Shown here piece by piece: positions 1 to 64,000 of a DNA stretch of 64,000 nucleotides (its first letter is position 1; each line of letters begins with the position of its first letter). The notes beneath the pieces are model-generated. The model made no database searches and was not told the DNA's origin. It saw only the letters and a program-made list of their open reading frames with translations. The stretch comes from Pseudomonas lutea (lineage in GTDB: Bacteria; Pseudomonadota; Gammaproteobacteria; Pseudomonadales; Pseudomonadaceae). The stretch lies in the NCBI RefSeq assembly GCF_000759445.1, contig NZ_JRMB01000002.1, positions 186,001-250,000 of the forward strand, read 5' to 3'. The position numbers and the translations under genes were made by a program.

Positions 1-1670
1 CCGTTGCTCTTCTCTGCCTTGGTGTACCACTCCTCAGCCGAGGTTTCCGGGTTCATCTTCGGTGCGCAACCGCTGGCATCCTGAACCTTGGAGCGCTCGA
101 TGCGGGTCATGATTGCATCCTGATCCTTGGCCAGACCGTCGAGAGCCGCCTGGGCGGTTTTCTCGCCGGTAACGGCCTCAGCCACATGGCTCCACCACAG
201 CTGAGCCAGCTTCGGATAGTCCGGTACGTTGGTGCCGGTCGGCGACCACTGCACGCGGGCCGGGCTGCGATAGAACTCGACCAGACCACCGAGCTTCGGC
301 GCCAGGGCCGTCATCTCTTTGGAGTTGATGTCCGATTCACGAATCGGCGTCAGGCCCACGATAGTTTTCTTCAGCGAAACCGACTTCGACGTTACGAATT
401 GCGCGTAGAGCCAGGCCGCAAGGCGCTTCTTCTCTTCGGTGGACTTGAGGAAGGTCCAGGAGCCCACGTCCTGATAACCCAGCTTCATGCCCTCTTTCCA
501 GTAAGGACCTTTTGGCGATGGCGCCATCCGCCATTTCGGCGTGCCGTCGGCGTTCATGACCGGCAGACCAGGCTTGGTCATGTCGGCGGTGAAGGCGGTG
601 TACCAGAAGATCTGCTGCGCGACGTTACCCTGGGACGGCACCGGGCCGGACTCGGAGAAGGTCATGCCTGCAGCTTCAGGCGGCGCGTAGGCCTTAAGCC
701 AGTCGATGTACTTCTGGGTGGCATACACAGCGGCCGGGCCGTTGGTGTCGCCGCCGCGGGTGATGCTTGAACCGACCGGGTGGCAGGCTTCTACGCGAAT
801 ACCCCACTCGTCCACGGGCAGACCGTTGGGCAGGCCCTTGTCGCCGCTGCCGGCCATGGAGAACCAGGCGTCAGTGAAGCGCCAGCCCAGGGATGGATCT
901 TTCTTGCCGTAATCCATGTGGCCGTAGACTTTCTTGCCGTCCAGTTCCTTGACGTCCTCGCTGAAGAACTTGGCAATGTCTTCATAGGCCGACCAGTTGA
1001 CCGGGACGCCCAGCTCGTAGCCGTATTTGGCCTTGAACTTCTCTTTCAGGTCAGCACGGTCGAACCAGTCGGCGCGGAACCAGTAGAGGTTGGCGAACTG
1101 CTGGTCGGGCAGCTGATAAAGCTTGCCGTCTGGCGCGGTGGTGAAAGACGTACCAATGAAGTCCTTGAGGTCAAGCGTAGGGGAAGTGACTTTCGACCCC
1201 TCGGCGCTCGCCATCAGGTCTGTCAGAGACATCGCTTTGCCGTAGCGGAAGTGAGTACCAATCAGGTCGGAGTCGTTCACCCAGCCGTCATAGATACTTT
1301 GGTTGGACTGCATGGCAGTCTGCAGCTTCTCGATCACATCACCTTCCTGCAACAGGTCGTGGGTGACCTTGATGCCGGTGATTTCAGTGAACGCCTTGGC
1401 CAGGGTTTTGGATTCATATTCGTGGGTGGTCAAGGTTTCGGAAACCACCTTGATGTCCATGCCACGGAACGGCTCGGCCGCCTTGATGAACCACTCCAGC
1501 TCCTTGAGCTGGTCGGCATCGGACAGCGTGGTCGGTTTGAATTCGCTGGAGGCCCATTTCTTGGCGGCATCCTCGTACTGGTCGGCCCAGGCCGAAACGC
1601 TCAAGCCACTGAGCATCACCATCGTTGCTACCGTCACACTATGTCGCAGCTTGTTTTTCTTATTGAACAT
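1..1670 (-). CDS. glpV: Glycerol ABC transporter substrate-binding protein GlpV-like (3' end outside the window)
   Basis: This is a periplasmic solute-binding protein of the large extracellular family used by the glycerol ABC importer first described in Rhizobium leguminosarum (GlpSTPQUV). The reading frame starts at the ATG at 1670 with a Sec signal peptide: a basic stretch (NKKNKLRH), a hydrophobic core, then a likely cut after SVSAWA. It stays open to base 1, about 556 codons, so only a short C-terminal tail is missing. The mature part has the SBP pattern of short blocks such as GTSFTTAPDGKLYQLP and PVPSQGNVAQQIFWYTA. It is the last gene of an operon with a DUF2160-type membrane protein, two permeases and two ATPases. 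The glycerol assignment rests on that gene set; the ligand is not shown by the sequence itself. Confidence 0.85.
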   Translation of the reverse strand, partial: MFNKKNKLRHSVTVATMVMLSGLSVSAWADQYEDAAKKWASSEFKPTTLSDADQLKELEWFIKAAEPFRGMDIKVVSETLTTHEYESKTLAKAFTEITGIKVTHDLLQEGDVIEKLQTAMQSNQSIYDGWVNDSDLIGTHFRYGKAMSLTDLMASAEGSKVTSPTLDLKDFIGTSFTTAPDGKLYQLPDQQFANLYWFRADWFDRADLKEKFKAKYGYELGVPVNWSAYEDIAKFFSEDVKELDGKKVYGHMDYGKKDPSLGWRFTDAWFSMAGSGDKGLPNGLPVDEWGIRVEACHPVGSSITRGGDTNGPAAVYATQKYIDWLKAYAPPEAAGMTFSESGPVPSQGNVAQQIFWYTAFTADMTKPGLPVMNADGTPKWRMAPSPKGPYWKEGMKLGYQDVGSWTFLKSTEEKKRLAAWLYAQFVTSKSVSLKKTIVGLTPIRESDINSKEMTALAPKLGGLVEFYRSPARVQWSPTGTNVPDYPKLAQLWWSHVAEAVTGEKTAQAALDGLAKDQDAIMTRIERSKVQDASGCAPKMNPETSAEEWYTKAEKSN

Positions 1671-1729
1671 AGACACCTCTTGTGTTGATTCTTATGTGAT
1701 CCCGCGTTTCAACCTTCGCTAAAGCCTTC

Positions 1730-2002
1730 TCAACCCCAACGCATCACCACCAACAGCCACACCAGGGACAGCCCGGAGGCGACCCAGATATTCCAGCTGG
1801 TCGCGCCAATCACCAGCAGGTGCAGATAGGCGCTGCCGAGCAGGCCGATGAACAAACGATCGCCTCGCGTGGTGGCAATCGGCAAAAACCCGCGACGTTC
1901 AATGCTCGCCGAGCGCAGTTCCCACGCGGTCATCGCCACCAGAATCGCAGCGATGGACGCGAAGAAAATAGCAGTCGGCAGGGTCCAGGACATCCACTCC
2001 AT
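1730..2002 (-). CDS. glpU: Small membrane protein of glycerol ABC operon, DUF2160/GlpU-like
   Basis: This is a 90-residue integral membrane protein. It has hydrophobic segments at about residues 8-30, 48-68 and 72-88 and a short polar stretch between (RSASIERRGFLPIATTRG). Its size, its start (MEWMSWTLPTAIFFAS) and its position between the second permease and the binding protein match the DUF2160 family found in GlpU of glycerol ABC operons. The role of GlpU is not known; an accessory membrane part of the importer is a reasonable inference. It starts 11 bp after the stop of the upstream permease and is clearly co-transcribed. Confidence 0.8.
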   Translation of the reverse strand: MEWMSWTLPTAIFFASIAAILVAMTAWELRSASIERRGFLPIATTRGDRLFIGLLGSAYLHLLVIGATSWNIWVASGLSLVWLLVVMRWG

Positions 2003-2013
2003 TTTTCGACTCC

Positions 2014-2832
<819 letters not shown>

Positions 2833-2841
2833 GGGCGTGCC

Positions 2842-3700
<859 letters not shown>

Positions 3701-3708
<8 letters not shown>

Positions 3709-4831
3709 GGGGCACCTCGCCGGCCGGCACTGGTTGGGTAGCGGCCTCCAGCAAAAATTCATCGGCGTACAGCATCAGCCACTGCGCAGGGAAACTGATC
3801 CATGCCTGGCCCTGGGGCACCGGCTTGTCTTCCTGCATGCGCACTTTCAACAGCTGGCCGGCCAGGTTGAGGGTGAGGATCTTGTAGGTCCCCAAATCCT
3901 CGACGTAGGTCACTTCAGCCTGCATGGCGTCGTCAACGGGTCCGTCCCAGACATGCACGAATTCGGGACGAATCCCGACTTTCAAGGTGCTCCACTGAGT
4001 CGCGGCCAGCCGCTGCTGCAAAGCGTCGGACAGAGGCAGATGAATGCCGCCGAAACCCACACCGCCCACCTCAGGCTTGACCTCAATGAGGTTCATGCCG
4101 GGGCTGCCGATGAAGTAACCGACGAAGGTGTGATGCGGTTTTTCGAACAGCTCGCGAGGCGTGCCGAACTGCACGATCTGACCGCCGTACATCACTGCAA
4201 TCTTGTCGGCGAAGGTCGATGCCTCCAGCTGATCGTGAGTGACGTAAACCATGGTGATGTTGAACTGCTCGTGAATCTGCTTGAGCTTGCGGCGCAGCTT
4301 CCACTTCAGGTGCGGGTCAATTACGGTCAGCGGTTCGTCGAACAGAATTGCCGACACGTCATCGCGAACCAGGCCGCGACCCATCGACACTTTCTGTTTT
4401 TCGTCAGCGGTGAGGCCCTTGGCTTTCTTCTTCAACAGCGGCTGCAGGTCCAGGACATCGGCGATTTCATGCACCTTGATCTTGACCTTGGCTTCAGGCA
4501 TGCCCTGATTGCGCAGAGGAAACGCAAGGTTGTCGTACACCGTCATGGTGTCGTAGACCACCGGGAACTGGAAAACCTGAGCGATGTTGCGCTCCTCCGG
4601 CGACATGTCGTTGACCACCGTCTCGTCGAACATCACCTTGCCTTCAGACGGGCTGAGCAGACCGGAGATGATGTTGAGCAGGGTCGATTTGCCACAGCCG
4701 GACGGGCCGAGCAAAGCGTAAGCACCGCCCTGCTCCCAGATGTGGGTCATTTCACGGATCGCGTAGTCTTCAGGACCTGACGGGTGGGCGCTGTAACTGT
4801 GTGCGAGTTGTTGCAAGCGGATCTCGGCCAT
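3701..4831 (-). CDS. glpT: ABC transporter ATPase, GlpT-like, with altered signature motif
   Basis: This is a 376-residue ATP-binding subunit: an ABC domain (about 1-235) and a C-terminal OB/TOBE-type domain as in MalK and UgpC. Walker A is GPSGCGKST (near residue 40) and Walker B is AILFDEPLTVIDP. The usual LSGGQ signature is replaced by LTADEKQKV, so this subunit's signature half-site should be weak or catalytically unusual. From memory the same change occurs in GlpT homologues, so it is probably a family trait rather than damage. The gene shares one base with the end of the partner ATPase gene, so the two are translationally coupled. Together they would form a heterodimeric motor for the two permeases. 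Confidence 0.87.
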
Positions 4832-5925
4832 CAGGCAACCCTCGCCATGCGCAGGCCCGGCGCCTGGATAAGGCCGCCCTGCTGATCGAATACGAACAGT
4901 TTGTGAGTCGGGATGTACACGCGAATCGGCGTGTCCACGTCGTATTCGTGAACGCCCGGCAAATGCAGCACCAGCGAGAAATGCTCGTTGCGCACGTGCA
5001 GGAATGTTTCAGAGCCGCTGATCTCGGCGAGCTCGACGGTCACTGCCAGTTCGAGGTCGTCGTCGTTGGAGGGCACCAGACTCAGATGGCTCGGGCGCAC
5101 GCCGAAGCGGTAGTCGCCATCGCCGATGCGGCGCAGGTCAACGTTCAGCGGGAAGTGAGCAAAGTTGGCGAAGCTGACTTCGTTGCCTTCAATGCGACCC
5201 GGCATCAGGTTGATCGGTGGCTCGGAGAACAATTCGGCGGCCAGCACGGTTTTCGGCTGGTGATACACCTCGGGTGTTCTGCCGCTCTGGATCAGCCGGC
5301 CTTCATGCAGAATCGTCGTGGTACCGCCCAGCGCCAGCGCTTCGTTCGGCTCGGTGGTGGCGTAGATAGCAATGGTGTTGCGCGTCTCGAACAGCTGGCG
5401 CATCTCCTGCCGCAGTTCTTCACGCAATTTGTAGTCGAGGTTGACGAGAGGCTCGTCAAACAGAATCAATTCAGCGTCCTTGACCAGTGCCCGCGCCATG
5501 GCGGTGCGCTGTTGCTGGCCGCCGGACAGCTCAAGGGGGTAACGAGGGAGAAATTTCTCGATGCGCAGCATCTTGGCGGTTTCCCGCACGCGTCGGTCAA
5601 TTTCCTCTTTCGACATCTTGGCCTGGCGCAGTGGCGAGGCGATGTTGTCGTAGACGGTCATGCTCGGATAGTTGATGAACTGCTGATAAACCATCGAAAC
5701 ATTGCGATGACGCACCGCGACATGGGTGACATCTTTGCCATTCATCAGTACCCGGCCGCTGTCTGGTTTGTCCAGACCGGCCATCAAGCGCATCAGGCTG
5801 GTTTTGCCTGATAAGGTGCGCCCCAGCAATACATTGAATGAGCCGGGTTCGAAGCTCAGCGACGCATCGTCGATCCAGATCTGACCGTCGACTGCGCGGC
5901 TGACGTGCTCAAGCGTGAGAGACAT
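4831..5925 (-). CDS. glpS: ABC transporter ATPase, GlpS-like
   Basis: This is a 364-residue ATP-binding subunit and the first gene of the operon. Walker A is GRTLSGKTS, the signature is the canonical [16 protein letters not shown], and Walker B is [13 protein letters not shown]. The switch region reads [10 protein letters not shown], where the usual switch histidine (as in the partner's VTHDQLEA) is replaced. So one partner has the good signature and the other the good switch histidine, which suggests one composite active site. A C-terminal TOBE-like domain follows. The start ATG at 5925 lies about 75 nt downstream of a sigma-54-like promoter. Confidence 0.87.
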
Positions 5926-6010
5926 GGCGTGCCCTTTTTATTTGTTTTGTTCGGGGTGTTGCGTGTTTTGCCTTGCGGCGGGTCGTGACATTCGCCGACC
6001 GCTTGTTGGA

Positions 6011-6027
6011 TAGCGACAATCGTGCCA
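6011..6027 (-). promoter_or_regulatory. Candidate sigma-54 (-24/-12) promoter of the glp operon
   Basis: On the minus strand, TGGCACGATTGTCGCT runs from 6027 to 6012. It fits TGGCAC-N5-TTGCW with the invariant GG and GC correctly spaced and one T-to-C change in the -12 box. The predicted start of transcription is near 6001, about 75 nt before the glpS start. The divergent gene is a sigma-54 activator, which supports the assignment. Confidence 0.6.
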
Positions 6028-6112
6028 ATCCGCTGCACGCTCAGCCCAAGCGCTGAAAAGCCCGTGCCAGAGCGGTTATGCTGCTGATTCGCATGGAGGG
6101 GCGTTCACAGGC

Positions 6113-6180
6113 GAACTTAAATGAACAGCAAAGGCTGAACACTTGAACAAAATGAACGTTGACTTTGAACAATCCTGAAC
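6113..6180. promoter_or_regulatory. Cluster of seven GAAC (mostly TGAAC) repeats, likely activator-binding region
   Basis: GAAC occurs at 6113, 6123, 6137, 6145, 6154, 6167 and 6177, six of them as TGAAC, all on the plus strand within 68 bp. Several pairs are 22-24 bp apart, about two helical turns. The cluster lies roughly 110-180 bp upstream of the candidate sigma-54 promoter and 87-154 bp upstream of the regulator's start codon. That is the usual distance for an upstream activating sequence. An inverted GTTCA also occurs at 6103-6107. Confidence 0.55.
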
Positions 6181-6266
6181 AACAATGGGTGGACGTTTTC
6201 GAGCAGGGATGCTCCGCCCAACCGGCATCTCGACAACAATAAGAAGTACTCGGACGGAGCCATTCA

Positions 6267-8108
6267 ATGGCCACACCAGGCGCATCCCCCAGCCACGACA
6301 CCATCATTCAGGATTCGTGGGCCCGCTGCCGCGAGTTCGGCCTTGACCACCAGTCACGCCCCTCCTTCGGCCGTCTGCCCGAACAGCAAGTGTCGCAACT
6401 GCTGGAACGTCACCATTCGCTGGTGCAAACCACCCACCAGCAAGTGCTGCCGTTTTACGAGAACATTCTGAGCAATTCCAATTGCCTGATCCTGCTTGCG
6501 GATCAACAAGGCCAGGTGCTCAACTCCTGGGGCAATAAACGCTTCGTCGAGCCGGACCAGCAACCGGGCTTCGTCGCAGGCGCCAGCTGGCTGGAGCAAG
6601 GGGCTGGCACCAATGCCATCGGTACTGCGCTTGCCTGTGAACAGGCTGTTCACATTGAACACGATGAACACTTTCTGAAAGCCAACCGCTTCATGACCGG
6701 TTCTGCCGCACCGATTTTCGATGCGTCGCGACGGATGATTGCGGTGCTCGATGTGTCCAGCGACAGCTTCCTGCCGCCTTCCCATACCCTTGGGATGGTG
6801 AAGATGATGAGCCAGACCATCGAAAACCGACTGATCCTCGACCAGTTTCAGGACGGCTATTTCCAGCTCATTTTCAATACCGGCCTCAACAATCTGGACA
6901 GCCAGTGGGCAGGGTTGCTGGTGTTCGATGAAAGCGGCCGGGTGCTGTGCGCAAATCGACGCGCTGACAATCTCCTGGGGGTCAGCTTGTTGAACGCCCA
7001 TATCGAGAACCTGTTCAAGGCGCCCATTGAACATTTGCTGGATCAGGTCGAAGGCCAGCCCTTCCCGCTACAGGCGCTGGGCCATAACCGCTTTCATTGC
7101 GTGCTGAAAAGGCCCAAGGCGCCTGTTCTCAAGCTTCGGGCCGTACCTGTTACTGCGCGGGCTTCCGTTCCCACGTCGGTGGCGCTCTGCGCTGCAGATG
7201 AGCGTGTGGAGAAAGCCGCCCGTCAGGGTCAGCGGTTGCTGGAGAAGAACGTGCCGCTGCTTGTCCTGGGCGAGACGGGTGTGGGGAAAGAAGTGTTCGT
7301 CAAAGCCCTGCACCGCGCCAGCTCGCGAGCCGATCAGCCGTTGGTGGCGGTCAACTGCGCGGCGATTCCGTCGGAGCTGGTCGAGGCCGAGCTGTTTGGC
7401 TATGAAAAAGGTGCGTTCACCGGCGCTCACCACAAAGGCAGCATCGGACTGATCCGCAAGGCCGACAAGGGCACGCTGTTTCTGGATGAAATAGGCGACA
7501 TGCCGCTGGCGGTTCAGGCGCGCTTGCTGCGTGTTTTGCAGGAGCGTTGCGTGCAGCCGGTGGGTAGCAGCGAGCTTTATCCGGTGGACATCCGGGTGAT
7601 TTCCGCCACCCACTGCTCATTGCGTGAACATGTTCAGAACGGGCGGTTTCGGCAGGATCTTTACTACCGCATCAGCGGGCTGAACCTGGAATTGCCGCCG
7701 CTGCGTGAGCGCAGTGACAAGGCCGGGCTGGTGCTTGCCATCTGGGAACAGCACCGCGAACCTCAACAAACGGCAGGTTTCGAGCCGCAGGTAATGGAGC
7801 TGTTCGAACGTCATCCATGGCCGGGTAATTTGCGCCAGTTGAGCAACGTGATTCAGGTGGCGTTGGCGCTGGCCGACGATCAGCCGATTTCCACGGAGCA
7901 TCTGCCGGAGGACTTTTTCGCTGATCTGGCGATAGGTTGCGAGAGCGTCGAGCCCGAAACAGCGTTCAACCGCAAGGCCGCGCTGGACACGCCGGAAGAG
8001 CTGAACGAGTTGCTGCAGGCGGCGGGCGGGAACATCTCGCAGCTGGCCAAGCAACTGGGGGTCAGCCGCAATACGCTGTACAAGCGGCTGCGGGAACAGG
8101 GGTTTTAG
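6267..8108 (+). CDS. Sigma-54-dependent transcriptional activator, AcoR-like (GAF-PAS-AAA+-Fis)
   Basis: This is a 613-residue enhancer-binding protein. A GAF-like sensory region (about 70-190) contains GAGTNAIGTAL and is followed by a PAS-like segment (about 205-275, FDESGRVLCANRRADNLLGV). The AAA+ domain has Walker A GETGVGKE (near 335), the sigma-54-contacting GAFTGA loop (near 382) and Walker B GTLFLDEIGDM. A Fis-type helix-turn-helix ends the protein (GNISQLAKQLGVSRNTLYKR). The ATG at 6267 has a GGAG ribosome site. It is divergent from the glycerol transporter operon and is the natural candidate to switch it on. The signal is unknown; glycerol or a derivative is an inference from position. 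Confidence 0.9.
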   Translation: MATPGASPSHDTIIQDSWARCREFGLDHQSRPSFGRLPEQQVSQLLERHHSLVQTTHQQVLPFYENILSNSNCLILLADQQGQVLNSWGNKRFVEPDQQPGFVAGASWLEQGAGTNAIGTALACEQAVHIEHDEHFLKANRFMTGSAAPIFDASRRMIAVLDVSSDSFLPPSHTLGMVKMMSQTIENRLILDQFQDGYFQLIFNTGLNNLDSQWAGLLVFDESGRVLCANRRADNLLGVSLLNAHIENLFKAPIEHLLDQVEGQPFPLQALGHNRFHCVLKRPKAPVLKLRAVPVTARASVPTSVALCAADERVEKAARQGQRLLEKNVPLLVLGETGVGKEVFVKALHRASSRADQPLVAVNCAAIPSELVEAELFGYEKGAFTGAHHKGSIGLIRKADKGTLFLDEIGDMPLAVQARLLRVLQERCVQPVGSSELYPVDIRVISATHCSLREHVQNGRFRQDLYYRISGLNLELPPLRERSDKAGLVLAIWEQHREPQQTAGFEPQVMELFERHPWPGNLRQLSNVIQVALALADDQPISTEHLPEDFFADLAIGCESVEPETAFNRKAALDTPEELNELLQAAGGNISQLAKQLGVSRNTLYKRLREQGF

Positions 8109-8182
8109 CCTGAGCCCGGCTGACATATTGCGGCGAAACTCAGCCCCTGCGAATGCCGACTTGCTGGCGAAACACAGAGCCC

Positions 8183-8272
8183 TGTAGGAGCCGGCTTGCT
8201 GGCGAAAACGGTGGGTCAGTGGATCACTCCATGGGTGATTCATCGCATTCGCCAGCAAGCCGGCTCCTACAG
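8183..8272. repeat. REPIN, family A (two inverted REPs)
   Basis: Two inverted copies of GTAGGAGCCGGCTTGCTGGC face each other across about 45 bp. They lie in the 330-bp gap between the sigma-54 activator and the antitoxin gene. Apart from this element and the promoter region at about 8390, I see nothing else in the gap. Confidence 0.9.
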
Positions 8273-8394
8273 TTCCAATATCCAATCGTCCGTGCGCTGG
8301 ACAGCAAACGTGATGCGGAGCGTCAGACGATGCATTCCCGAGCAGAGCGGAGAACGACCCGCACAGAATTGTAACGGCGGCTTGGTCGAGAATG

Positions 8395-8421
8395 AATATA
8401 TGGCTATATTTGGCCAATATT
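8395..8421. promoter_or_regulatory. AT-rich imperfect palindromes before the toxin-antitoxin genes
   Basis: The sequence ATATATGGCTATATTTGGCC followed by AATAT contains two overlapping imperfect palindromes (TGGC- and TTGGCCAA-centred) 18-44 bp before the antitoxin start. Antitoxins of this type usually repress their own promoter at such sites; this role is inferred. Confidence 0.4.
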
Positions 8422-8438
8422 TCCAGTGAGCATCCGTC

Positions 8439-8678
8439 ATGATCATCGTTCCCCTAGGCGAGGCCAAAGACAATCTGTCAAAACTGGTGGATGACGCCGC
8501 AGCAGGCCAGACCATCACGATCGCTAAACATGGCCGCGCCATGGCACGCCTGGTTCCGATCGGGCGGCCCACCGGTAAACGCATCGGTGCTATGAAAGGT
8601 ATTCTTCAACTACCCGACGACTTCGATGCACCGCTTTCTGACGCGGTGCTTGATGATTTCGAAGGCGGTCGCTCATGA
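8439..8678 (+). CDS. Antitoxin, Phd/YefM family
   Basis: This is a 79-residue protein with the typical Phd/YefM N-terminal DNA-binding fold (VPLGEAKDNLSKLVDDAAAG, then TITIAKHGRAMARLVP) and a short acidic C-terminal tail (DDFDAPLSDAVLDDFEGG) that would wrap the toxin. It overlaps the downstream PIN-domain gene by 4 bp (ATGA), so the two are co-translated. It probably neutralises that toxin and represses the operon. Base composition is lower in GC than in the neighbouring housekeeping genes, and REPINs lie on both sides, in keeping with an acquired module. Confidence 0.88.
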   Translation: MIIVPLGEAKDNLSKLVDDAAAGQTITIAKHGRAMARLVPIGRPTGKRIGAMKGILQLPDDFDAPLSDAVLDDFEGGRS

Positions 8679-9052
8679 GGATACTGCTGGATACTCATAT
8701 TCTTCTGTGGGCTCTGACAGACGACCCGAGGCTCTCTCCCAAAGCAAAAAAACTGATTGAAACCGCTACTGAGGTTTATATCAGTGCAGCTACGTTTTGG
8801 GAGATGTCGATAAAGATCGGGCTAGGGAAGCTGACGGCCGATCTAGAGGAGATTCGCGAATACTGCCAGGACAGCGGCTTCATCGAACTTCCTGTCAGCG
8901 TGGAACATGCCATTGCGGTCAAAGATCTGGAACATCACCACCGCGACCCTTTCGACAGGCTGATCGTTGCGGCTGCCATTACAGAACCCATGAAACTTAT
9001 TACCTCAGACGCGATGGTTGCCAAGTACACGTCACTGGCAGTGCTGGCCTGA
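8675..9052 (+). CDS. PIN-domain ribonuclease toxin, VapC-like
   Basis: This is a 125-residue PIN-domain protein. The conserved acidic residues that bind metal are present: D6 (ILLDTH), E43 (FWEMS), D94 (RDPFDRLIVAAA) and D112 (ITSDAM). Intact acids and full family length indicate an active endoribonuclease toxin. Its RNA target cannot be told from sequence. It forms a type II toxin-antitoxin pair with the overlapping Phd-like gene. The gap after it to cysS holds only one REPIN. Confidence 0.88.
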   Translation: MRILLDTHILLWALTDDPRLSPKAKKLIETATEVYISAATFWEMSIKIGLGKLTADLEEIREYCQDSGFIELPVSVEHAIAVKDLEHHHRDPFDRLIVAAAITEPMKLITSDAMVAKYTSLAVLA

Positions 9053-9183
9053 AGCGACTGAACGCGGAAAGCTGCAGGTCACCAGACGTCAAGATCATCT
9101 GTGCCAGCTGAACTTCGCCACTCTGATCCTTTCCGCGAAGAGCGGGAAGAATCACGGCAAATGCATCTGCTGGCGTATGAACG

Positions 9184-9273
9184 GTGGGAGCGAGTTTGCT
9201 CGCGAAGAGGCTGGTACAGCCGCTAAGTATTCAGCGGCAGAAAGCCTGCTTTCGCGAGCAAGCTCGCTCCCAC
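9184..9273. repeat. REPIN, family C
   Basis: Inverted copies of GGGAGCGAGTTTGCTCGCGA flank a short internal palindrome (CCGCTaagtattcAGCGG). This is the only family C element in the window. It lies between the converging toxin gene and cysS and may also help end transcription. Confidence 0.85.
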
Positions 9274-9294
9274 ATAAACCGTTTACGCGGCCGA

Positions 9295-10677
9295 TCAGTC
9301 CGCCAGACGCCAGGTCGTCCCGCCCTTGCCGTCTTCCAGCACGACGCCCATGGCGGTGAGCTGGTCGCGGATGCGGTCGGATTCAGCCCAGTTCTTGTCC
9401 GCACGCGCTTGCAGGCGGGCGGCGATCAGGGCTTCGACTTCGGCAGCGTCGACACGCCCCTCCGCGCCGGCGCGCAGGAAGTCATCGGCTTCCAGCTGCA
9501 ACACACCCAATACGCTCGCCAGCTCTTTCAGCCTCGCTGCCAGACCTGCCGCTGCGTTGACATCGCTGTCGCGCAGACGGTTGATCTCGCGGACCATTTC
9601 AAACAACACGGCACAGGCTTCCGGCGTGCCAAAGTCGTCGTTCATGGCTGCAGAAAAGCGCTCGACGAATGCTTCGCCGCCTGCGGGCTCAGCGACCGGA
9701 AGCCCCTTCAGCGCGTGGTAGAACCGCTCCAGCGCACCTTTGGATTCTTTCAGGCTGTCTTCGGAATAGTTGATCGCGCTGCGGTAGTGGCTCGACACCA
9801 GCAAGTACCGCACGACTTCCGGATGATATTTATCCAGCACATCGCGAATGGTGAAGAAGTTGTTCAAGGACTTGGACATCTTCTCGCCATTGATGCGGAT
9901 CATGCCGCAGTGCATCCAGGCATTGGCGTACGTCTTGCCGGTCGCGGCTTCGCTCTGGGCAATCTCGTTTTCATGGTGCGGAAATTCGAGATCGCTGCCG
10001 CCGCCATGAATGTCGAACGTCTCACCGAGGCAGCAGGTGGACATCACCGAGCACTCAATGTGCCAGCCCGGACGCCCGGCCCCCCACGGCGATTCCCAGC
10101 TGGGCTCGCCCGGTTTGACGCCCTTCCAGAGGACAAAGTCCAGTGGATCGTCCTTGGCTTCGTCCACCTCGATCCGGGCGCCGATGCGCAAATCTTCGAT
10201 TTTCTTGCGTGACAGCTTGCCGTAACCGAGGAATTTGCCGACGCGGTAGTACACGTCACCGTTGCCCGGCGCGTAAGCGTAACCCTTGTCGATCAGGCTC
10301 TGGATCATGTCATGCATGCCGCCGATGTAATCGGTGGCGCGCGGTTCCATGTCCGGCTTGAGGATGTTCAGCCGCGCTTCGTCCTCGTGCATCGCGTCGA
10401 TCATGCGCGCGGTCAGGGCATCGAACGCTTCGCCGTTTTCACGGGCGCGATTGATGATCTTGTCGTCGATGTCGGTGATGTTGCGCACATAGGTCAGGTC
10501 GTAGCCGCTGAAACGCAGCCAGCGAGTCACCAGATCGAAGGCCACCATGCTGCGGCCGTGGCCAAGGTGGCAATAGTCGTACACGGTCATGCCGCAGACG
10601 TACATGCGCACCTTGTTGCCATCCAGCGGCTTGAAGACTTCTTTGCTCTTGCTGAGCGTGTTGTAGATAGAAAGCAC
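9295..10677 (-). CDS. cysS: Cysteine--tRNA ligase
   Basis: This 460-residue class I aminoacyl-tRNA synthetase charges tRNA-Cys. The HIGH-like motif is HLGHG (near residue 37, after [12 protein letters not shown]), and the KMSKS loop is [11 protein letters not shown]. The zinc ligands expected for CysS are visible: the cysteine in YVCGMT, the cysteine in HIECSVMS, and the histidine of FPHHENE. Length matches the family. The gene starts 10 bp after the stop of glnS and so is in one operon with it. In P. aeruginosa folD follows cysS; here a toxin-antitoxin pair follows instead. Confidence 0.97.
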
Positions 10678-10687
10678 GTTGCCTACC

Positions 10688-12385
10688 TTAGCTCCACGAA
10701 TCGCGGAGCGTCACAGTCCGGTTAAACACCGGATGACCGGGTTTCGAGTCCTTCAGGTCCGCGCAGAAATAACCTTCGCGTTCGAACTGGAAACGGTCTT
10801 CCGGCTGAGCATCAGCCAGCGACGGTTCGGCACGACAACCGGTCAGGACCTGCAGCGAGCCCGGGTTGATGTTGTCCAGGAAGGTCTTGCCCTCTTCTGC
10901 TTTCTCGGGGTTGGCCGACAGGAACAGGCGGTCGTACAGACGCACTTCGCATTCGATGCTTTCGGCTGCCGGAACCCAATGCACGACGCCTTTGACCTTG
11001 CGGCCTTCAGGGTTCTTGCCCAGGGTTTCCGGGTCGTAGGAGCAGCGCAGTTCGACGATGTTGCCGTCGGCGTCCTTGATGGCTTCGTCGGCGCGAATCA
11101 CATAGCTGCCACGCAGGCGCACTTCGCCGTTCGGTTCCAGACGCTTGTAGCCCTTGGGCGGCTCTTCCATGAAATCGTCGCGGTCGATGTAGATCTCGCG
11201 GGAGAACGGCAGCTTGCGCACGCCCAGCTCCTCCTTCTGCGGGTGACGCGGCAGTTCGAGGTGATCGACCTTGCCTTCCGGGTAGTTGGTGATGACAACC
11301 TTCAACGGTCGCAGCACACACATGGCGCGCGGGGCGTTGTGGTCCAGGTCCTGACGGATGCTGAATTCCAGCATGCCGAAGTCGACCACACCGTCGGAGC
11401 GGTTGGTGCCGATCATTTCGCAGAAATTGCGGATCGACGCCGGGGTGTAACCGCGACGGCGGAAGCCCGACAGCGTCGACATGCGCGGGTCGTCCCAGCC
11501 GTGCACGTGTTTTTCATCGACCAGCTGCTTGAGCTTGCGCTTGCTGGTGATGGTGTAGTTCAGGTTCAGGCGCGAGAACTCGTACTGGCGCGGCTTGCAC
11601 GGCACCGGCAGGTTGTCGAGGAACCACTCGTAAAGCGGGCGATGGCTCTCGAACTCCAGGGTGCAGATCGAATGGGTAATGCCTTCGATGGCATCCGACT
11701 GACCGTGGGTGAAATCGTAGATCGGGTAGATGCACCACTTGTCACCGGTCTGGTGGTGGTGAGCGTGGCGAATACGGTAGAGGATCGGATCGCGCAGGTT
11801 CATGTTCGGCGAAGCCATGTCGATTTTCGCGCGCAGGACACGAGCGCCGTCTTCGAACTCGCCGGCTTTCATGCGGCTGAACAGGTCAAGGTTTTCCTCG
11901 ACGCTGCGCTCGCGGAACGGGCTGTTCTTGCCGGGTTCGGTCAACGTGCCGCGGTATTCGCGAGCCTGTTCGGGGGTCAGGTCGTCGACGTAGGCCTTGC
12001 CCGCCTCGATCAGATTGACCGCCCAGGCGTACAGCTGGTCGAAGTATTGCGAGGCATAGCGCACTTCGCCGGACCACTCGAAGCCCAGCCATTTGACGTC
12101 GCTTTCGATCGCGTCGATGTACTCCTGGTCTTCCTTCGCCGGGTTGGTGTCGTCGAAGCGCAGATGCGTCACGCCGCCGAATTCCTGAGCCAGACCAAAG
12201 TTGACGCAGATCGACTTGGCATGACCGATGTGCAGGTAGCCATTGGGCTCCGGCGGGAAGCGGGTCACGATCTGGGTGTGCTTGCCCGAATCCAGGTCAG
12301 CCTGCACGATCGGGCGCAGGAAGTTGGTTGGAATTGCAGGGCCTGCCTTGGAGTTCGCAGCGGCGTCTTGAGTGGGCTTGCTCAT
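10688..12385 (-). CDS. glnS: Glutamine--tRNA ligase
   Basis: This 565-residue class I synthetase charges tRNA-Gln. The frame is open upstream to 12529, but homologous sequence begins at [13 protein letters not shown], so I chose the ATG at 12385. Motifs seen are [14 protein letters not shown] for the ATP site and [12 protein letters not shown] for the MSK-type loop, followed by the C-terminal anticodon-binding beta-barrels. It is the first gene of glnS-cysS and is divergent from ppiB. A possible -10 box (TATGAT, minus strand, 12442-12437) lies about 50 nt upstream. Confidence 0.96.
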
Positions 12386-12658
12386 AGGATCCTTGTACGG
12401 GTCGCGGCCAGGAAGGCCGGTTAAATCAAAGCGCCTATCATAGCCGAAGCTGTCAAGCCCCTGACAGCGCGCCGTGACAAAACTGCGGAGATGGGCTTGA
12501 GGCCGGTTGCCACGGCCGTTCAATCGCAACTACCCGTCCTGCGGCTAGCCTCTGTAAACTACACGCCTGGGGTGAACCTGCAACTGTGGCCCGTCACGAC
12601 GTGCGCCCGGTTCTGCGCTCACCACCTCCCACCACGACTTCAAAGAGCGAGCTGACAC

Positions 12659-13162
12659 ATGTCGAAAGTAAAGCTGACCACCAATCACGGTGAAATCGTT
12701 CTGCAATTGAACGCTGACAAGGCCCCGCTGACCGTTGCCAACTTCCTCGAATACGTCAAGGCCGGCCACTACGAGAACACGGTCTTTCACCGCGTGATTG
12801 GCAATTTCATGATCCAGGGCGGCGGCTTCGAGCCGGGCATGAAAGAGAAAAAAGACAAGCGTCCGAGCATCCAGAACGAAGCCGACAACGGCCTGCCGAA
12901 CAAGAAGTACTCGGTGTCCATGGCCCGCACCATGGAGCCGCATTCAGCCTCCGCGCAGTTCTTCATCAACGTCGCCGACAACAGCTTTCTCAACCACACG
13001 GGCAAAACCGTACAGGGCTGGGGCTATGCGGTGTTCGGCGAGGTGGTGGAAGGCACTGATGTGGTCGATAAGATCAAGGGCGTCGCCACTACGTCCAAGG
13101 CGGGACATCAAGACGTGCCGGCTGAAGACGTAATCATCGAGAAAGCCGAGATCGTTGAGTGA
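12659..13162 (+). CDS. ppiB: Peptidyl-prolyl cis-trans isomerase B (cyclophilin)
   Basis: This is a 167-residue cytoplasmic cyclophilin without a signal peptide. The active-site region is clear: [15 protein letters not shown] holds the catalytic arginine, and the [13 protein letters not shown] strand follows. Length agrees with bacterial PpiB. It probably speeds proline isomerisation during protein folding. Its stop overlaps the GTG start of lpxH by 4 bp, so the two are translated together. The 273-bp gap upstream holds the divergent ppiB and glnS promoters and no other feature I can support. Confidence 0.95.
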
Positions 13163-13884
13163 TATTGCTGATCTCCGACCTTCACCTTGAAGAAGGACGC
13201 CCGGACATCACCCGGGCGTTTCTCGGTCTGCTGGCCGGGCGCGCACGCACCGCCGAATCACTTTATATTCTCGGGGATTTTTTCGAGGCCTGGATCGGTG
13301 ACGACGCCATGTCGCCGTTTCAGCGCTCCATCTGCCAGGCATTGCGCACATTGAGCGACAGCGGCACGAAAGTCTTTCTGATGCATGGCAATCGCGACTT
13401 CATGATCGGCAAGGCGTTTTGCAAAGCGGCCGGCTGCACCTTGCTCAAGGACCCGAGCGTCGTAAATTTCAATGGCGAACCGGTGTTACTGATGCACGGC
13501 GACAGCCTGTGTACGCGGGACGAGGCCTACATGCGCATGCGCCGCTACCTGCGGCATCCGCTGACGCTGTGGGTGCTCCGGCATCTGCCGTTGAGTACGC
13601 GGCACAAGTTGGCCCGCAAACTGCGCAGCGAAAGCCGTGCGCAGACGCGGATGAAGGCCAACGACATTGTTGATGTCACGCCCGACGAGGTCGTGCGCGT
13701 GATGGCCGAATCCGGGGTACAGACGCTGATCCACGGCCACACCCACCGGCCTGCGGTTCATGACGTGCAGCTCGACGGCACTACAGCCCAACGCATCGTG
13801 CTGGGTGACTGGGACCGCGAAGGATGGCTGCTTCGGATCGATGAACAGGGCTTTCACCTGGAATCGTTCGAATTCGAGCCGTAG
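13159..13884 (+). CDS. lpxH: UDP-2,3-diacylglucosamine diphosphatase
   Basis: This 241-residue calcineurin-like phosphoesterase makes lipid X in lipid A synthesis, acting at the inner face of the membrane. Metal-binding motifs are intact: [30 protein letters not shown] and HGHTHRP. It starts with GTG at 13159, overlapping the ppiB stop (GTGA). No earlier start fits, and the first residues ([20 protein letters not shown]) align with the start of known LpxH. ppiB-lpxH next to glnS-cysS is the arrangement I recall from P. aeruginosa. Confidence 0.95.
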
Positions 13885-13980
13885 TCGGTTTTTGGTTAAT
13901 GAGTAATAGCCGGGTTAGCCGGACATCAAGGCTGGACACAAACTGCCCCCGGGCGATGCCCTGCAGGAATGCAGATTGTC

Positions 13981-14066
13981 GCCGGACACCGACCTGTTAG
14001 GAATGCAGGTTCATCGCCGGACATCGACCTGTTAGGAATGCAGGTTCATCGCCGGACACCGACCTG
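13981..14066. repeat. 35-bp tandem repeat leading into a REPIN
   Basis: A 35-bp unit beginning GCCGGACACCGACCTGTTAG is present at 13981-14015 and 14016-14050 with one base change, then a third copy breaks off at about 14066, where it runs directly into the family B REPIN. Degenerate pieces precede it (13961-13980) and one recurs at 14320-14337 before the next REPIN. It lies in the 678-bp gap between lpxH and the efflux operon. I see no gene in that gap. Confidence 0.85.
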
Positions 14067-14154
14067 TAGGAGCGCGCTTGCCCGCGAATCGCGGTGGGTC
14101 ATTCAGGCAAGTAGCGTCTGAGAAAACGCATTCGCGGGCAAGCGCGCTCCTACA
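14065..14154. repeat. REPIN, family B (first copy)
   Basis: Inverted copies of GTAGGAGCGCGCTTGCCCGC lie about 45 bp apart. The internal spacer (GGTGGGTCATTCAGGC then AAGTAGCGTCTGAGAAAACG) is almost the same as in the copy at 14337-14425, so the two are recent duplicates. Confidence 0.9.
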
Positions 14155-14336
14155 CTGATCTTCGCCAGTCGTGGCTGTTGTGGCGCCTCACCCACATCGA
14201 ATGCGCCGCCCCCTGCAGTAGAGCATTCAGAGCTGAAACGTCTGGCACAACGCAATTCATGGGCAAATGCGTTCCCGCGACAGCCGGGTTGGCGACAGGT
14301 CAGGGTCGGATGCAGGCTTATCGCTGGACACAGACC

Positions 14337-14425
14337 TGTAGGAGCGCGCTTGCCCGCGAATTGCGGTGGGTCGTTCAGACAAGTCGCGTCTGAGAAAACG
14401 CGTTCGCGGGCAAGCTGCTCCTACA
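14337..14425. repeat. REPIN, family B (second copy)
   Basis: This is a near-identical copy of the REPIN at 14065-14154, including spacer and the preceding ATCGCTGGACACAGACCTG segment. One REP arm has lost two bases (GCAAGCTGCTCC instead of GCAAGCGCGCTCC). Confidence 0.88.
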
Positions 14426-14562
14426 AAGATCTACGTTGGTCACAGATGAGGCGGCACATCCGTTAAAGCCGCATTCACAAGGTTGCGACCGGGTATTCCC
14501 GGGCGCTCACGGACAGGCAACACGCCGGTAAGGGCGAAGCAGTTGCGCAGCCCGGCGGACGA

Positions 14563-16095
14563 TCAATGCCCTCCCCCAGGCGCCGCCTTCGCTGTGAACG
14601 GCGGTTTGGCCAGCCAGATGATCAGGATCAGCGACAGAAAGATCCAACCCATCATGTAGAAGTAGTCCACGGTCGACATCATGTAGGCCTGGCTGGTCAC
14701 CATCGAATCAAGCTGCGCATAGGCCTGATTACTCGCCCCGCCCAGGGTTTCGAGTGCGTGCCGTGTCGTGGGCTCGTAGGCGTTCACGCTCTCGCTGAGA
14801 TACGCGTGATGCTGGTCAGCCCGGCGTATCCAGATCCACGTGGTCAACGAGGCCGCGAAGCTGCCACCCAGGTTACGCAAGAACGTCGCAAGGCCCGAGC
14901 CGTCCGCAATCTGCGAAGGCGGCAAGTCAGACAGCAGGATGCTCAAGGTCGGCATAAAGAACAGCGCCACGCCCGCCCCCATGAACAATTGCACCAGCGC
15001 GATGTGGGTGAAATCCACCTGACTGGTGAAATCCGCCCGCATGAAACAACTCAGGCCGATGGCCAGGAATGCCAGGCCGGCCAACAGACGCAAATCGAAT
15101 TTGTGGGCATAGCGGCCGACGAAGGGCGACATCAGCACCGGTAGCACCCCGAGCGGCGCCACCGCCAGCCCCGCATAGGTGGCCGTGTAGCCCATCTGCG
15201 TCTGCAGCCACTGCGGCAGGATCAAGTTGATACCGAAGAACCCGGCGTAGCCCAGCACCAGACAGATGGTCCCGAAGCGGAAATTGCGGAAGGCAAACAG
15301 CCGCAGGTTGACCACCGGATGATCGTCGGTCATTTCCCAGATCACAAACACCGCCAAGCCAATCGCCGAGATAACCGAACCGATGATGATGAAGTTCGAT
15401 TCAAACCAATCCAGGTCGTTGCCCTTGTCGAGCACGATCTGCAGGGCGCCGACCCCGATGATCAACGTGATCAGACCCACATAATCCATGGGTTGCCGGC
15501 TGGTGGTCACCGGCCGCGTGGCCATCTGCTGACGAACGACAAAGGCGGCGAACAGACCGATCGGTACGTTGATGAAGAAAATCCACGGCCAGCTGTAACT
15601 GTCAGTGATCCAGCCGCCAAGGATCGGCCCGGCGATGGGCGCCACGACCGTCACCATGGCCAGCAATGCCAATGCCATCCCCCTTTTCGCCGGGGGATAA
15701 ACCGCGATCAGCAGCGTCTGGGTCATGGGGTACAACGGACCGGCCACCATGCCCTGAATAACCCGAAAGCCCACCAGTTCAGGCATCGACGTCGAGATGC
15801 CGCAGAGGAAGGACGCCGTCACGAACAGCAATGTGGCCCACAGAAACAGCTTCACTTCGCCGAAGCGCCGACTGAGCCAGCCGGTCAGCGGCAATGCGAT
15901 GGCGTTACTGACCGCGAACGAGGTAATGACCCACGTGCCCTGCTCCGAGCTGACGCCCAGGTTGCCGGAGATGGTCGGCAAGGCCACGTTGGCGATCGTG
16001 GTGTCGAGCACTTGCATGAACGTCGCCAGCGACAGGCCGATGGTGGTCAGCAACAGGCTTGGCGGCGTGAAAGAAGCGGGAGCGTTATTACTCAT
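14563..16095 (-). CDS. DHA2-family MFS drug efflux transporter, EmrB-like
   Basis: This is a 510-residue inner-membrane proton antiporter with about 14 predicted membrane segments, the number expected for the DHA2 family. Family motifs are seen: LDTTIANVALPTI in the first segment, GWLSRRFGEVKLF after the second, and RVIQGMVAGPLYPM for the fourth. It is the last gene of marR-outer membrane factor-emrA-emrB. With the periplasmic adaptor and outer-membrane channel it would expel hydrophobic drugs or acids across both membranes. The substrate is not known. Confidence 0.9.
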   Translation of the reverse strand: MSNNAPASFTPPSLLLTTIGLSLATFMQVLDTTIANVALPTISGNLGVSSEQGTWVITSFAVSNAIALPLTGWLSRRFGEVKLFLWATLLFVTASFLCGISTSMPELVGFRVIQGMVAGPLYPMTQTLLIAVYPPAKRGMALALLAMVTVVAPIAGPILGGWITDSYSWPWIFFINVPIGLFAAFVVRQQMATRPVTTSRQPMDYVGLITLIIGVGALQIVLDKGNDLDWFESNFIIIGSVISAIGLAVFVIWEMTDDHPVVNLRLFAFRNFRFGTICLVLGYAGFFGINLILPQWLQTQMGYTATYAGLAVAPLGVLPVLMSPFVGRYAHKFDLRLLAGLAFLAIGLSCFMRADFTSQVDFTHIALVQLFMGAGVALFFMPTLSILLSDLPPSQIADGSGLATFLRNLGGSFAASLTTWIWIRRADQHHAYLSESVNAYEPTTRHALETLGGASNQAYAQLDSMVTSQAYMMSTVDYFYMMGWIFLSLILIIWLAKPPFTAKAAPGGGH

Positions 16096-16164
16096 CGCGA
16101 ATCCTTTGACACTCGAAGATCACCCAGGCCCGCGTGAACGGGTCTGGGGAGATGGATTGGCGAA

Positions 16165-17430
16165 TCAGCGCTGAGCGGTCTTGCCGCTCGAAGAGGCGCT
16201 GTTTTCGTGGATCACGCGTGCAATGAGCGTGTCGGCATCGGCCAGTTGCCTGGCATAGACGTCGGTGGTGAACAACGGCTGTTTAGGCGCTTGCTGCGCC
16301 AGTACCGGACCGCTCTGGTCGTGCAGGTTCACGTCAACGGTGGTCGACAGGCCGATTCGCAACGGGTGCTTCGACAGCTCGTCAGCATTGATGTGAATGC
16401 GCACCGGCACCCGCTGCACGATCTTGATCCAGTTACCCGTGGCGTTTTGCGCGGGGAGCAAGGCAAACGCACTGCCAGTACCGGCGCCGACGCTGTCTAC
16501 GGTGCCGCTGTACTTGACGTCGCTGCCGTACAGATCCGCTTCGATGTCCACCGGCTGGCCGATCCGCATCTGGCCCAGTTGGGTTTCCTTGAAGTTGGCG
16601 TCTATCCACAGCTGGTCCAGCGGAATCACCGCCATCAGCGCAGTGCCCGGCTGCACCCGCTGGCCCAGCTGCACCGTGCGCTTGGCGACATAGCCGGTGA
16701 CCGGCGCGATCAGCGTGCTGCGCGCGTTACTCAGATAGGCCTGACGCAACTGTGCGGCGGCGGATTTCACGTCCGGGTGCGAAGACACCTGTGTGTCGTC
16801 CACCAGCGCGGTACTGGTGGCCAACTGCTGCTGGATGTTGGTCAACGCGTTCTGTGCGGTGGTCAGGTCATCCTTGGCGTGGGACAGCTCTTCCTGGGAA
16901 ATCGCCCCGCCCGCCGCCAGACTGCGACGACGGTTGTAGTTATCCTGGGCTCTCTGAACCTCAGCCCGCTGAGCGGCCAGTTGCGCTTTCATGCCATCGA
17001 CGTTGCTGTACAGACCGCGCACCTGACGCACCACTTTAGCCAGGTTGGCTTCGGCACTTTGCAGCGCGACTTCGGCATCGTTGGGGTCGAACTGGACGAG
17101 CACCTGACCTTCACGAACCAGGTCGCCATCGTCAGCGCCGATACTCACCACGGTGCCGGTGACCTGCGGAGTGATTTCCACCACGTTGCCGTTCACATAG
17201 GCATCGTCGGTGCTTTCGCTCCAGCGCCCGTACATTTCGTACCAGGCCCAAACGCCAATCACCCCGAGTACGACCACCAACAGCAGGCCGAGTAGCAGCA
17301 GCTTGCGCTTGCGCGGGTTTTTCGTCGGTGTGTTCTGACCGGCTTTGTTGTCGGCACCTTTCCCGGCGTCAGGACCGGTGCTGTCCTTTTGTTCGTGTGT
17401 AGCGTTGTTTTCGGTAGTGGCAGTGGCCAT
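16165..17430 (-). CDS. HlyD-family periplasmic adaptor, EmrA-like
   Basis: This is a 421-residue membrane-fusion protein. A polar 45-residue cytoplasmic start with many T, N, K and D residues is followed by one membrane anchor (LLLLGLLLVVVLGVIGVWAW). Then come the lipoyl-like half (VVEITPQVTGTVVSIGADDG), a long alpha-hairpin with coiled-coil character (about 125-225), and the second half-motif (STLIAPVTGYVAKRTVQLGQ). It bridges the EmrB-like transporter and the outer-membrane channel. The start is 10 bp after the stop of the upstream channel gene. Confidence 0.9.
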   Translation of the reverse strand: MATATTENNATHEQKDSTGPDAGKGADNKAGQNTPTKNPRKRKLLLLGLLLVVVLGVIGVWAWYEMYGRWSESTDDAYVNGNVVEITPQVTGTVVSIGADDGDLVREGQVLVQFDPNDAEVALQSAEANLAKVVRQVRGLYSNVDGMKAQLAAQRAEVQRAQDNYNRRRSLAAGGAISQEELSHAKDDLTTAQNALTNIQQQLATSTALVDDTQVSSHPDVKSAAAQLRQAYLSNARSTLIAPVTGYVAKRTVQLGQRVQPGTALMAVIPLDQLWIDANFKETQLGQMRIGQPVDIEADLYGSDVKYSGTVDSVGAGTGSAFALLPAQNATGNWIKIVQRVPVRIHINADELSKHPLRIGLSTTVDVNLHDQSGPVLAQQAPKQPLFTTDVYARQLADADTLIARVIHENSASSSGKTAQR

Positions 17431-17440
17431 GTCGATTACC

Positions 17441-18937
17441 TTAATGAGTCATCGAAGCAGTTGACGGGACGTCCGGGGCGGCGTTGTCGCCGGGCTTGCT
17501 GTCTTCAAAGCCTCCCCCGAGGGCCTGCATCAACTGGATCGAAAGATCGATTCGTTCCGCGTTGAGATCAGCCTGTTGGCGTTGCGATTGCAGCAGTTGT
17601 TGCTCGACGCTCAGGACGTCCAGGTAATTGCCGATGCCCGATGAGTAGCGCTGAACGACGGTGTCGTAGGATTTCTGAATCACATCGGTCGCCTGCTGAC
17701 GCGCCTCGATCTGACGGCGGATGTCACGCAACTGGCCGATGCCATCGCTAACATCGCCCAGCGCCCGGACCAGTGTCTTGTTGTACTGCGCCACTGCGAG
17801 GTCGTAGTCGGCGTCCCGAGCGTCAAGGTCGGCACGGCGACGTCCGCCGTCGAAAATAGGCAGCGAGACCGTCGGCGCAACATTGAAGAAGCGACTCGCC
17901 GAACCAAACATTGCATCGCCCAGCAGCGACTCGGCGCCTGCAGAGGCGCTGAGGTTGAGGTTGGGGTAAAAGTTGGTCTTGCTGACGTCGATGTTTTTGC
18001 TTGCCGCCTCAACCCGCCAGCGCGCTGCCACCAGGTCCGGGCGACGGCCTAGTAACTCGGCGGGCACCACTGAAGGCAGGGCCACGACAGCAGGTTGCAG
18101 CACCGCAGGCCGACGCAGTTGTTCGCCACGGTCCGGGCCTTTGCCCATGAGCACGGCCAACTGGATTTTGGCGCTGCGCAGGCTCTTGTCCGCGTCCGCC
18201 AGCGATTCGCGAGAGTTGGCTTCCAGGCTCTGGGTCTGCTCGTACTGGTATTCGCTGTCGATGCCCGACTTGAAACGCCGTGCGCCCAAATCCAGCAGTT
18301 GACTCGTGCGCTTGAGGTCTTCAGCCGCCAGATCGCGGACGATGTAGGCCTGGCCCAGGTCGCTGTAGGCGCGGGCCACGTCAGCGGCGAGGGTCAATTG
18401 CGCCGCTTGCTGATCGACTTCGCTGGCGCGGGCCTGCCCCAACGCCGCTTCCCAGGCTGCACGCTGGCCACCCCACAGATCAAAGTTGTAATTGAAGCCC
18501 GCGCTCAAGCTGCGCAAGGTGCTGTAACGGCCGCCTGCGCCAGTCGGATCCTGATCGCGGGCCAGACGCGAGCGACTGATGCTGGCGTCGGCATCGACGG
18601 TCGGCATGCGTTCGGCATCGGCGGCATACGCCTGCGCGGTCGCCTGATGCGTGCGAGCAGCGGCAATTTGCATGTCCGGGCTGTCGCGCAACGCTTCGGT
18701 GATCAGCGTGTTGAGCTGTGGATCGCCGAGGCTGGTCCACCAATCGCGCTTTGGCCAGGCCGCCGGCGAGAGCTGAATGCCGTTGAGGCTTTGGGCGGTT
18801 TGCAGGTGGTTGGCATCAATGCCGACGCCTTCGGTCTTCAGGCCTTTGGAGGTGGCGCAACCGGCCAGGACCAGCGCCACGAATACCAGACTCAGGGACG
18901 TGCGCAGGGTCGAACCCTGCTGGATATGAGTGCTCAT
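17441..18937 (-). CDS. Efflux outer-membrane lipoprotein, NodT/OprM family
   Basis: This is a 498-residue outer-membrane factor. It has a lipoprotein signal peptide with a lipobox ending LVLAGC near residue 27. Two OEP repeats follow (about 65-265 and 290-470), with typical text such as GFNYNFDLWGGQRAAWEAAL and YPNLNLSASAG. It would form the trimeric exit duct of the EmrAB pump. The start codon overlaps the end of marR by 4 bp (ATGA), so regulator and channel are translationally coupled. Confidence 0.92.
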   Translation of the reverse strand: MSTHIQQGSTLRTSLSLVFVALVLAGCATSKGLKTEGVGIDANHLQTAQSLNGIQLSPAAWPKRDWWTSLGDPQLNTLITEALRDSPDMQIAAARTHQATAQAYAADAERMPTVDADASISRSRLARDQDPTGAGGRYSTLRSLSAGFNYNFDLWGGQRAAWEAALGQARASEVDQQAAQLTLAADVARAYSDLGQAYIVRDLAAEDLKRTSQLLDLGARRFKSGIDSEYQYEQTQSLEANSRESLADADKSLRSAKIQLAVLMGKGPDRGEQLRRPAVLQPAVVALPSVVPAELLGRRPDLVAARWRVEAASKNIDVSKTNFYPNLNLSASAGAESLLGDAMFGSASRFFNVAPTVSLPIFDGGRRRADLDARDADYDLAVAQYNKTLVRALGDVSDGIGQLRDIRRQIEARQQATDVIQKSYDTVVQRYSSGIGNYLDVLSVEQQLLQSQRQQADLNAERIDLSIQLMQALGGGFEDSKPGDNAAPDVPSTASMTH

Positions 18938-19407
18938 CGTTCGGCAATCCGGGCAATCGTGATGGGGTCGCCCGAGGCAACCAGAATTTTCGTCAGAATC
19001 TTTTCCAGCGCCAGCAGCTCGCTGTCTTCCAGCACCCCGACCATCTCGTTCATCGCGTGTGCGCCGATTTCCGGCAACAGGTCGGAGAGCGCCCTGCCTT
19101 CATCGGTCAGCACCAGTTGCACCTGACGGCGATCCGCCTCGGAACGGGCGCGGGACAACAGGTTTTTCTGCTCCAGACGGTCGAGCATGCGGGTCATGGA
19201 ACCACTGTCCAGGTTCAGCATGCGACAGATGTCAGCCGGGGTTTCGGCGCAGAAGCGCGCGATCATCACCAGCACTTTGAACTGCTGCGCGGTGACGCCG
19301 TGGGGCTCCAGATGCCGATCGAGGATGCGATTTTTCAGCTGTTCAGTCCGGCCGAGCAACATGCCAAGGAGGCTGTCGTGGAAATTCTCGGGGGTAAAAT
19401 GTGCCAT
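18934..19407 (-). CDS. MarR-family regulator of the efflux operon
   Basis: This is a 157-residue winged-helix repressor. The DNA-binding region reads TPADICRMLNLDSGSMTRML and the wing RSEADRRQVQLVLTDEG. Two starts are possible, at 19422 and 19407. I prefer 19407 (MAHFTPENF) because relatives start there and GGGTGG lies 7 bp upstream, while the 19422 codon directly abuts an operator and has no ribosome site. It is the first gene of the efflux operon and very likely represses it through the palindromes at 19423-19440 and 19453-19470. A drug or phenolic ligand would release it; the ligand is unknown. Confidence 0.92.
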   Translation of the reverse strand: MAHFTPENFHDSLLGMLLGRTEQLKNRILDRHLEPHGVTAQQFKVLVMIARFCAETPADICRMLNLDSGSMTRMLDRLEQKNLLSRARSEADRRQVQLVLTDEGRALSDLLPEIGAHAMNEMVGVLEDSELLALEKILTKILVASGDPITIARIAER

Positions 19408-19422
19408 TTGGTAGCCACCCAT

Positions 19423-19440
19423 TATCTGCTTAGGCAGTGA
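19423..19440. promoter_or_regulatory. Second MarR operator (imperfect palindrome)
   Basis: TATCTGCTTAGGCAGTGA matches the perfect palindrome at 19453-19470 at 14 of 18 positions. The two centres are exactly 30 bp apart, about three helical turns, so both would be bound on one DNA face. This site lies in the untranslated leader of the marR mRNA. Confidence 0.75.
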
Positions 19441-19449
19441 ATGGGAAGG

Positions 19450-19478
19450 ATCTTACTGCCTAGGCAGTAAACACACAA
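19450..19478 (-). promoter_or_regulatory. Promoter of the efflux operon with perfect MarR operator in its spacer
   Basis: On the minus strand a -35 box TTGTGT (19478-19473) and a -10 box TAAGAT (19455-19450) are separated by 17 bp. The spacer and the first -10 bases are filled by the perfect 18-bp palindrome TTACTGCCTAGGCAGTAA (19453-19470). Binding there would block RNA polymerase. Confidence 0.8.
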
Positions 19479-19562
19479 TGAAACAATATTTAAGGTGTAC
19501 TGATTCGGACGAACGTGATTCGACGGATTGACGAGGCGTTTTTATGCAGTGGCAGCGGCCTC

Positions 19563-19656
19563 CGTAGAAGCCGGCTTGCTGGCGAACGCGAGCGCGGTCG
19601 GTCAGACGCTAAGAATGTCGGGGGGAGACCGATTCGCGGGCAAACGCGCTCCTACG
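19563..19656. repeat. Chimeric REPIN with one family A arm and one family B arm
   Basis: The left arm (GTAGAAGCCGGCTTGCTGGC, one change) is family A, but the right arm is family B (TTCGCGGGCAAACGCGCTCC in inverse orientation). It lies between the efflux promoter and the end of miaE. Confidence 0.8.
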
Positions 19657-19679
19657 AATCGGTGTTTGCCCTAAAAGGC

Positions 19680-20288
19680 TTAAGCCGCCGGTACACCGCT
19701 GTGGAAGCGGAAGTCTTCATCGGGGCTTTCGATCAGCTCGCGCTCGGCGAGGCGGATTTCTTCGATTTTGGCGTCGACGTCCGCCGCAGTGCCATAGGTG
19801 TAAGCCAGCTTCAGGTAGTCCTGAAAATGACGGGCTTCGGATTTAAGCAGGCTGGCGTAGAACTTCGCCAGGTCTTCATCCAGATGCGGCACCAGCGCGG
19901 CGAAACGTTCGCACGAGCGTGCTTCCACGATGGCGCCAACCACCAGCGCGTCGGTCAGCCGGTAAGGGTTATGGGTGCGCACGAGTTTGCGCAACGAACC
20001 GGCATAACGCGCGGAGCTGATGTTGGCCATCGGAATGCCGCGCTTCTTGATGATGCCGATGACTTGCTCGAAGTGGCGCAGCTCCTCGCGGGCCAGCCGG
20101 GACATTTTGGCGAGCAGGTCAAATTTGTCGTTGTACTGAAACATGAACTGAAACGCCGCGCCGGCGGCTTTCTTTTCATTGTTGGCGTGGTCAATCAGCA
20201 GGATATCCAGGTTCTGCAAGGCAGCCTGCACCCAGCTGTCCGGGGTGGGGCAAAGCAGGAAAGCGTCGACGTCTGGATAGGTCTGCAT
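19680..20288 (-). CDS. miaE: tRNA-(ms2io6A) hydroxylase
   Basis: This 202-residue non-haem di-iron monooxygenase hydroxylates the isopentenyl group of 2-methylthio-N6-isopentenyl-adenosine at position 37 of tRNAs. The ferritin-like iron ligands are present as NNEKKAAG, the ExxH in REELRHFEQV, EARSCERF and the second ExxH in SEARHFQDY. Length is normal. It appears to be a single gene; the REPIN downstream separates it from the efflux operon. Confidence 0.93.
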   Translation of the reverse strand: MQTYPDVDAFLLCPTPDSWVQAALQNLDILLIDHANNEKKAAGAAFQFMFQYNDKFDLLAKMSRLAREELRHFEQVIGIIKKRGIPMANISSARYAGSLRKLVRTHNPYRLTDALVVGAIVEARSCERFAALVPHLDEDLAKFYASLLKSEARHFQDYLKLAYTYGTAADVDAKIEEIRLAERELIESPDEDFRFHSGVPAA

Positions 20289-20409
20289 GGGTTCACAAAA
20301 TAGCGGGTTGGGAAAGGCGCAGCATTATACGGAGCCTGACGGACAGAACCAGCCTGCCTGGCAGTGACAGCCGGGAATTTTCGCCTGCCCCGCTGCCGGG
20401 CCGAAACGA

Positions 20410-20883
20410 TCAGCGCGCGCCCATCGCGTCCCTCAGGAAACCCGGCGCGATGTAACGCTCGTAATGCGCTTCGGACAGCAGGAAGAATTCCCGATCAATG
20501 GCATCGCGCAGTTCGGGCAGTGACCAGTCGCGAAACTCCGGCAGCAGCACCATGCCGTATGCGTCCAATTGGTTGATCACCCGAGCGCCCCGCGCAATCA
20601 ACTGATAAGCCCAGCAATATTCCGACTGGTGCGGGACGAAGCGGATCTTGCGTTGTTCCAGCTGCTGGCGCAGCTTCACGGGGTCGAAGACCTCGACCTT
20701 CGCCGCCATGACCTGCACCAGCAGCTGTTCAAGGCGCAGCCAGACCGCGCGTTTTTCGTCTTCGTTGTAACCGTTCCAGTGGATGACTTCGTGATGGAAA
20801 CGCTTGCATCCCCGGCACACAAGGTCCCCGTAAACGGTGGAGCAGAGGCCCACGCAGGGCGTTTTGATGATCTGATTGGGCAT
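20410..20883 (-). CDS. DUF1289 domain protein
   Basis: This is a 157-residue cytoplasmic protein. The first 50 residues hold the small cysteine-rich DUF1289 domain: TPCVGLCSTVYGDLVCRGC followed by KRFHHEVIHW, with four conserved cysteines that could bind metal. The remaining 100 residues are a charged alpha-helical extension not found in the short members. The frame is open to 20913, but the ATG at 20883 (MPNQIIKTP) fits the domain start. Function is unknown. It is divergent from the acnB leader. Confidence 0.8.
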   Translation of the reverse strand: MPNQIIKTPCVGLCSTVYGDLVCRGCKRFHHEVIHWNGYNEDEKRAVWLRLEQLLVQVMAAKVEVFDPVKLRQQLEQRKIRFVPHQSEYCWAYQLIARGARVINQLDAYGMVLLPEFRDWSLPELRDAIDREFFLLSEAHYERYIAPGFLRDAMGAR

Positions 20884-20970
20884 GGCAAAACAACACGACG
20901 GCGAACGGAACAAGCCGGCATGTTAGCCCTTTGTCTAACGAGGTACACCCTTCAACCTGTGGGGGCTAAC

Positions 20971-20999
20971 TTACCTTCAGCGGTTTTTTCCCGTAGAAT
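20971..20999 (+). promoter_or_regulatory. Weak candidate promoter upstream of acnB
   Basis: TAGAAT (20994-20999) is a good -10 box. The 17-bp-spaced -35 position holds TTACCT, a poor match. It would start transcription near 21006, just ahead of the structured element. An 8-bp inverted repeat (GTTAGCCC at 20922-20929, GGGCTAAC at 20963-20970) lies upstream and could be an operator. Confidence 0.4.
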
Positions 21000-21031
21000 C
21001 ACCGGGCCTTTTAAGGCGCCAATGTCCGTTG

Positions 21032-21191
21032 GAAGCTGTTTTCAAAGCGTCACGAGCACAGTCAGGGCTTTGTCCGGTAAGTCGCCCAGCTACTTATTGC
21101 CCAAAGCCCGCCCCGCAGTCCGGTTTGACGCGAAAGGTTCGCGTCCCCTCCCCAGCCGATCATGCAGGCGTAAAACTTTGAAAACAGCTTC
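21032..21191 (+). ncRNA. Candidate structured RNA or MITE-like element in the acnB leader
   Basis: GAAGCTGTTTTCAAAG (21032-21047) is perfectly complementary to CTTTGAAAACAGCTTC (21176-21191), giving a 16-bp closing helix. Inside lie two more perfect 8-bp helices: GGGCTTTG (21065-21072) with CAAAGCCC (21102-21109), and GACGCGAA (21127-21134) with TTCGCGTC (21138-21145) around an AGG loop. Nothing in the region codes for a recognisable protein. Near-matching CYGTTGG heptamers flank the outer helix, so a small inverted-repeat mobile element is the alternative reading. It ends 118 nt before the acnB start and would be part of the acnB leader. Confidence 0.55.
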
Positions 21192-21309
21192 TGTTGGAGA
21201 TCGTCAGCTTCCTGCCAAGAAACTTTAAAAAGTTCGAGAGCATCGATGCGGACCTTTTCCGGATGAGCGTCCCGGACACCCATTTGGGACCACTGATGAG
21301 GGTAATACT

Positions 21310-23910
21310 GTGCTTGAAGCCTACCGTAAACACATCGAAGAGCGTGCCGCCCAGGGTATCGTGCCCCAGCCGCTTAACGCCGAACAAACCGCAGGCCTGG
21401 TCGAGCTGCTGAAAAACCCACCGGCTGGCGAAGAAGCTTTCCTGCTTGACCTGATCACCAATCGCGTTCCACCGGGAGTTGACGAAGCGGCCTACGTCAA
21501 AGCCGGTTTCCTTTCTGCCCTGGCCAAGGGCGAAGTTCATTCCCCTCTGCTGGACAAGAAGCGCGCTGTCGAACTGCTCGGCACCATGCAGGGCGGCTAC
21601 AACATCGTCACCATGGTTGAGCTGCTGGACGATGCCGAGCTGGCACCGGTGGCCGCAGAACAACTGAAGCACACCCTGCTGATGTTCGACGCCTTCCACG
21701 ACGTCGCTGAAAAAGCCAAGAACGGCAACGCACACGCCAAAGGCGTGATGCAGTCCTGGGCCGACGGCGAGTGGTTCCAGAAGCGTCCGACCCTGGCCGA
21801 AAAGATCAGCCTGCGCGTCTTCAAGGTCACCGGTGAAACCAACACCGACGACCTGTCGCCTGCGCCTGATGCCTGGTCGCGTCCGGACATCCCGCTGCAC
21901 GCCCTCGCCATGCTGAAAATGGCCCGTGACGGCATCGTGCCCGACGTGCAAGGCTCGATCGGCCCGATGAAGCAAATCGAAGACATGCGCGGTCAAGGCT
22001 TCCCTATTGCCTACGTCGGTGACGTGGTCGGTACCGGTTCCTCGCGTAAGTCAGCCACCAACTCGGTGCTGTGGTTCTTCGGTGACGACATCCCGAACGT
22101 GCCGAACAAGCGCGCCGGCGGCTTCTGCTTCGGCAGCAAAATCGCTCCGATCTTCTACAACACCATGGAAGATGCGGGCGCACTGCCAATTGAGTTCGAC
22201 GTCTCGAACATCAACATGGGCGACGTGATCGACGTTTACCCGTATGCCGGCAAAGTCACCAAACACGGCACCGACGACGTGCTGGCAACCTTCGAACTGA
22301 AGACGCCAGTGCTGCTTGACGAAGTTCGCGCCGGTGGCCGTATTCCGCTGATCATCGGTCGCGGCCTGACTGGCAAGGCACGCGCCGAGCTGGGTCTGCC
22401 GCCTTCGACGCTGTTCAAGCTGCCCGACGTTCCAGTGGCCAGCACCAAAGGCTTTACCCTGGCGCAGAAGATGGTCGGCAAGGCCTGTGGCACCGACGGC
22501 ATCCGTCCGGGCACCTACTGCGAGCCGAAGATGACCACCGTCGGTTCTCAGGACACCACCGGTCCCATGACCCGTGATGAACTGAAAGACCTGGCGTGCC
22601 TGGGCTTCTCGACCGATCTGGTGATGCAGTCTTTCTGCCACACTGCGGCCTATCCGAAGCCGATCGACGTCAAGACTCACCACACGCTGCCTGACTTCAT
22701 CATGACCCGCGGCGGCGTTTCCCTGCGTCCGGGCGACGGCATCATCCACAGCTGGCTGAACCGCATGCTGCTGCCGGACACCGTCGGCACCGGTGGTGAC
22801 TCGCACACCCGCTTCCCGATCGGCATCTCGTTCCCGGCCGGTTCAGGTCTGGTCGCGTTTGCCGCTGCCACCGGCGTTATGCCGCTGGACATGCCGGAGT
22901 CGATTCTGGTTCGCTTCAAAGGCAAGCTGCAACCAGGCGTCACCCTGCGTGACCTGGTTCATGCGATCCCTTACTACGCGATCCAGAAGGGCCTGCTGAC
23001 GGTCGAGAAGAAGGGCAAGAAGAACGCTTTCTCCGGTCGCATTCTGGAGATCGAAGGTCTGGAAACCCTGACCGTCGAGCAAGCTTTCGAACTGTCCGAC
23101 GCCTCGGCCGAACGCTCCGCCGCCGGCTGCACCATCAAGCTGTCGAAAGAGTCGATCGCCGAGTACCTGAAATCCAACATCACCCTGCTGCGCTGGATGA
23201 TCGGCGAAGGCTACGGTGATCCGCGTACGCTGGAGCGTCGTGCTCAGGCCATGGAAGCCTGGGTCGCCAACCCAGAGTTGCTGGAAGCCGATGCTGACGC
23301 CGAATACGCGGAAATCATCGAAATCGATCTGGCTGACGTCAAAGAGCCTGTGCTCTGCGCGCCAAACGACCCGGATGATGCCCGTCTGCTGTCCAGCGTA
23401 GCTGGCGAGAAGATCGACGAGGTGTTCATCGGTTCGTGCATGACCAACATCGGCCACTTCCGCGCTGCGGGCAAGTTGCTGGAGCAGGTCAAAGGCCAGC
23501 TGCCGACGCGTCTGTGGCTGTCGCCGCCGACCAAGATGGACGCTCACCAGTTGACCGAGGAAGGTTACTACGGGATTTACGGCAAGGCTGGCGCGCGCAT
23601 GGAAATGCCGGGCTGCTCGCTGTGCATGGGTAACCAGGCACGTGTTGAGCCGAATTCGACAGTCGTTTCGACGTCGACTCGTAACTTCCCGAACCGTCTG
23701 GGCGATGGTGCGAACGTTTACCTGGCTTCGGCCGAGTTGGCGTCCGTTGCGTCGATTCTGGGTCGTCTGCCGACGGTCGAGGAGTATATGGAGTACGCGG
23801 GCAAGATCGACAGCATGGCTGCCGATGTTTACCGTTACTTGAGCTTCGATCAGATCGCGGAATTCCGTGAGGCTGCGGCCAACGCTAATATTCCGGTTGT
23901 TCAGGCGTAA
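21310..23910 (+). CDS. acnB: Aconitate hydratase B
   Basis: This 866-residue enzyme converts citrate to isocitrate in the tricarboxylic acid cycle and can act as an iron-responsive RNA-binding protein without its cluster. The domain order is that of AcnB: HEAT-like helical domain first, then the swivel domain ([20 protein letters not shown]), then the catalytic domains. The three cysteines that hold the 4Fe-4S cluster are at 710 (GSCMTNIG), 769 and 772 (GCSLCMGN), the same positions I recall for E. coli AcnB. Translation starts at GTG 21310 with a GAGGGT site before it. A structured leader lies upstream and a strong terminator downstream. Confidence 0.97.
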
Positions 23911-23931
23911 TAGCTGAACCGTGTTGAAAGA

Positions 23932-23957
23932 ACCCCGCTTCGGCGGGGTTTTTTTAT
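23932..23957 (+). terminator. Rho-independent terminator of acnB
   Basis: ACCCCGC-TTC-GGCGGGGT followed by TTTTTT. The stem is GC-rich, and it starts 22 bp after the acnB stop. Confidence 0.93.
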
Positions 23958-23979
23958 GGGCTTTTTTTGATAGATCGAG

Positions 23980-24275
23980 AGCGTCTGCCTAACGGCAGAC
24001 TGTTTCGCCTTCGGCGAGTTACTTGATAAAACCCCGCTTTCGGTTTCAAAGAGCAGGCAAGGGCTTGTGCTCCTGGTTTGGTTCCTCCTTCGTCGGAATA
24101 CCCTCACTCCGACGATGCTCCGTGGGCTCGCGCCGAACGGACATCCATGTCCTGACGGCGCTCTCGCGGCATCCATGCCGCTCGACCCACTGCGCATCGT
24201 CTACGTTCAGCCTGCACCCAAGTCGCGTTTCGCGGTGACTGGGCTTTTTGCGTACGCAGATCAAAAGGATGTCTA
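23980..24275 (+). repeat. Dispersed ~290-bp repeat, copy 1
   Basis: This copy runs from a hairpin (GTCTGCCTAACGGCAGAC), through GTTTCGCCTTCGGCGAGTTA and CGTCTACGTTCAGCCTGCAC, to GTACGCAGATC. The same order of blocks is found inverted at 25775-26084 and direct at 31345-31655. Open frames within it are conserved only because the DNA is; I do not call them genes. It has no transposase and no clear terminal repeats. Confidence 0.85.
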
Positions 24276-24388
24276 AAGCAGATCAAGAGCTTCCGGGGCT
24301 GAAGCCGGTCCCACAGTGTTTATACGGCCCTTGGTAGCATCCGCTTCAGCCGAGAGGACGGTCCCGATCAATGCACACGCTGCTTTTA

Positions 24389-24612
24389 GTGGGACCGGCT
24401 TCAGCCGGGAATGGGCCGCATTGGACGCGATCAAATGCACTGGGTGAATGCAGTCATTCTGTAGGAGCCGGCTTGCTGGCGAACGCGGAGGGTCTGCGGG
24501 GAAGATACCGCCTGACACACTGTTTTTGCCAGCAAGCCGGCTCCTGCATGTTCCGCATTGATCGTGCCCACGCTCCACGTAGGCATGTATCCCGCGACGC
24601 TCCGCGTCACCG
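24389..24612 (-). repeat. ~220-bp composite repeat, left copy, inverted relative to 25235-25679
   Basis: This block contains a family D REP hairpin (GTGGGACCGGCTTCAGCCGG), the segment GATCAAATGCACTGGGTGAA, a family A REPIN (24462-24549) and a degenerate twin hairpin (24568-24611). Its reverse complement matches 25235-25458 and 25459-25679 along the whole length. A lone family D hairpin also lies at 24290-24315. Confidence 0.85.
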
Positions 24613-24710
24613 TGCAGGCTGTCACCTCTTACGGTTGCTGGTCGGCGTAGCCACGTGGGCAGTTGGCCGCTTAGACTGCCGCTTCTTTCTGTTTTCAAAG
24701 GATGAATCCA

Positions 24711-25214
24711 GTGAATGCGGCTGTCGATCAGGTAGTGATCCATCGTTTTACCGAGTCCCATATCGAGGGCGTCACGGCTCTTTATAACGACCCATTGGTG
24801 TGCCGTCAGGTGCTTCAAATGCCGTATCAATCCGCTGAGGTCTGGCGCAAGCGGCTGGCGGGCGCGGATGAGCGTTCGGTAAAGCTTGTGGCTTTGCATC
24901 AGGGCCAAGTGATCGGCAACATCGGGCTGGAGCAATACGCGCGCATTCGGCAGCGTCATGTAGGCGCCATTGGTATGGGCGTGGCAGCGGCGTGGCAGGG
25001 CAAAGGGGTTGGGTCGCGGCTGATGGCTGCCGTGCTGGAAGTCGCGGACAACTGGATGAACCTGCACCGTGTCGAACTGACCGTATTTGCCGACAACGAA
25101 GCCGCGCTGGCCCTGTATCGCAAATTCGGTTTCGAAAACGAAGGTCGCCTGCGGGACTACGCCATCCGTGACGGGGTGCTGGTCGACGCCATCAGCATGG
25201 CGCGATTGAAATAA
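24711..25214 (+). CDS. GNAT-family N-acetyltransferase, YhhY/AaaT-like
   Basis: This is a cytoplasmic acetyltransferase of about 167 residues. The acetyl-CoA motif is present (GMGVAAAWQGKGVGSRLM), and the C-terminal RVELTVFADNEAALALYRKF and GFENEGRLRDYAIRDG resemble E. coli YhhY, an L-amino-acid N-acetyltransferase. An ATG at 24702 is in frame, but the AAGGA site sits directly against it. The same AAGGA is 8 bp before the GTG at 24711, so I chose that start. The gene sits alone in the centre of nested inverted repeats, with no operon partner. The substrate is inferred from the family only. Confidence 0.83.
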   Translation: MNAAVDQVVIHRFTESHIEGVTALYNDPLVCRQVLQMPYQSAEVWRKRLAGADERSVKLVALHQGQVIGNIGLEQYARIRQRHVGAIGMGVAAAWQGKGVGSRLMAAVLEVADNWMNLHRVELTVFADNEAALALYRKFGFENEGRLRDYAIRDGVLVDAISMARLK

Positions 25215-25234
25215 CCACGTCCCGTTGTCGAGAG

Positions 25235-25458
25235 AGCGACGCAAAGCGTCAAAGGATGCATGCCAACGCAAAGTGAGGGCGCGATCAACGCAGAACATGC
25301 ACAAGCCGCTTTGTCGGGGGAAAACAGTGTGTCAGGCGGCATCTTCCCCGCAGACACTCCGCGTTCGCCAGCAAGCCGGCTCCTACAGAAAATTGCATTC
25401 ACCCAGTGCATTTGATCGCGTCCAATCCGGCCCCTTCCCGGCTAAAGCCGGTCCCACC
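25235..25458 (+). repeat. ~220-bp composite repeat, right copy 1
   Basis: This is the inverted counterpart of 24389-24612, at roughly 80 percent identity by eye. It includes a decayed twin hairpin (GACGCAAAGCGTC), a REPIN whose left arm is decayed (about 25318-25386), the segment TTCACCCAGTGCATTTGATC and a family D hairpin at 25435-25458. Confidence 0.83.
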
Positions 25459-25679
25459 AGGGCGTCGTATGCGTCAAAGGATGCATGCCCACGTGAAGTG
25501 TGAGCACGATCAACGCAGAATGCAGGATCCGGCCTGCTGGCGAAAGCAGTGTGTCAGGCGGCATCTTCCCAGCAGACCCTTCGCGTTCGCCAGCAAGCCG
25601 GCTCCTACAGAAGACTGCATTCACCCAGTGCATTTGGTCGCGCCCAAGTCGGCCCTTCCCGGCTGAAGCCGGTCCCACT
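25459..25679 (+). repeat. ~220-bp composite repeat, right copy 2
   Basis: This is a tandem duplicate of the block at 25235-25458 with the same internal order, ending in a family D hairpin at 25655-25679. A further single family D hairpin follows at 25723-25745. Confidence 0.85.
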
Positions 25680-25774
25680 AAAACAGCGGGCGCGCATTCA
25701 GCGGCACCGAAGGCGCACTCCTGTGGGACCGGCTTCAGCCGGGAAGCCTTTGATCTGCTTCTGATCTGCTTCTG

Positions 25775-26084
25775 ATCTGCTTTTGGTCTTCATACGCATA
25801 AAGCCCAGCCGCCGCCAATCGCGACTTGGGTGCAGGCTGAACGTAGACGATGCGCAGTGGGTCGAGCCGCATGGACGCGGCGAGAGCGCCGTCAGGACAT
25901 GGATGTCCGTTCGGCGCGGGCCCACGGAGCATCGTCGGAGTGACGGAATTCCGACGAAGGAGGAACCAAACCAGGAGCAAGCACCCTTGGTTACTTGGGG
26001 ACGGTGCGACTTTCGACGGTTTCCAAGTAACTCGCCGAAGGCGAAACAGTCTGCCCCCAGGCAGACGCCCCTGATCTTGATCTC
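25775..26084 (-). repeat. Dispersed ~290-bp repeat, copy 2 (inverted)
   Basis: The reverse complement matches copy 1 (23980-24275) block for block, with an extra short stretch holding AAGTAACCAAGGGTGCTTGC. It lies immediately after gdhB, beside the gdhB terminator. Four near-identical TGATCTGCTTC units run from about 25747 to 25785. Confidence 0.85.
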
Positions 26085-26096
26085 CAAAACGCAAAA

Positions 26097-26130
26097 ACAA
26101 AAAAGCCCCGCATCTTGCGATACGGGGCCT
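26097..26130 (-). terminator. Rho-independent terminator of gdhB
   Basis: On the minus strand GGCCCCGTATC and GATGCGGGGC form the stem, followed by TTTTTTG. It begins 21 bp after the gdhB stop. Confidence 0.88.
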
Positions 26131-26151
26131 CTGTTTACAGCAAGCTAACCA

Positions 26152-29100
26152 TCAAACCACCGACGTCTGCCCACTCATCGCCAGGTCCAGCAACTCACGG
26201 TTGGCGACCGCATACATCGCATAGTCATTGCCACTCGCCGCACGCAACTCAACCAACATCGCGCGCCAGCGCTCAACCATCTGCACATGCTGCTCCAGCC
26301 ACAGCGTCAAGCGCTCCTCGATGTCCGCAGGACCGTTCGGCATCTGCAACACAGAGACCGTAATCGCCCGCTGCTGCCAATCGATATCATCACGGAACGC
26401 CTCACGCGCGAGCGCCTGCCAATTATTCTCCACCGGCAAGGCACTGATCTGCTGCAGATACCAGGTCACGTCCAGCGAACTGCCGACCGCGAAGTACACC
26501 TTCGCCACATCCGCCGCATTCTGACCGGTGACATCAGACGCTTCGATGATCGGCAACAGCGTGTACAAGTGACTGGTGCCCGCGACCATCCGCGCCAGCA
26601 ACTCCGGCACACCGGCGGCGACGTACTCTTGGTAGCGCGTCTGCCAGACCTCGCGGGTCGGGCCTTCCAGCAACTCGTCCAGTTTCAGGCCCAGCGCCGC
26701 GATGTGCGGACCGAAGTGCGCAACATCGCGTGCCGCGTCCAGCTCGTTGCGACGGCTGCGCAGGAACCAGCGGGTCGCGCGGCGGCCCAGGCGCATCAGC
26801 TCATCCATCAGCGCCAGCTGAATCTCGGCCGGGACCTTGTAGTCCAGCGCCTCGATCTGACGGAACCAGTGCGGCAGGTGGAAAATGTCGCGCACGATCA
26901 CATACGCACCGGCCACGTTGGCTGCCGTCATGCCGGTCGACTCCTTGAGACGCTGCACGAAGGTGATGCCCATGTGGTTGACCAGATCGTTGGCGATCTG
27001 CGTGCTGACGATTTCACGCTTCAGACGGTGGCGACGCATCGATTCCGAGAACTTCGCACCCAATGACGGCGGGAACGCGGTTTCCATGTCGCGGGCCAGA
27101 TAATCGTCATCCGGCACGCGGGATTCCAGCAACGCTTCCTTGAGGTCGATCTTGCTGTAGGAAATCAGCACCGACAGCTCCGCGCGGGTCAGACCTTTCT
27201 TCTCCGCGATGCGCTCGGCCAGTTGGTCTTCGGCCGGGAGGAACTCAATGGCACGGTCCAGCTTGCCACGCGACTCCAGATCACTCATCAGGCGCTTGTA
27301 TTCGGCGATGCGCTCGTAGGCACGGCGCTCCGCCAGCGACAGGGCCTGAGTCTGCTTGTAGTTGTTGCCGAGGACGAGGTTGCCCACTTCATCGGTCATG
27401 CTTTCGAGCAGCAGGTTGCGCTGCTTCTCGGTCATGTCACCGGCCTGGACCACTTCGTTCAGCAGGATCTTGATGTTCACTTCGTGGTCGGAGCAATCCA
27501 CGCCACCGGCGTTGTCGATGAAGTCGGTGTTGGTCGCGCCGCCCATCAGGCCGAACTCGACGCGGCCCAGTTGGGTCATGCCGAGGTTGCCGCCCTCGCC
27601 CACCACTTTGCAGCGCAGCTGATTGCCGTTGACGCGCAATGCGTCGTTGGCCTTGTCACCCACATCGGCATGGCTTTCAGTGCTGGCTTTGACGTAAGTG
27701 CCGATGCCGCCGTTCCAGAGCAGATCCACCGGCGCCTTGAGCAGCGCGTGCATCAGTTCGGTCGGGGTCAGCTTGTCAGCGGTAATGTCGAAGCGTGCTT
27801 TCATCTGCGCAGTGATCGCAATGCTTTTGGCGCTGCGCGGGAAGATACCGCCGCCTTCGGACATCAGGCTGGTGTCGTAATCGGTCCAGGCCGAACGCGG
27901 CAGGTCGAACAGACGCTGACGCTCGGCGAAGCTGCTCGCCGGGTCCGGGTTTGGATCAATGAAGATGTGCAGGTGGTTGAACGCCGCCACCAGTTGCAGT
28001 TTGTCGGACATCAACAAGCCGTTGCCGAACACGTCGCCGGCCATGTCACCGACGCCGATCACGCTGATGCTGTCCTGCTGGACGTTGATGCCGCGCTCGC
28101 GGAAGTGGCGCTGCACACCGACCCACGCGCCCTTGGCGGTGATGCCCATCTTCTTGTGGTCGTAACCCGCCGAGCCGCCGGAAGCGAAGGCGTCACCCAA
28201 CCAGAAGCCGTAATCGATGGCAATGCCGTTGGCGATGTCGGAGAAGGTCGCGGTGCCCTTGTCGGCGGCCACGACCAGGTACGGGTCATCATCGTCGTGA
28301 CGCACGACGTTGGCAGGCGGCACCAGCGCGCCTTCTTTCAGGTTGTCGGTGATGTCCAGCAGCCCGGAAATGAAGATGCGGTAGCAGGCGATCGCCTCGG
28401 CCTGGATCTCGTCGCGGGTGCCGGTGGTCGGCAGACGGCGCGGCAGGAAGCCACCTTTGGCGCCCACCGGCACAATGACCGAGTTCTTCACCTGCTGGGC
28501 TTTGACCAGCCCGAGGACTTCGGTACGGAAGTCTTCTTCGCGGTCGGACCAGCGCAGGCCGCCGCGGGCCACGTTGCCGAAGCGCAGGTGCACGCCTTCA
28601 ACACGCGGCGAGTAGACGAAGATTTCGAACTTCGGTACCGGCTTCGGCAGTTCGGGGATCAGACGCGGGTTGAACTTGAAGCTGAAATAGCTCTTGCTCT
28701 GACCGTTGGCGTCGGCCTGGTAGAAGTTGGTGCGCATGGTCGCCTTGATCAGGTCAAGGTAGCGACGCAGGATGCGGTCTTCGTTGAGCACCTGCACGCC
28801 ATCGAGCGCAGTCAGGATGGCCTGTTCGAGACGTTGTTGCATGTCGTCGAGGTCGCCGCCGCTCAATTTGCGCGCCAGGTAGAAACGGGTCTTGAACAGA
28901 CGCGTCAGCTCACGGGCGATGTCGGCATGGTTGTTCAACGTGCTGGCGATGTAGCCAAGGTCGAAGCCCAGGCGGATCTGCTTCAGGTAACGCGCGTAGG
29001 CCCGCAGCAACGCCACGTCGCGCCACGGCAGACCGGCCGTCAGCACCAGACGGTTGAAAGCATCGTTCTCGGCTTCGCCACGGACGATGTGGACGAACGC

Positions 29101-31008
29101 GTCCTGCAGCGTGTCATTGAGTTGTTGCAGGTCCAGCTTCAGGCCTTCGCCGTAGGTGAACGCGAAATCATGAATCCAGAATTCGCGGCCATTGGTATGG
29201 CGCAGGCGGTAGGGGAATTCGCCCAGTACGCGCAGCCCAAGGTTTTCCAGAATCGGCAAGACGTCGGACAGCGCCAGCGGGGTGTCGGCGTGGTACAGCT
29301 TGCAATGCAGCTGCGCCTTGTCGCCTGACAGCGGCTGGTAGAAGCTCATCACCAGCGGGTTGGCTTCGGACAGGCTCAGCACATGCTGCATGTCCACAAC
29401 GGCTGAGTGCGCCGCGAAACGCTCGCGGTAGCCGGCCGGGAAGCCTTTCGGGAAATCGGCCAGGACGTTGGTGCCCTGCGCCTCGCCGAAGCTCTCGATC
29501 ACCAGGCTGGCGTAGTCGTCTTTCCACGACCGGCACGCCTGGATCACTTCGTTTTCCAGTTGCTGCGGGTCGATGTCGAGGGTGACTTTCGGGTCCACGC
29601 GCAGGATCAACTGCACGCGCGCCAGCACCGACTCGGAGAAGAAGGTCCAGAACTCGCAGTCGCTGGCCTTCAGGCGCTCCATCAGCACTTGCTGGATTTT
29701 TTGACGGACTTCGGTGGAGTAAACGTCGCGCGGCACGTACGCCAGGCAGTAGCAGAAGCGGCCGTACGGGTCTTTGCGCAGGAACACGCGGATCTTGTTG
29801 CGCTCCTGAATCTGCACGATCGACATCACGGTGGTGAACAGCTCGTCCACCGGGGTCTGGAACAGGTCATCGCGCGGCAGCACTTCGACCACCTGCGCCA
29901 GCTCCTTGCCCAGGTGCGCCTTGGCGTCAAACCCGGAACGGCGCTCGACTTCGGCAACCTTGCGGCGGATGTACGGGATATTGCGCACGCTCTCGCCATA
30001 AACCGACGAGGTGTACAGGCCCATGAACCGCGATTCCTTGATGACCTTGCCGTCGGCGTCGATCTGGCGGATCGACACGTAGTCCGGGTACGCCGGGCGG
30101 TGAACACGGCTCGGGTGCGCGGCTTTGGCGAAGGACAGCAGGGTCGGCTCCTGCAGGTAGTTCACCGCATAGCCTTCGATGTGCAGGTCTTCGGCGGTAA
30201 GTCCTGCGCGCAGCAGCTTGGTCAGGCCCAGGAAGGACGACGGGTCATAGCTGAGCTGCCCGCCTTCGTCTTCGCTACTGACCGTGAATTCTTCATAACC
30301 GAGGAAGGTGAAGTGGTTGTTGACCAGCCACTCGAGGAACACCTTGACCTCGGATTTCTCTTCGGGGTCGACGTTGTACTCGGTGGCGTCGATGCCCGCC
30401 AGAAGTTCGTGCAGCTTGGCCTTCATCGGCTCGAAGTCTTCTACCGCGACGCGCACTTCGCCCAGCACTTGCTCAAGTTCACGGGCCAGCACATTCAGCT
30501 CCGCGGCGTTGGCGCAGCGGTCGATCTCCAGGTACATCAACGATTCTTGCAGCACGTCATCGCCGCTGGTGCCTTTTGGCAGCAGTTCGAGCAGTTGGCC
30601 TTTTGCGTCACGGCGCACGCTCAGCACGGTGGTCTGCAGCGTGTGGATGCTGTAACCGCGACGGTTGAGCTCGGTACGCACCGAGTCCACCAGGAACGGC
30701 AGGTCGTGGTGCAGAACTTCAACGGCGGTGTGCGTGGACTGCCAGCCGTGGCGCTCGTAATCGGGGTTGTAGACCCGCACCTGCGGCGTGCCGTGCTCGA
30801 AGCGTTCGAGCAGGCGCCAGGCCGAGAGGGTGCAGCCGGCCAGGTCGGACAGTCTGCGCTGGGTAAGTTCGTCGAGGGAAATGATGCCGAAGAATTGATC
30901 GGCGAACAGCGCCACTTGTGGCAGTGCCTGTTCACTGATGTGCTGAGCCAGTGCCGCTCGCAGTTGGTGCTGGAAGTCGGACTTGCTGGCTGCGGTGAAG
31001 AACGCCAT
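26152..31008 (-). CDS. gdhB: NAD-specific glutamate dehydrogenase, large (180-kDa) type
   Basis: This is a 1618-residue cytoplasmic enzyme that deaminates glutamate to 2-oxoglutarate with NAD. It has the length and layout of the large bacterial NAD-GDH family: a long N-terminal regulatory part (ACT-like regions), the catalytic core near 730-1200, and a helical C-terminal part. Core motifs are visible, such as [32 protein letters not shown] and [15 protein letters not shown]. In P. aeruginosa the homologue serves arginine and glutamate catabolism and is controlled by ArgR. Here an inverted repeat lies 70-113 bp upstream. The gene stands alone, with dispersed repeats on both sides. Confidence 0.96.
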   Translation of the reverse strand: [1618 protein letters not shown]

Positions 31009-31077
31009 CTGTGGTACTCCGCTTGGCTTGAGCTTTTATATAGGAGAGATGCGTGTGTCGGGTGGAGCTGGTGCGTT

Positions 31078-31121
31078 TGTCACGTTTGCGTCTGGTCGAT
31101 GATAGTCAGCATAACGTGACA
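31078..31121. promoter_or_regulatory. Inverted repeat upstream of gdhB, candidate regulator site
   Basis: TGTCACGTT (31078-31086) and AACGTGACA (31113-31121) are perfect 9-bp inverted copies 26 bp apart, 70-113 bp before the gdhB start. TGTCAC is one base from the TGTCGC core I recall for Pseudomonas ArgR, but ArgR half-sites are usually direct repeats, so the link is tentative. Confidence 0.4.
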
Positions 31122-31344
31122 GTGGGCAATGCGATTCGCACTGCGTGAATTACTAACGCTTTTGGTGTGTGTGCCGTCACATTTGTTCGGCTTGGGTGTA
31201 CGTCGGTGCGGTTTCTGCCCAGGCAGGCTCCGCCGCGCTTTTGTGCACTTGCTGCGCAGCTTAACGACAGGGGGGCTGAATCTGCTTGCGATGCTGCGAC
31301 ATATTCGGACATCGGGTTGCAGGCGAGGTGTTTCGCTGGGTCTG

Positions 31345-31655
31345 TGTCGTGAAGATCAGGAGCTTCGGCCTAACGGCCTTGGGTTTCGCCTTCGGCGAGT
31401 TACTTGGAAAAGCACCCCAAGTAACCAAGGGTGCTTGCTCTCGGTTGGGCCCCTCCTTCGTCGGGGTTCCTTCACTCCGGCCTCGCTCCGTGGGCCCGCT
31501 GCCATCCGCCATCCATGGCGGGGGCAGCTCTCGCCGCATCCATGCGGCTCGGCCCACTCCACGAGACCTCCGTTCAGCCTGCACCAAAGTCGCGTTTGGC
31601 GGTGCCTGGACGTTTTGCGTACGAAAATCAAAAGCAGATCAAAAGCGCTCTTGAA
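31345..31655 (+). repeat. Dispersed ~290-bp repeat, copy 3
   Basis: This copy has the same block order as copies 1 and 2 (GTTTCGCCTTCGGCGAGTTA, GTAACCAAGGGTGCTTGCTC, TCCGTTCAGCCTGCAC, GTACG), more diverged in the middle. With copy 2 it brackets gdhB in opposite orientations. Confidence 0.82.
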
Positions 31656-31667
31656 GCAGATCAACAG

Positions 31668-31948
31668 CTTCCCGGCTGAAGCCGGTCCTACAGTCAGCGC
31701 CAATGTCACTGACTGCACGCGCTGCTGTTAGTGGGACTGGCTTTAGCCGGGAAGAGGCCGGCCCAGTCGCCCTCAACTCTGCGCTTGATCGTTCCCACGC
31801 TCCGCGTGGGTATGCATCCTGTGACGCTCCGCGTCACCTGAAGCCGGTACCACTGACTGCACGCGGTTGTTTTAGTGGGACCGGCTTTAGCCGGGAAGTG
31901 GCCGGTGTGGACACACTCAAAATCGTAGGAGCCGGCTTGCTGGCGAAC
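31668..31948. repeat. REP cluster with twin hairpins
   Basis: This stretch holds family D hairpins at 31668-31692, 31731-31754 and 31875-31897, a single family A REP at 31924-31948, and two adjacent hairpins (31794-31810 and 31821-31837), each with a perfect 7-bp stem and a TCC loop. The order at 31731-31840 repeats part of the 24389-24612 block. The 1058-bp gap 31009-32066 holds only these repeats, copy 3 of the dispersed repeat and the gdhB upstream region; I see no gene. Confidence 0.82.
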
Positions 31949-32066
31949 GCGTCGGGTCAGGCGCCACTCGGTAATCTGGCCGGCGAACAAACGCAATCTT
32001 CAGCAAATCTCGTGCAGGACTGGCAAAATCCCACCTGCCCTGAACCACGACAGAGAAATAGCCGCC

Positions 32067-32429
32067 ATGCTCATGACCACCGACAGCTTCATCTACAACC
32101 CATGCGACGAAGAAGAAGACGACATGGCGCTGGCATGCTGTCATGGCAGCAGCACCGGTGATTTGTTCTTGCTCGCGCGCTTTCCCGACGAGGATGAGGT
32201 CGATATTACCTTTCGTGACGACACTATCCACGTCGAAGACAACATCACCGTCACGCTCAGCGCCACTCGGCTAGTGGTGGAAATCGACGCCAGCGATGCC
32301 AAACCCCTGGGCGGCGACACGGCCTACGACATCACCCACAGCACCCCCGCCAATGAACTGGCCGAGCTGGACGCCACGCTGCGAATCATCCTCAAGGACG
32401 TCGGCACCTACGTCAGCCAGATCAACTGA
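32067..32429 (+). CDS. Small acidic hypothetical protein, possibly Imm10-like
   Basis: This is a 120-residue acidic protein, or 118 from the second ATG at 32073. It starts with a very acidic patch ([14 protein letters not shown]) and then reads as alternating strands: [36 protein letters not shown], then a final helix ([16 protein letters not shown]). That second half resembles the pattern of Imm10-type immunity proteins, but no toxin gene is adjacent, and the likeness is by eye only. I would treat it as a conserved protein of unknown function. It lies between the repeat region and the MoxR operon. Confidence 0.6.
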
Positions 32430-32616
32430 GAGCCTGTCAACTACGGGCGCCCAGTGACACAAATGTAAGACAGTTCTTGTTTTTGCCCAGTCCCTGGCTG
32501 AAAAGCCGAAAAAAGCCATCGGCCGATTAGTCGGCGCCCTTGCGATGGATTAAAGTAACGCCCCCAGCTTCGGCGCCACCTGGCGCTGCTGCCTCTCCTG
32601 CCAGGAACTGTCATCG

Positions 32617-33576
32617 ATGGAACATCGTGAAGCGTTGATCGCGCTGCGAACCTTTCTCTCCACCCAGATCCTCGGGCAGGAGAAACTGGTTGAGCGCCTG
32701 CTGATCGCGCTGTTGGCCGACGGCCACATGCTGGTCGAAGGCGCACCGGGTCTGGCCAAGACCAAGGCGATCAAAGAGCTGGCCGAAGGCATCGAAGCCC
32801 AGTTTCACCGCATCCAGTTCACCCCCGACCTGCTGCCCGCCGACATCACCGGTACCGAAATCTATCGCCCTGAGACCGGCAGCTTCGTGTTCCAGCAAGG
32901 CCCCATCTTCCATAACCTGGTGCTGGCGGACGAGATCAATCGCGCGCCGGCCAAGGTGCAATCGGCGCTGCTGGAAGCCATGGCCGAGCGCCAGGTCAGC
33001 GTCGGGCGCAGCACTTACGACCTGTCGCCGCTGTTTCTGGTGATGGCGACACAAAACCCTATCGAGCAGGAAGGCACCTACCCGTTGCCAGAGGCTCAGC
33101 TCGACCGCTTCCTCATGCACGTCAAGATCGGCTTTCCTGACGCAACCGTCGAACGCAAGATTCTCCAGCAGGCCCGTGGTGAAGCACTCAACGGCGAAAC
33201 CAAGCCGGAGCGCCGGGTTAGCCAGCAGGCTATCTTCGCTGCACGCAAGGAAATTCTCGGCCTGTACATGGCCGATGCGGTGGAGGAATACCTTGTGCAG
33301 CTGGTGATGGCGACCCGTACGCCGGCCAAGTTCGACGCCGAACTGGCCGAGTGGATCGGCTATGGCGCCAGCCCGCGGGGTTCGATTTCACTCGACCGCT
33401 GCGCCCGCGCCCATGCCTGGCTGGCAGGACGCGACTTCGTGAGTCCCGAAGACATCCAGGCGATGGTCTTCGACGTCCTGCGCCACCGCATCATCCTGTC
33501 GTTTGAAGCAGAGGCGGCGGGCATCGACCAGGACCGTGTGATCCAGCGCATCCTCGACGTCGTGGCCGTCGCCTGA
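32617..33576 (+). CDS. MoxR-family AAA+ ATPase
   Basis: This is a 319-residue AAA+ chaperone-like ATPase and the first gene of a MoxR-VWA operon. Walker A is GAPGLAKTKAI, Walker B is LVLADEINRAPAKVQ, and the sensor 1 region is LVMATQNPIEQEGTYPLPEA, all typical of MoxR. Such proteins work with VWA partners on protein complex maturation or envelope stress. The downstream genes follow with gaps or overlaps of under 10 bp. The 187 bp before it (32430-32616) should hold the operon promoter, but no clear box stands out. Confidence 0.93.
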   Translation: MEHREALIALRTFLSTQILGQEKLVERLLIALLADGHMLVEGAPGLAKTKAIKELAEGIEAQFHRIQFTPDLLPADITGTEIYRPETGSFVFQQGPIFHNLVLADEINRAPAKVQSALLEAMAERQVSVGRSTYDLSPLFLVMATQNPIEQEGTYPLPEAQLDRFLMHVKIGFPDATVERKILQQARGEALNGETKPERRVSQQAIFAARKEILGLYMADAVEEYLVQLVMATRTPAKFDAELAEWIGYGASPRGSISLDRCARAHAWLAGRDFVSPEDIQAMVFDVLRHRIILSFEAEAAGIDQDRVIQRILDVVAVA

Positions 33577-33580
33577 CCCC

Positions 33581-34525
33581 ATGCAACCCTACCTGATCTC
33601 CCAACCGGGCATCCGCATCAGCCTTGCCGAGCTGATCGAGATGCGGCATCGCGTGCGTGAAGTGCAGTTGTTTTCGACCCCCAGCCAGCGCAGCCCGCTG
33701 ATTGGTCTGCACCACTCCAAACTGCGCGGGCGCGGCGTCGACTTCGATCAGGTCAGGGTGTACCAGGCGGGCGACGACGTCAGGACCATCGACTGGCGCG
33801 TCACCGCACGCACGCAGGAGCCCCACACCAAACTGTTCCATGAAGAACGCGAGCGGCCGATCTTCATCATGGTCGAACAGAGCCGGCGTTTGTTTTTCGG
33901 CTCCGGGCTGATGTTCAAATCGGTGCTCGCCGCGCAGGCCGCGGCGCTGGTGGGATGGGCCGCGCTGGGGCACAACGATCGCGTCGGCGGGCTGGTGTTC
34001 GGTGACAACGAGCACTACGAAATCAAACCCCGACGCAGCAAGCAAAGCCTGCTGCAGCTGCTGAACCGGCTGGTGCGGGTCAATCAATCGCTGCACACCG
34101 AGGCCGCTGCCGACCGCGACACGTTCGGGGTAGCGTTGCGCCGCGCGCGTGAGGTCATGCGCCCGGGCAGCCTGGCGATCATCCTTTGCGACGAGCGCGC
34201 GCTGACCGATTCCGCCGAGCAGCAGTTGGCCTTGCTGTCGCGCCACTGCGACCTGCTGCTGTTGCCGCTGTCCGATCCGCTGGATCATGCGTTGCCGGCC
34301 GCCGGCCTGTTGCGCTTTGCCGACCGGGGCGCACACCTGGAACTCGACACCCTTAATGCCGATTTGCGCCAAAGCTACCGTGCCCAGGGCGAAGCGCGTC
34401 AGGCGCGCTGGGAACTGCTCGCGCAGAAGCTGCGGGTGCTGATGATGCCGCTGAGCACTCAGCGCGAGATGGTTGAGCAACTGCGCGAATACCTTAACGG
34501 TCAACGTCCGGTGAAACAGCCATGA
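33581..34525 (+). CDS. DUF58 domain protein
   Basis: This is a 314-residue protein with the DUF58 core, including LHHSKLRGRGVDFDQVRVYQ and GDDVRTIDWRVTARTQEPHT. The following VWA-like fold (IFIMVEQSRRLFFGS) lacks a full metal site. It has no signal peptide or membrane segment, so it is probably cytoplasmic and membrane-associated through partners. It lies between MoxR and the DUF4381 gene, with a 4-bp overlap to the latter. Its biochemical role is unknown. Confidence 0.9.
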   Translation: MQPYLISQPGIRISLAELIEMRHRVREVQLFSTPSQRSPLIGLHHSKLRGRGVDFDQVRVYQAGDDVRTIDWRVTARTQEPHTKLFHEERERPIFIMVEQSRRLFFGSGLMFKSVLAAQAAALVGWAALGHNDRVGGLVFGDNEHYEIKPRRSKQSLLQLLNRLVRVNQSLHTEAAADRDTFGVALRRAREVMRPGSLAIILCDERALTDSAEQQLALLSRHCDLLLLPLSDPLDHALPAAGLLRFADRGAHLELDTLNADLRQSYRAQGEARQARWELLAQKLRVLMMPLSTQREMVEQLREYLNGQRPVKQP

Positions 34526-35013
34526 GTGCGCTGGACCAATTGCAGCCGCTGATTCTGCCGGAGCCGATTAGCGCCTGGCCGCCTGCACCCGGCTGGTGGT
34601 TGCTGCTGATTTTGCTGCCGGCACTGGCCTATGGTCTGTGGCGCGCACGCACGCTGCTGCCAAAAAAAGCCCCGCGCGAGAACGTTGAAGCGCTGGATCC
34701 GCTGCGCCAGGCCGCCCTGGTCGAACTCGCGCAGATGCCCAAACCTTACGACGGTGCGCCAGCCGGTGCCTGGCTGCAGCAGATCAACGGTCTGCTCAAG
34801 CGCTTGTGCCGCAATCATTACCCCTACAGCCAGAGCCACACGCTCAACGGACGCAAATGGCTGGCCTTTCTCGATAACCGCTGCCCGGCTGCCGGCCTGA
34901 CACGCTGGATGATTCTCGTCGAAGGCGCCTACAAGCCTGAGTGCAAGCTGGACGACAAGGCCATCAACGGCCTGACTCTGTCGGTCGAGACCTGGATTCG
35001 CAAGCATGTTTGA
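34522..35013 (+). CDS. DUF4381 domain membrane protein
   Basis: This is a 163-residue protein with one membrane segment near the start (GWWLLLILLPALAYGLW, after the P-rich LPEPISAWPPAP). A cytoplasmic helical part follows (LRQAALVELAQMP). This start and size are typical of DUF4381, found only in MoxR-VWA operons. It overlaps both neighbours, by 4 bp and 8 bp, and is probably a membrane anchor for the complex. Confidence 0.88.
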   Translation: MSALDQLQPLILPEPISAWPPAPGWWLLLILLPALAYGLWRARTLLPKKAPRENVEALDPLRQAALVELAQMPKPYDGAPAGAWLQQINGLLKRLCRNHYPYSQSHTLNGRKWLAFLDNRCPAAGLTRWMILVEGAYKPECKLDDKAINGLTLSVETWIRKHV

Positions 35014-36073
35014 GTTCGCCTGGCCGTGGCTTTTCCTCCTGCTGCCGCTGCCGTGGGTGATGCGCCTGTTGCTGCCCCCCGCAGACAGTGGCGAAGCTGC
35101 TTTGAAGGTCAGCTTTCTTCAGGAGCTGGAAGGTCTCGCCGGCCGCCGTGCGCGAGCACATCTGCCGGGCTGGCGACGGCAGCTTCCGTTTATTGCTATC
35201 TGGCTCCTGCTGCTGATGGCCGCCGCCCGCCCGCAATGGCTGGGGGAGCCTTTGCCGGTGGCTGCCAGTGGCCGCGACCTGTTGGTCGCCGTGGACGTAT
35301 CGGGTTCGATGGATTACCCGGACATGATGTGGAAAAACGACGAGGTCAGCCGCCTGGCGCTGGTAAAGACGCTGCTGGGGGATTTTCTTGAGCACCGCCA
35401 GGGCGATCGCATCGGCCTGATTCTGTTCGGCAGCCAGGCCTATCTGCAGGCGCCGCTGACCTTCGACCGCAAAACCGTACGCGTCTGGCTGGACGAAGCG
35501 CGGATCGGCATCGCCGGCAAGAACACCGCCATCGGCGATGCAATCGGCCTGGCCCTGAAACGCCTGCGCCAACGCCCGGCCCAGAGTCGCGTTCTGATCC
35601 TGGTCACTGATGGCGCCAACAACGCGGGCCAGATCGACCCGAGAACCGCTGCGCGTCTGGCGGCCAGCGAGGGCGTGAAGATCTACCCGATTGGTATCGG
35701 CGCCGATCCTGACAAGGGCGCGACCAGCATTCTGGGCCTCAACCCGAGCCTCGACCTGGACGAGCCGGCCCTGCGGGAAATCGCCGCTGTCAGCGGCGGG
35801 CAGTACTTCCGGGCGCGCAACGGCGTCGAACTGGCCGGTATAGGCAAGGCGCTGGACCGGCTGGAGCCTGTCGCGCAACAACCGACCCAGGCGCGCCCTG
35901 CCCACTCGCTGTATCACTGGCCGCTGGCAATGGCGCTGCTGCTGAGCCTTTTGCTGGTGATCCAGGAACGCTGGCCGAACAACGCGCTGTATCGCTTGTT
36001 TGCCTTCGCCCCGGTGTTTGCGCAGGTCGCGCGCTGGCGTCAACGCGTGCAGCGCCTGCTGAGGCGCCCATGA
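35006..36073 (+). CDS. VWA-domain membrane protein, BatA-like
   Basis: This is a 355-residue protein. Two membrane segments lie at the start (FAWPWLFLLLPLPWVMRLLL and FIAIWLLLLMAA). A VWA domain follows with an intact metal site (VAVDVSGSMD near residue 97, then a T in GKNTAIGDAIG and D in LVTDGANNAG). A last membrane segment is near 310-325 (PLAMALLLSLLLVI). The VWA domain faces the periplasm if the usual Bat topology holds. It overlaps the next gene by 4 bp. Confidence 0.92.
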   Translation: MFEFAWPWLFLLLPLPWVMRLLLPPADSGEAALKVSFLQELEGLAGRRARAHLPGWRRQLPFIAIWLLLLMAAARPQWLGEPLPVAASGRDLLVAVDVSGSMDYPDMMWKNDEVSRLALVKTLLGDFLEHRQGDRIGLILFGSQAYLQAPLTFDRKTVRVWLDEARIGIAGKNTAIGDAIGLALKRLRQRPAQSRVLILVTDGANNAGQIDPRTAARLAASEGVKIYPIGIGADPDKGATSILGLNPSLDLDEPALREIAAVSGGQYFRARNGVELAGIGKALDRLEPVAQQPTQARPAHSLYHWPLAMALLLSLLLVIQERWPNNALYRLFAFAPVFAQVARWRQRVQRLLRRP

Positions 36074-37803
36074 TGGAATTTCTCGCCAGTCTCTGGCCTC
36101 ACTGGCTGCGCCCCGGCTGGCTACTGCTGCTGCCGCTGCTCGGCTGGCTGTTGTGGCGATTGTGGAATCGGCAAAAGCGCGTGGGCCGTTGGCAGATGAT
36201 TTTGCCCAGCGCTTTCCACTCGGCGCTGCTCAGTGGCGGTGGCGGCCGAGAAAGCAAGCTGCCATGGATCGTGCTGGGGATTGGCTGGTTATTGGCGGTG
36301 TTGGCCTTGCTGGGTCCCAGCTGGCAGCGGGTCGAGCAAAACAGCCAACGGCCGGTCGACCCGCTGGTGGTCATGCTTGAGCTGACTCCGGAAATGCTCG
36401 CGGCCGACAGCCCGCCTACGCGCCTGGAGCAGGCGCGTCGCAAGCTTCTCGACCTGCTGCAAGCGCGCAGCGACTCACAGACCGCGATCATCGTCTACGC
36501 CGGCAGCGCCCATACGCTGGTGCCACTGTCCGACGATCTGGCGACCAGTAAAAATCTGCTTGATGCAATCAGGCCGTCGATCATGCCCGAGGCCGGTCAG
36601 CGCGCAGACCTGGCCGTGCGCAAGGCGCTTGACCTGCTTGAACAGGGCGACCTCGGTCAGGGGCGTTTGCTGTGGATTGGTTCATCCCTCAGCGAGGCCG
36701 AGCGTCAGGGTATCCGCGCGGCCATGACCGGCCGCGACGCGCCTGCGTTACTGATGCTGGGTGTCGGCACTGCGGAAGGCGCACCGGTCACCCAGGAGAA
36801 AGGCGGCTTTCTGAAAGACGCTCAGGGCGGCATTCTGGTACCGCGTCTTGACGGGCCGGTACTGAAAGACTTCGCCGACAGCATGGCCGGCCGCTACACC
36901 GCCCTGCGCCTGGACAATCAGGATCTGAACGACCTCGGGCTGCTCGACGGCCCGAAAAGTCTCATCAGTGAGGGCCAGAAAGTGCGGCTCGACCGCTGGG
37001 CCGATCAGGGTTATTGGCTGCTGCTGCCGCTGTTGCTGCTGGCCGGCTGTGCCGGAAGACGCGGCTGGCTGTTGTGCCTGCCCTTGTTGTTGATGACCGT
37101 GCCTCAAGCCAGCTATGCCTTTGATTTCCAGGACCTGTGGCGCCGGCCGGACCAACAGGGTGAGCGCCTGCTCAGACGCCATCACCCGGCAGAAGCCGCG
37201 CGACATTTCCAGGACCCGCGCTGGCAAGGCGTTGCGCTCTACCAGGCGGGAGATTACGCAGGCGCCGCCCAGCGCTTTGCCCAAGGCAGCGGCGCCGTCG
37301 ACCATTACAATCGCGGCAATGCGCTGGCCCGCAGCGGTGAGCTCGAAGGCGCCATCGACGCTTACGCACAGGCGCTGGATCGTCAGCCGGACTTTCCGGC
37401 AGCGTTGGCCAACAAGGCATTGGTGGAACAAGTGCTGGAGCTGAACAAAACGGCGAACCCGTCGGAAACCGAGACCAAGGCCGAGACTGACGAGAACGGC
37501 AATAACGCGCGCCAGGGCAGTGCCGGGGATTCATCGTCGAGCGCGTCGTCAGCACCACGCGACCCGGATGAAAACCGCCCGCCGGAGGCTGAGCAAAATG
37601 CTGCCGACCAGGAGGCTTCCGGTGCGGGTGGCGACGCCGACGGTCCGGCCCGCGCCGCTGGCAGGCCCGCCGAAGGGCAGGTTGATGGCGAACAGAAACA
37701 GGCGCTTGAACAGTGGCTGAGGCAGATTCCCGACGAACCCGGTGAACTGCTGCGGCGCAAATTCTGGTACGAACAACAGCAGCATCAGGAAAAGACCCGA
37801 TGA
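36070..37803 (+). CDS. VWA-TPR membrane protein, BatB/BatC-like fusion
   Basis: This is a 577-residue protein. The N-terminal part has two membrane segments and a VWA-like fold in which the metal-site DxSxS is replaced by LELTPEM, so metal binding by this copy is doubtful. After a central membrane region (YWLLLPLLLLAGCAGRRGW) come TPR-like repeats (about 380-460: AVDHYNRGNALARSGELEGA and IDAYAQALDRQPDFPAALAN). A long low-complexity tail rich in E, A, S and D follows. This joins BatB and BatC functions in one chain. Confidence 0.9.
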   Translation: MMEFLASLWPHWLRPGWLLLLPLLGWLLWRLWNRQKRVGRWQMILPSAFHSALLSGGGGRESKLPWIVLGIGWLLAVLALLGPSWQRVEQNSQRPVDPLVVMLELTPEMLAADSPPTRLEQARRKLLDLLQARSDSQTAIIVYAGSAHTLVPLSDDLATSKNLLDAIRPSIMPEAGQRADLAVRKALDLLEQGDLGQGRLLWIGSSLSEAERQGIRAAMTGRDAPALLMLGVGTAEGAPVTQEKGGFLKDAQGGILVPRLDGPVLKDFADSMAGRYTALRLDNQDLNDLGLLDGPKSLISEGQKVRLDRWADQGYWLLLPLLLLAGCAGRRGWLLCLPLLLMTVPQASYAFDFQDLWRRPDQQGERLLRRHHPAEAARHFQDPRWQGVALYQAGDYAGAAQRFAQGSGAVDHYNRGNALARSGELEGAIDAYAQALDRQPDFPAALANKALVEQVLELNKTANPSETETKAETDENGNNARQGSAGDSSSSASSAPRDPDENRPPEAEQNAADQEASGAGGDADGPARAAGRPAEGQVDGEQKQALEQWLRQIPDEPGELLRRKFWYEQQQHQEKTR

Positions 37804-39482
37804 GTCGTCTGCACAGGTGGTTGATCGCAGGGATGTTATGCCTGTGCGCAGGGCTGGCCCAGGCCGACAGCGCTGGCTCGACGCTGCTTTCAAGCGTCGA
37901 CCGCACGCGCGTCAACACCGGCGAGACCGTCGAACTGACCCTTGAAACCGACGACGCCACGGTCTTCGGCAGGCCCGACATGAGCGGGCTCGACGCTGAC
38001 TTCGAAGTGCGCGACACGCGTCAGCTCAACAGCCTCACCACGCTGGAAGGCAATGTCCACGCCACCACGCGCTGGCTGATTACGTTGATGCCGCGCCACA
38101 GCGGATCGATTGAAATCCCGCCGCTGAAGCTGGGGGAAATGACCAGCCAGCCGATTGTGCTGCAGGTGGTCGATGTCGGTCCGGCGGCGCAGGGCCAGGC
38201 GCAAAAACTCGACCCGGTATTCATGGAGGCGAGCCTGGACCAGGACAGTGTGTACGTTCAGGCCCAGGCACTGCTGACCGTGCGAATCTATCACTCGGTG
38301 TCGCTGTTCGACGACAGTAGCCTGACACCGCTGCAAGTGCCGGATGCGCGCGTTGAAAAGCTCGGCGACACGCGCACCTACGAGAAGCAGATCAACGGCA
38401 TTCGCCACGGCGTCATCGAGATGCGCTACGCGCTGTACCCGCAGCACAGCGGCGACCTGACCATACCGGCGCAAGCGTTCAGCGCGACGCTGGTTCAGGA
38501 CACCACCGATGCGACCGCAGCGGCGGCCATGGGGCCGGGAGCGGTTGCAAGCGGGCCGAAACCCGGTCGATTGATGCACGTCACGTCGCTGCCGTTGACG
38601 CTTAACGTCAGGCCGCAACCGGCGCACTACCCCACTGACGTGCCGTGGCTGCCCGCGCGCAGCGTCAGCCTCAGCGAAAGCTGGAGCCCGGAGCCGGCCC
38701 ATAGCCAGGTCGGTGATTCCCTCACCCGCACCTTGCAACTCAAGGCCGAAGGCCTTTCGAGCGCGCAGTTACCGCCGCTTCCGGCCACCGACGTCAGTGC
38801 GTTGCGGCGCTACCCGGACCAGCCGCAGTTGAGCAATCAGCCCGGTGAGCGAGGCTTGACCGGCGTGCGCGAGGAGCGCGAGGCCCTAGTGCCCAATCGT
38901 CCCGGTGCCATCGACATTCCAGCGGTGGATCTGGTCTGGTGGAACACGCAGGAAGATCATCTGGAGCACAGCGCCCTGCCCGCCCGCACATTGCAAGTGA
39001 GCATCAACCCCGCACTTGCGGTGGACACGCCGGTAAGCGACAACAACGTCACCGTGATCGGCCCGCCGGTCTGGCCGTGGCAGCTCAGCACGGTGCTGCT
39101 GAGCTTTACCACGCTGCTGGGCTTTGGCCTGTGGTGGCGTGGGCGCTGGCAGCCGGCCCTGGCGCGGGTCGCGCAAACAGGCCCGAGTCCGCGTACAGTG
39201 CTCGACGACCTGAAACGCGCGAGCCTGGCCAACGACCCGCATGCTACCCGCCAGGCACTCGATGCCTGGGCGCGTCAGCAGCCCGAAACCCTGGCCGACA
39301 TGGCCGCACGCTTCGTGCCGCTGTCCAATGCGCTGGACGGGCTGAACGGTGCGCTTTATAGCGAGACCGAAAAACTGTGGCTGGGTGAAGACCTCTGGCG
39401 CGCTGTCAAAGCGCTGCCCGCCATCGAAAAAACCCAGGACCCGGGCGGAGGCGACAGCTTGCCGCCGCTGTATCCGAAATAA
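37800..39482 (+). CDS. BatD-like exported protein
   Basis: This is a 560-residue protein with a signal peptide (LIAGMLCLCAGLAQADS), a large periplasmic part made of beta-sandwich repeats typical of BatD, and one membrane segment near residue 425 (STVLLSFTTLLGFGLWW) with a short cytoplasmic end. It is the last gene of the MoxR-Bat operon and overlaps the BatB/C gene by 4 bp. In other bacteria Bat proteins contribute to stress tolerance; the exact function is unknown. Confidence 0.9.
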   Translation: MSRLHRWLIAGMLCLCAGLAQADSAGSTLLSSVDRTRVNTGETVELTLETDDATVFGRPDMSGLDADFEVRDTRQLNSLTTLEGNVHATTRWLITLMPRHSGSIEIPPLKLGEMTSQPIVLQVVDVGPAAQGQAQKLDPVFMEASLDQDSVYVQAQALLTVRIYHSVSLFDDSSLTPLQVPDARVEKLGDTRTYEKQINGIRHGVIEMRYALYPQHSGDLTIPAQAFSATLVQDTTDATAAAAMGPGAVASGPKPGRLMHVTSLPLTLNVRPQPAHYPTDVPWLPARSVSLSESWSPEPAHSQVGDSLTRTLQLKAEGLSSAQLPPLPATDVSALRRYPDQPQLSNQPGERGLTGVREEREALVPNRPGAIDIPAVDLVWWNTQEDHLEHSALPARTLQVSINPALAVDTPVSDNNVTVIGPPVWPWQLSTVLLSFTTLLGFGLWWRGRWQPALARVAQTGPSPRTVLDDLKRASLANDPHATRQALDAWARQQPETLADMAARFVPLSNALDGLNGALYSETEKLWLGEDLWRAVKALPAIEKTQDPGGGDSLPPLYPK

Positions 39483-39506
39483 TTTCACCGATCAGCGCGT
39501 CCCACC

Positions 39507-39592
39507 GTGGGAGCGCGCTTGCCCATGAACAGGGTGTCGGGTCGCGAACCTGGCACAGACCCACCGCCATCGCGGGCAAGCGCGTTTCCACA
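39507..39592. repeat. REPIN, family B (decayed)
   Basis: The arms (GTGGGAGCGCGCTTGCCCAT and the inverse CGCGGGCAAGCGCGTTTCCAC) are family B with several changes. It separates the MoxR-Bat operon from sbcDC. Confidence 0.75.
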
Positions 39593-39624
39593 GGATGTGT
39601 TGATCGTTAAACCAAGGTACCCCC

Positions 39625-40866
39625 ATGCGTCTGTTCCACACCTCCGACTGGCATCTTGGCCAGAACCTTCACGGTCAGGAGCGAGATTTCGAACATGCCG
39701 GTTTCCTCAACTGGCTGCTGGCCCGCCTGGCCGAACGCAAGCCGGATGTCCTGCTGATTGCCGGCGACATCTTCGACACGGTCAATCCGCCGGTCAAATC
39801 CCAGGAGCGCCTTTACGACTTCATCGTCAGCGCCCACGAGCAGAACCCCCAGGTGACCATCGTGATGATCGCCGGCAACCACGACTCCGGCTCGCGCATC
39901 GAGTTACCCGCGCCGCTGATGCGACGCCTGCGCACCCACGCGCTGGGCCGTGTGCTCTGGCTCGACGATGGCGTGCTGGACGTCGATCGCTTGCTGCTGC
40001 CACTGACCAACGCCAAGGGCAAAGTGCTGGGCTGGTGCCTGGCGCTGCCCTTTCTGCGCCCGGCCGAAGTAACGGGTGCCGCCTTGGGCGACAACTACCT
40101 GCGCGGCATTGGTCAGGTCCACGAGATGCTGATCGCCGCAGCGAATCAACGGCGCAAGAAAGGCCAGGCACTGATCGCCATCAGCCACGCGCACATGGCT
40201 GGCGGCTCGGTGTCGGAAGACTCCGAGCGCAGCCTGATCATCGGTAACGCCGAAGCCCTGCCCGCCAGCCTGTTTGGCGAGAGCATCACCTACGTCGCCC
40301 TGGGGCATCTGCACAAGCCGCAGCGCGTCAACGGCGAGGACCGGATTCGCTACAGCGGGTCGCCCATTCCGCTGTCCTTTTCGGAAATTGGCTACCAGCA
40401 CCAGATCCTCGAAATCGAATGCGAAGGCGACAAGCTCGTCAGCGTCAAACCGCTGCTGATCCCGCGCGCGGTGAACCTGCAACGCATAGGCCCGGCGCCG
40501 CTGGCCGAGCTCTTGTTGCAACTGCGTGACCTTCCGGACATAGACCTCCTGGCGGACGTCGACCGTCAGCCGTGGCTTGAAGTCCGCGTACGCCTTGACG
40601 AGCCGCAACCCGACCTGCGCAACCAGATCGAGGCTGCGCTGGAAAACAAGGCCGTGCGGCTGGTGCGCATCGCTGCCGAATACGCCGGCAAGGGCGGTCG
40701 CGATGAAGACGCCCGGCAGGACCTGATCGAACTCGACCAACTGAGCCCACAGGAGCTGTTCAGCCGCGCCTGGCAGGACAGCTACGGCAGCGAGGTCGAC
40801 GAACAGACCCTCCAGGATTTCGCCACCCTTCTTCAAGACGTGCAGCTGGAGAGCGAACAACCATGA
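39625..40866 (+). CDS. sbcD: Exonuclease subunit SbcD
   Basis: This is the 413-residue nuclease subunit of SbcCD (the bacterial Mre11), which trims hairpins and protein-blocked DNA ends. The phosphoesterase motifs are intact: SDWHLGQ, AGDIFDTVNPP, IAGNHDSGSR, ISHAHMAGG and GHLHKPQ. A capping domain follows (about 275-400). The stop overlaps the sbcC start by 4 bp (ATGA), so the two subunits are made together. Confidence 0.96.
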   Translation: MRLFHTSDWHLGQNLHGQERDFEHAGFLNWLLARLAERKPDVLLIAGDIFDTVNPPVKSQERLYDFIVSAHEQNPQVTIVMIAGNHDSGSRIELPAPLMRRLRTHALGRVLWLDDGVLDVDRLLLPLTNAKGKVLGWCLALPFLRPAEVTGAALGDNYLRGIGQVHEMLIAAANQRRKKGQALIAISHAHMAGGSVSEDSERSLIIGNAEALPASLFGESITYVALGHLHKPQRVNGEDRIRYSGSPIPLSFSEIGYQHQILEIECEGDKLVSVKPLLIPRAVNLQRIGPAPLAELLLQLRDLPDIDLLADVDRQPWLEVRVRLDEPQPDLRNQIEAALENKAVRLVRIAAEYAGKGGRDEDARQDLIELDQLSPQELFSRAWQDSYGSEVDEQTLQDFATLLQDVQLESEQP

Positions 40867-43800
40867 AAATCCTCGCCATCCGCCTGAAAAACCTGGCTTC
40901 GCTGGCCGGCCCGTTCGAGCTGGATTTCACCGCCGAACCCCTTGCCAGCGCTGGCCTGTTTGCCATTACCGGCCCCACCGGCGCGGGCAAGAGCACGTTG
41001 CTGGATGCCCTGTGCCTGGCGCTGTTCGGCGCGATTCCCCGACTAAACAACATCGGCCAGTCTCGTGTGCCGGAGATCGATGGCGACATCAGCACCAACG
41101 ACCCGCGCAACCTGCTGCGTCGCGGCACCGGCAGCGGTTACGCCGAGGTGGACTTCGTCGGCATCGACAAGCGCCGTTACCGCGCACGCTGGGAAGCCAA
41201 CCGCGCTCGCGACAACGCCACGAAAAAGCTCCAGGCGAGCCGCCAGACGCTGATCGATCTGGACAGCGAGCAGATTCTCAGCACGCAGAACAAGACCGAG
41301 TACAAAACCCTGCTCGAAGCGCGGCTGGGCCTGAACTTCGAGCAGTTCACCCGCGCCGTGATGCTGGCGCAGAGTGAGTTCAGCGCCTTCCTCAAGGCCG
41401 ACGACAAAGAACGCAGCGAACTGCTGGAAAAGCTCACCGACACGGCGATCTATAGCCAGCTGGGTCGTCGCGCCTACAGCAAAAGCAAGGAAGCCGAAGA
41501 AGCACTGAAAACCCTTCAGGCCCAGGCCGGCACGCTGACACCCATGGAGACTGAACAGCGCGCCGAACTGGAACAGCGCTTCGCCGAAGCTCAACAGCAG
41601 CTCAAGCAGGTTCAGGCACAGCTGCGCGAACTGGAGCTCAAGCAGCAATGGTTCAAGGAGCTGAACCGGTTGCGTGACAGCCATGAGGCCGCCAACGAAC
41701 AACTGACCAGCGCACAGCAAACCTGGGATGCACAGAGCGCGGATCGCCAACGACTGGGTCTGTTGGAGCGGCTGGCGCCACAGCGGCATCTGTTTGCCCA
41801 GCGGGCCAGGCTTCAAGTGCAGGTCCAACCGCTGACGGCGGCCATTCAAGCTCACCACGTGCAGCAGACCGCGCTCGATGCGCGAATTGCAGCGCTGGAC
41901 AGCCAAAAAGCTCACGCCGAGCTCGCCTTCCAGCAAGCGCAGGAACAGCTTGGCCAGGCGCGGCCGGGGCTGAGTGAAGCGTTCGAGCAGCAGACCCGCC
42001 TTACTCACCTGAATCAAGAACTGCAGCAACTCGACGAACAGGCGCAGGCTGCGGCCAATGCCAGTCGCGAGGGGCAGGCAACGCTTGATCAACTCGCCGA
42101 GCAGCAACGGCAGCTTGAAGCACGCCTGCAGGTCATTGCCGAACAACTGGAGCACAGCGCAGCGCTGAGCACCCTGAGTCAGTCATGGAACGCCTACCGC
42201 CCGCGCCTTCAACAGACCGTGCAGCTCAGCGCGCGACTGATCCAGGGGCGCGCCGAGCTTCCGCAGCTGGAGAAAAACGCCACCCTTGCCGAGCAGACGC
42301 TCAGCGAACGCCGCAGCGCTTTGCAGGCGCTTTATGACACCGCCGAAGTCAAGGCGGATGCGGTCAGTCAGGAAGTGGAACGGCTGGGGCAGTTGCTGCA
42401 GGACAATCGTCAGCAGCACGGTGCCAGCGACACCCTTGAACGCCTGTGGCAGCGTCATCAGGAGGTCGCCAACCGCCTGCTCGACCTTCAAACGCGCCAG
42501 CAAGAGGCCACCGAGCGTCGTGCCCAGCGCATCGCCCAGGGCCTGAAACTCAAGGCCGAGCAAGAGACCGCCGAGCAAGCGCTGAAGGTCACCGTCGAAC
42601 TGCTGCAGCGTCAGCGGCTTGCGCGCAGTGCCAGCGTCGAAGAGCTGCGCGGGCAATTGATCGATCAGCAACCGTGTCCGGTGTGTGGCAGCGAAGAACA
42701 TCCGTATCACCAGTCCGAGGCGCTGCTTGAAGCGCTGTCGGGCCACGACGACGGCGAAGAAGCGCGCGCGCGGCAAGCCGTCGGGCAGCTCAGTGAAAAG
42801 CTCGCCGAGCTGCGCGCGGAAGTCGCCGAACTGAACAACCAGCTCAAACAGGCCAAACCGCAACACGATCAGCTGGCCGAACAGCTGCAAACCCTCGCCC
42901 CTGAGCTGGAGGCACACCCGCTGTACCCGCGCCTGCTTGAACAGCCCGAGCACCTGCGGGGGGACTGGCTGAGCGAGCGTCTGCACCAACTGGCGCAGGA
43001 CATCCTCACCGCCGAGCAGCGCCAGGCCCGTTTGCTGAAAGTGCAGCGCGACGCCGAGTCACTGCAGCAACAGGTACTGGACGCGCGCGAAGCCAGTCAG
43101 CAGGCGATGAAAGGGCTGGACGATCAACAGCGCAACATCGCGCTGGATAATCAGGCGTTCGAGGCGGCGTTGCAAGAGTTCGAGCCGCTGCTGCCTGCCG
43201 AGAGCCTGACCCAATGGCGCGACTCGGCGACGCAGAGTTTCATGCAGCTGGACAACGACATCGCCGCGCGCGTCGAGCAGCTCGACCAGCAGAAGACCGA
43301 GCAGCAGGAGCACGCCGAGCGCGCGCTGAGACTGGAGCGTGAGCAGACAGCCCAGCAGGCTCGGCAAGCTGAGCATCAGAAGCTGCAGGCGCACGTGGAC
43401 AGCCGTCGCGAGCTGCAACAGACGGCGCAGCAGCGACTGGCACAGGTGTTAGGCGAATACCGCTCGCCGGAGCATTGGCAGCAAGCGCTTGAGCAAGCCG
43501 TGGAGCACGCGCGCCAGGCCCTGGCGGCCAACGCAGACGGATTGCAGATCGCACGGGGCGAATTGATCAAGCTGACCGCAGAGCTCGACGGTGAACAGCA
43601 GCGGCTGCAGGCTTTGCAACAGGAACTGACGGAGCTCGAACGGCAGATCGCGGAGTGGCGCGCCAGCCACAGCGAGCTGGACGATGCTGCACTGGACACC
43701 TTACTGGGCCTCAGCGACGAGCATGTCAGCGGCTTGCGCCAGCAGCTGCAGAGCAGCGAAAAAGCGCTGGAACAAGCCAGGGTGCTGGTGGATGAGCGCG

Positions 43801-44510
43801 CCGCGCAATTGCAGCAACATCAGGCGCATCACAGTGATGGCGTCGATGCCGAGCAGTTGCTCGCCACCTTGACCGACGTGCAGGCGCAGTCGGGGGTTCA
43901 GGACCAGCTGTGCGCGGACCTGCGCGCACAAATGAGCGAAGACAACCGCCGACGCGATGCCAGCAGCGAACTGCAATCACGCATCGCCGGGGCGCAGGCC
44001 GAGTATCAGCGCTGGGGCCGGCTCAATGCGCTGATTGGCTCCGCCACCGGCGACACCTTCCGCAAGATCGCCCAGGCCTACAATCTGGATCTGCTGGTGC
44101 ACCACGCCAACGCGCAACTCAAGCAACTGGTGCGGCGCTATCGCCTCAAGCGCGGCGGCAGCATGCTCGGCTTACTGGTAATGGACACCGAAATGGGCGA
44201 CGAACTGCGCTCGGTCCACTCGCTCTCGGGCGGTGAAACCTTCCTGGTGTCCCTGGCGCTGGCGCTGGGCCTGGCGTCCATGGCGTCCAGCACGCTGAAG
44301 ATCGAATCGCTGTTCATCGACGAGGGCTTTGGCAGCCTGGATCCCGAGTCACTGCAACTGGCCATGGACGCCCTCGACGGGCTGCAGGCGCAGGGCCGTA
44401 AGGTCGGGGTGATTTCCCATGTGCAGGAAATGCACGAGCGAATTCCCGTGCAGATTCAGGTTCGGCGCCAGGGCAATGGCCTGAGCACAGTCGAGGTCAG
44501 CGGCGGCTAA
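40863..44510 (+). CDS. sbcC: Exonuclease subunit SbcC (SMC-like ATPase)
   Basis: This is a 1215-residue Rad50-like ATPase. Walker A is at the start (GPTGAGKSTLLDALCLALFG). Two long coiled coils rich in Q, E, L and A flank the zinc hook C605-P-V-C608 at the exact middle of the chain. The ABC signature (SLSGGETFLVSLALALG) and Walker B (ESLFIDEGFGSLDPESL) lie at the end. With SbcD it forms the DNA-end-processing complex. Length fits the family. Confidence 0.96.
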   Translation: MKILAIRLKNLASLAGPFELDFTAEPLASAGLFAITGPTGAGKSTLLDALCLALFGAIPRLNNIGQSRVPEIDGDISTNDPRNLLRRGTGSGYAEVDFVGIDKRRYRARWEANRARDNATKKLQASRQTLIDLDSEQILSTQNKTEYKTLLEARLGLNFEQFTRAVMLAQSEFSAFLKADDKERSELLEKLTDTAIYSQLGRRAYSKSKEAEEALKTLQAQAGTLTPMETEQRAELEQRFAEAQQQLKQVQAQLRELELKQQWFKELNRLRDSHEAANEQLTSAQQTWDAQSADRQRLGLLERLAPQRHLFAQRARLQVQVQPLTAAIQAHHVQQTALDARIAALDSQKAHAELAFQQAQEQLGQARPGLSEAFEQQTRLTHLNQELQQLDEQAQAAANASREGQATLDQLAEQQRQLEARLQVIAEQLEHSAALSTLSQSWNAYRPRLQQTVQLSARLIQGRAELPQLEKNATLAEQTLSERRSALQALYDTAEVKADAVSQEVERLGQLLQDNRQQHGASDTLERLWQRHQEVANRLLDLQTRQQEATERRAQRIAQGLKLKAEQETAEQALKVTVELLQRQRLARSASVEELRGQLIDQQPCPVCGSEEHPYHQSEALLEALSGHDDGEEARARQAVGQLSEKLAELRAEVAELNNQLKQAKPQHDQLAEQLQTLAPELEAHPLYPRLLEQPEHLRGDWLSERLHQLAQDILTAEQRQARLLKVQRDAESLQQQVLDAREASQQAMKGLDDQQRNIALDNQAFEAALQEFEPLLPAESLTQWRDSATQSFMQLDNDIAARVEQLDQQKTEQQEHAERALRLEREQTAQQARQAEHQKLQAHVDSRRELQQTAQQRLAQVLGEYRSPEHWQQALEQAVEHARQALAANADGLQIARGELIKLTAELDGEQQRLQALQQELTELERQIAEWRASHSELDDAALDTLLGLSDEHVSGLRQQLQSSEKALEQARVLVDERAAQLQQHQAHHSDGVDAEQLLATLTDVQAQSGVQDQLCADLRAQMSEDNRRRDASSELQSRIAGAQAEYQRWGRLNALIGSATGDTFRKIAQAYNLDLLVHHANAQLKQLVRRYRLKRGGSMLGLLVMDTEMGDELRSVHSLSGGETFLVSLALALGLASMASSTLKIESLFIDEGFGSLDPESLQLAMDALDGLQAQGRKVGVISHVQEMHERIPVQIQVRRQGNGLSTVEVSGG

Positions 44511-44611
44511 AGCTTTTTTTCACGACGCACGGACACGCCCAATGGCGTTTCTGTGCAACCCTATACCCCTTGCGCGACAGTCGCGCCAAACTCGATAGAA
44601 GGTAAAACCAC

Positions 44612-45121
44612 GTGGCAAACTCCAAAGTATTTTTCGACATCACCGCCAACGACGAGCCAATGGGCCGCATCGTGATGGAACTGCACAACGACGTCGTGCC
44701 GAAAACCGCCGAGAACTTCCGCGCCCTGTGCACCGGTGAGAAAGGCGACGGCCTGAGCTACAAAGGCTCCTCGTTCCACCGCGTCATTCAGAACTTCATG
44801 CTGCAAGGTGGCGATTTCACCAACCACAACGGCACCGGCGGCAAGTCGATCTACGGCAACAAGTTCGAAGACGAAAACTTCACCCTCAAGCACACCGCCC
44901 CGGGTGATCTGTCGATGGCCAACGCTGGCCCGAACACCAACGGCAGCCAGTTCTTCATCACCACCATCGTGACCGAGTGGCTGGACGGCAAACACGTCGT
45001 CTTCGGTAAAGTCATTGAAGGCATGGACGTGGTCAAGGCCATCGAAGCCCTGGGCTCGCAGTCCGGTCGCACCAGCAAGAAAGTCGTCATCGCCGACTGC
45101 GGCGAGCTGACCGAGGCCTGA
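44612..45121 (+). CDS. Eukaryote-like cyclophilin A-type peptidyl-prolyl isomerase
   Basis: This is a 169-residue cytoplasmic cyclophilin of a different type from the PpiB at 12659. It has the 7-residue insertion and sequence of eukaryotic Cyp[45 protein letters not shown] and [13 protein letters not shown]. The last includes the tryptophan that makes CypA sensitive to cyclosporin. Translation begins at GTG 44612 with GAAGG before it. The downstream GST starts 2 bp after its stop. The role is probably general protein folding. Confidence 0.92.
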
Positions 45122-45123
45122 GC

Positions 45124-45753
45124 ATGACGTCGGCGCCTCACGCCACATCGACGACGCCGACGCTCTACTCGTTCCGCCGGTGCCCCTACGCCATGCGCGC
45201 GCGCATGGCGCTGGGGTATTGCGGCGTAACGGTCAATACCGTCGAAGTCAGCCTCAAGGCCAAACCGCCAGAGATGCTGGAACACTCGCCGAAAGGCACC
45301 GTGCCGGTTCTGGTGCTGCAAGAAAACGTGCTGGAGCAGAGCCTGGACATCATGCGTTGGGCCTTGGCACAACACGACCCGGATGACTGGTCCATGATCG
45401 GAAATGACGAAGCGCAGCGACTCATTGCCGAGCTGATCGAAGAAAACGACAGCCGCTTCAAGCCTGATCTGGATCGTTATAAATACTCGGTGCGTTACCC
45501 CGAACACCCCCAGGAAGCCTACCGATCCCAGGGTGAGCACTTCCTGCGTCGTCTCGATGACCTGCTGGCGTCACGAGCCTTTCTGATCGCCGACCGACTG
45601 ACCCTCGCCGATATCGCCATCGCGCCCTTCATTCGGCAGTTTTGCTCCGTGGACGCGGACTGGTTCTGGCAAAGCCCCTACCCTCACCTGCAACGCTGGT
45701 TGGGTTGTTTTCTCGACTCCGAGCTGTTCGTTGCCGCAATGGCCAAGCGCTAA
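45124..45753 (+). CDS. Glutathione S-transferase family protein
   Basis: This is a 209-residue protein with a thioredoxin-like N-terminal domain and an alpha-helical C-terminal domain. The first domain holds RRCPYAMRARMAL, with a single CPY motif like that of glutaredoxin 2, and GTVPVLVL with the cis-proline. ADRLTLADIAIAPFIRQF in the second domain is the usual GST N-capping region. The substrate is unknown. It is in one operon with the cyclophilin. Its end meets the converging small gene at 45750. Confidence 0.9.
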   Translation: MTSAPHATSTTPTLYSFRRCPYAMRARMALGYCGVTVNTVEVSLKAKPPEMLEHSPKGTVPVLVLQENVLEQSLDIMRWALAQHDPDDWSMIGNDEAQRLIAELIEENDSRFKPDLDRYKYSVRYPEHPQEAYRSQGEHFLRRLDDLLASRAFLIADRLTLADIAIAPFIRQFCSVDADWFWQSPYPHLQRWLGCFLDSELFVAAMAKR

Positions 45754-46001
45754 ACGCGGTCGCTCCATCCCTCCACGACGTCCCACTGGAAGATCGACGA
45801 AATCATCTCGCCGTGCCTGGGAGGAGGATTACCCGCGTTGAGCTTCTGCGAACGCTGCATTTCCACCGCCTCGGCGACCTCGGTCTTAAACTCCATACTC
45901 CGCGCCACGCCGCCCACTGAGCCTTCGCCATGGCCAAGCAATGAGCAGCCATTGTTGATCACCGCGAAGAACACGATTACCCAGAAGTTCGCGCCTTTCA
46001 C
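45750..46001 (-). CDS. Small hypothetical protein with N-terminal hydrophobic segment
   Basis: This is an 83-residue protein not recognised from any family. Residues 5-20 (NFWVIVFFAVINNGCSLLG) form a membrane anchor or a lipoprotein-like leader, with a cysteine at about 19; the rest is polar. It starts with GTG at 46001, overlapping the stop of the 63-residue gene upstream (GTGA), with AGGGG 8 bp before the start. The paired overlap and good ribosome sites on both genes favour real coding. It ends inside the last codon of the converging GST gene. Confidence 0.6.
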   Translation of the reverse strand: MKGANFWVIVFFAVINNGCSLLGHGEGSVGGVARSMEFKTEVAEAVEMQRSQKLNAGNPPPRHGEMISSIFQWDVVEGWSDRV

Positions 46002-46189
46002 GATGCACGCCCCTGGGACTGAACAGTCGCACGACTGATTTCAACGGATGCCGTTTGCGCTGACACAGTCGAGGGTGAGTTAAGTTGTGGGTTCATGCTG
46101 ACAACGGTCACCACTGCGACGAATACGACATACAGCGCGATGGCGGTGTAAGCGCCGTGTTTGATTGAATCAAGAATGGCAGTGGCCAT
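45998..46189 (-). CDS. Small single-pass membrane protein
   Basis: This is a 63-residue protein with one clear membrane segment (AYTAIALYVVFVAVVTVVSM, about residues 13-32) and a polar S/T/Q-rich tail. GGAG lies 8 bp before the ATG at 46189. It is the first of two overlapping small genes. No family is recognised. Expression from the AT-rich region upstream (46200-46310) is likely. Confidence 0.6.
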   Translation of the reverse strand: MATAILDSIKHGAYTAIALYVVFVAVVTVVSMNPQLNSPSTVSAQTASVEISRATVQSQGRAS

Positions 46190-46320
46190 GGATGCAGCTC
46201 CGGGACATGTTTATTTCAGGCGCCCAGAATGCGTGAAGTGATACTTATTAAAAAACGATGGCTGGCAATTCAAAAGATCGATGTGGTTAATTATTTAACT
46301 ATTCAATCGGGCTAATAGTT

Positions 46321-46408
46321 TCGCCAGCAAGCCGGCTCCTACATATGGGAGCCGACGCGGATGATGTGTTGAAGAAAGGCCTTTGCAGGAGCCGGCTTGC
46401 TGGCGAAT
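46321..46408. repeat. Inside-out REPIN, family A
   Basis: Here the order of the two arms is reversed: the inverse REP (TTCGCCAGCAAGCCGGCTCC) comes first and the direct REP (AGGAGCCGGCTTGCTGGCGA) second, so the conserved tails point outward. All other family A pairs in the window point the other way. Confidence 0.85.
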
Positions 46409-46443
46409 GTACGGGGCTAACACCCGCCACTTAATATTCACCC

Positions 46444-46480
46444 ACAAAAAAATCCCCGTCGCTTACCAGCAGACGGGGAC
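46444..46480 (-). terminator. Rho-independent terminator, minus strand
   Basis: On the minus strand, CCCCGTC and GACGGGG (46472-46478 and 46454-46460) form a 7-bp stem followed by ATTTTTTTGTG. It would end transcription coming from the small secreted-protein gene at 46717-46899, 237 bp upstream. Confidence 0.7.
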
Positions 46481-46641
46481 CAAAGGGAGGGAATTCAACG
46501 CTTTCGCGAACAAGCTAGCCGGCACTTGATGCATGGCCTGACACGCAGTGGTCAGTGGGTCGCATCGACCTGTTGAAGACGAAGTTGCTCGCGAAAGCGT
46601 TTTCCAGTAATCGAAGATTCAGTTCGAACAACGTTCTTACA

Positions 46642-46686
46642 AATCCATTCCCCGGCAACGATACATTCGTTAACGGGGAATGGATT
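46642..46686. repeat. Long perfect inverted repeat after the small exported protein gene
   Basis: AATCCATTCCCCG (46642-46654) and CGGGGAATGGATT (46674-46686) are perfect 13-bp inverted copies around a 19-bp loop. It lies 31 bp past the stop of the 60-residue gene and could stabilise or end its mRNA. A further inverted pair, AACGCTTTCGCGAACAAGCT and AGTTGCTCGCGAAAGCGTT, brackets 46498-46603. Confidence 0.75.
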
Positions 46687-46716
46687 CACTTCGACGTTCT
46701 ATTCATTACTGAACTT

Positions 46717-46899
46717 TCATTGCTGAACTTTGTGATCCAGAGCGGCATAGAAGTTGGCGCTTTGTTGCAGGTACTTTGGGGTGTAGCTCTGGGTCGAGCT
46801 GACTTTTTTGTCGGTCGCTTCAACACTGGCACTGGCGGGCAATGCGACAGTGGCGGAGATGGCGGACGCGGCGATGATGGAGAAGATATTGAAGTTCAT
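46717..46899 (-). CDS. Small exported protein of unknown function
   Basis: This is a 60-residue protein. The first 25 residues are a Sec signal peptide (FNIFSIIAASAISATVAL, then PASAS with a likely cut after ASA). The mature part is about 36 residues (VEATDKKVSSTQSYTPKYLQ to the end) and is probably periplasmic. The frame runs upstream to 47001, but GAGG lies 7 bp before the ATG at 46899, and the signal peptide begins there. No family is recognised. A hairpin (CCAGAAAAaatcTTTTCTGG, 46979-46998) lies between it and the lactonase gene. Confidence 0.7.
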   Translation of the reverse strand: MNFNIFSIIAASAISATVALPASASVEATDKKVSSTQSYTPKYLQQSANFYAALDHKVQQ

Positions 46900-47027
46900 G
46901 ATGGGTACCTCGCTGTGGTGTGTCGTTTCAAGTCTTGACCGTCGTGGCCGTGGAATGAAAGTTACGCCCGCGCCAGATCCAGAAAAAATCTTTTCTGGCA
47001 CTAGCCCTTATCACTTCAATTGATACA

Positions 47028-47055
47028 TAAAAAAAGCCCTTGAAAATCAAGGGCT
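47028..47055 (-). terminator. Rho-independent terminator of the lactonase gene
   Basis: On the minus strand AGCCCTTGA-TTT-TCAAGGGCT is followed by TTTTTTT. It begins 28 bp after the stop of the gene at 47083. Confidence 0.92.
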
Positions 47056-47082
47056 CAGACTGCGTCAAAGCGTCGCAGGGTG

Positions 47083-48252
47083 TCAGTGAGCAGTGAGGAA
47101 ATGGAAGTCAGACGGCGAGTCGAAGTCGACTTTCTGCACGGTGTCTCCCAACAGGCCGGTTTTCGGGTCGACGCGCAGGGTGACGATCTGGTTGCTCTTC
47201 TGGTTGGCGATCAGCACGAAATGGCCGGTAGGGTCGAAGGCGAACTCGCGTGGTTCCTTGCCTTCCACGGTACGGCGCTGCACTTCCTTCAACTGGCCAG
47301 TACCGGCGTCAATGGAGAACACCAGTAGCTCGTTCACTTCGCCACGGTTGGCGACGTAAAGGAATTTGCCGTCAGGCGAGGTGTGCAGGCCACCCGCGGC
47401 GCGGTTTTGCTGACCGTCCTTGTTGGCCAGTCCGACCAGTTGGGTACGCTTGAATACGCCGTCGTGGTAATCGAACACGGCCACTTGGGCGCTCATTTCC
47501 ATGGTCAGCCAGGCATGCTTACCGTCTTTGCTGAACGTCAGGTGACGCGGACCACTGCCCGGCGGCAAATCAACCGAAGGCATTTTCGCGGGCTGCAGCG
47601 GCTGCGTTTTTTTGCCGTCGTAATTGAAGACAAACATCTTGTCCGCGCCCAGATCCATGGCAACCAGGTATTTGCCATCCGGGGTCGGCACAGCGGCGTG
47701 GACGTGGGACGACGCCTGACGCTCAGGGTTGACCTTGCTCGCCTCGTGGGTCGCCGTTTGCGCGACTGGCGCAAGCTTGCCGTCTTTGCCGACCGGCACC
47801 ACGGCGAGTACGCCACCCGGATCAGGATGAACCGCATAGTTGGCGACGAACAGAAAGCGCCCGTCCAGGCTCAGACTGGAATGGGTAGGCTCTTCGCCCT
47901 TGGTTTCGATCTGGTTGATGAACGACACCGCATGGGTCTTGGGGTCGATGGCGTAGCTGCTGACTTTGCCGACAACGTCAGTTTGCCCGGGGCCATTCTC
48001 GTTGACCGCGAACATGTGGCGCTGGTCTTTGGACAGGGTGAGCCATGACGGGTTTTCGCTTTTAATCACTTGGCGCGGCTTGGCGTCGAGCTGGCCGGTT
48101 TGGGTGTTGAAACCGAATCGGTAGATGCCTTCGCTGGCGCCGGCAGTGTAGGAGCCGACCAGTACGTCGTAATCAGTCATGGGCTTGGCCTGAGCAGTGA
48201 GCGCGGCAAGGCTGCTGGCGAGCGCTAACCACGGCAGAATTCTGGGAGTCAT
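47083..48252 (-). CDS. Exported lactonase-family seven-bladed beta-propeller (6-phosphogluconolactonase-like)
   Basis: This is a 389-residue protein with a signal peptide (LPWLALASSLAALTAQA), so it acts in the periplasm. The rest is made of propeller blades with repeats of the type SLDGRFLFVANYAVHPDPG, TPDGKYLVAMDLGADKMFVF and SPDGKFLYVANRGEVNELLV. The family (YbhE/Pgl type) opens sugar lactones such as gluconolactone, but an exported copy more likely acts on sugar lactones outside the cytoplasm. It is a single gene with its own terminator. Confidence 0.85.
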   Translation of the reverse strand: MTPRILPWLALASSLAALTAQAKPMTDYDVLVGSYTAGASEGIYRFGFNTQTGQLDAKPRQVIKSENPSWLTLSKDQRHMFAVNENGPGQTDVVGKVSSYAIDPKTHAVSFINQIETKGEEPTHSSLSLDGRFLFVANYAVHPDPGGVLAVVPVGKDGKLAPVAQTATHEASKVNPERQASSHVHAAVPTPDGKYLVAMDLGADKMFVFNYDGKKTQPLQPAKMPSVDLPPGSGPRHLTFSKDGKHAWLTMEMSAQVAVFDYHDGVFKRTQLVGLANKDGQQNRAAGGLHTSPDGKFLYVANRGEVNELLVFSIDAGTGQLKEVQRRTVEGKEPREFAFDPTGHFVLIANQKSNQIVTLRVDPKTGLLGDTVQKVDFDSPSDFHFLTAH

Positions 48253-48391
48253 GGGGCTGTTCTCTTTTTGGAGTTGTTGGCGCGCCGTAGACGCGGAAGT
48301 TCACGGATATGACAGCATGTTGCTGAGAGTAGTTGCCTGGCGGGTGCTGTAGGTTGCACGGCAAGCCGCGCCCCCGCGCACGCAAACAATC

Positions 48392-48480
48392 TATAGGAGC
48401 CGGCTTGCTGGCGAACCGGGCGAATCTGCCACCGCTGGGGCGACTGGAAGAATGCGTTCGCCAGCAAGCCGGCTCCTACA
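48392..48480. repeat. REPIN, family A
   Basis: Inverted copies of ATAGGAGCCGGCTTGCTGGC and its complement lie about 45 bp apart. They are in the 501-bp gap 48253-48753, which otherwise holds only the minisatellite region. Confidence 0.9.
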
Positions 48481-48487
48481 GAGGACC

Positions 48488-48729
48488 TGCATCGCCGCGT
48501 GTTCGGTCAGCCAGGTCAGGCAGGTGAGCAAGTTCAGGCAGGTCAGCCATAAAAATGCCGATTCATTGCCGCGGGGTCGACGACGGCAATCAGTGGATCT
48601 GCATTGCCACGTGTTCAGGCACCCAAGTCAGGCAGGTGAGCAGGGGCAGGCAGGTCAGCCAGGTCAGCCAGGTCAGCCAGGTCAGCCAGGTCAGCCAGGT
48701 CAGCCATAAAAATGCCGATTCATTGCCGC
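48488..48729. repeat. Minisatellite: 9-bp CAGGTCAGC tandem array within a duplicated ~157-bp unit
   Basis: CAGGTCAGC is repeated six times without error at 48651-48704. Around it a larger unit is duplicated: CATAAAAATGCCGATTCATT with GCCGC occurs at 48548-48572 and 48705-48729, 157 bp apart, each after a stretch of CAGGTCAG-like words. The first copy has only two or three such words, so the array has expanded in the second. The region is read here as non-coding; the open frames across it are short and repetitive. Confidence 0.85.
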
Positions 48730-48753
48730 AAGGTCTACGAAGGCAATGCCGAG

Positions 48754-49074
48754 TTAGCCCTGCACGCCCTCTTCATCCTCGTCCTCGTCACTCGCCGAAA
48801 TGCCGTTGAGCACCACGATGCGGTGGTCGGCATTGCCGTCGTTGATGACCCAGCTCTGCAACTGGCTGTCGTATTCGGCGGCGTCGATCTGCGCCAGTGA
48901 GAAGCGCCAGACCTTGCGCTCGCGTCCGTCCATGCTTTCAATCTGCAGCATTTCGTCGAGGCTGAAGTCGAAGGCGTGCAAGCCATCGATCTCCAGCATG
49001 CTGTGGGCGGTCAGTGCGGCCTGGAGTTCAGTGCGCAGCGAGTGTGGCGTGGTGGTCATGGCAGTGGTTCGCAT
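48754..49074 (-). CDS. Small conserved hypothetical protein, probably DUF5629
   Basis: This is a 106-residue acidic cytoplasmic protein without signal or membrane segment. It resembles a Pseudomonas family I recall as DUF5629 (HSMLEIDGLHAFDFSLDEM, then KVWRFSLAQIDAAEYD). The tail is very acidic (SDEDEDEEG). An internal ATG at 49059 is an alternative start; neither has a good ribosome site. Function unknown. Confidence 0.7.
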   Translation of the reverse strand: MRTTAMTTTPHSLRTELQAALTAHSMLEIDGLHAFDFSLDEMLQIESMDGRERKVWRFSLAQIDAAEYDSQLQSWVINDGNADHRIVVLNGISASDEDEDEEGVQG

Positions 49075-49141
49075 CAGTGAAAGCGCGAATGATAGGTGAA
49101 AAAGCGTCGAAGCGCTGGCCTCGACGCTTGCTTCATGTGGC

Positions 49142-50467
49142 TCAGTCCTGCACCGTTTCCCTGGCGTAGTAGCGCGCGGGAATACCCCAGACGATCAACG
49201 CGATGGCCAGCACGCTCACCGCAAACAAGGCGAACAGCGCAGGGGTGGCCGTCCCGGTGAGGTCCTTGATGCGTCCGACCATGAACGGCGCAATGATGCC
49301 TCCCAGTTGGCCGAGGGAGTTGATCAGCGCGATGCCGGCGGCGGCAGCAATGCCGGTCAGAAAACGCGGCGGGATGGTCCAGAAAATCGGCATCCAGGCA
49401 ATGATCCCGGTCATGATCAATGTCATGCCGATCATCAACGGCACCAACTGACCCGCAAACAGCGCGCAGACCAGATAACCCGCCGCCGTCATCGTCGCAC
49501 AGCCGGCCATGTGCCAACGGCGTTCGCCGTGGCGGTCGGAGCTGGCGCCAATCAACAGGTTGCCGATCACTGCGCCCACATACGGGATCACCGTCAGCAG
49601 CCCGATGTTCAGGGTGTCGGTTACGCCGGCGGTCTTGATCAGTTGCGGCATCCAGAACAGCAGCCCGGTCAACGCCATGACCAGGCACAGGTAGATGCCG
49701 GACATGACATAGGTGGTCGGGTGTTTCCAGATGTCTTTGACCTTCTGCGTGACAGCGGGCTTGGCTTCCTTGGCCATACGCGCCAGCACCACCTGCTTTT
49801 CCTGCTCACTGAGCCAGGTGGCGTCTTCGATACGATCCTTGACCAGCCAGAACACCACACCACCGAGCAGAATCGACGGGATGCCTTCGATCAGGAACAG
49901 CCAGCGCCAGCCGGCCAGGCCCATGACGCCATCGAAATGGCCAAGGATCAGACCCGCAATCGGACCGCCGACAATCCCGCACAGGCAAATGGAGCTTTTA
50001 AAGTAGGAGTTGACCCGTGCCCGACGCGAACCCGGATACCACTGGGTGAAGAAGTACAGCACGCCGGGGACGAACCCTGCCTCCATCACGCCGATCAGGA
50101 AGCGCAGCGTGTAAAACCAGAATTCGGTTTGCACGAACATCATGCAGGCAGATGCGATGCCCCACGAGACCATGATCCGGGCGATCCAGATCCGCGCGCC
50201 GATCTTGTGCAGCAGCACGTTGCTCGGCACTTCAAACAGGAAGTAGCCGACGAAGAACAAGCTCGCGCCCAGGCCATAGACGGTTTCGCTGAAGCCCAGG
50301 TCGCTGGCCATCTGCAGCTTGGCGAAGCTGATGTTGACCCGGTCCAGGTACGCAAACAGAAAACAGCAGATGAACAACGGCACGATGCGCCAGCTCACCT
50401 TGCGATAGATGCTGTCCTCGAGCGCGTCGGCGTCGAGCTGGTCCAGCGGGATGGCAGTGGCGGTCAT
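49142..50467 (-). CDS. MFS transporter, anion:cation symporter (ACS) family
   Basis: This is a 441-residue proton symporter with 12 predicted membrane segments. It has ACS-family text: FLFAYLDRVNISFAKLQM in the first segment, RFLIGVMEAGFVPGVLYF in the fourth. I chose the ATG at 50467 because GAGG is 7-8 bp before it; an upstream GTG would lack a site. The family takes up sugar acids and other organic anions. It is on the same strand as the GguC-like and second MFS genes, so the substrate is probably a sugar acid. Confidence 0.85.
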   Translation of the reverse strand: MTATAIPLDQLDADALEDSIYRKVSWRIVPLFICCFLFAYLDRVNISFAKLQMASDLGFSETVYGLGASLFFVGYFLFEVPSNVLLHKIGARIWIARIMVSWGIASACMMFVQTEFWFYTLRFLIGVMEAGFVPGVLYFFTQWYPGSRRARVNSYFKSSICLCGIVGGPIAGLILGHFDGVMGLAGWRWLFLIEGIPSILLGGVVFWLVKDRIEDATWLSEQEKQVVLARMAKEAKPAVTQKVKDIWKHPTTYVMSGIYLCLVMALTGLLFWMPQLIKTAGVTDTLNIGLLTVIPYVGAVIGNLLIGASSDRHGERRWHMAGCATMTAAGYLVCALFAGQLVPLMIGMTLIMTGIIAWMPIFWTIPPRFLTGIAAAAGIALINSLGQLGGIIAPFMVGRIKDLTGTATPALFALFAVSVLAIALIVWGIPARYYARETVQD

Positions 50468-50561
50468 GGGTCGCACCTCGTTTTGTTTTTATGTGGGTGT
50501 CCGGGGTGTGCAGGACGCGGAGCCGAAAAACCCTGCAGGAGTGAGGACTAACGCGGCCAAC

Positions 50562-50669
50562 TGTAGGAGCGCGCTTGCCCGCGAAGAGGCCGGTACATCC
50601 GACGCATATCGGCAGTCCTTACCTACGCCTTCGCGGGCAAGGTGGAGCGCCACCCCGGTCGCTCCTACA
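50562..50669. repeat. REPIN, family B, with insertion in one arm
   Basis: The left arm is a good GTAGGAGCGCGCTTGCCCGC. In the right arm about 18 bp (GTGGAGCGCCACCCCGGT) interrupts the REP, adding a small hairpin (GTGGAGCGCCAC). It lies in the 307-bp gap 50468-50774, where nothing else stands out. Confidence 0.8.
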
Positions 50670-50774
50670 AAATCCGCGTAAGCGAACATTATTTCGCTCA
50701 CGCCCTGCCCCACGTGCAGCCCAAAACCCACCCACTCAGTGGGACCGGCTAGCGCTGCTGCAGGGTTTGAAGCA

Positions 50775-51767
50775 TCAAAGCTGCTTGATACCACCCGGCT
50801 GGAAAACCGCATCGGCCGGTTTGATACCGTTAATCAGCGGCGCACCAAACTCGTGCTGGCTGATCTCAAATTTATCCCCCGGCTGGGTCTTGATGCCGTC
50901 GGCAAACGACAGCGTCGCGGTGCCGAAGAAATGCACGTGTACATCGCCCGGCCGCAGGAACTGCGCGTATTTGAAATGATGGTATTCAAGGTTTTCCAGG
51001 CTGTGGCACATGTTGGCCTCGCCGCTGAGAAACTCCTTCTCCCACAGCACTTGCCCGTCGCGGTGGATGCGGCTGGTACCGGCAAGGTTCTGCGGCAGAT
51101 CGCCGACGCGCAGCTCAGGGCCGAACGAGCAGGCGCGCAGCTTGGAATGGGCGAGGTACAGGTAGTTCTTGCGCTCCATGATGTGATCGGAGAATTCGTT
51201 ACCGATGGCGAAACCCAGACGATAAGGCTTGCCGTCGTGACCGATCACATAAAGCCCGCTCAGCTCGGGCTCTTCGCCGGCATCTTCGGAGAAAGGCGGC
51301 TGCGGGAACGACTCACCGGGACGGATGACGATGCTGCCATCGCCTTTATAGAACCACTCCGGTTGCACGCCAGCCTGGCCCGCCGCCGGTTTGCCGCCTT
51401 CCAGGCCCCATTTGAAGATGCGCATGGTGTCGGTCATGGCCGACTCGTCGTTGCCATGCTGGTGCATTTTGTCCCGCGCTGAGGCGCTGCCCAAGTGGGT
51501 CAGCCCTGTACCGCTGACCAGCAAATGCGCAGGATCGGGGTGGTCCAGCGGCGGGAGGATCATCAGATCGGCGCGCAGTTGGGAATAATCGTGGTTGTCA
51601 CCCAGGCCCAGGCTGTCGACCTGCTCGGCCAGGGAAATGTTTTTGTCGATCGCCGCCAGCGCCAGATCACGGGTGCTGGTTGCGCCCTGAATCTCACGCA
51701 CCAGCGGGCCATCTACCAAACCGACCCGACGCTGGCCGTTGCCCAGTTCGAACTGTACTAAATGCAT
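50775..51767 (-). CDS. GguC/AraD1-family protein (FAA hydrolase fold)
   Basis: This is a 330-residue cytoplasmic protein of the fumarylacetoacetate-hydrolase fold, GguC/AraD1 branch. It starts with the family's MHLVQFELGNGQRRVGLVDG; later text includes GTGLTHLGSASARDKMH and AIGNEFSDHIMERKNYLYLA, with the acidic residues that bind metal in this fold. AraD1 proteins are thought to work on 2-keto-3-deoxy sugar acids. The nearby dehydratase would supply such a compound, which makes the next catabolic step a fair inference. It lies between two MFS genes on the same strand. Confidence 0.85.
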   Translation of the reverse strand: MHLVQFELGNGQRRVGLVDGPLVREIQGATSTRDLALAAIDKNISLAEQVDSLGLGDNHDYSQLRADLMILPPLDHPDPAHLLVSGTGLTHLGSASARDKMHQHGNDESAMTDTMRIFKWGLEGGKPAAGQAGVQPEWFYKGDGSIVIRPGESFPQPPFSEDAGEEPELSGLYVIGHDGKPYRLGFAIGNEFSDHIMERKNYLYLAHSKLRACSFGPELRVGDLPQNLAGTSRIHRDGQVLWEKEFLSGEANMCHSLENLEYHHFKYAQFLRPGDVHVHFFGTATLSFADGIKTQPGDKFEISQHEFGAPLINGIKPADAVFQPGGIKQL

Positions 51768-51815
51768 GGGTTTCTCCTATTGGTGTCTACACGGTCTCCG
51801 TGGGAGACGCATGGG

Positions 51816-53129
51816 TTAACGCGGACGCGCGCTGGCGGCAAATTTCGACTCGGGCAGGACGTGCTTGCGCTCCAGGACACGGTAGACCACACCTGTCAGG
51901 ATCAGCCCGCAAATCATCACGCCGGAAAGGAAGTACAAGCCGCTGGCGAGGTTGCCGGTCAGCTCTTTCAGCCAGCCGATCACGAACGGGCCGATATAGC
52001 CGCCCAGGTTGCCCACCGAGTTGATCAGGGCGATGCCCGCCGCTGCGCTGGCACCGGCAAAGAAGCGCCCGGGTAATGTCCAGAACACCGCCGTGCAGGA
52101 AAACAGCGAGAACGCCACCAGCGACAGCGCCGCCAGCTGCAACACCGGCACGCTCAGGTACGCGCTGAGGAACAGGCCGATCGCGCCAATCACATAAAGG
52201 ACGGCCAGATGACCGTAGCGGTCGTTGAGCCGGTCCGAGCTGCGCGGCACGATCAGCAAGCCAACGATGCCAAAAATATAAGGTACGGCCGAAATGAACC
52301 CGGTTGTCAGGTCGCTGCCGCCGAACTGTTTGATCAGCGTCGGCAACCACAGTCCCAGGCCATAAATGCTCAAAGTCACGGGGAGGTAAAACAGCGCAAG
52401 CAGCAGGACGCGCTTGTCTTTCAGCGCATGCAGCGGGTTGCCGTGGCGGGTCTGACCGTATTCTTCCAAATCTTTTTTCAGCTCGCCGGCGAGCCAGTCC
52501 TTCTCCACCGGGTCCATCCATTTCACGTCTTTCGGGCCGTCAGGCAGCCAGCGCAAGACCGGCAGGGTCAGCAGAATCGCCGGCGCGCCGATGCACAGAA
52601 ACAGCCACTGCCAGCCGTGCAGACCGGCCACACCTTCCATGCCCAGCAAGCCGCCGGAAATCGGCCCGGTGATCATCATCGCGATGGGTTGAGAAAGAAT
52701 GAACAGGCCCAGGATCTTGCCGCGATGGCGGACCGGGAACCACTGAGTGATGTAATACAGCACGCCCGGGAAGAAGCCCGCCTCGGCCGCACCGAGCAGA
52801 AAGCGCATCACATAAAAGCTGGTGGGCCCCTGAATGAACGCCATGCCCATGGTGATAGCACCCCAGGTGAGCATGATCCGGGCGAACCAGCGGCGCGCGC
52901 CGAAGCGTTCAAGCATCAGGTTGCTGGGGATTTCCAACAGAAAGTAGCCAATGAAGAACAGGCCCGCGCCCATGCCATAGGCCGCGTCACCGATGCCGAC
53001 GTCTGCGCCCATGTGCAGCTTGGCAAAGCCGACGGCGGAGCGGTCAACGTAGGCAATCAGGTAAAGCAGGATCAGAAAGGGAATGAGTTTCAGGGTGATG
53101 CGACGTATAAGCCTGAGTTCCTGGCTCAT
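51816..53129 (-). CDS. MFS transporter, ACS family (second copy in locus)
   Basis: This is a 437-residue symporter with 12 predicted membrane segments, a distant paralogue of the gene at 49142. Family motifs: LIAYVDRSAVGFAKLHM in the first segment and RFLLGAAEAGFFPGVLYY in the fourth. Starts at 53195, 53144 and 53129 are possible; TGAGGA lies about 8 bp before the ATG at 53129 (MSQELRLIRR), so I chose that. It is divergent from the dehydratase and shares its control region, so it likely imports the substrate of that enzyme. Confidence 0.87.
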   Translation of the reverse strand: MSQELRLIRRITLKLIPFLILLYLIAYVDRSAVGFAKLHMGADVGIGDAAYGMGAGLFFIGYFLLEIPSNLMLERFGARRWFARIMLTWGAITMGMAFIQGPTSFYVMRFLLGAAEAGFFPGVLYYITQWFPVRHRGKILGLFILSQPIAMMITGPISGGLLGMEGVAGLHGWQWLFLCIGAPAILLTLPVLRWLPDGPKDVKWMDPVEKDWLAGELKKDLEEYGQTRHGNPLHALKDKRVLLLALFYLPVTLSIYGLGLWLPTLIKQFGGSDLTTGFISAVPYIFGIVGLLIVPRSSDRLNDRYGHLAVLYVIGAIGLFLSAYLSVPVLQLAALSLVAFSLFSCTAVFWTLPGRFFAGASAAAGIALINSVGNLGGYIGPFVIGWLKELTGNLASGLYFLSGVMICGLILTGVVYRVLERKHVLPESKFAASARPR

Positions 53130-53243
53130 GGATGCGGTCCTCATTGTTTTTGTTATGGAAGCCTGCGGTGATCGCCTCTGCCCTCGTGTGCGCATTGCTG
53201 CGAATAAGGCTGGCAGGGTCGTCCCTCGGTCTGGATCGACTAT

Positions 53244-53256
53244 ATAGTATTACTAT
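53244..53256. promoter_or_regulatory. Candidate FadR-type operator 1
   Basis: ATAGTATTACTAT is a perfect palindrome and fits the TNGTNNNACNA pattern of FadR-type GntR regulators. It is 114 bp before the MFS start at 53129 and about 100 bp before the dehydratase start. Confidence 0.6.
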
Positions 53257-53319
53257 TTAAGGTGACAACTCTTCCACTGGCGACATTTTCGGCCTATTTT
53301 AGTCGTCAGCCGCAGCCTT

Positions 53320-53330
53320 TAGTCTTACAA
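53320..53330. promoter_or_regulatory. Candidate FadR-type operator 2
   Basis: TAGTCTTACAA fits TNGTNNNACNA. It ends 11 bp before a -10-like TACAAT (53342-53347 region), so binding would block the dehydratase promoter. Confidence 0.5.
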
Positions 53331-53359
53331 ATAAAGCCTTACAATAAGAGTGCTGATTT

Positions 53360-55102
53360 ATGTCCGATTCCAATAAGAAACCCGTCCTGCGCTCCGCCCA
53401 ATGGTTCGGCACCGCCGACAAGAACGGCTTCATGTACCGCAGCTGGATGAAGAACCAGGGCATCGCCGACCATCAGTTCCAGGGCAAGCCCATCATCGGC
53501 ATCTGCAACACCTGGTCCGAACTTACCCCGTGCAACGCCCACTTCCGCACCATCGCCGAACACGTCAAACGTGGCGTCATCGAAGCCGGTGGTTTCCCGG
53601 TCGAATTCCCGGTCTTCTCCAACGGCGAGTCCAATCTGCGCCCCACCGCCATGCTGACGCGTAACCTGGCGAGCATGGACGTCGAGGAAGCCATCCGCGG
53701 CAACCCTATCGACGGTGTGGTTCTGCTGACCGGTTGCGACAAGACCACCCCTGCCCTGCTGATGGGCGCTGCCAGCTGCGACATTCCGGCGATCGTCGTG
53801 ACCGGCGGCCCGATGCTCAACGGCAAGCACAAGGGCAAAGACATCGGCGCCGGCACCATCGTCTGGCAGATGCACGAATCCTACAAAGCCGGCCAGATCA
53901 GCCTTGACGAGTTCCTGTCCGCTGAATCAGGCATGTCGCGCTCTGCGGGCACCTGCAACACCATGGGCACCGCCTCGACCATGGCCTGCATGGCTGAAGC
54001 ACTTGGCACCTCCTTGCCACACAACGCTGCGATTCCCGCCGTCGACTCACGCCGTTATGTACTGGCGCACATGTCCGGCATGCGCGCGGTGCAAATGGTG
54101 AACGAGGACTTGCGCCTGTCGAAAATCCTGACCCGCGAAGCCTTTGAAAACGCTATTCGTGTCAACGCCGCCATCGGTGGCTCGACCAATGCCGTGATCC
54201 ACTTGAAAGCCATCGCCGGCCGTATCGGTGTAGAGCTGGAGCTCGACGACTGGACCCGTATTGGCCGCGGCACCCCGACGCTGGTTGACCTGCAGCCGTC
54301 CGGGCGCTTCCTGATGGAAGAGTTCTACTACGCCGGCGGCCTGCCTGCCGTGTTGCGTCGTCTTGGCGAGAACAACCTGATCCCGCACCCGGAGGCACTG
54401 ACCGCCAACGGCAAAACGTTATGGGAAAACGTGCAGAACTCGCCGATCTACGGTGACGACGAAGTTATCCGCGCCATCGATAATCCGCTGGTGGCTGATG
54501 GCGGGATCTGCGTCCTGCGCGGCAACCTTGCGCCGCTGGGCGCGGTGCTCAAGCCCTCCGCCGCGACACCTGCGCTGATGAAGCATCGGGGTCGCGCCGT
54601 GGTGTTCGAGAATTTCGACATGTACAAGGCGCGCATCAACGATCCGGATCTGGACGTCGACGCCAGCAGCATTCTGGTCATGAAGAACTGCGGGCCCAAG
54701 GGTTACCCGGGCATGGCGGAAGTGGGCAACATGGGGCTGCCAGCCAAGTTGCTCGCCCAGGGTGTGACCGACATGGTGCGGATTTCCGACGCGCGCATGA
54801 GTGGCACGGCGTACGGCACGGTTGTTCTGCACGTGGCGCCCGAGGCTGCTGCCGGCGGCCCGCTGGCGGTGGTGCAGGAAGGTGACTTCATCGAACTGGA
54901 CTGCGCAACCGGCCGTTTGCACCTGGACATTCCGGAAGCGGAATTGGCCGCGCGTCTGGCCGATTGGCAAGCGCCGCCACAGCTGTTGATCGGCGGGTAC
55001 CGTCAGCTGTACATCGATCATGTAATGCAGGCGGATCAGGGCTGCGACTTCGACTTCCTGGTTGGCATGCGCGGCTCGGAAGTGCCACGGCATTCGCATT
55101 AA
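53360..55102 (+). CDS. IlvD/Edd-family sugar-acid dehydratase, L-arabinonate dehydratase-like
   Basis: This is a 580-residue iron-sulfur dehydratase. It converts a sugar acid to its 2-keto-3-deoxy form. Family motifs: GICNTWSELTPCNAHF with the first cysteine, LLTGCDKTTPALLMGAAS with the second, and SGMSRSAGTCNTMGTASTM with the third, as needed for the cluster. A late GCGPKGYPGMAEVG-like stretch (NCGPKGYPGMAEVGNMGLP) and ISDARMSGTAYGTVVLHV are also typical. It is closest by eye to arabinonate-type enzymes rather than to the amino-acid enzyme IlvD. The exact sugar acid cannot be settled. Divergent MFS, GguC-like and FadR-type genes support a sugar-acid pathway. Confidence 0.88.
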   Translation: MSDSNKKPVLRSAQWFGTADKNGFMYRSWMKNQGIADHQFQGKPIIGICNTWSELTPCNAHFRTIAEHVKRGVIEAGGFPVEFPVFSNGESNLRPTAMLTRNLASMDVEEAIRGNPIDGVVLLTGCDKTTPALLMGAASCDIPAIVVTGGPMLNGKHKGKDIGAGTIVWQMHESYKAGQISLDEFLSAESGMSRSAGTCNTMGTASTMACMAEALGTSLPHNAAIPAVDSRRYVLAHMSGMRAVQMVNEDLRLSKILTREAFENAIRVNAAIGGSTNAVIHLKAIAGRIGVELELDDWTRIGRGTPTLVDLQPSGRFLMEEFYYAGGLPAVLRRLGENNLIPHPEALTANGKTLWENVQNSPIYGDDEVIRAIDNPLVADGGICVLRGNLAPLGAVLKPSAATPALMKHRGRAVVFENFDMYKARINDPDLDVDASSILVMKNCGPKGYPGMAEVGNMGLPAKLLAQGVTDMVRISDARMSGTAYGTVVLHVAPEAAAGGPLAVVQEGDFIELDCATGRLHLDIPEAELAARLADWQAPPQLLIGGYRQLYIDHVMQADQGCDFDFLVGMRGSEVPRHSH

Positions 55103-55161
55103 TTGAGGCCCGCAGCCGGGTATTCGCATTACTTTGAGGCCCCACGGCCGGGGCATTGAAC

Positions 55162-55250
55162 TGTAGGAGCCGGCGTGCTGGCGAACGCGGTGTGTCAGCA
55201 AATCTGCTGCCGACTGAAACGCCGCGTTCGCCAGCAAGCCGGCTCCTACA
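55162..55250. repeat. REPIN, family A
   Basis: Inverted copies of GTAGGAGCCGGCGTGCTGGC and its complement lie between the dehydratase and regulator genes. The short spacer makes a terminator-like structure possible. Confidence 0.88.
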
Positions 55251-55370
55251 GGGATCGGCGTCTCACCTGAAAATCAATGCACCACGCTGCCGCAAAAGCA
55301 GGCCCATCCGGGCGGGACCCGCCAATGCTATGATGCGCCGCATTCACCGCTCAGGATCGTCCCGCGCCCC

Positions 55371-56093
55371 ATGGATTACCGTAAGCCCTCCGACCGTAAA
55401 AGCATGCACTCGCGCATTGTCCAGGACATCGGCATGCAGATTGTCTCGGGCCGTTTCAAACCGGACGACAAACTCCCCGCCGAAGCCTTGCTCTGTGAAG
55501 AATATGCGGTCAGCCGCCCGGTGCTGCGCGAAGCCACGCGGGTCCTGGTCGCCAAAGGTCTGGTGTATTCACGGCCGCGGGTGGGCACAGTGGTCAAGCC
55601 GCGCCGCGAATGGCACATTCTCGACCCGGACGTCCTGCACTGGCTGATGCAAAGTTCGCCGCAAAATGAATTCTTCGCCCTGCTCACCAGTGTGCGCAGC
55701 ATCATCGAACCGGCCGCCGCCGCACTGGCCGCGCAACACGCGACGCCTGAAGACCTCACCGCCATCGGCGAAGCCTACGAGCGCATGGCCGCCGCGCCAA
55801 CCGTTGAAGACGTGCTGCAGCCCGACCTCGATTTTCACAGCCGGATTGCCGACGCCACCCACAACGATCTGCTTGCCCACCTGTGCAACATGTTGTCGCT
55901 GGCCCTGCGCGAGGCGTTGAAACATTCCAACAAGCGCCCGAACCTGCATGAACTGGCCTTACCCCGTCATCGCGCCATCCTCACGGCCATTGAAAACCGC
56001 GACGCGCTGGGCGCTCATCACGCCACGCTGGTGCAGCTGGACGACGCCCGCAACGCACTCAACGTGGTACTGGGCCAAGGCGTAAAGCTTTAG
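55371..56093 (+). CDS. GntR-family regulator, FadR subfamily (FCD domain)
   Basis: This is a 240-residue regulator. The winged helix lies at 10-80 (GRFKPDDKLPAEALLCEEYA, SRPVLREATRVLVAKGLV). The FCD ligand domain (about 95-230) shows the metal-binding pattern D-x3-H (DLDFHSRIA) and later histidines (HRAIL and HHATL). Regulators of this type control sugar-acid operons, and two TNGTNNNACNA sites lie in the control region between the dehydratase and the MFS gene. A 2-keto-3-deoxy acid or the sugar acid itself would be the likely effector; this is inferred. Confidence 0.9.
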   Translation: MDYRKPSDRKSMHSRIVQDIGMQIVSGRFKPDDKLPAEALLCEEYAVSRPVLREATRVLVAKGLVYSRPRVGTVVKPRREWHILDPDVLHWLMQSSPQNEFFALLTSVRSIIEPAAAALAAQHATPEDLTAIGEAYERMAAAPTVEDVLQPDLDFHSRIADATHNDLLAHLCNMLSLALREALKHSNKRPNLHELALPRHRAILTAIENRDALGAHHATLVQLDDARNALNVVLGQGVKL

Positions 56094-56118
56094 TTCCACG
56101 AGAACCACGCGCGCAGCC

Positions 56119-56142
56119 CGTAGGACCGGCTTTAGCCGGGAA
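56119..56142. repeat. Single REP hairpin, family D
   Basis: GTAGGACCGGCTTTAGCCGG is a single family D hairpin between converging genes. Confidence 0.7.
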
Positions 56143-56183
56143 GCCTCTGGACTCCTGTTTATCCCGCCAAGGCGATGCGAAGC

Positions 56184-56876
56184 TCAGGGCAGATAAATAC
56201 TGAACAAACCGCCGCCCAGCTCACCGCCGTTGGCGATTTCAATGTGGCCGTGTACGCCCTTGCGCTGATGCTGTCGGGCGATGTTCGCCGCGAAATACAG
56301 GCCCAACCCGGTACTGCCGCTGTTCTGGTTGATGCCCAGCACGTAATCGGTCTGCTGATCGATCATGCGTGCAGGAAAGCCCGGGCCGTCGTCGTTGATG
56401 CTGATCACCAGTTGCTCGCCGACTTGCCTCGCTGTGATCAACACTTCGCGGCGTGCAAAGCGAATCGCATTGATCACCACGTTGGACACCACCGACCCCA
56501 CCAGCTCGCGATCAAAAAAGCCCGGCAGACCGAAGTCATCCAGCGCATAGCGCGCGGCGATGCCACGGCTATTGAGCACTTCCTGGTGGAACGCCAGCTG
56601 CGCCTCGATGAAATCGTCCAGCTCGTGGTAGTCCGGGCGCAACGGCAACTGGTTGACCCCCAGTTTGTACAGCCCCAGCAACTGCACCAGCATGCCGTTG
56701 AGGTGGGCGAACTCGTAATCGATCACGCCTTGCTCCGGCGTGCCGCGATAAGCCTCGGGAAGCTGCTTGACCCACTGACCGTGAGCCTGAATCAACGACC
56801 CCAACGAGTTCTTCATGTCGTGAACGGTGGACGCAATCACCATCGAAAAGTCGAGCCCGAGATCCTCATCTTTCAT
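56184..56876 (-). CDS. Small soluble histidine kinase
   Basis: This is a 230-residue histidine kinase core without a sensor or membrane segment. The phospho-accepting histidine region is STVHDMKNSLGSL. The ATPase domain shows VSNVVINAIRFARRE (N box), NDDGPGFPA (G1) and GSTGLGLYFA (G2). The ATG at 56876 (MKDEDLGLDFS) overlaps the stop of the TPR response-regulator gene (ATGA), so the two are made together. The upstream open frame to 56969 is shadow. Its input probably comes through a partner protein. Confidence 0.88.
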   Translation of the reverse strand: MKDEDLGLDFSMVIASTVHDMKNSLGSLIQAHGQWVKQLPEAYRGTPEQGVIDYEFAHLNGMLVQLLGLYKLGVNQLPLRPDYHELDDFIEAQLAFHQEVLNSRGIAARYALDDFGLPGFFDRELVGSVVSNVVINAIRFARREVLITARQVGEQLVISINDDGPGFPARMIDQQTDYVLGINQNSGSTGLGLYFAANIARQHQRKGVHGHIEIANGGELGGGLFSIYLP

Positions 56877-58477
56877 TCGCCGAAAGCCCTGATTCGTAGT
56901 TTCTGGAAGCGCTCGAAGCGTGGATCGGTCTCCGGCATCTTGCCCACCAGCTTGAGGCTGTTCTGGCACTCGGCCAGACTCGCCGCGTCGAGATTCTTCA
57001 CGCCCATGTGCAACAAAGACTGCGCCATGTTGAGGGCGATACTGATGTTTTTCGGCTGCAAGGCCAACCCTTGACGGAACAGATCCTGCGCTTCGCCCAA
57101 CTTGCCGGCGCGGTAGCAGCGAATCCCCTGCAGGTTGAAGTCGATGGCCGCCTTGCCGGCGCCAAGGATCTCCGGGTCGTCGGTCTGCTTGGCAATGTTC
57201 TGCATGACCAGTGGATCGTCGCCATAAATTTCGGCACAGCTTTTCAGAATACCAGCGCCGGCATCTGCCTGACCCAGCGACTTCAGCTGCGACGCCACAG
57301 CCAGTGCAGCATCGGCGCTGAGGAACTGCTCCATGCCTTCCAGGCGTTCCATCGCCTGCTCGGTCAGCTTGGCCGCCATTTCAGGGTCCGAAGACGCGAC
57401 GCTGGTGGCTTTCATCAGGCGCGCGCGCACTTGCAGCCCGGCGTCGTTGCCGTTCTCCTTGGCCACTTCGGTCAGGGTCTGGTTGATCTCCACGCGGGTG
57501 CGCGCATCCAGCCCGCGCTCACCGCCCCGGCTGATCAACGCCTGAGCCAGGCCCAGATTGGTTTCAGGGTCTTTGAACCGTGAAAACTGGCCTTGGGAAA
57601 CGGCCTGGCGATAGGCCTTTGAGGCGCCGTCGAAGTCTTGATTTTCCAGTGCCAGCTTGCCCAGCAGCCTCTGACGCCGTACCGCGTAAGGCGACAGGCG
57701 CACCGCTTCTTCGAGCATCTTTTGTGCACGCTTGTTATCGCCGCTGGCCATCAACACATCGGCGAGCCCGTCGTACAACACCGGCATGGCATTGAACGCG
57801 CGAATGGCCTCTTCGTACACGGTCTGCGCTTCGGGATTGCGCCCGCGCTTGAACAGCAGCTTGCCCAGCGCTACATACGCCCAGGGTTGCGGCCGGTCGG
57901 CCAAGATTGACTTGAGGAACGTCTCGAGCGGCTCGTGCTGGTTGAGATCACGCAGCGCATCGGCCTTGTAGCGCAGGCACAGCGGCGCAAACCGGGGGTC
58001 CTGCTTGGTCAGGGCTACACAGGCGGTCAGCACTTCGGCCGGATTGCCCCGGTCCAGCGCCTGCAGAATCGGCTTGAGCAGGGTTTTGCGCTGGACAATC
58101 TTTTCCAGCCGCTGGGCCAGGCTCGCGCGGTTGAACGGCTTGGTCAGGTAGGCATCCGGCTCCCACTCCAGCGCACTCATCACCATGGCCTGGCTGTTCT
58201 CGGCGGTGACCATGACGAACACGCTTTCGTGGCTGATCAGCCGATCGGTCATCAGGTCTTCAAGCACCTGCTGGCCATTCTTCTTGCCGTCGCCCAGATT
58301 GAAATCGTGCAGGATGAAGTCGTAGCGCTTCTGCGAGCACATCTTCAGCGCCTGTTCGCCGGTGTCGGCGGTGTCCACTTCCTTGACACCCAGCTCGCGC
58401 AGCATCGACCGGACCGAGCTGCGGAAGTCGGAAAAGTCATCGACGATCAGAAAGGTTTTTTGATTCCACGCCAGCAT
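56873..58477 (-). CDS. Response regulator with TPR-repeat output
   Basis: This is a 534-residue protein. The N-terminal receiver (about 5-125) is complete: LIVDDFSD for the acidic pocket, FILHDFNLGDG with the phosphorylation site aspartate, FVMVTAEN and YLTKPF. The rest, about 400 residues, is helical TPR-like repeats, including RGRNPEAQTVYEEAIRAFNA and YRAGKLGEAQDLFRQGLALQ. There is no DNA-binding or enzyme domain, so signalling goes by protein contact. The start at 58477 has AGGA 7 bp before it. The paired kinase follows directly. Confidence 0.9.
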   Translation of the reverse strand: MLAWNQKTFLIVDDFSDFRSSVRSMLRELGVKEVDTADTGEQALKMCSQKRYDFILHDFNLGDGKKNGQQVLEDLMTDRLISHESVFVMVTAENSQAMVMSALEWEPDAYLTKPFNRASLAQRLEKIVQRKTLLKPILQALDRGNPAEVLTACVALTKQDPRFAPLCLRYKADALRDLNQHEPLETFLKSILADRPQPWAYVALGKLLFKRGRNPEAQTVYEEAIRAFNAMPVLYDGLADVLMASGDNKRAQKMLEEAVRLSPYAVRRQRLLGKLALENQDFDGASKAYRQAVSQGQFSRFKDPETNLGLAQALISRGGERGLDARTRVEINQTLTEVAKENGNDAGLQVRARLMKATSVASSDPEMAAKLTEQAMERLEGMEQFLSADAALAVASQLKSLGQADAGAGILKSCAEIYGDDPLVMQNIAKQTDDPEILGAGKAAIDFNLQGIRCYRAGKLGEAQDLFRQGLALQPKNISIALNMAQSLLHMGVKNLDAASLAECQNSLKLVGKMPETDPRFERFQKLRIRAFGE

Positions 58478-58784
58478 CGAGATTCCTGCAACGGATAAAA
58501 GTCGGCCCTGGGGCACTTACATGAAGTCGGCCATCCGCGCGGTACTCGGCGGAAATAGCCAATGAAGGTGCGGCATGTGCCGCTTGTCCGAGTTATCGGC
58601 GGCAGCGAAGCAAAACTTAGCCACGCAACGCCGGAATGTGATGCGGTTCGGGCTCCGTCGAAGTGTGGCCGGTGGCCATCTGGGCGCGATTTCATGGGTA
58701 AAGTCCTTGAGGGCGCCGCCGATATCCATTCATGCAATGCATCGCCCAACAGCCGTAACCCCTATCCTCATCCGAGTGCTCTCC

Positions 58785-60425
58785 ATGTCCTGGCTGACCG
58801 ACCTGAAATTGAAGACCAAGTTGCTCTCGGCTTTTTGCCTGTGCGCATTGATCACCGTCGTGGTGGGCGTGCTGGGGCAGAGTGGTATCGCCCGGCTGTA
58901 CGATTTGTTCCAGGGCACCGTCAACAACAACATGGCCTCGATTGCCAAGATTGACTCGGTCAAAGCCAATGTCATTGCGACCAACCGCGACTTCTTTAAA
59001 GTCATCGGCCTGAGCGCACTCAAAGCCAGCCCCGACGATATCAATGCGGCGATCCAGTCGCTGAAAGAAAACCAGGCCCAGGCCGAAGCCGACTTCAAGA
59101 TTTACCGGGCCACACCCCTGCAGGCCGATGAAAAAGCCGCTGGCGACGACTTCGAGCGTGACTGGGTGACCTACATCAGCGCTGCGCTTGGCGCACTGAC
59201 GGTGGTGCAAAGCGGGGATCTGGACCAGGCCAGCAAATTGGCAGCCAGCAGCGTGACGCCGAGCTATCGCAAGACCATGGGCGAGCTCAAGATCATGATT
59301 GAGTCCAACGCCAGGCAAGCCAGGGAACAGGCCCAGGCCGGGGTTGAAACCGACCGCCAGGTAACGTGGACGCTGATCATCGGCTCCTTGATTGCAGTGA
59401 TCTGCGCCATCACCCTTGGCCTGTTGGTGACGCGGATGATTACGCAGCCGATCTACCAGTCGGTGGCCAGCGCCACCCGAGTAGCGGGCGGCGATTTGAG
59501 TCAGGCCGTCCAGCTCGGCGGCCAGGATGAAACCGGTCAATTGCTCAAGGCATTGGCCGACATGCAGGGCAGCCTCAAGGGCACGGTCCAGCAAATCGCC
59601 AGCGCGTCTGACCAACTCGCGTCCGCGGCCGAGGAACTGACGGTGGTGACGGACGACAGCAACCGCGGGCTGATGCGTCAGAACGATGAAATTCAGCAAG
59701 CCGCGACGGCCGTCAACGAGATGACCGCCGCAGTGGAAGAAGTGGCGCGCAATGCCGCGAGCGCGTCGCAAGTGTCTGCGCAGACTTCCGAGGATGCCAT
59801 CAAGGGTCAGCAACAGGTGCAGCAGGCGGTCAGCGCGATGAACACGATGACGGTGGAAATCACCGAATCGACCCAGCGTGTCGAAGCGCTGGCCGGGCAG
59901 ATCCGTGACATCACCAAAGTGCTGGACGTGATCCGCGGCATCGCCGAACAGACCAACCTGCTGGCACTCAACGCGGCCATCGAAGCAGCTCGTGCGGGCG
60001 AGCAGGGTCGAGGCTTTGCGGTGGTGGCAGACGAAGTACGCGCCCTCGCCCACCGCACTCAAACCTCTACCGGCGAAATCGAATCGATGATCACCAAGGT
60101 GCGCAACGGTGCCGACGAAGCCGTGCAGGCCATGGGCAAGAGTCAGGCGATCGCCGTGCATACCCAGTCATTGGCCACCGAGGCCGGACACGCGCTGGAG
60201 CGCATCAGCGAAGGCGTCAGCCAGATGAACGAGCGCAACCTGGTGATCGCAAGCGCGGCCGAAGAGCAGGCGCAGGTCGCCCGCGAGGTGGACCGCAATC
60301 TGGTGAACATTCAGGACCTGTCGACGCAAACGGCGGCGGGCGCCAATCAGACCAGCGCATCGAGTCAGGCACTCTCGCGCCTGGCGGTGTCGTTTCATTC
60401 AATGGTCGGCAAATTCACCCTGTAA
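58785..60425 (+). CDS. Methyl-accepting chemotaxis protein
   Basis: This is a 546-residue chemoreceptor. The order is: first membrane segment ([19 protein letters not shown]), a periplasmic four-helix-bundle-type ligand domain (about 30-190), second membrane segment ([20 protein letters not shown]), HAMP (about 212-265), and the signalling domain with the conserved tip ([20 protein letters not shown], then [12 protein letters not shown]). It lacks the C-terminal pentapeptide for CheR. The ligand is unknown. The ATG at 58785 is preferred to the longer frame because the membrane segment follows directly. Confidence 0.92.
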
Positions 60426-60503
60426 GTGGCCGGCGATTTAACGCCAAGCCAGCCAATCGCCACCCTGAGACAAAATGGCGTATTGACTAATTCGTCGTCC
60501 GAT

Positions 60504-60531
60504 TTGTCGAAAATGACATTTCGGGTACAAT
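60504..60531 (+). promoter_or_regulatory. Candidate promoter of mqo
   Basis: A -35 box TTGTCG (60504-60509) and a -10 box TACAAT (60526-60531) are 16 bp apart, predicting a start near 60538. The leader to the mqo start is then about 265 nt and begins with a hairpin (60541-60575: CCGCAG/CTGCGG outside, ACCTG/CAGGT inside). An ATG-led frame of 65 codons within it (60582-60779) shows no family likeness. Confidence 0.55.
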
Positions 60532-60802
60532 CCCCGCCCGCCGCAGGGGATGGACCTGATGACCAGGTTCTGCGGTGACTCATGTTTACCCAAGCTGCTG
60601 AATCCAATGATCGAATAAAAAGCACAGCGCCAAGGGACATGGAACACGAGGTCGACCCGTTTCACTGGCCTCATGACCCTTCCTCCTCGTTTTCCGAGAG
60701 CGAAGCCTGCCTGACGTTCGCGCCGCAACCGGCGCCCGCCAACGCAGGACGTTGCGCGACGAATGCGGCAGGCGGATAACTTTTTATCTAGTGGATGATT
60801 CG

Positions 60803-62443
60803 ATGTTCAAGAAAACCAGCACGGCTCTGTTGGGCCTGGCGATTTCGGCAACCTTCCTGCAAGCCCATGCCGCAGAAAGCAAGAAAGTCGATGTACTGCT
60901 GATCGGCGGCGGCATCATGAGTTCGACCCTGGGCGTATGGCTCAATGAGCTGGAGCCGAGCTGGTCGATGGAAATGGTCGAGCGCCTCGACGCCGTCGCA
61001 GAAGAAAGCTCCAACGGCTGGAACAACGCCGGCACCGGTCACTCCGGCCTTGCCGAGCTGAACTACACGCCGGAAGACAAAGACGGCAAGGTCAACATCG
61101 CCAAAGCCATCGAAATCAACGAAGCCTTTCAGGTCACCCGTCAGTTCCTCTCCTGGCAGGTTCGCCAGAGCGTCCTGAAGAACCCGCCTTCGTTCATCAA
61201 CACCACTCCGCACATGAGCTTCGTGTGGGGCGATGACAACATCAAATTCCTCAAGAAGCGTTACGACGCGCTGCAGACCAGCCCGCTGTTCCGCCCGATG
61301 CAGTATTCCGAAGACCCGGCGCAAATCGCCAAGTGGGTCCCGCTGATGATGGAAGGCCGCGATCCTTCGCAGAAGCTGGCGACCACCTGGACGCCGATCG
61401 GTACCGACGTCAACTGGGGTGAAGTCACCCGTCAGTACGTGTCCTACCTGCAGACCCGCCCGAACTTTGACTTGAAGCTGTCCAGCGAAGTCAACGACAT
61501 CACGCGCAACGACGACGGCTCGTGGCACGTTGAATACAAGAACCTGAAAGACGGCACCACCACCGGTACCGACGCCAAGTTCCTGTTCATCGGTGCAGGC
61601 GGCGGGGCGCTGAAGCTGCTGCAGAAATCCGGCATCCCTGAAGCTCAGGAATACGCAGGCTTCCCGGTTGGCGGCTCGTTCCTGGTGACCGAGAACCCGA
61701 CCGTCGCCATGCAGCACATGGCCAAGGCCTACGGCATCGCCTCCACCGGCGCGCCGCCCATGTCGGTTCCACACCTGGACACCCGCGTGCTCGACGGCAA
61801 GCGCGTGATCCTGTTTGGCCCGTTCGCAACCTTCTCCACCAAGTTCCTGAAAGAAGGTTCGTACCTGGACCTCTTCAGCAGCATGACCACCCACAACTTC
61901 TGGCCAATGACCAAAGTGGGCATCGAACAGTACCCACTGGTCGAATACCTCGCCGGGCAGTTGATGCTGTCTGACGACGATCGCTTCAAGGCGCTGCAGG
62001 AATACTTCCCGCATGCCAAAAAAGAAGACTGGCGCTTGTGGCAAGCCGGTCAGCGCGTGCAGATCATCAAGCGTGATGCCGACAAGGGCGGCGTGCTGAA
62101 GCTGGGCACCGAGGTCGTCGCTTCGCAGGACGGCACCATCGCCGCATTGCTGGGCGCATCGCCAGGCGCTTCGACTGCTGCACCCATCATGCTGAACGTC
62201 CTGGAGAAGCTCTTCAAAAACCAGGTCGCGACGCCGGAATGGCAAGCGAAGATCCATCAGATCGTGCCGAGCTATGGCACCAAGCTGAACGACTCACCGG
62301 CCGCGGTTCAGCAAGAGTGGAACTACACCGCCGAAGTCCTGCAACTGGGCAAACCGCCTGTGCTTGACCCAAGTGTCGGCACCAGCACCGCTGCTCCGGG
62401 CAAGCCTGCCGAGAGCAAAGCTGCCAGCGACATGGCGCTCTAA
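60803..62443 (+). CDS. mqo: Malate:quinone oxidoreductase with N-terminal leader peptide
   Basis: This is a 546-residue FAD enzyme that passes electrons from malate to quinone, replacing malate dehydrogenase at the membrane. The FAD site reads [19 protein letters not shown]; family text includes [20 protein letters not shown] and [15 protein letters not shown]. Before it lies a leader that looks like a Sec signal peptide ([20 protein letters not shown], a likely cut before AESK), absent from E. coli Mqo as I recall it. It ends with an A/S/P-rich tail of about 25 residues. The ATG at 60803 was chosen because the leader begins there. Confidence 0.93.
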
Positions 62444-62490
62444 TAACGCCGAACCGGTTCGCATCGACGCTGATGCCGCCGTTCATTGAA

Positions 62491-62520
62491 GCCACGAGAC
62501 TCGCGTCTCGTGGCTTTTTT
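62491..62520 (+). terminator. Rho-independent terminator of mqo
   Basis: GCCACGAGA-CTCGCG-TCTCGTGGC (62491-62514) followed by TTTTTTATT. The stem begins 48 bp after the mqo stop. Confidence 0.93.
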
Positions 62521-62663
62521 ATTGCCCGCTCATAGCGCCTTTGTCGCCGGCTACCACCTTCTCGCCTGCCAACACGCGCATCCAGACCTCCAGTCGCCAG
62601 TTCCGAAGGAACGGCAAGCGCGTTTGCCGTGTCCACCGTGTACAACCCTTCAGGAAGAAAGGT

Positions 62664-63260
62664 ATGGACGCTCAAAACACTGACGTATTGAGAGATATCG
62701 TTGTAGTGGCAGGTTCGCAAGGCGCGACGGAAGCGCTGCGGATCATGCTTGCACAGTTACCCGCCGATTTCCCGGCCGCGATCCTCATCGTGATCCACAC
62801 CAGCCCGTCGAGTCCCGGCTATCTGGCTTCGGTACTCAATCGCTACTCCAACTTGCCCGTCGAATACGCCGAACATGGCCAGCCCGTGCTGCCAAGCCAC
62901 GTCTACCTCGCCTCGGCCGACCGCCACTTGGAGGTCATGGCGCCGGGCATCATCCGCCTGAGCGATGGCCCGAAAGTGAATTTTGCCCGCCCCGCTGCCG
63001 ATCAGCTTTTTATGAGTGCAGCCGAGGTGTACGGAAGCCGGGTCATCAGTCTGGTACTGTCAGGCGGTGACTCCGATGGTTCGGACGGTGCGGTGGCTGT
63101 TTTGAACGCCGGGGGGCTAAGCTTCGTACAGCGGCCCGAGGAAGCAGCGGTGCCGAGCATGCCCATTCAAGCCATGCAGAAGGTTCCTTCCAGCGTGAGT
63201 GTGGGCGTAGCGGAGTTGGCGGCTACGTTATCCACAGCGGTCGGCCGCATCCGCCGCTGA
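62664..63260 (+). CDS. Stand-alone CheB-type methylesterase domain protein
   Basis: This is a 198-residue protein that is only a CheB catalytic domain, with no receiver. The likely catalytic residues are present: serine in VVAGSQGATEAL, histidine in VIHTSPSSPGYLA, aspartate in SGGDSDGSDGAVAVL. The oxyanion region differs slightly from classical CheB. It starts at ATG 62664 after AGGAAGAAAGGT. The next gene, a membrane sensor, begins 24 bp after its stop, so the two form an operon. The target could be a chemoreceptor or another glutamate-methylated protein. Confidence 0.85.
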   Translation: MDAQNTDVLRDIVVVAGSQGATEALRIMLAQLPADFPAAILIVIHTSPSSPGYLASVLNRYSNLPVEYAEHGQPVLPSHVYLASADRHLEVMAPGIIRLSDGPKVNFARPAADQLFMSAAEVYGSRVISLVLSGGDSDGSDGAVAVLNAGGLSFVQRPEEAAVPSMPIQAMQKVPSSVSVGVAELAATLSTAVGRIRR

Positions 63261-63284
63261 CGCGTTAACAGGAGGATCGAGAGA

Positions 63285-64000
63285 ATGCCAGGAGGCGAAC
63301 ACCATCAGCCAGCGCCAGGCGCCTTCGATCTGCTAGACCTGGGTCCGGGACGGAACACAACGGTGTTTCGCCTCACGCTGGCCTTCATGATCCTGGTGCT
63401 GGTGACATTCATCTCTGTTGAGGGATGGCGAGCCTGGCGCGACTACAGGCACGCCTACGACTTCGCCCGGGACTCGGTGACCAACCTGGCACGCGCCACG
63501 GCGCAGCATGCCGAAGACGCCATCAGGCAGGTTGACATCCTGACCTATACGTTGGGGGAGCGCGTTGAGGGCGACGGCCTGGCGACCATGGACGTTCCGC
63601 GCATCCACGCCATGATGGTGCAGCAGTCCAGAATCATGCCCCAGCTGCATGGCCTGTTTATCTATGGTGCCGACGGTCGCTGGATCGTCACCGATAAGGA
63701 CGTGACCCCGGACACGGCAAACAACGCGGACAGAGAGTATTTCAACTATCACCGCACCCACACCGATCACCGCGTTCGCATCGGTAATGTGGTCAAAAGC
63801 CGCTCCACCGACGAGCTTATTATTCCCGTGTCTCGAAGGCTCAATAACCCTGACGGCTCATTCGCCGGCGTGCTCCTGGGGACGATCAAGCTCAGTTACT
63901 TCATGGACTATTACGGCGATTTCAAGATCGATGATCGCGGGGCACTGGTCCTGGCAATGCGTAACGGAACAATTCTGGTCAGGCGCCCTTTTGTGGATTC
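63285..64000 (+). CDS. Membrane sensor protein with dCache-like periplasmic domain (3' end outside the window)
   Basis: The frame starts at ATG 63285 with AGGAGG about 9 bp before it and stays open to the window end, about 238 codons. A first membrane segment lies at about 34-54 (VFRLTLAFMILVLVTFISV). A periplasmic dCache-type sensor domain follows (HGLFIYGADGRWIVTDKDVT, ADREYFNYHRTHTDHRVRIG, LLGTIKLSYFMDYYGDFKID). The output domain (diguanylate cyclase, kinase or other) is not in the window. It follows the CheB-like gene closely. Confidence 0.85.
   Translation, partial: MPGGEHHQPAPGAFDLLDLGPGRNTTVFRLTLAFMILVLVTFISVEGWRAWRDYRHAYDFARDSVTNLARATAQHAEDAIRQVDILTYTLGERVEGDGLATMDVPRIHAMMVQQSRIMPQLHGLFIYGADGRWIVTDKDVTPDTANNADREYFNYHRTHTDHRVRIGNVVKSRSTDELIIPVSRRLNNPDGSFAGVLLGTIKLSYFMDYYGDFKIDDRGALVLAMRNGTILVRRPFVD

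Follow-up and report, generated by a model that had tools for sequence, protein, structure and literature searches.

A conserved structured RNA in the acnB leader of Pseudomonas lutea and its family, with features of a candidate two-state translational switch

The window analyzed here is a stretch of 64,000 nucleotides from Pseudomonas lutea (NCBI RefSeq assembly GCF_000759445.1, contig NZ_JRMB01000002.1, positions 186,001 to 250,000 of the forward strand), and all coordinates count from its first letter. It carries an open reading frame that was called acnB in a preliminary description of the DNA, and which we likewise take to be acnB. Aconitase B is an iron-dependent enzyme of the TCA cycle. 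Upstream of this gene lies a structured element with the following parts and surroundings, where g1 denotes the genus of the window's species (its own genus), g2 and higher numbers denote other genera, and L numbers denote individual leaders or loci.

20970..20999, + strand: putative promoter, CTTACC (20970-20975) and TAGAAT (20994-20999), within a block CTTAcC...GTAGAAT that is conserved in the leader alignment.
21005..21017, + strand: small hairpin GGCC-UUUUAA-GGC, with the 5' end presumed nearby; the GCC-N-GGC form recurs in the alignment rows inspected.
21032-21047/21176-21191: P1, the 16-bp helix.
21032..21047, + strand: 5' arm of P1, GAAGCUGUUUUCAAAG, the same in 110 of 110 own-genus leaders.
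21048..21061, + strand: J1, CGUCACGAGCACAG, an invariant joining segment, identical in 109 of 110 own-genus leaders.
21053..21062, + strand: J1 segment CGAGCACAGU, complementary to the start-codon region 21307-21316.
21064..21109, + strand: lineage-specific insert (L002, with another form in L003), as read by eye.
21065-21072/21102-21109: second 8-bp helix, GGGCUUUG/CAAAGCCC, inside the lineage-specific insert.
21114-21123 with 21156-21165, + strand: P2, imperfect in the window; 8 of 11 pairs change on both sides in alignment A1.
21127..21145, + strand: P3 hairpin, GACGCGAA-AGG-UUCGCGUC, whose arms (21127-21134/21138-21145) form the third 8-bp helix; 7 of 10 pairs change on both sides in A1.
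21146..21155, + strand: anti-Shine-Dalgarno (anti-SD) segment, degenerate in the window (CCCUCCCCAG; common form CCCUCAUCAG).
21167..21175, + strand: J2, GGCGUAAAA, an invariant joining segment, identical in 108 of 110 own-genus leaders.
21176..21191, + strand: 3' arm of P1, CUUUGAAAACAGCUUC, whose sole variation is A or G opposite U (69 G and 41 A among 110 leaders).
21269..21290, + strand: RBS hairpin, GUCCC (21269-21273) with GGGAC (21286-21290).
21293..21301, + strand: CUGAUGAGG, a PrrF-complementary site that overlaps the Shine-Dalgarno (SD) sequence GAGGG (21298-21302).
21310..23910, + strand: acnB, an 866-aa open reading frame with a GTG start, whose N-terminus was used to orient all leaders.

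Several features of the flanks can be noted briefly. A generic sigma-70 scan returned no site at the putative promoter (20970..20999). A conserved upstream reading frame beginning with the ATG at 21022 and running through P1 was considered and rejected, since several alignment rows carry no ATG, and the varying length of the spacer between this ATG and P1 in other genera also disfavors it. When the RBS-hairpin segment was folded simply, GTCCC-type or CCC/GGG stems appeared in at least 91 of 169 leaders, GTTGCGG/CCGCGAC and GTTCCGT/ACGGAAC stems in two leaders each, and unrelated short stems in many others. Just 5' of the SD, the stems of this hairpin differ in some genera yet are complementary. 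Own-genus leaders have roughly 70 nt between P1 and the RBS hairpin, which include a hairpin of the GGCUCAAAAAGCC type (AACTTTAAAAAGTT in the window, 21192-21268) and possibly a second long-range helix. P1 directly adjoins the RBS hairpin in L109, as it does in the g15 leaders inspected.

The preliminary description had listed three perfect, correctly nested helices of 16, 8 and 8 bp within 21032-21191, and all three were found in place. Its further claim, that such a fold is not expected by chance, is borne out by folding energies. The MFE of 21032-21191 is -66.7 kcal/mol, compared to -40.3 kcal/mol (sd 4.1) among 200 dinucleotide shuffles (z = -6.48), none of which folded as well, and a chance fold was rejected. 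For the longer leader (21005-21350), z is -2.89 and 1 of 100 shuffles was as good. The 3' end of the element lies 118 nt upstream of the acnB GTG at 21310. The architecture that was originally proposed holds only in part, because P1 and P3 are conserved whereas the middle 8-bp helix belongs to an insert present in the closest relatives alone. Furthermore, a conserved helix that is imperfect in the window, P2, was missing from the original list.

The GGGCUUUG/CAAAGCCC insert takes different forms among the closest relatives (L003 and L005) and is reduced in L004; a dispersed-repeat copy occupies its place in L005. By eye, the window insert (21064-21109) resembles an internally deleted relic of an L005-type repeat, the likeness being to the flanks of the nested L005 copy. 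A different insert, about 50 nt long, occupies this J1/P2 junction in two other species (L024 and L043), which suggests that the junction tolerates insertions.

A search of the host genome, as had been proposed earlier, found the acnB leader in a single place, at acnB. The 16-nt P1 arm with up to 2 mismatches has 6 genomic sites besides the two P1 arms themselves, and the reversed control also has 6, so the arm was rejected as a widespread site. Within the own genus, a query covering 20950-21400 matches 147 of 149 genomes, a result that does not by itself prove the presence of the element because the query includes the acnB start; in the two genomes with no match, acnB was found only as fragments. 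Leaders were taken from 110 of the 147 matching genomes, and P1 is present in all 110. Another 55 leaders from other genera, selected for the presence of acnB and P1, were added to give 165 leaders with P1, which do not test for conserved position because they were cut by reference to acnB.

A covariance model (R1) was built with copies of up to 145 nt, and hence without the window's own copy, which it recovers at an E-value of 2.7e-14. Of 248 family genomes, 203 contain the element according to R1, as do 17 of 19 genera; where the listed rows show two matches in a genome, these are both strands of one palindrome. Among the 244 genomes of an order sample, 11 gave an R1 hit and 10 of these belong to the own family. 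Only 3 of 229 genomes in a class sample did so, of which 2 are in the own family and the remaining one is weak. An acnB start lies just downstream at 45 of the 48 loci fetched with R1, and the other three loci are the weak hits L151, L152 and L153. Some copies are missed by R1, as is evident from L162, which comes from a genome with no R1 match and carries the element with a large insert. In three g5 leaders (L163, L164 and L166) and one g3 leader (L168), acnB is present and P1 is absent. These relatives have a different leader that keeps the RBS hairpin and the PrrF site. The P1 arms are unchanged in both AT-rich leaders of g13.

Between J1 and J2, the sequence is variable and two helices, P2 and P3, persist. 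Covariation was scored on alignment A1, which comprises 61 of the 110 own-genus leaders, chosen for diversity, with elements of up to 145 nt; five longer elements, including that of the window, are omitted. Paired cells amount to 92.3% (shuffled mean 87.8), and 105 cells are changed on both sides compared to 33.2 in shuffles. Changes on both sides occur in 15 of 37 pairs, all of them in P2 and P3. When partners were moved by 1-3 columns, 35-49% of cells were paired (46-49% for a shift of one column), although this slide control favors the scored structure because a MAFFT alignment of 94 elements supplied that structure, which thus derives from the same sequences. RNAalifold run on A1 gave a poor structure. 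The check for covariation suggested in the preliminary description therefore came out positive for P2 and P3, whereas P1 is uninformative: it barely varies (invariant in A1 except for one wobble) and so cannot show covariation. The first 15 nt of its 5' arm are identical in 164 of 165 family leaders.

With one genomic copy, 45 of 48 loci located just upstream of acnB, and covariation in two helices, the earlier proposal of a cis-acting RNA has held up. There is good support for the element being a conserved, covarying cis RNA of acnB, a conclusion that we regard as highly probable. There was no Rfam match (Rfam 15), either at the gathering score in the window or at E-values up to 5 in 20900-21320. 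Also, an acnB leader RNA appears in no title or abstract start among the literature matches listed. Judging by these Rfam and literature listings, the structured acnB leader element looks previously undescribed.

Clues to the function of the element come from complementarity between two single strands of its domain and the translation start of acnB. The J1 segment CGAGCACAGU is complementary to ACUGUGCUUG around the GTG start; all 110 own-genus leaders have a run of 10 or more here, and most of the 55 leaders from other genera have one of 7 or more. Among 20000 shuffles, 2 attained the run of 12 that the J1 consensus shows. Leader L181 keeps this pairing through CGAGCAUAAU:AUUGUGCUUG, in which a G-C pair has become A-U by changes on both sides, and three g10 leaders keep it through CGAGCACAGUA:UACUGUGCUUG (U-A to A-U). 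The pairing is lost (runs of 5-6) in g7, g13, g18, g19 and 3 of 5 g6 leaders, all of which retain P1. Thus, P1 must have a further role.

The second complementarity involves the bulge CCCUCAUC(AG), which matches the SD region GAUGAGGG. The anti-SD sequence CCCTCATC occurs in 96 of 110 own-genus leaders, and in 101 of 110 the anti-SD scores at or above 95% of shuffles of the leader's own domain. The same 5% shuffle level is reached in all leaders of g2 (2/2), g4 (2/2), g8 (1/1), g12 (5/5) and g14 (1/1), and in some of g10 (3/4), g13 (1/2) and g16 (1/2). It is reached rarely in g15 (2/11), g9 (1/7), g6 (1/5) and g7 (1/3), and never in g11 (0/2), g17 (0/4), g18 (0/3) or g19 (0/1). The window itself has the degenerate form CCCUCCCCAG, whose predicted duplex with the RBS (-10.7 kcal/mol) compares with -18.5 kcal/mol for the common form; it does not outperform shuffles (p = 0.165), and a different segment gives the best run.

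In g13, represented by two genomes, the RBS reads AAAGAGGG and the domain loop reads CCUCUUUU or CCCUCUUU. Each loop scores higher with its own RBS than with that of g1 (L156, 21 vs 13; L157, 22 vs 16), with shuffle p values of 0.12 (L156) and 0.04 (L157). Among the other deviating leaders, no clear co-change of loop and RBS was seen: replacing their own RBS by that of g1 slightly weakens the pairing of L200, L196 and L161 and improves that of L199, L183, L184 and L186.

The same region is addressed by the small RNA PrrF. The site CUGAUGAGG is a perfect 9-nt complement of PrrF in the own genome, which has two PrrF copies. The sequence TGATGAGG is present in 161 of 165 leaders, and all 23 family genomes tested gave a PrrF match, which exceeded the cut-off in 20 of them. 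Scanning the whole leader with PrrF by RNAduplex yielded nothing beyond long unspecific duplexes, and the exact 9-nt complement was used instead. For P. aeruginosa, acnB is described as being repressed in a prrF-dependent manner (PMC2851614). The common cis anti-SD and the PrrF seed are identical, which we attribute to their addressing the same site. The notion that the anti-SD exists because of PrrF was dropped, given that the g13 loop follows the changed RBS while PrrF in g13 still reads CTCATCAG. From these sequence comparisons, PrrF and cis control look separable, because in g13 the cis loop alone follows the RBS and because g5 and g3 keep the PrrF site without P1. A family-wide cis leader that masks the acnB start would constitute a second control at the site used by PrrF.

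When eleven leaders were folded without constraints, eight adopted the P1 fold and three (L097, L192 and L176) adopted an alternative fold, in which J1 lies on the start codon, the anti-SD lies on the SD, and P1 and P2 are open. For all 165 leaders, the prediction with P1 forced was compared to that with the 5' arm of P1 held open, and 990 shuffles of the interior of the element served as controls. The two folds are within 5 kcal/mol of each other in 122 of 165 leaders compared to 17% of shuffles, and the P1 fold is favored in 123 of 165. In the alternative fold, the start is paired with J1 or its neighborhood in 156 of 165 leaders (18% of shuffles), the SD is paired with the domain in 133 (37% of shuffles), and both start and SD are masked in 131 (11% of shuffles). 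Alternative pairing of the RBS of the type found in riboswitches is thus predicted for 131 of 165 leaders, and the window shows only the start-codon half. There, the P1 fold (-106.5 kcal/mol) is favored by 5.2 kcal/mol over the alternative (-101.3 kcal/mol), in which the start is masked by J1 and the SD is unpaired with the domain. Energy errors for RNAs of about 300 nt can exceed the differences used here. Also, a pseudoknot may keep P1 intact while J1 and the bulge touch the RBS.

We propose with moderate confidence that the element is a bistable translational switch in which two folds, as predicted by these models, would control the translation of acnB. In the ON state, closure of P1, P2 and P3 would keep J1 and the anti-SD within the domain, and the translation start would be left to the ribosome or to PrrF. 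In the OFF state, base pairing would join J1 to the start codon and the anti-SD to the SD, with P1 and P2 open and P3 still in place; translation would then be off. ON would be the default because P1 is transcribed before the RBS, but the term is only relative because the predicted P1 folds do not clearly free the SD. A regulator acting on P1, J1 or J2 would set the balance between the two folds, and candidate triggers include apo-AcnB, a TCA-cycle metabolite or iron status. In the window's species, start pairing is kept and SD pairing is weakened, and therefore control of acnB there is probably weaker or leans on J1. The element can be viewed as a candidate for a riboswitch or for autogenous control, and the proposed mechanism gives direct predictions for reporter experiments.

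Among the alternatives, a protein-bound leader that lacks any two-state switching must be weighed first. P1 and the CGUC/AAAA internal loop would bind a protein, for which apo-AcnB is the natural candidate, and occupancy would protect or block the mRNA. Such a role could account for the retention of P1 in g7, g13, g18 and g19, where J1:start pairing is lost, and for the 15-nt arm that is identical in 164 of 165 leaders, which is more than base pairing needs. The confinement of the element to acnB, apart from three weak hits, fits as well, and E. coli apo-AcnB is described as binding its own mRNA, though at the 3' UTR (PMC4150767). However, this explanation does not account for why J1 and the bulge are complementary to the translation start, and we consider it unlikely.

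An element that affects mRNA stability or gives rise to an sRNA is an improbable explanation. The long helix would be a substrate for RNase III, a 5' stabilizer or the source of a stable RNA, and a 16-bp helix with a 5' hairpin is typical of such elements, yet neither the sequence invariance nor the complementarity to the start region would be explained, and no terminator-like site followed the element in a simple scan of 20850-21400. Slightly less probable still is a function at the DNA level, in which a transcription factor would bind the arms as a pair of inverted operators, the RNA fold being incidental. The sequence-invariant arms, located just downstream of a promoter-like block, are what such operators would look like, but the covariation of P2 and P3 argues for RNA. 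Likewise, the arms of 162 of 165 leaders differ only by A or G opposite U, which keeps the RNA pairs; one g18 leader has G opposite U, again with the pair kept, and two g7 leaders change the 3' arm in other ways. Moreover, no third site with 0-1 mismatches to the P1 arm exists in the own genome.

The preliminary description had allowed a second reading of the locus as a MITE-like insertion bounded by near-repeated heptamers. These heptamers are indeed present (CCGTTGG at 21026-21032 and CTGTTGG at 21191-21197), but they represent no conserved target-site duplication, since GTTGG flanks the element on both sides in no more than 12 of 110 own-genus leaders. A present-day mobile element was rejected because the copy is single and its position is fixed. 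What survives of the MITE-like reading is the possibility of a mobile origin, given that P1 and J1 resemble the ends of a mobile repeat.

The weak R1 hits L151 and L152 (1501-1640 in each) are copies of a repeat family (L151, L152 and L251-L326) with the core CGAGCGAAGGTnAGnCAAGGC ... GGAGTTTAC ... GTAAATGAGCA ... AACGCAGCATCACCGAGCGCAG, and their arms are followed by CGTC[A/G]CGAGC. The copies inspected share this common core and have many different terminal arms, apparently complementary to each other. Four repeat loci were scanned against Rfam with no match. Allowing up to 2 mismatches, 52 of 119 genus genomes contain the core, with as many as 36 copies in one genome, and the exact core occurs in named records, including Halomonas and Marinobacterium. 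When P1 plus CGUCA was compared to the upstream ends of two repeat copies, the score was 14, which none of 500 random 21-mers from the window reached; the mean score over 76 repeat copies was reached by 3 of 500 window 21-mers. This test is not independent, because the pattern was chosen from L151 and L152, and the two best copies (L289 and L298) are almost identical to these in sequence. Two of 369 class genomes, both in the own family, contain a pattern that joins GAAGCTGTTT to CGTCACGAGC.

On the basis of this resemblance, the element may be a domesticated MITE, and we regard a mobile origin as plausible at somewhat under an even chance. A fuller history is offered only tentatively and is rather doubtful: a mobile repeat would have inserted once before acnB in the ancestor of the family and become a bistable switch, with its terminal repeat turned into P1, its subterminal CGUCACGAGC into the anti-start strand, and a position-drifting loop tuned to the SD, yielding a PrrF-independent control that copies the PrrF seed in cis. 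If the mobile origin is true, the conversion of a repeat into an RNA switch could be traced here. That the element is instead a MITE relic with no regulatory role, as its score against the repeat ends and the nature of L151 and L152 might hint, is very improbable in view of its one copy, its same place in the sampled genera, its near-invariant arms and its compensated inner helices, as a dead relic would decay.

Members of the repeat family carry inverted arms at their ends, which in some copies precede CGTC[A/G]CGAGC, a layout that the acnB element resembles, but they reach up to 36 copies per genome with variable arms and a different interior, whereas the acnB element is fixed and single. 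Among known RNAs, the closest in setting are the icd, icd-II and sucA-II leader motifs (described in Genome Biol 2010 and RNA Biol 2021), which likewise are conserved structured RNAs in the leader of a TCA-cycle gene. In icd-II, the RBS is described as taking part in P1 of that motif (PMC8632094), and icd and sucA-II are listed for Pseudomonas and Pseudomonadales in a table of PMC2864571, where icd carries no accession. These motifs belong to different genes, and the window has no Rfam match (sucA-II is RF01758). In E. coli, the iron sRNA RyhB is described as acting at the RBS of acnB (PMC4150767), so the gene name and an iron sRNA at the RBS (RyhB there, PrrF in P. aeruginosa) are shared. However, AcnB binding in E. 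coli is in the 3' UTR, whereas the element presented here is in the 5' leader, and within the class sample R1 places it in its own family only, plus one weak hit.

Translational riboswitches with alternative SD pairing have two mutually exclusive folds, one of which masks the SD and the start codon. The acnB element is predicted to share this two-fold principle. Unlike in these riboswitches, its invariance includes a 16-bp helix and not loops only, and it stands before one gene in one family.
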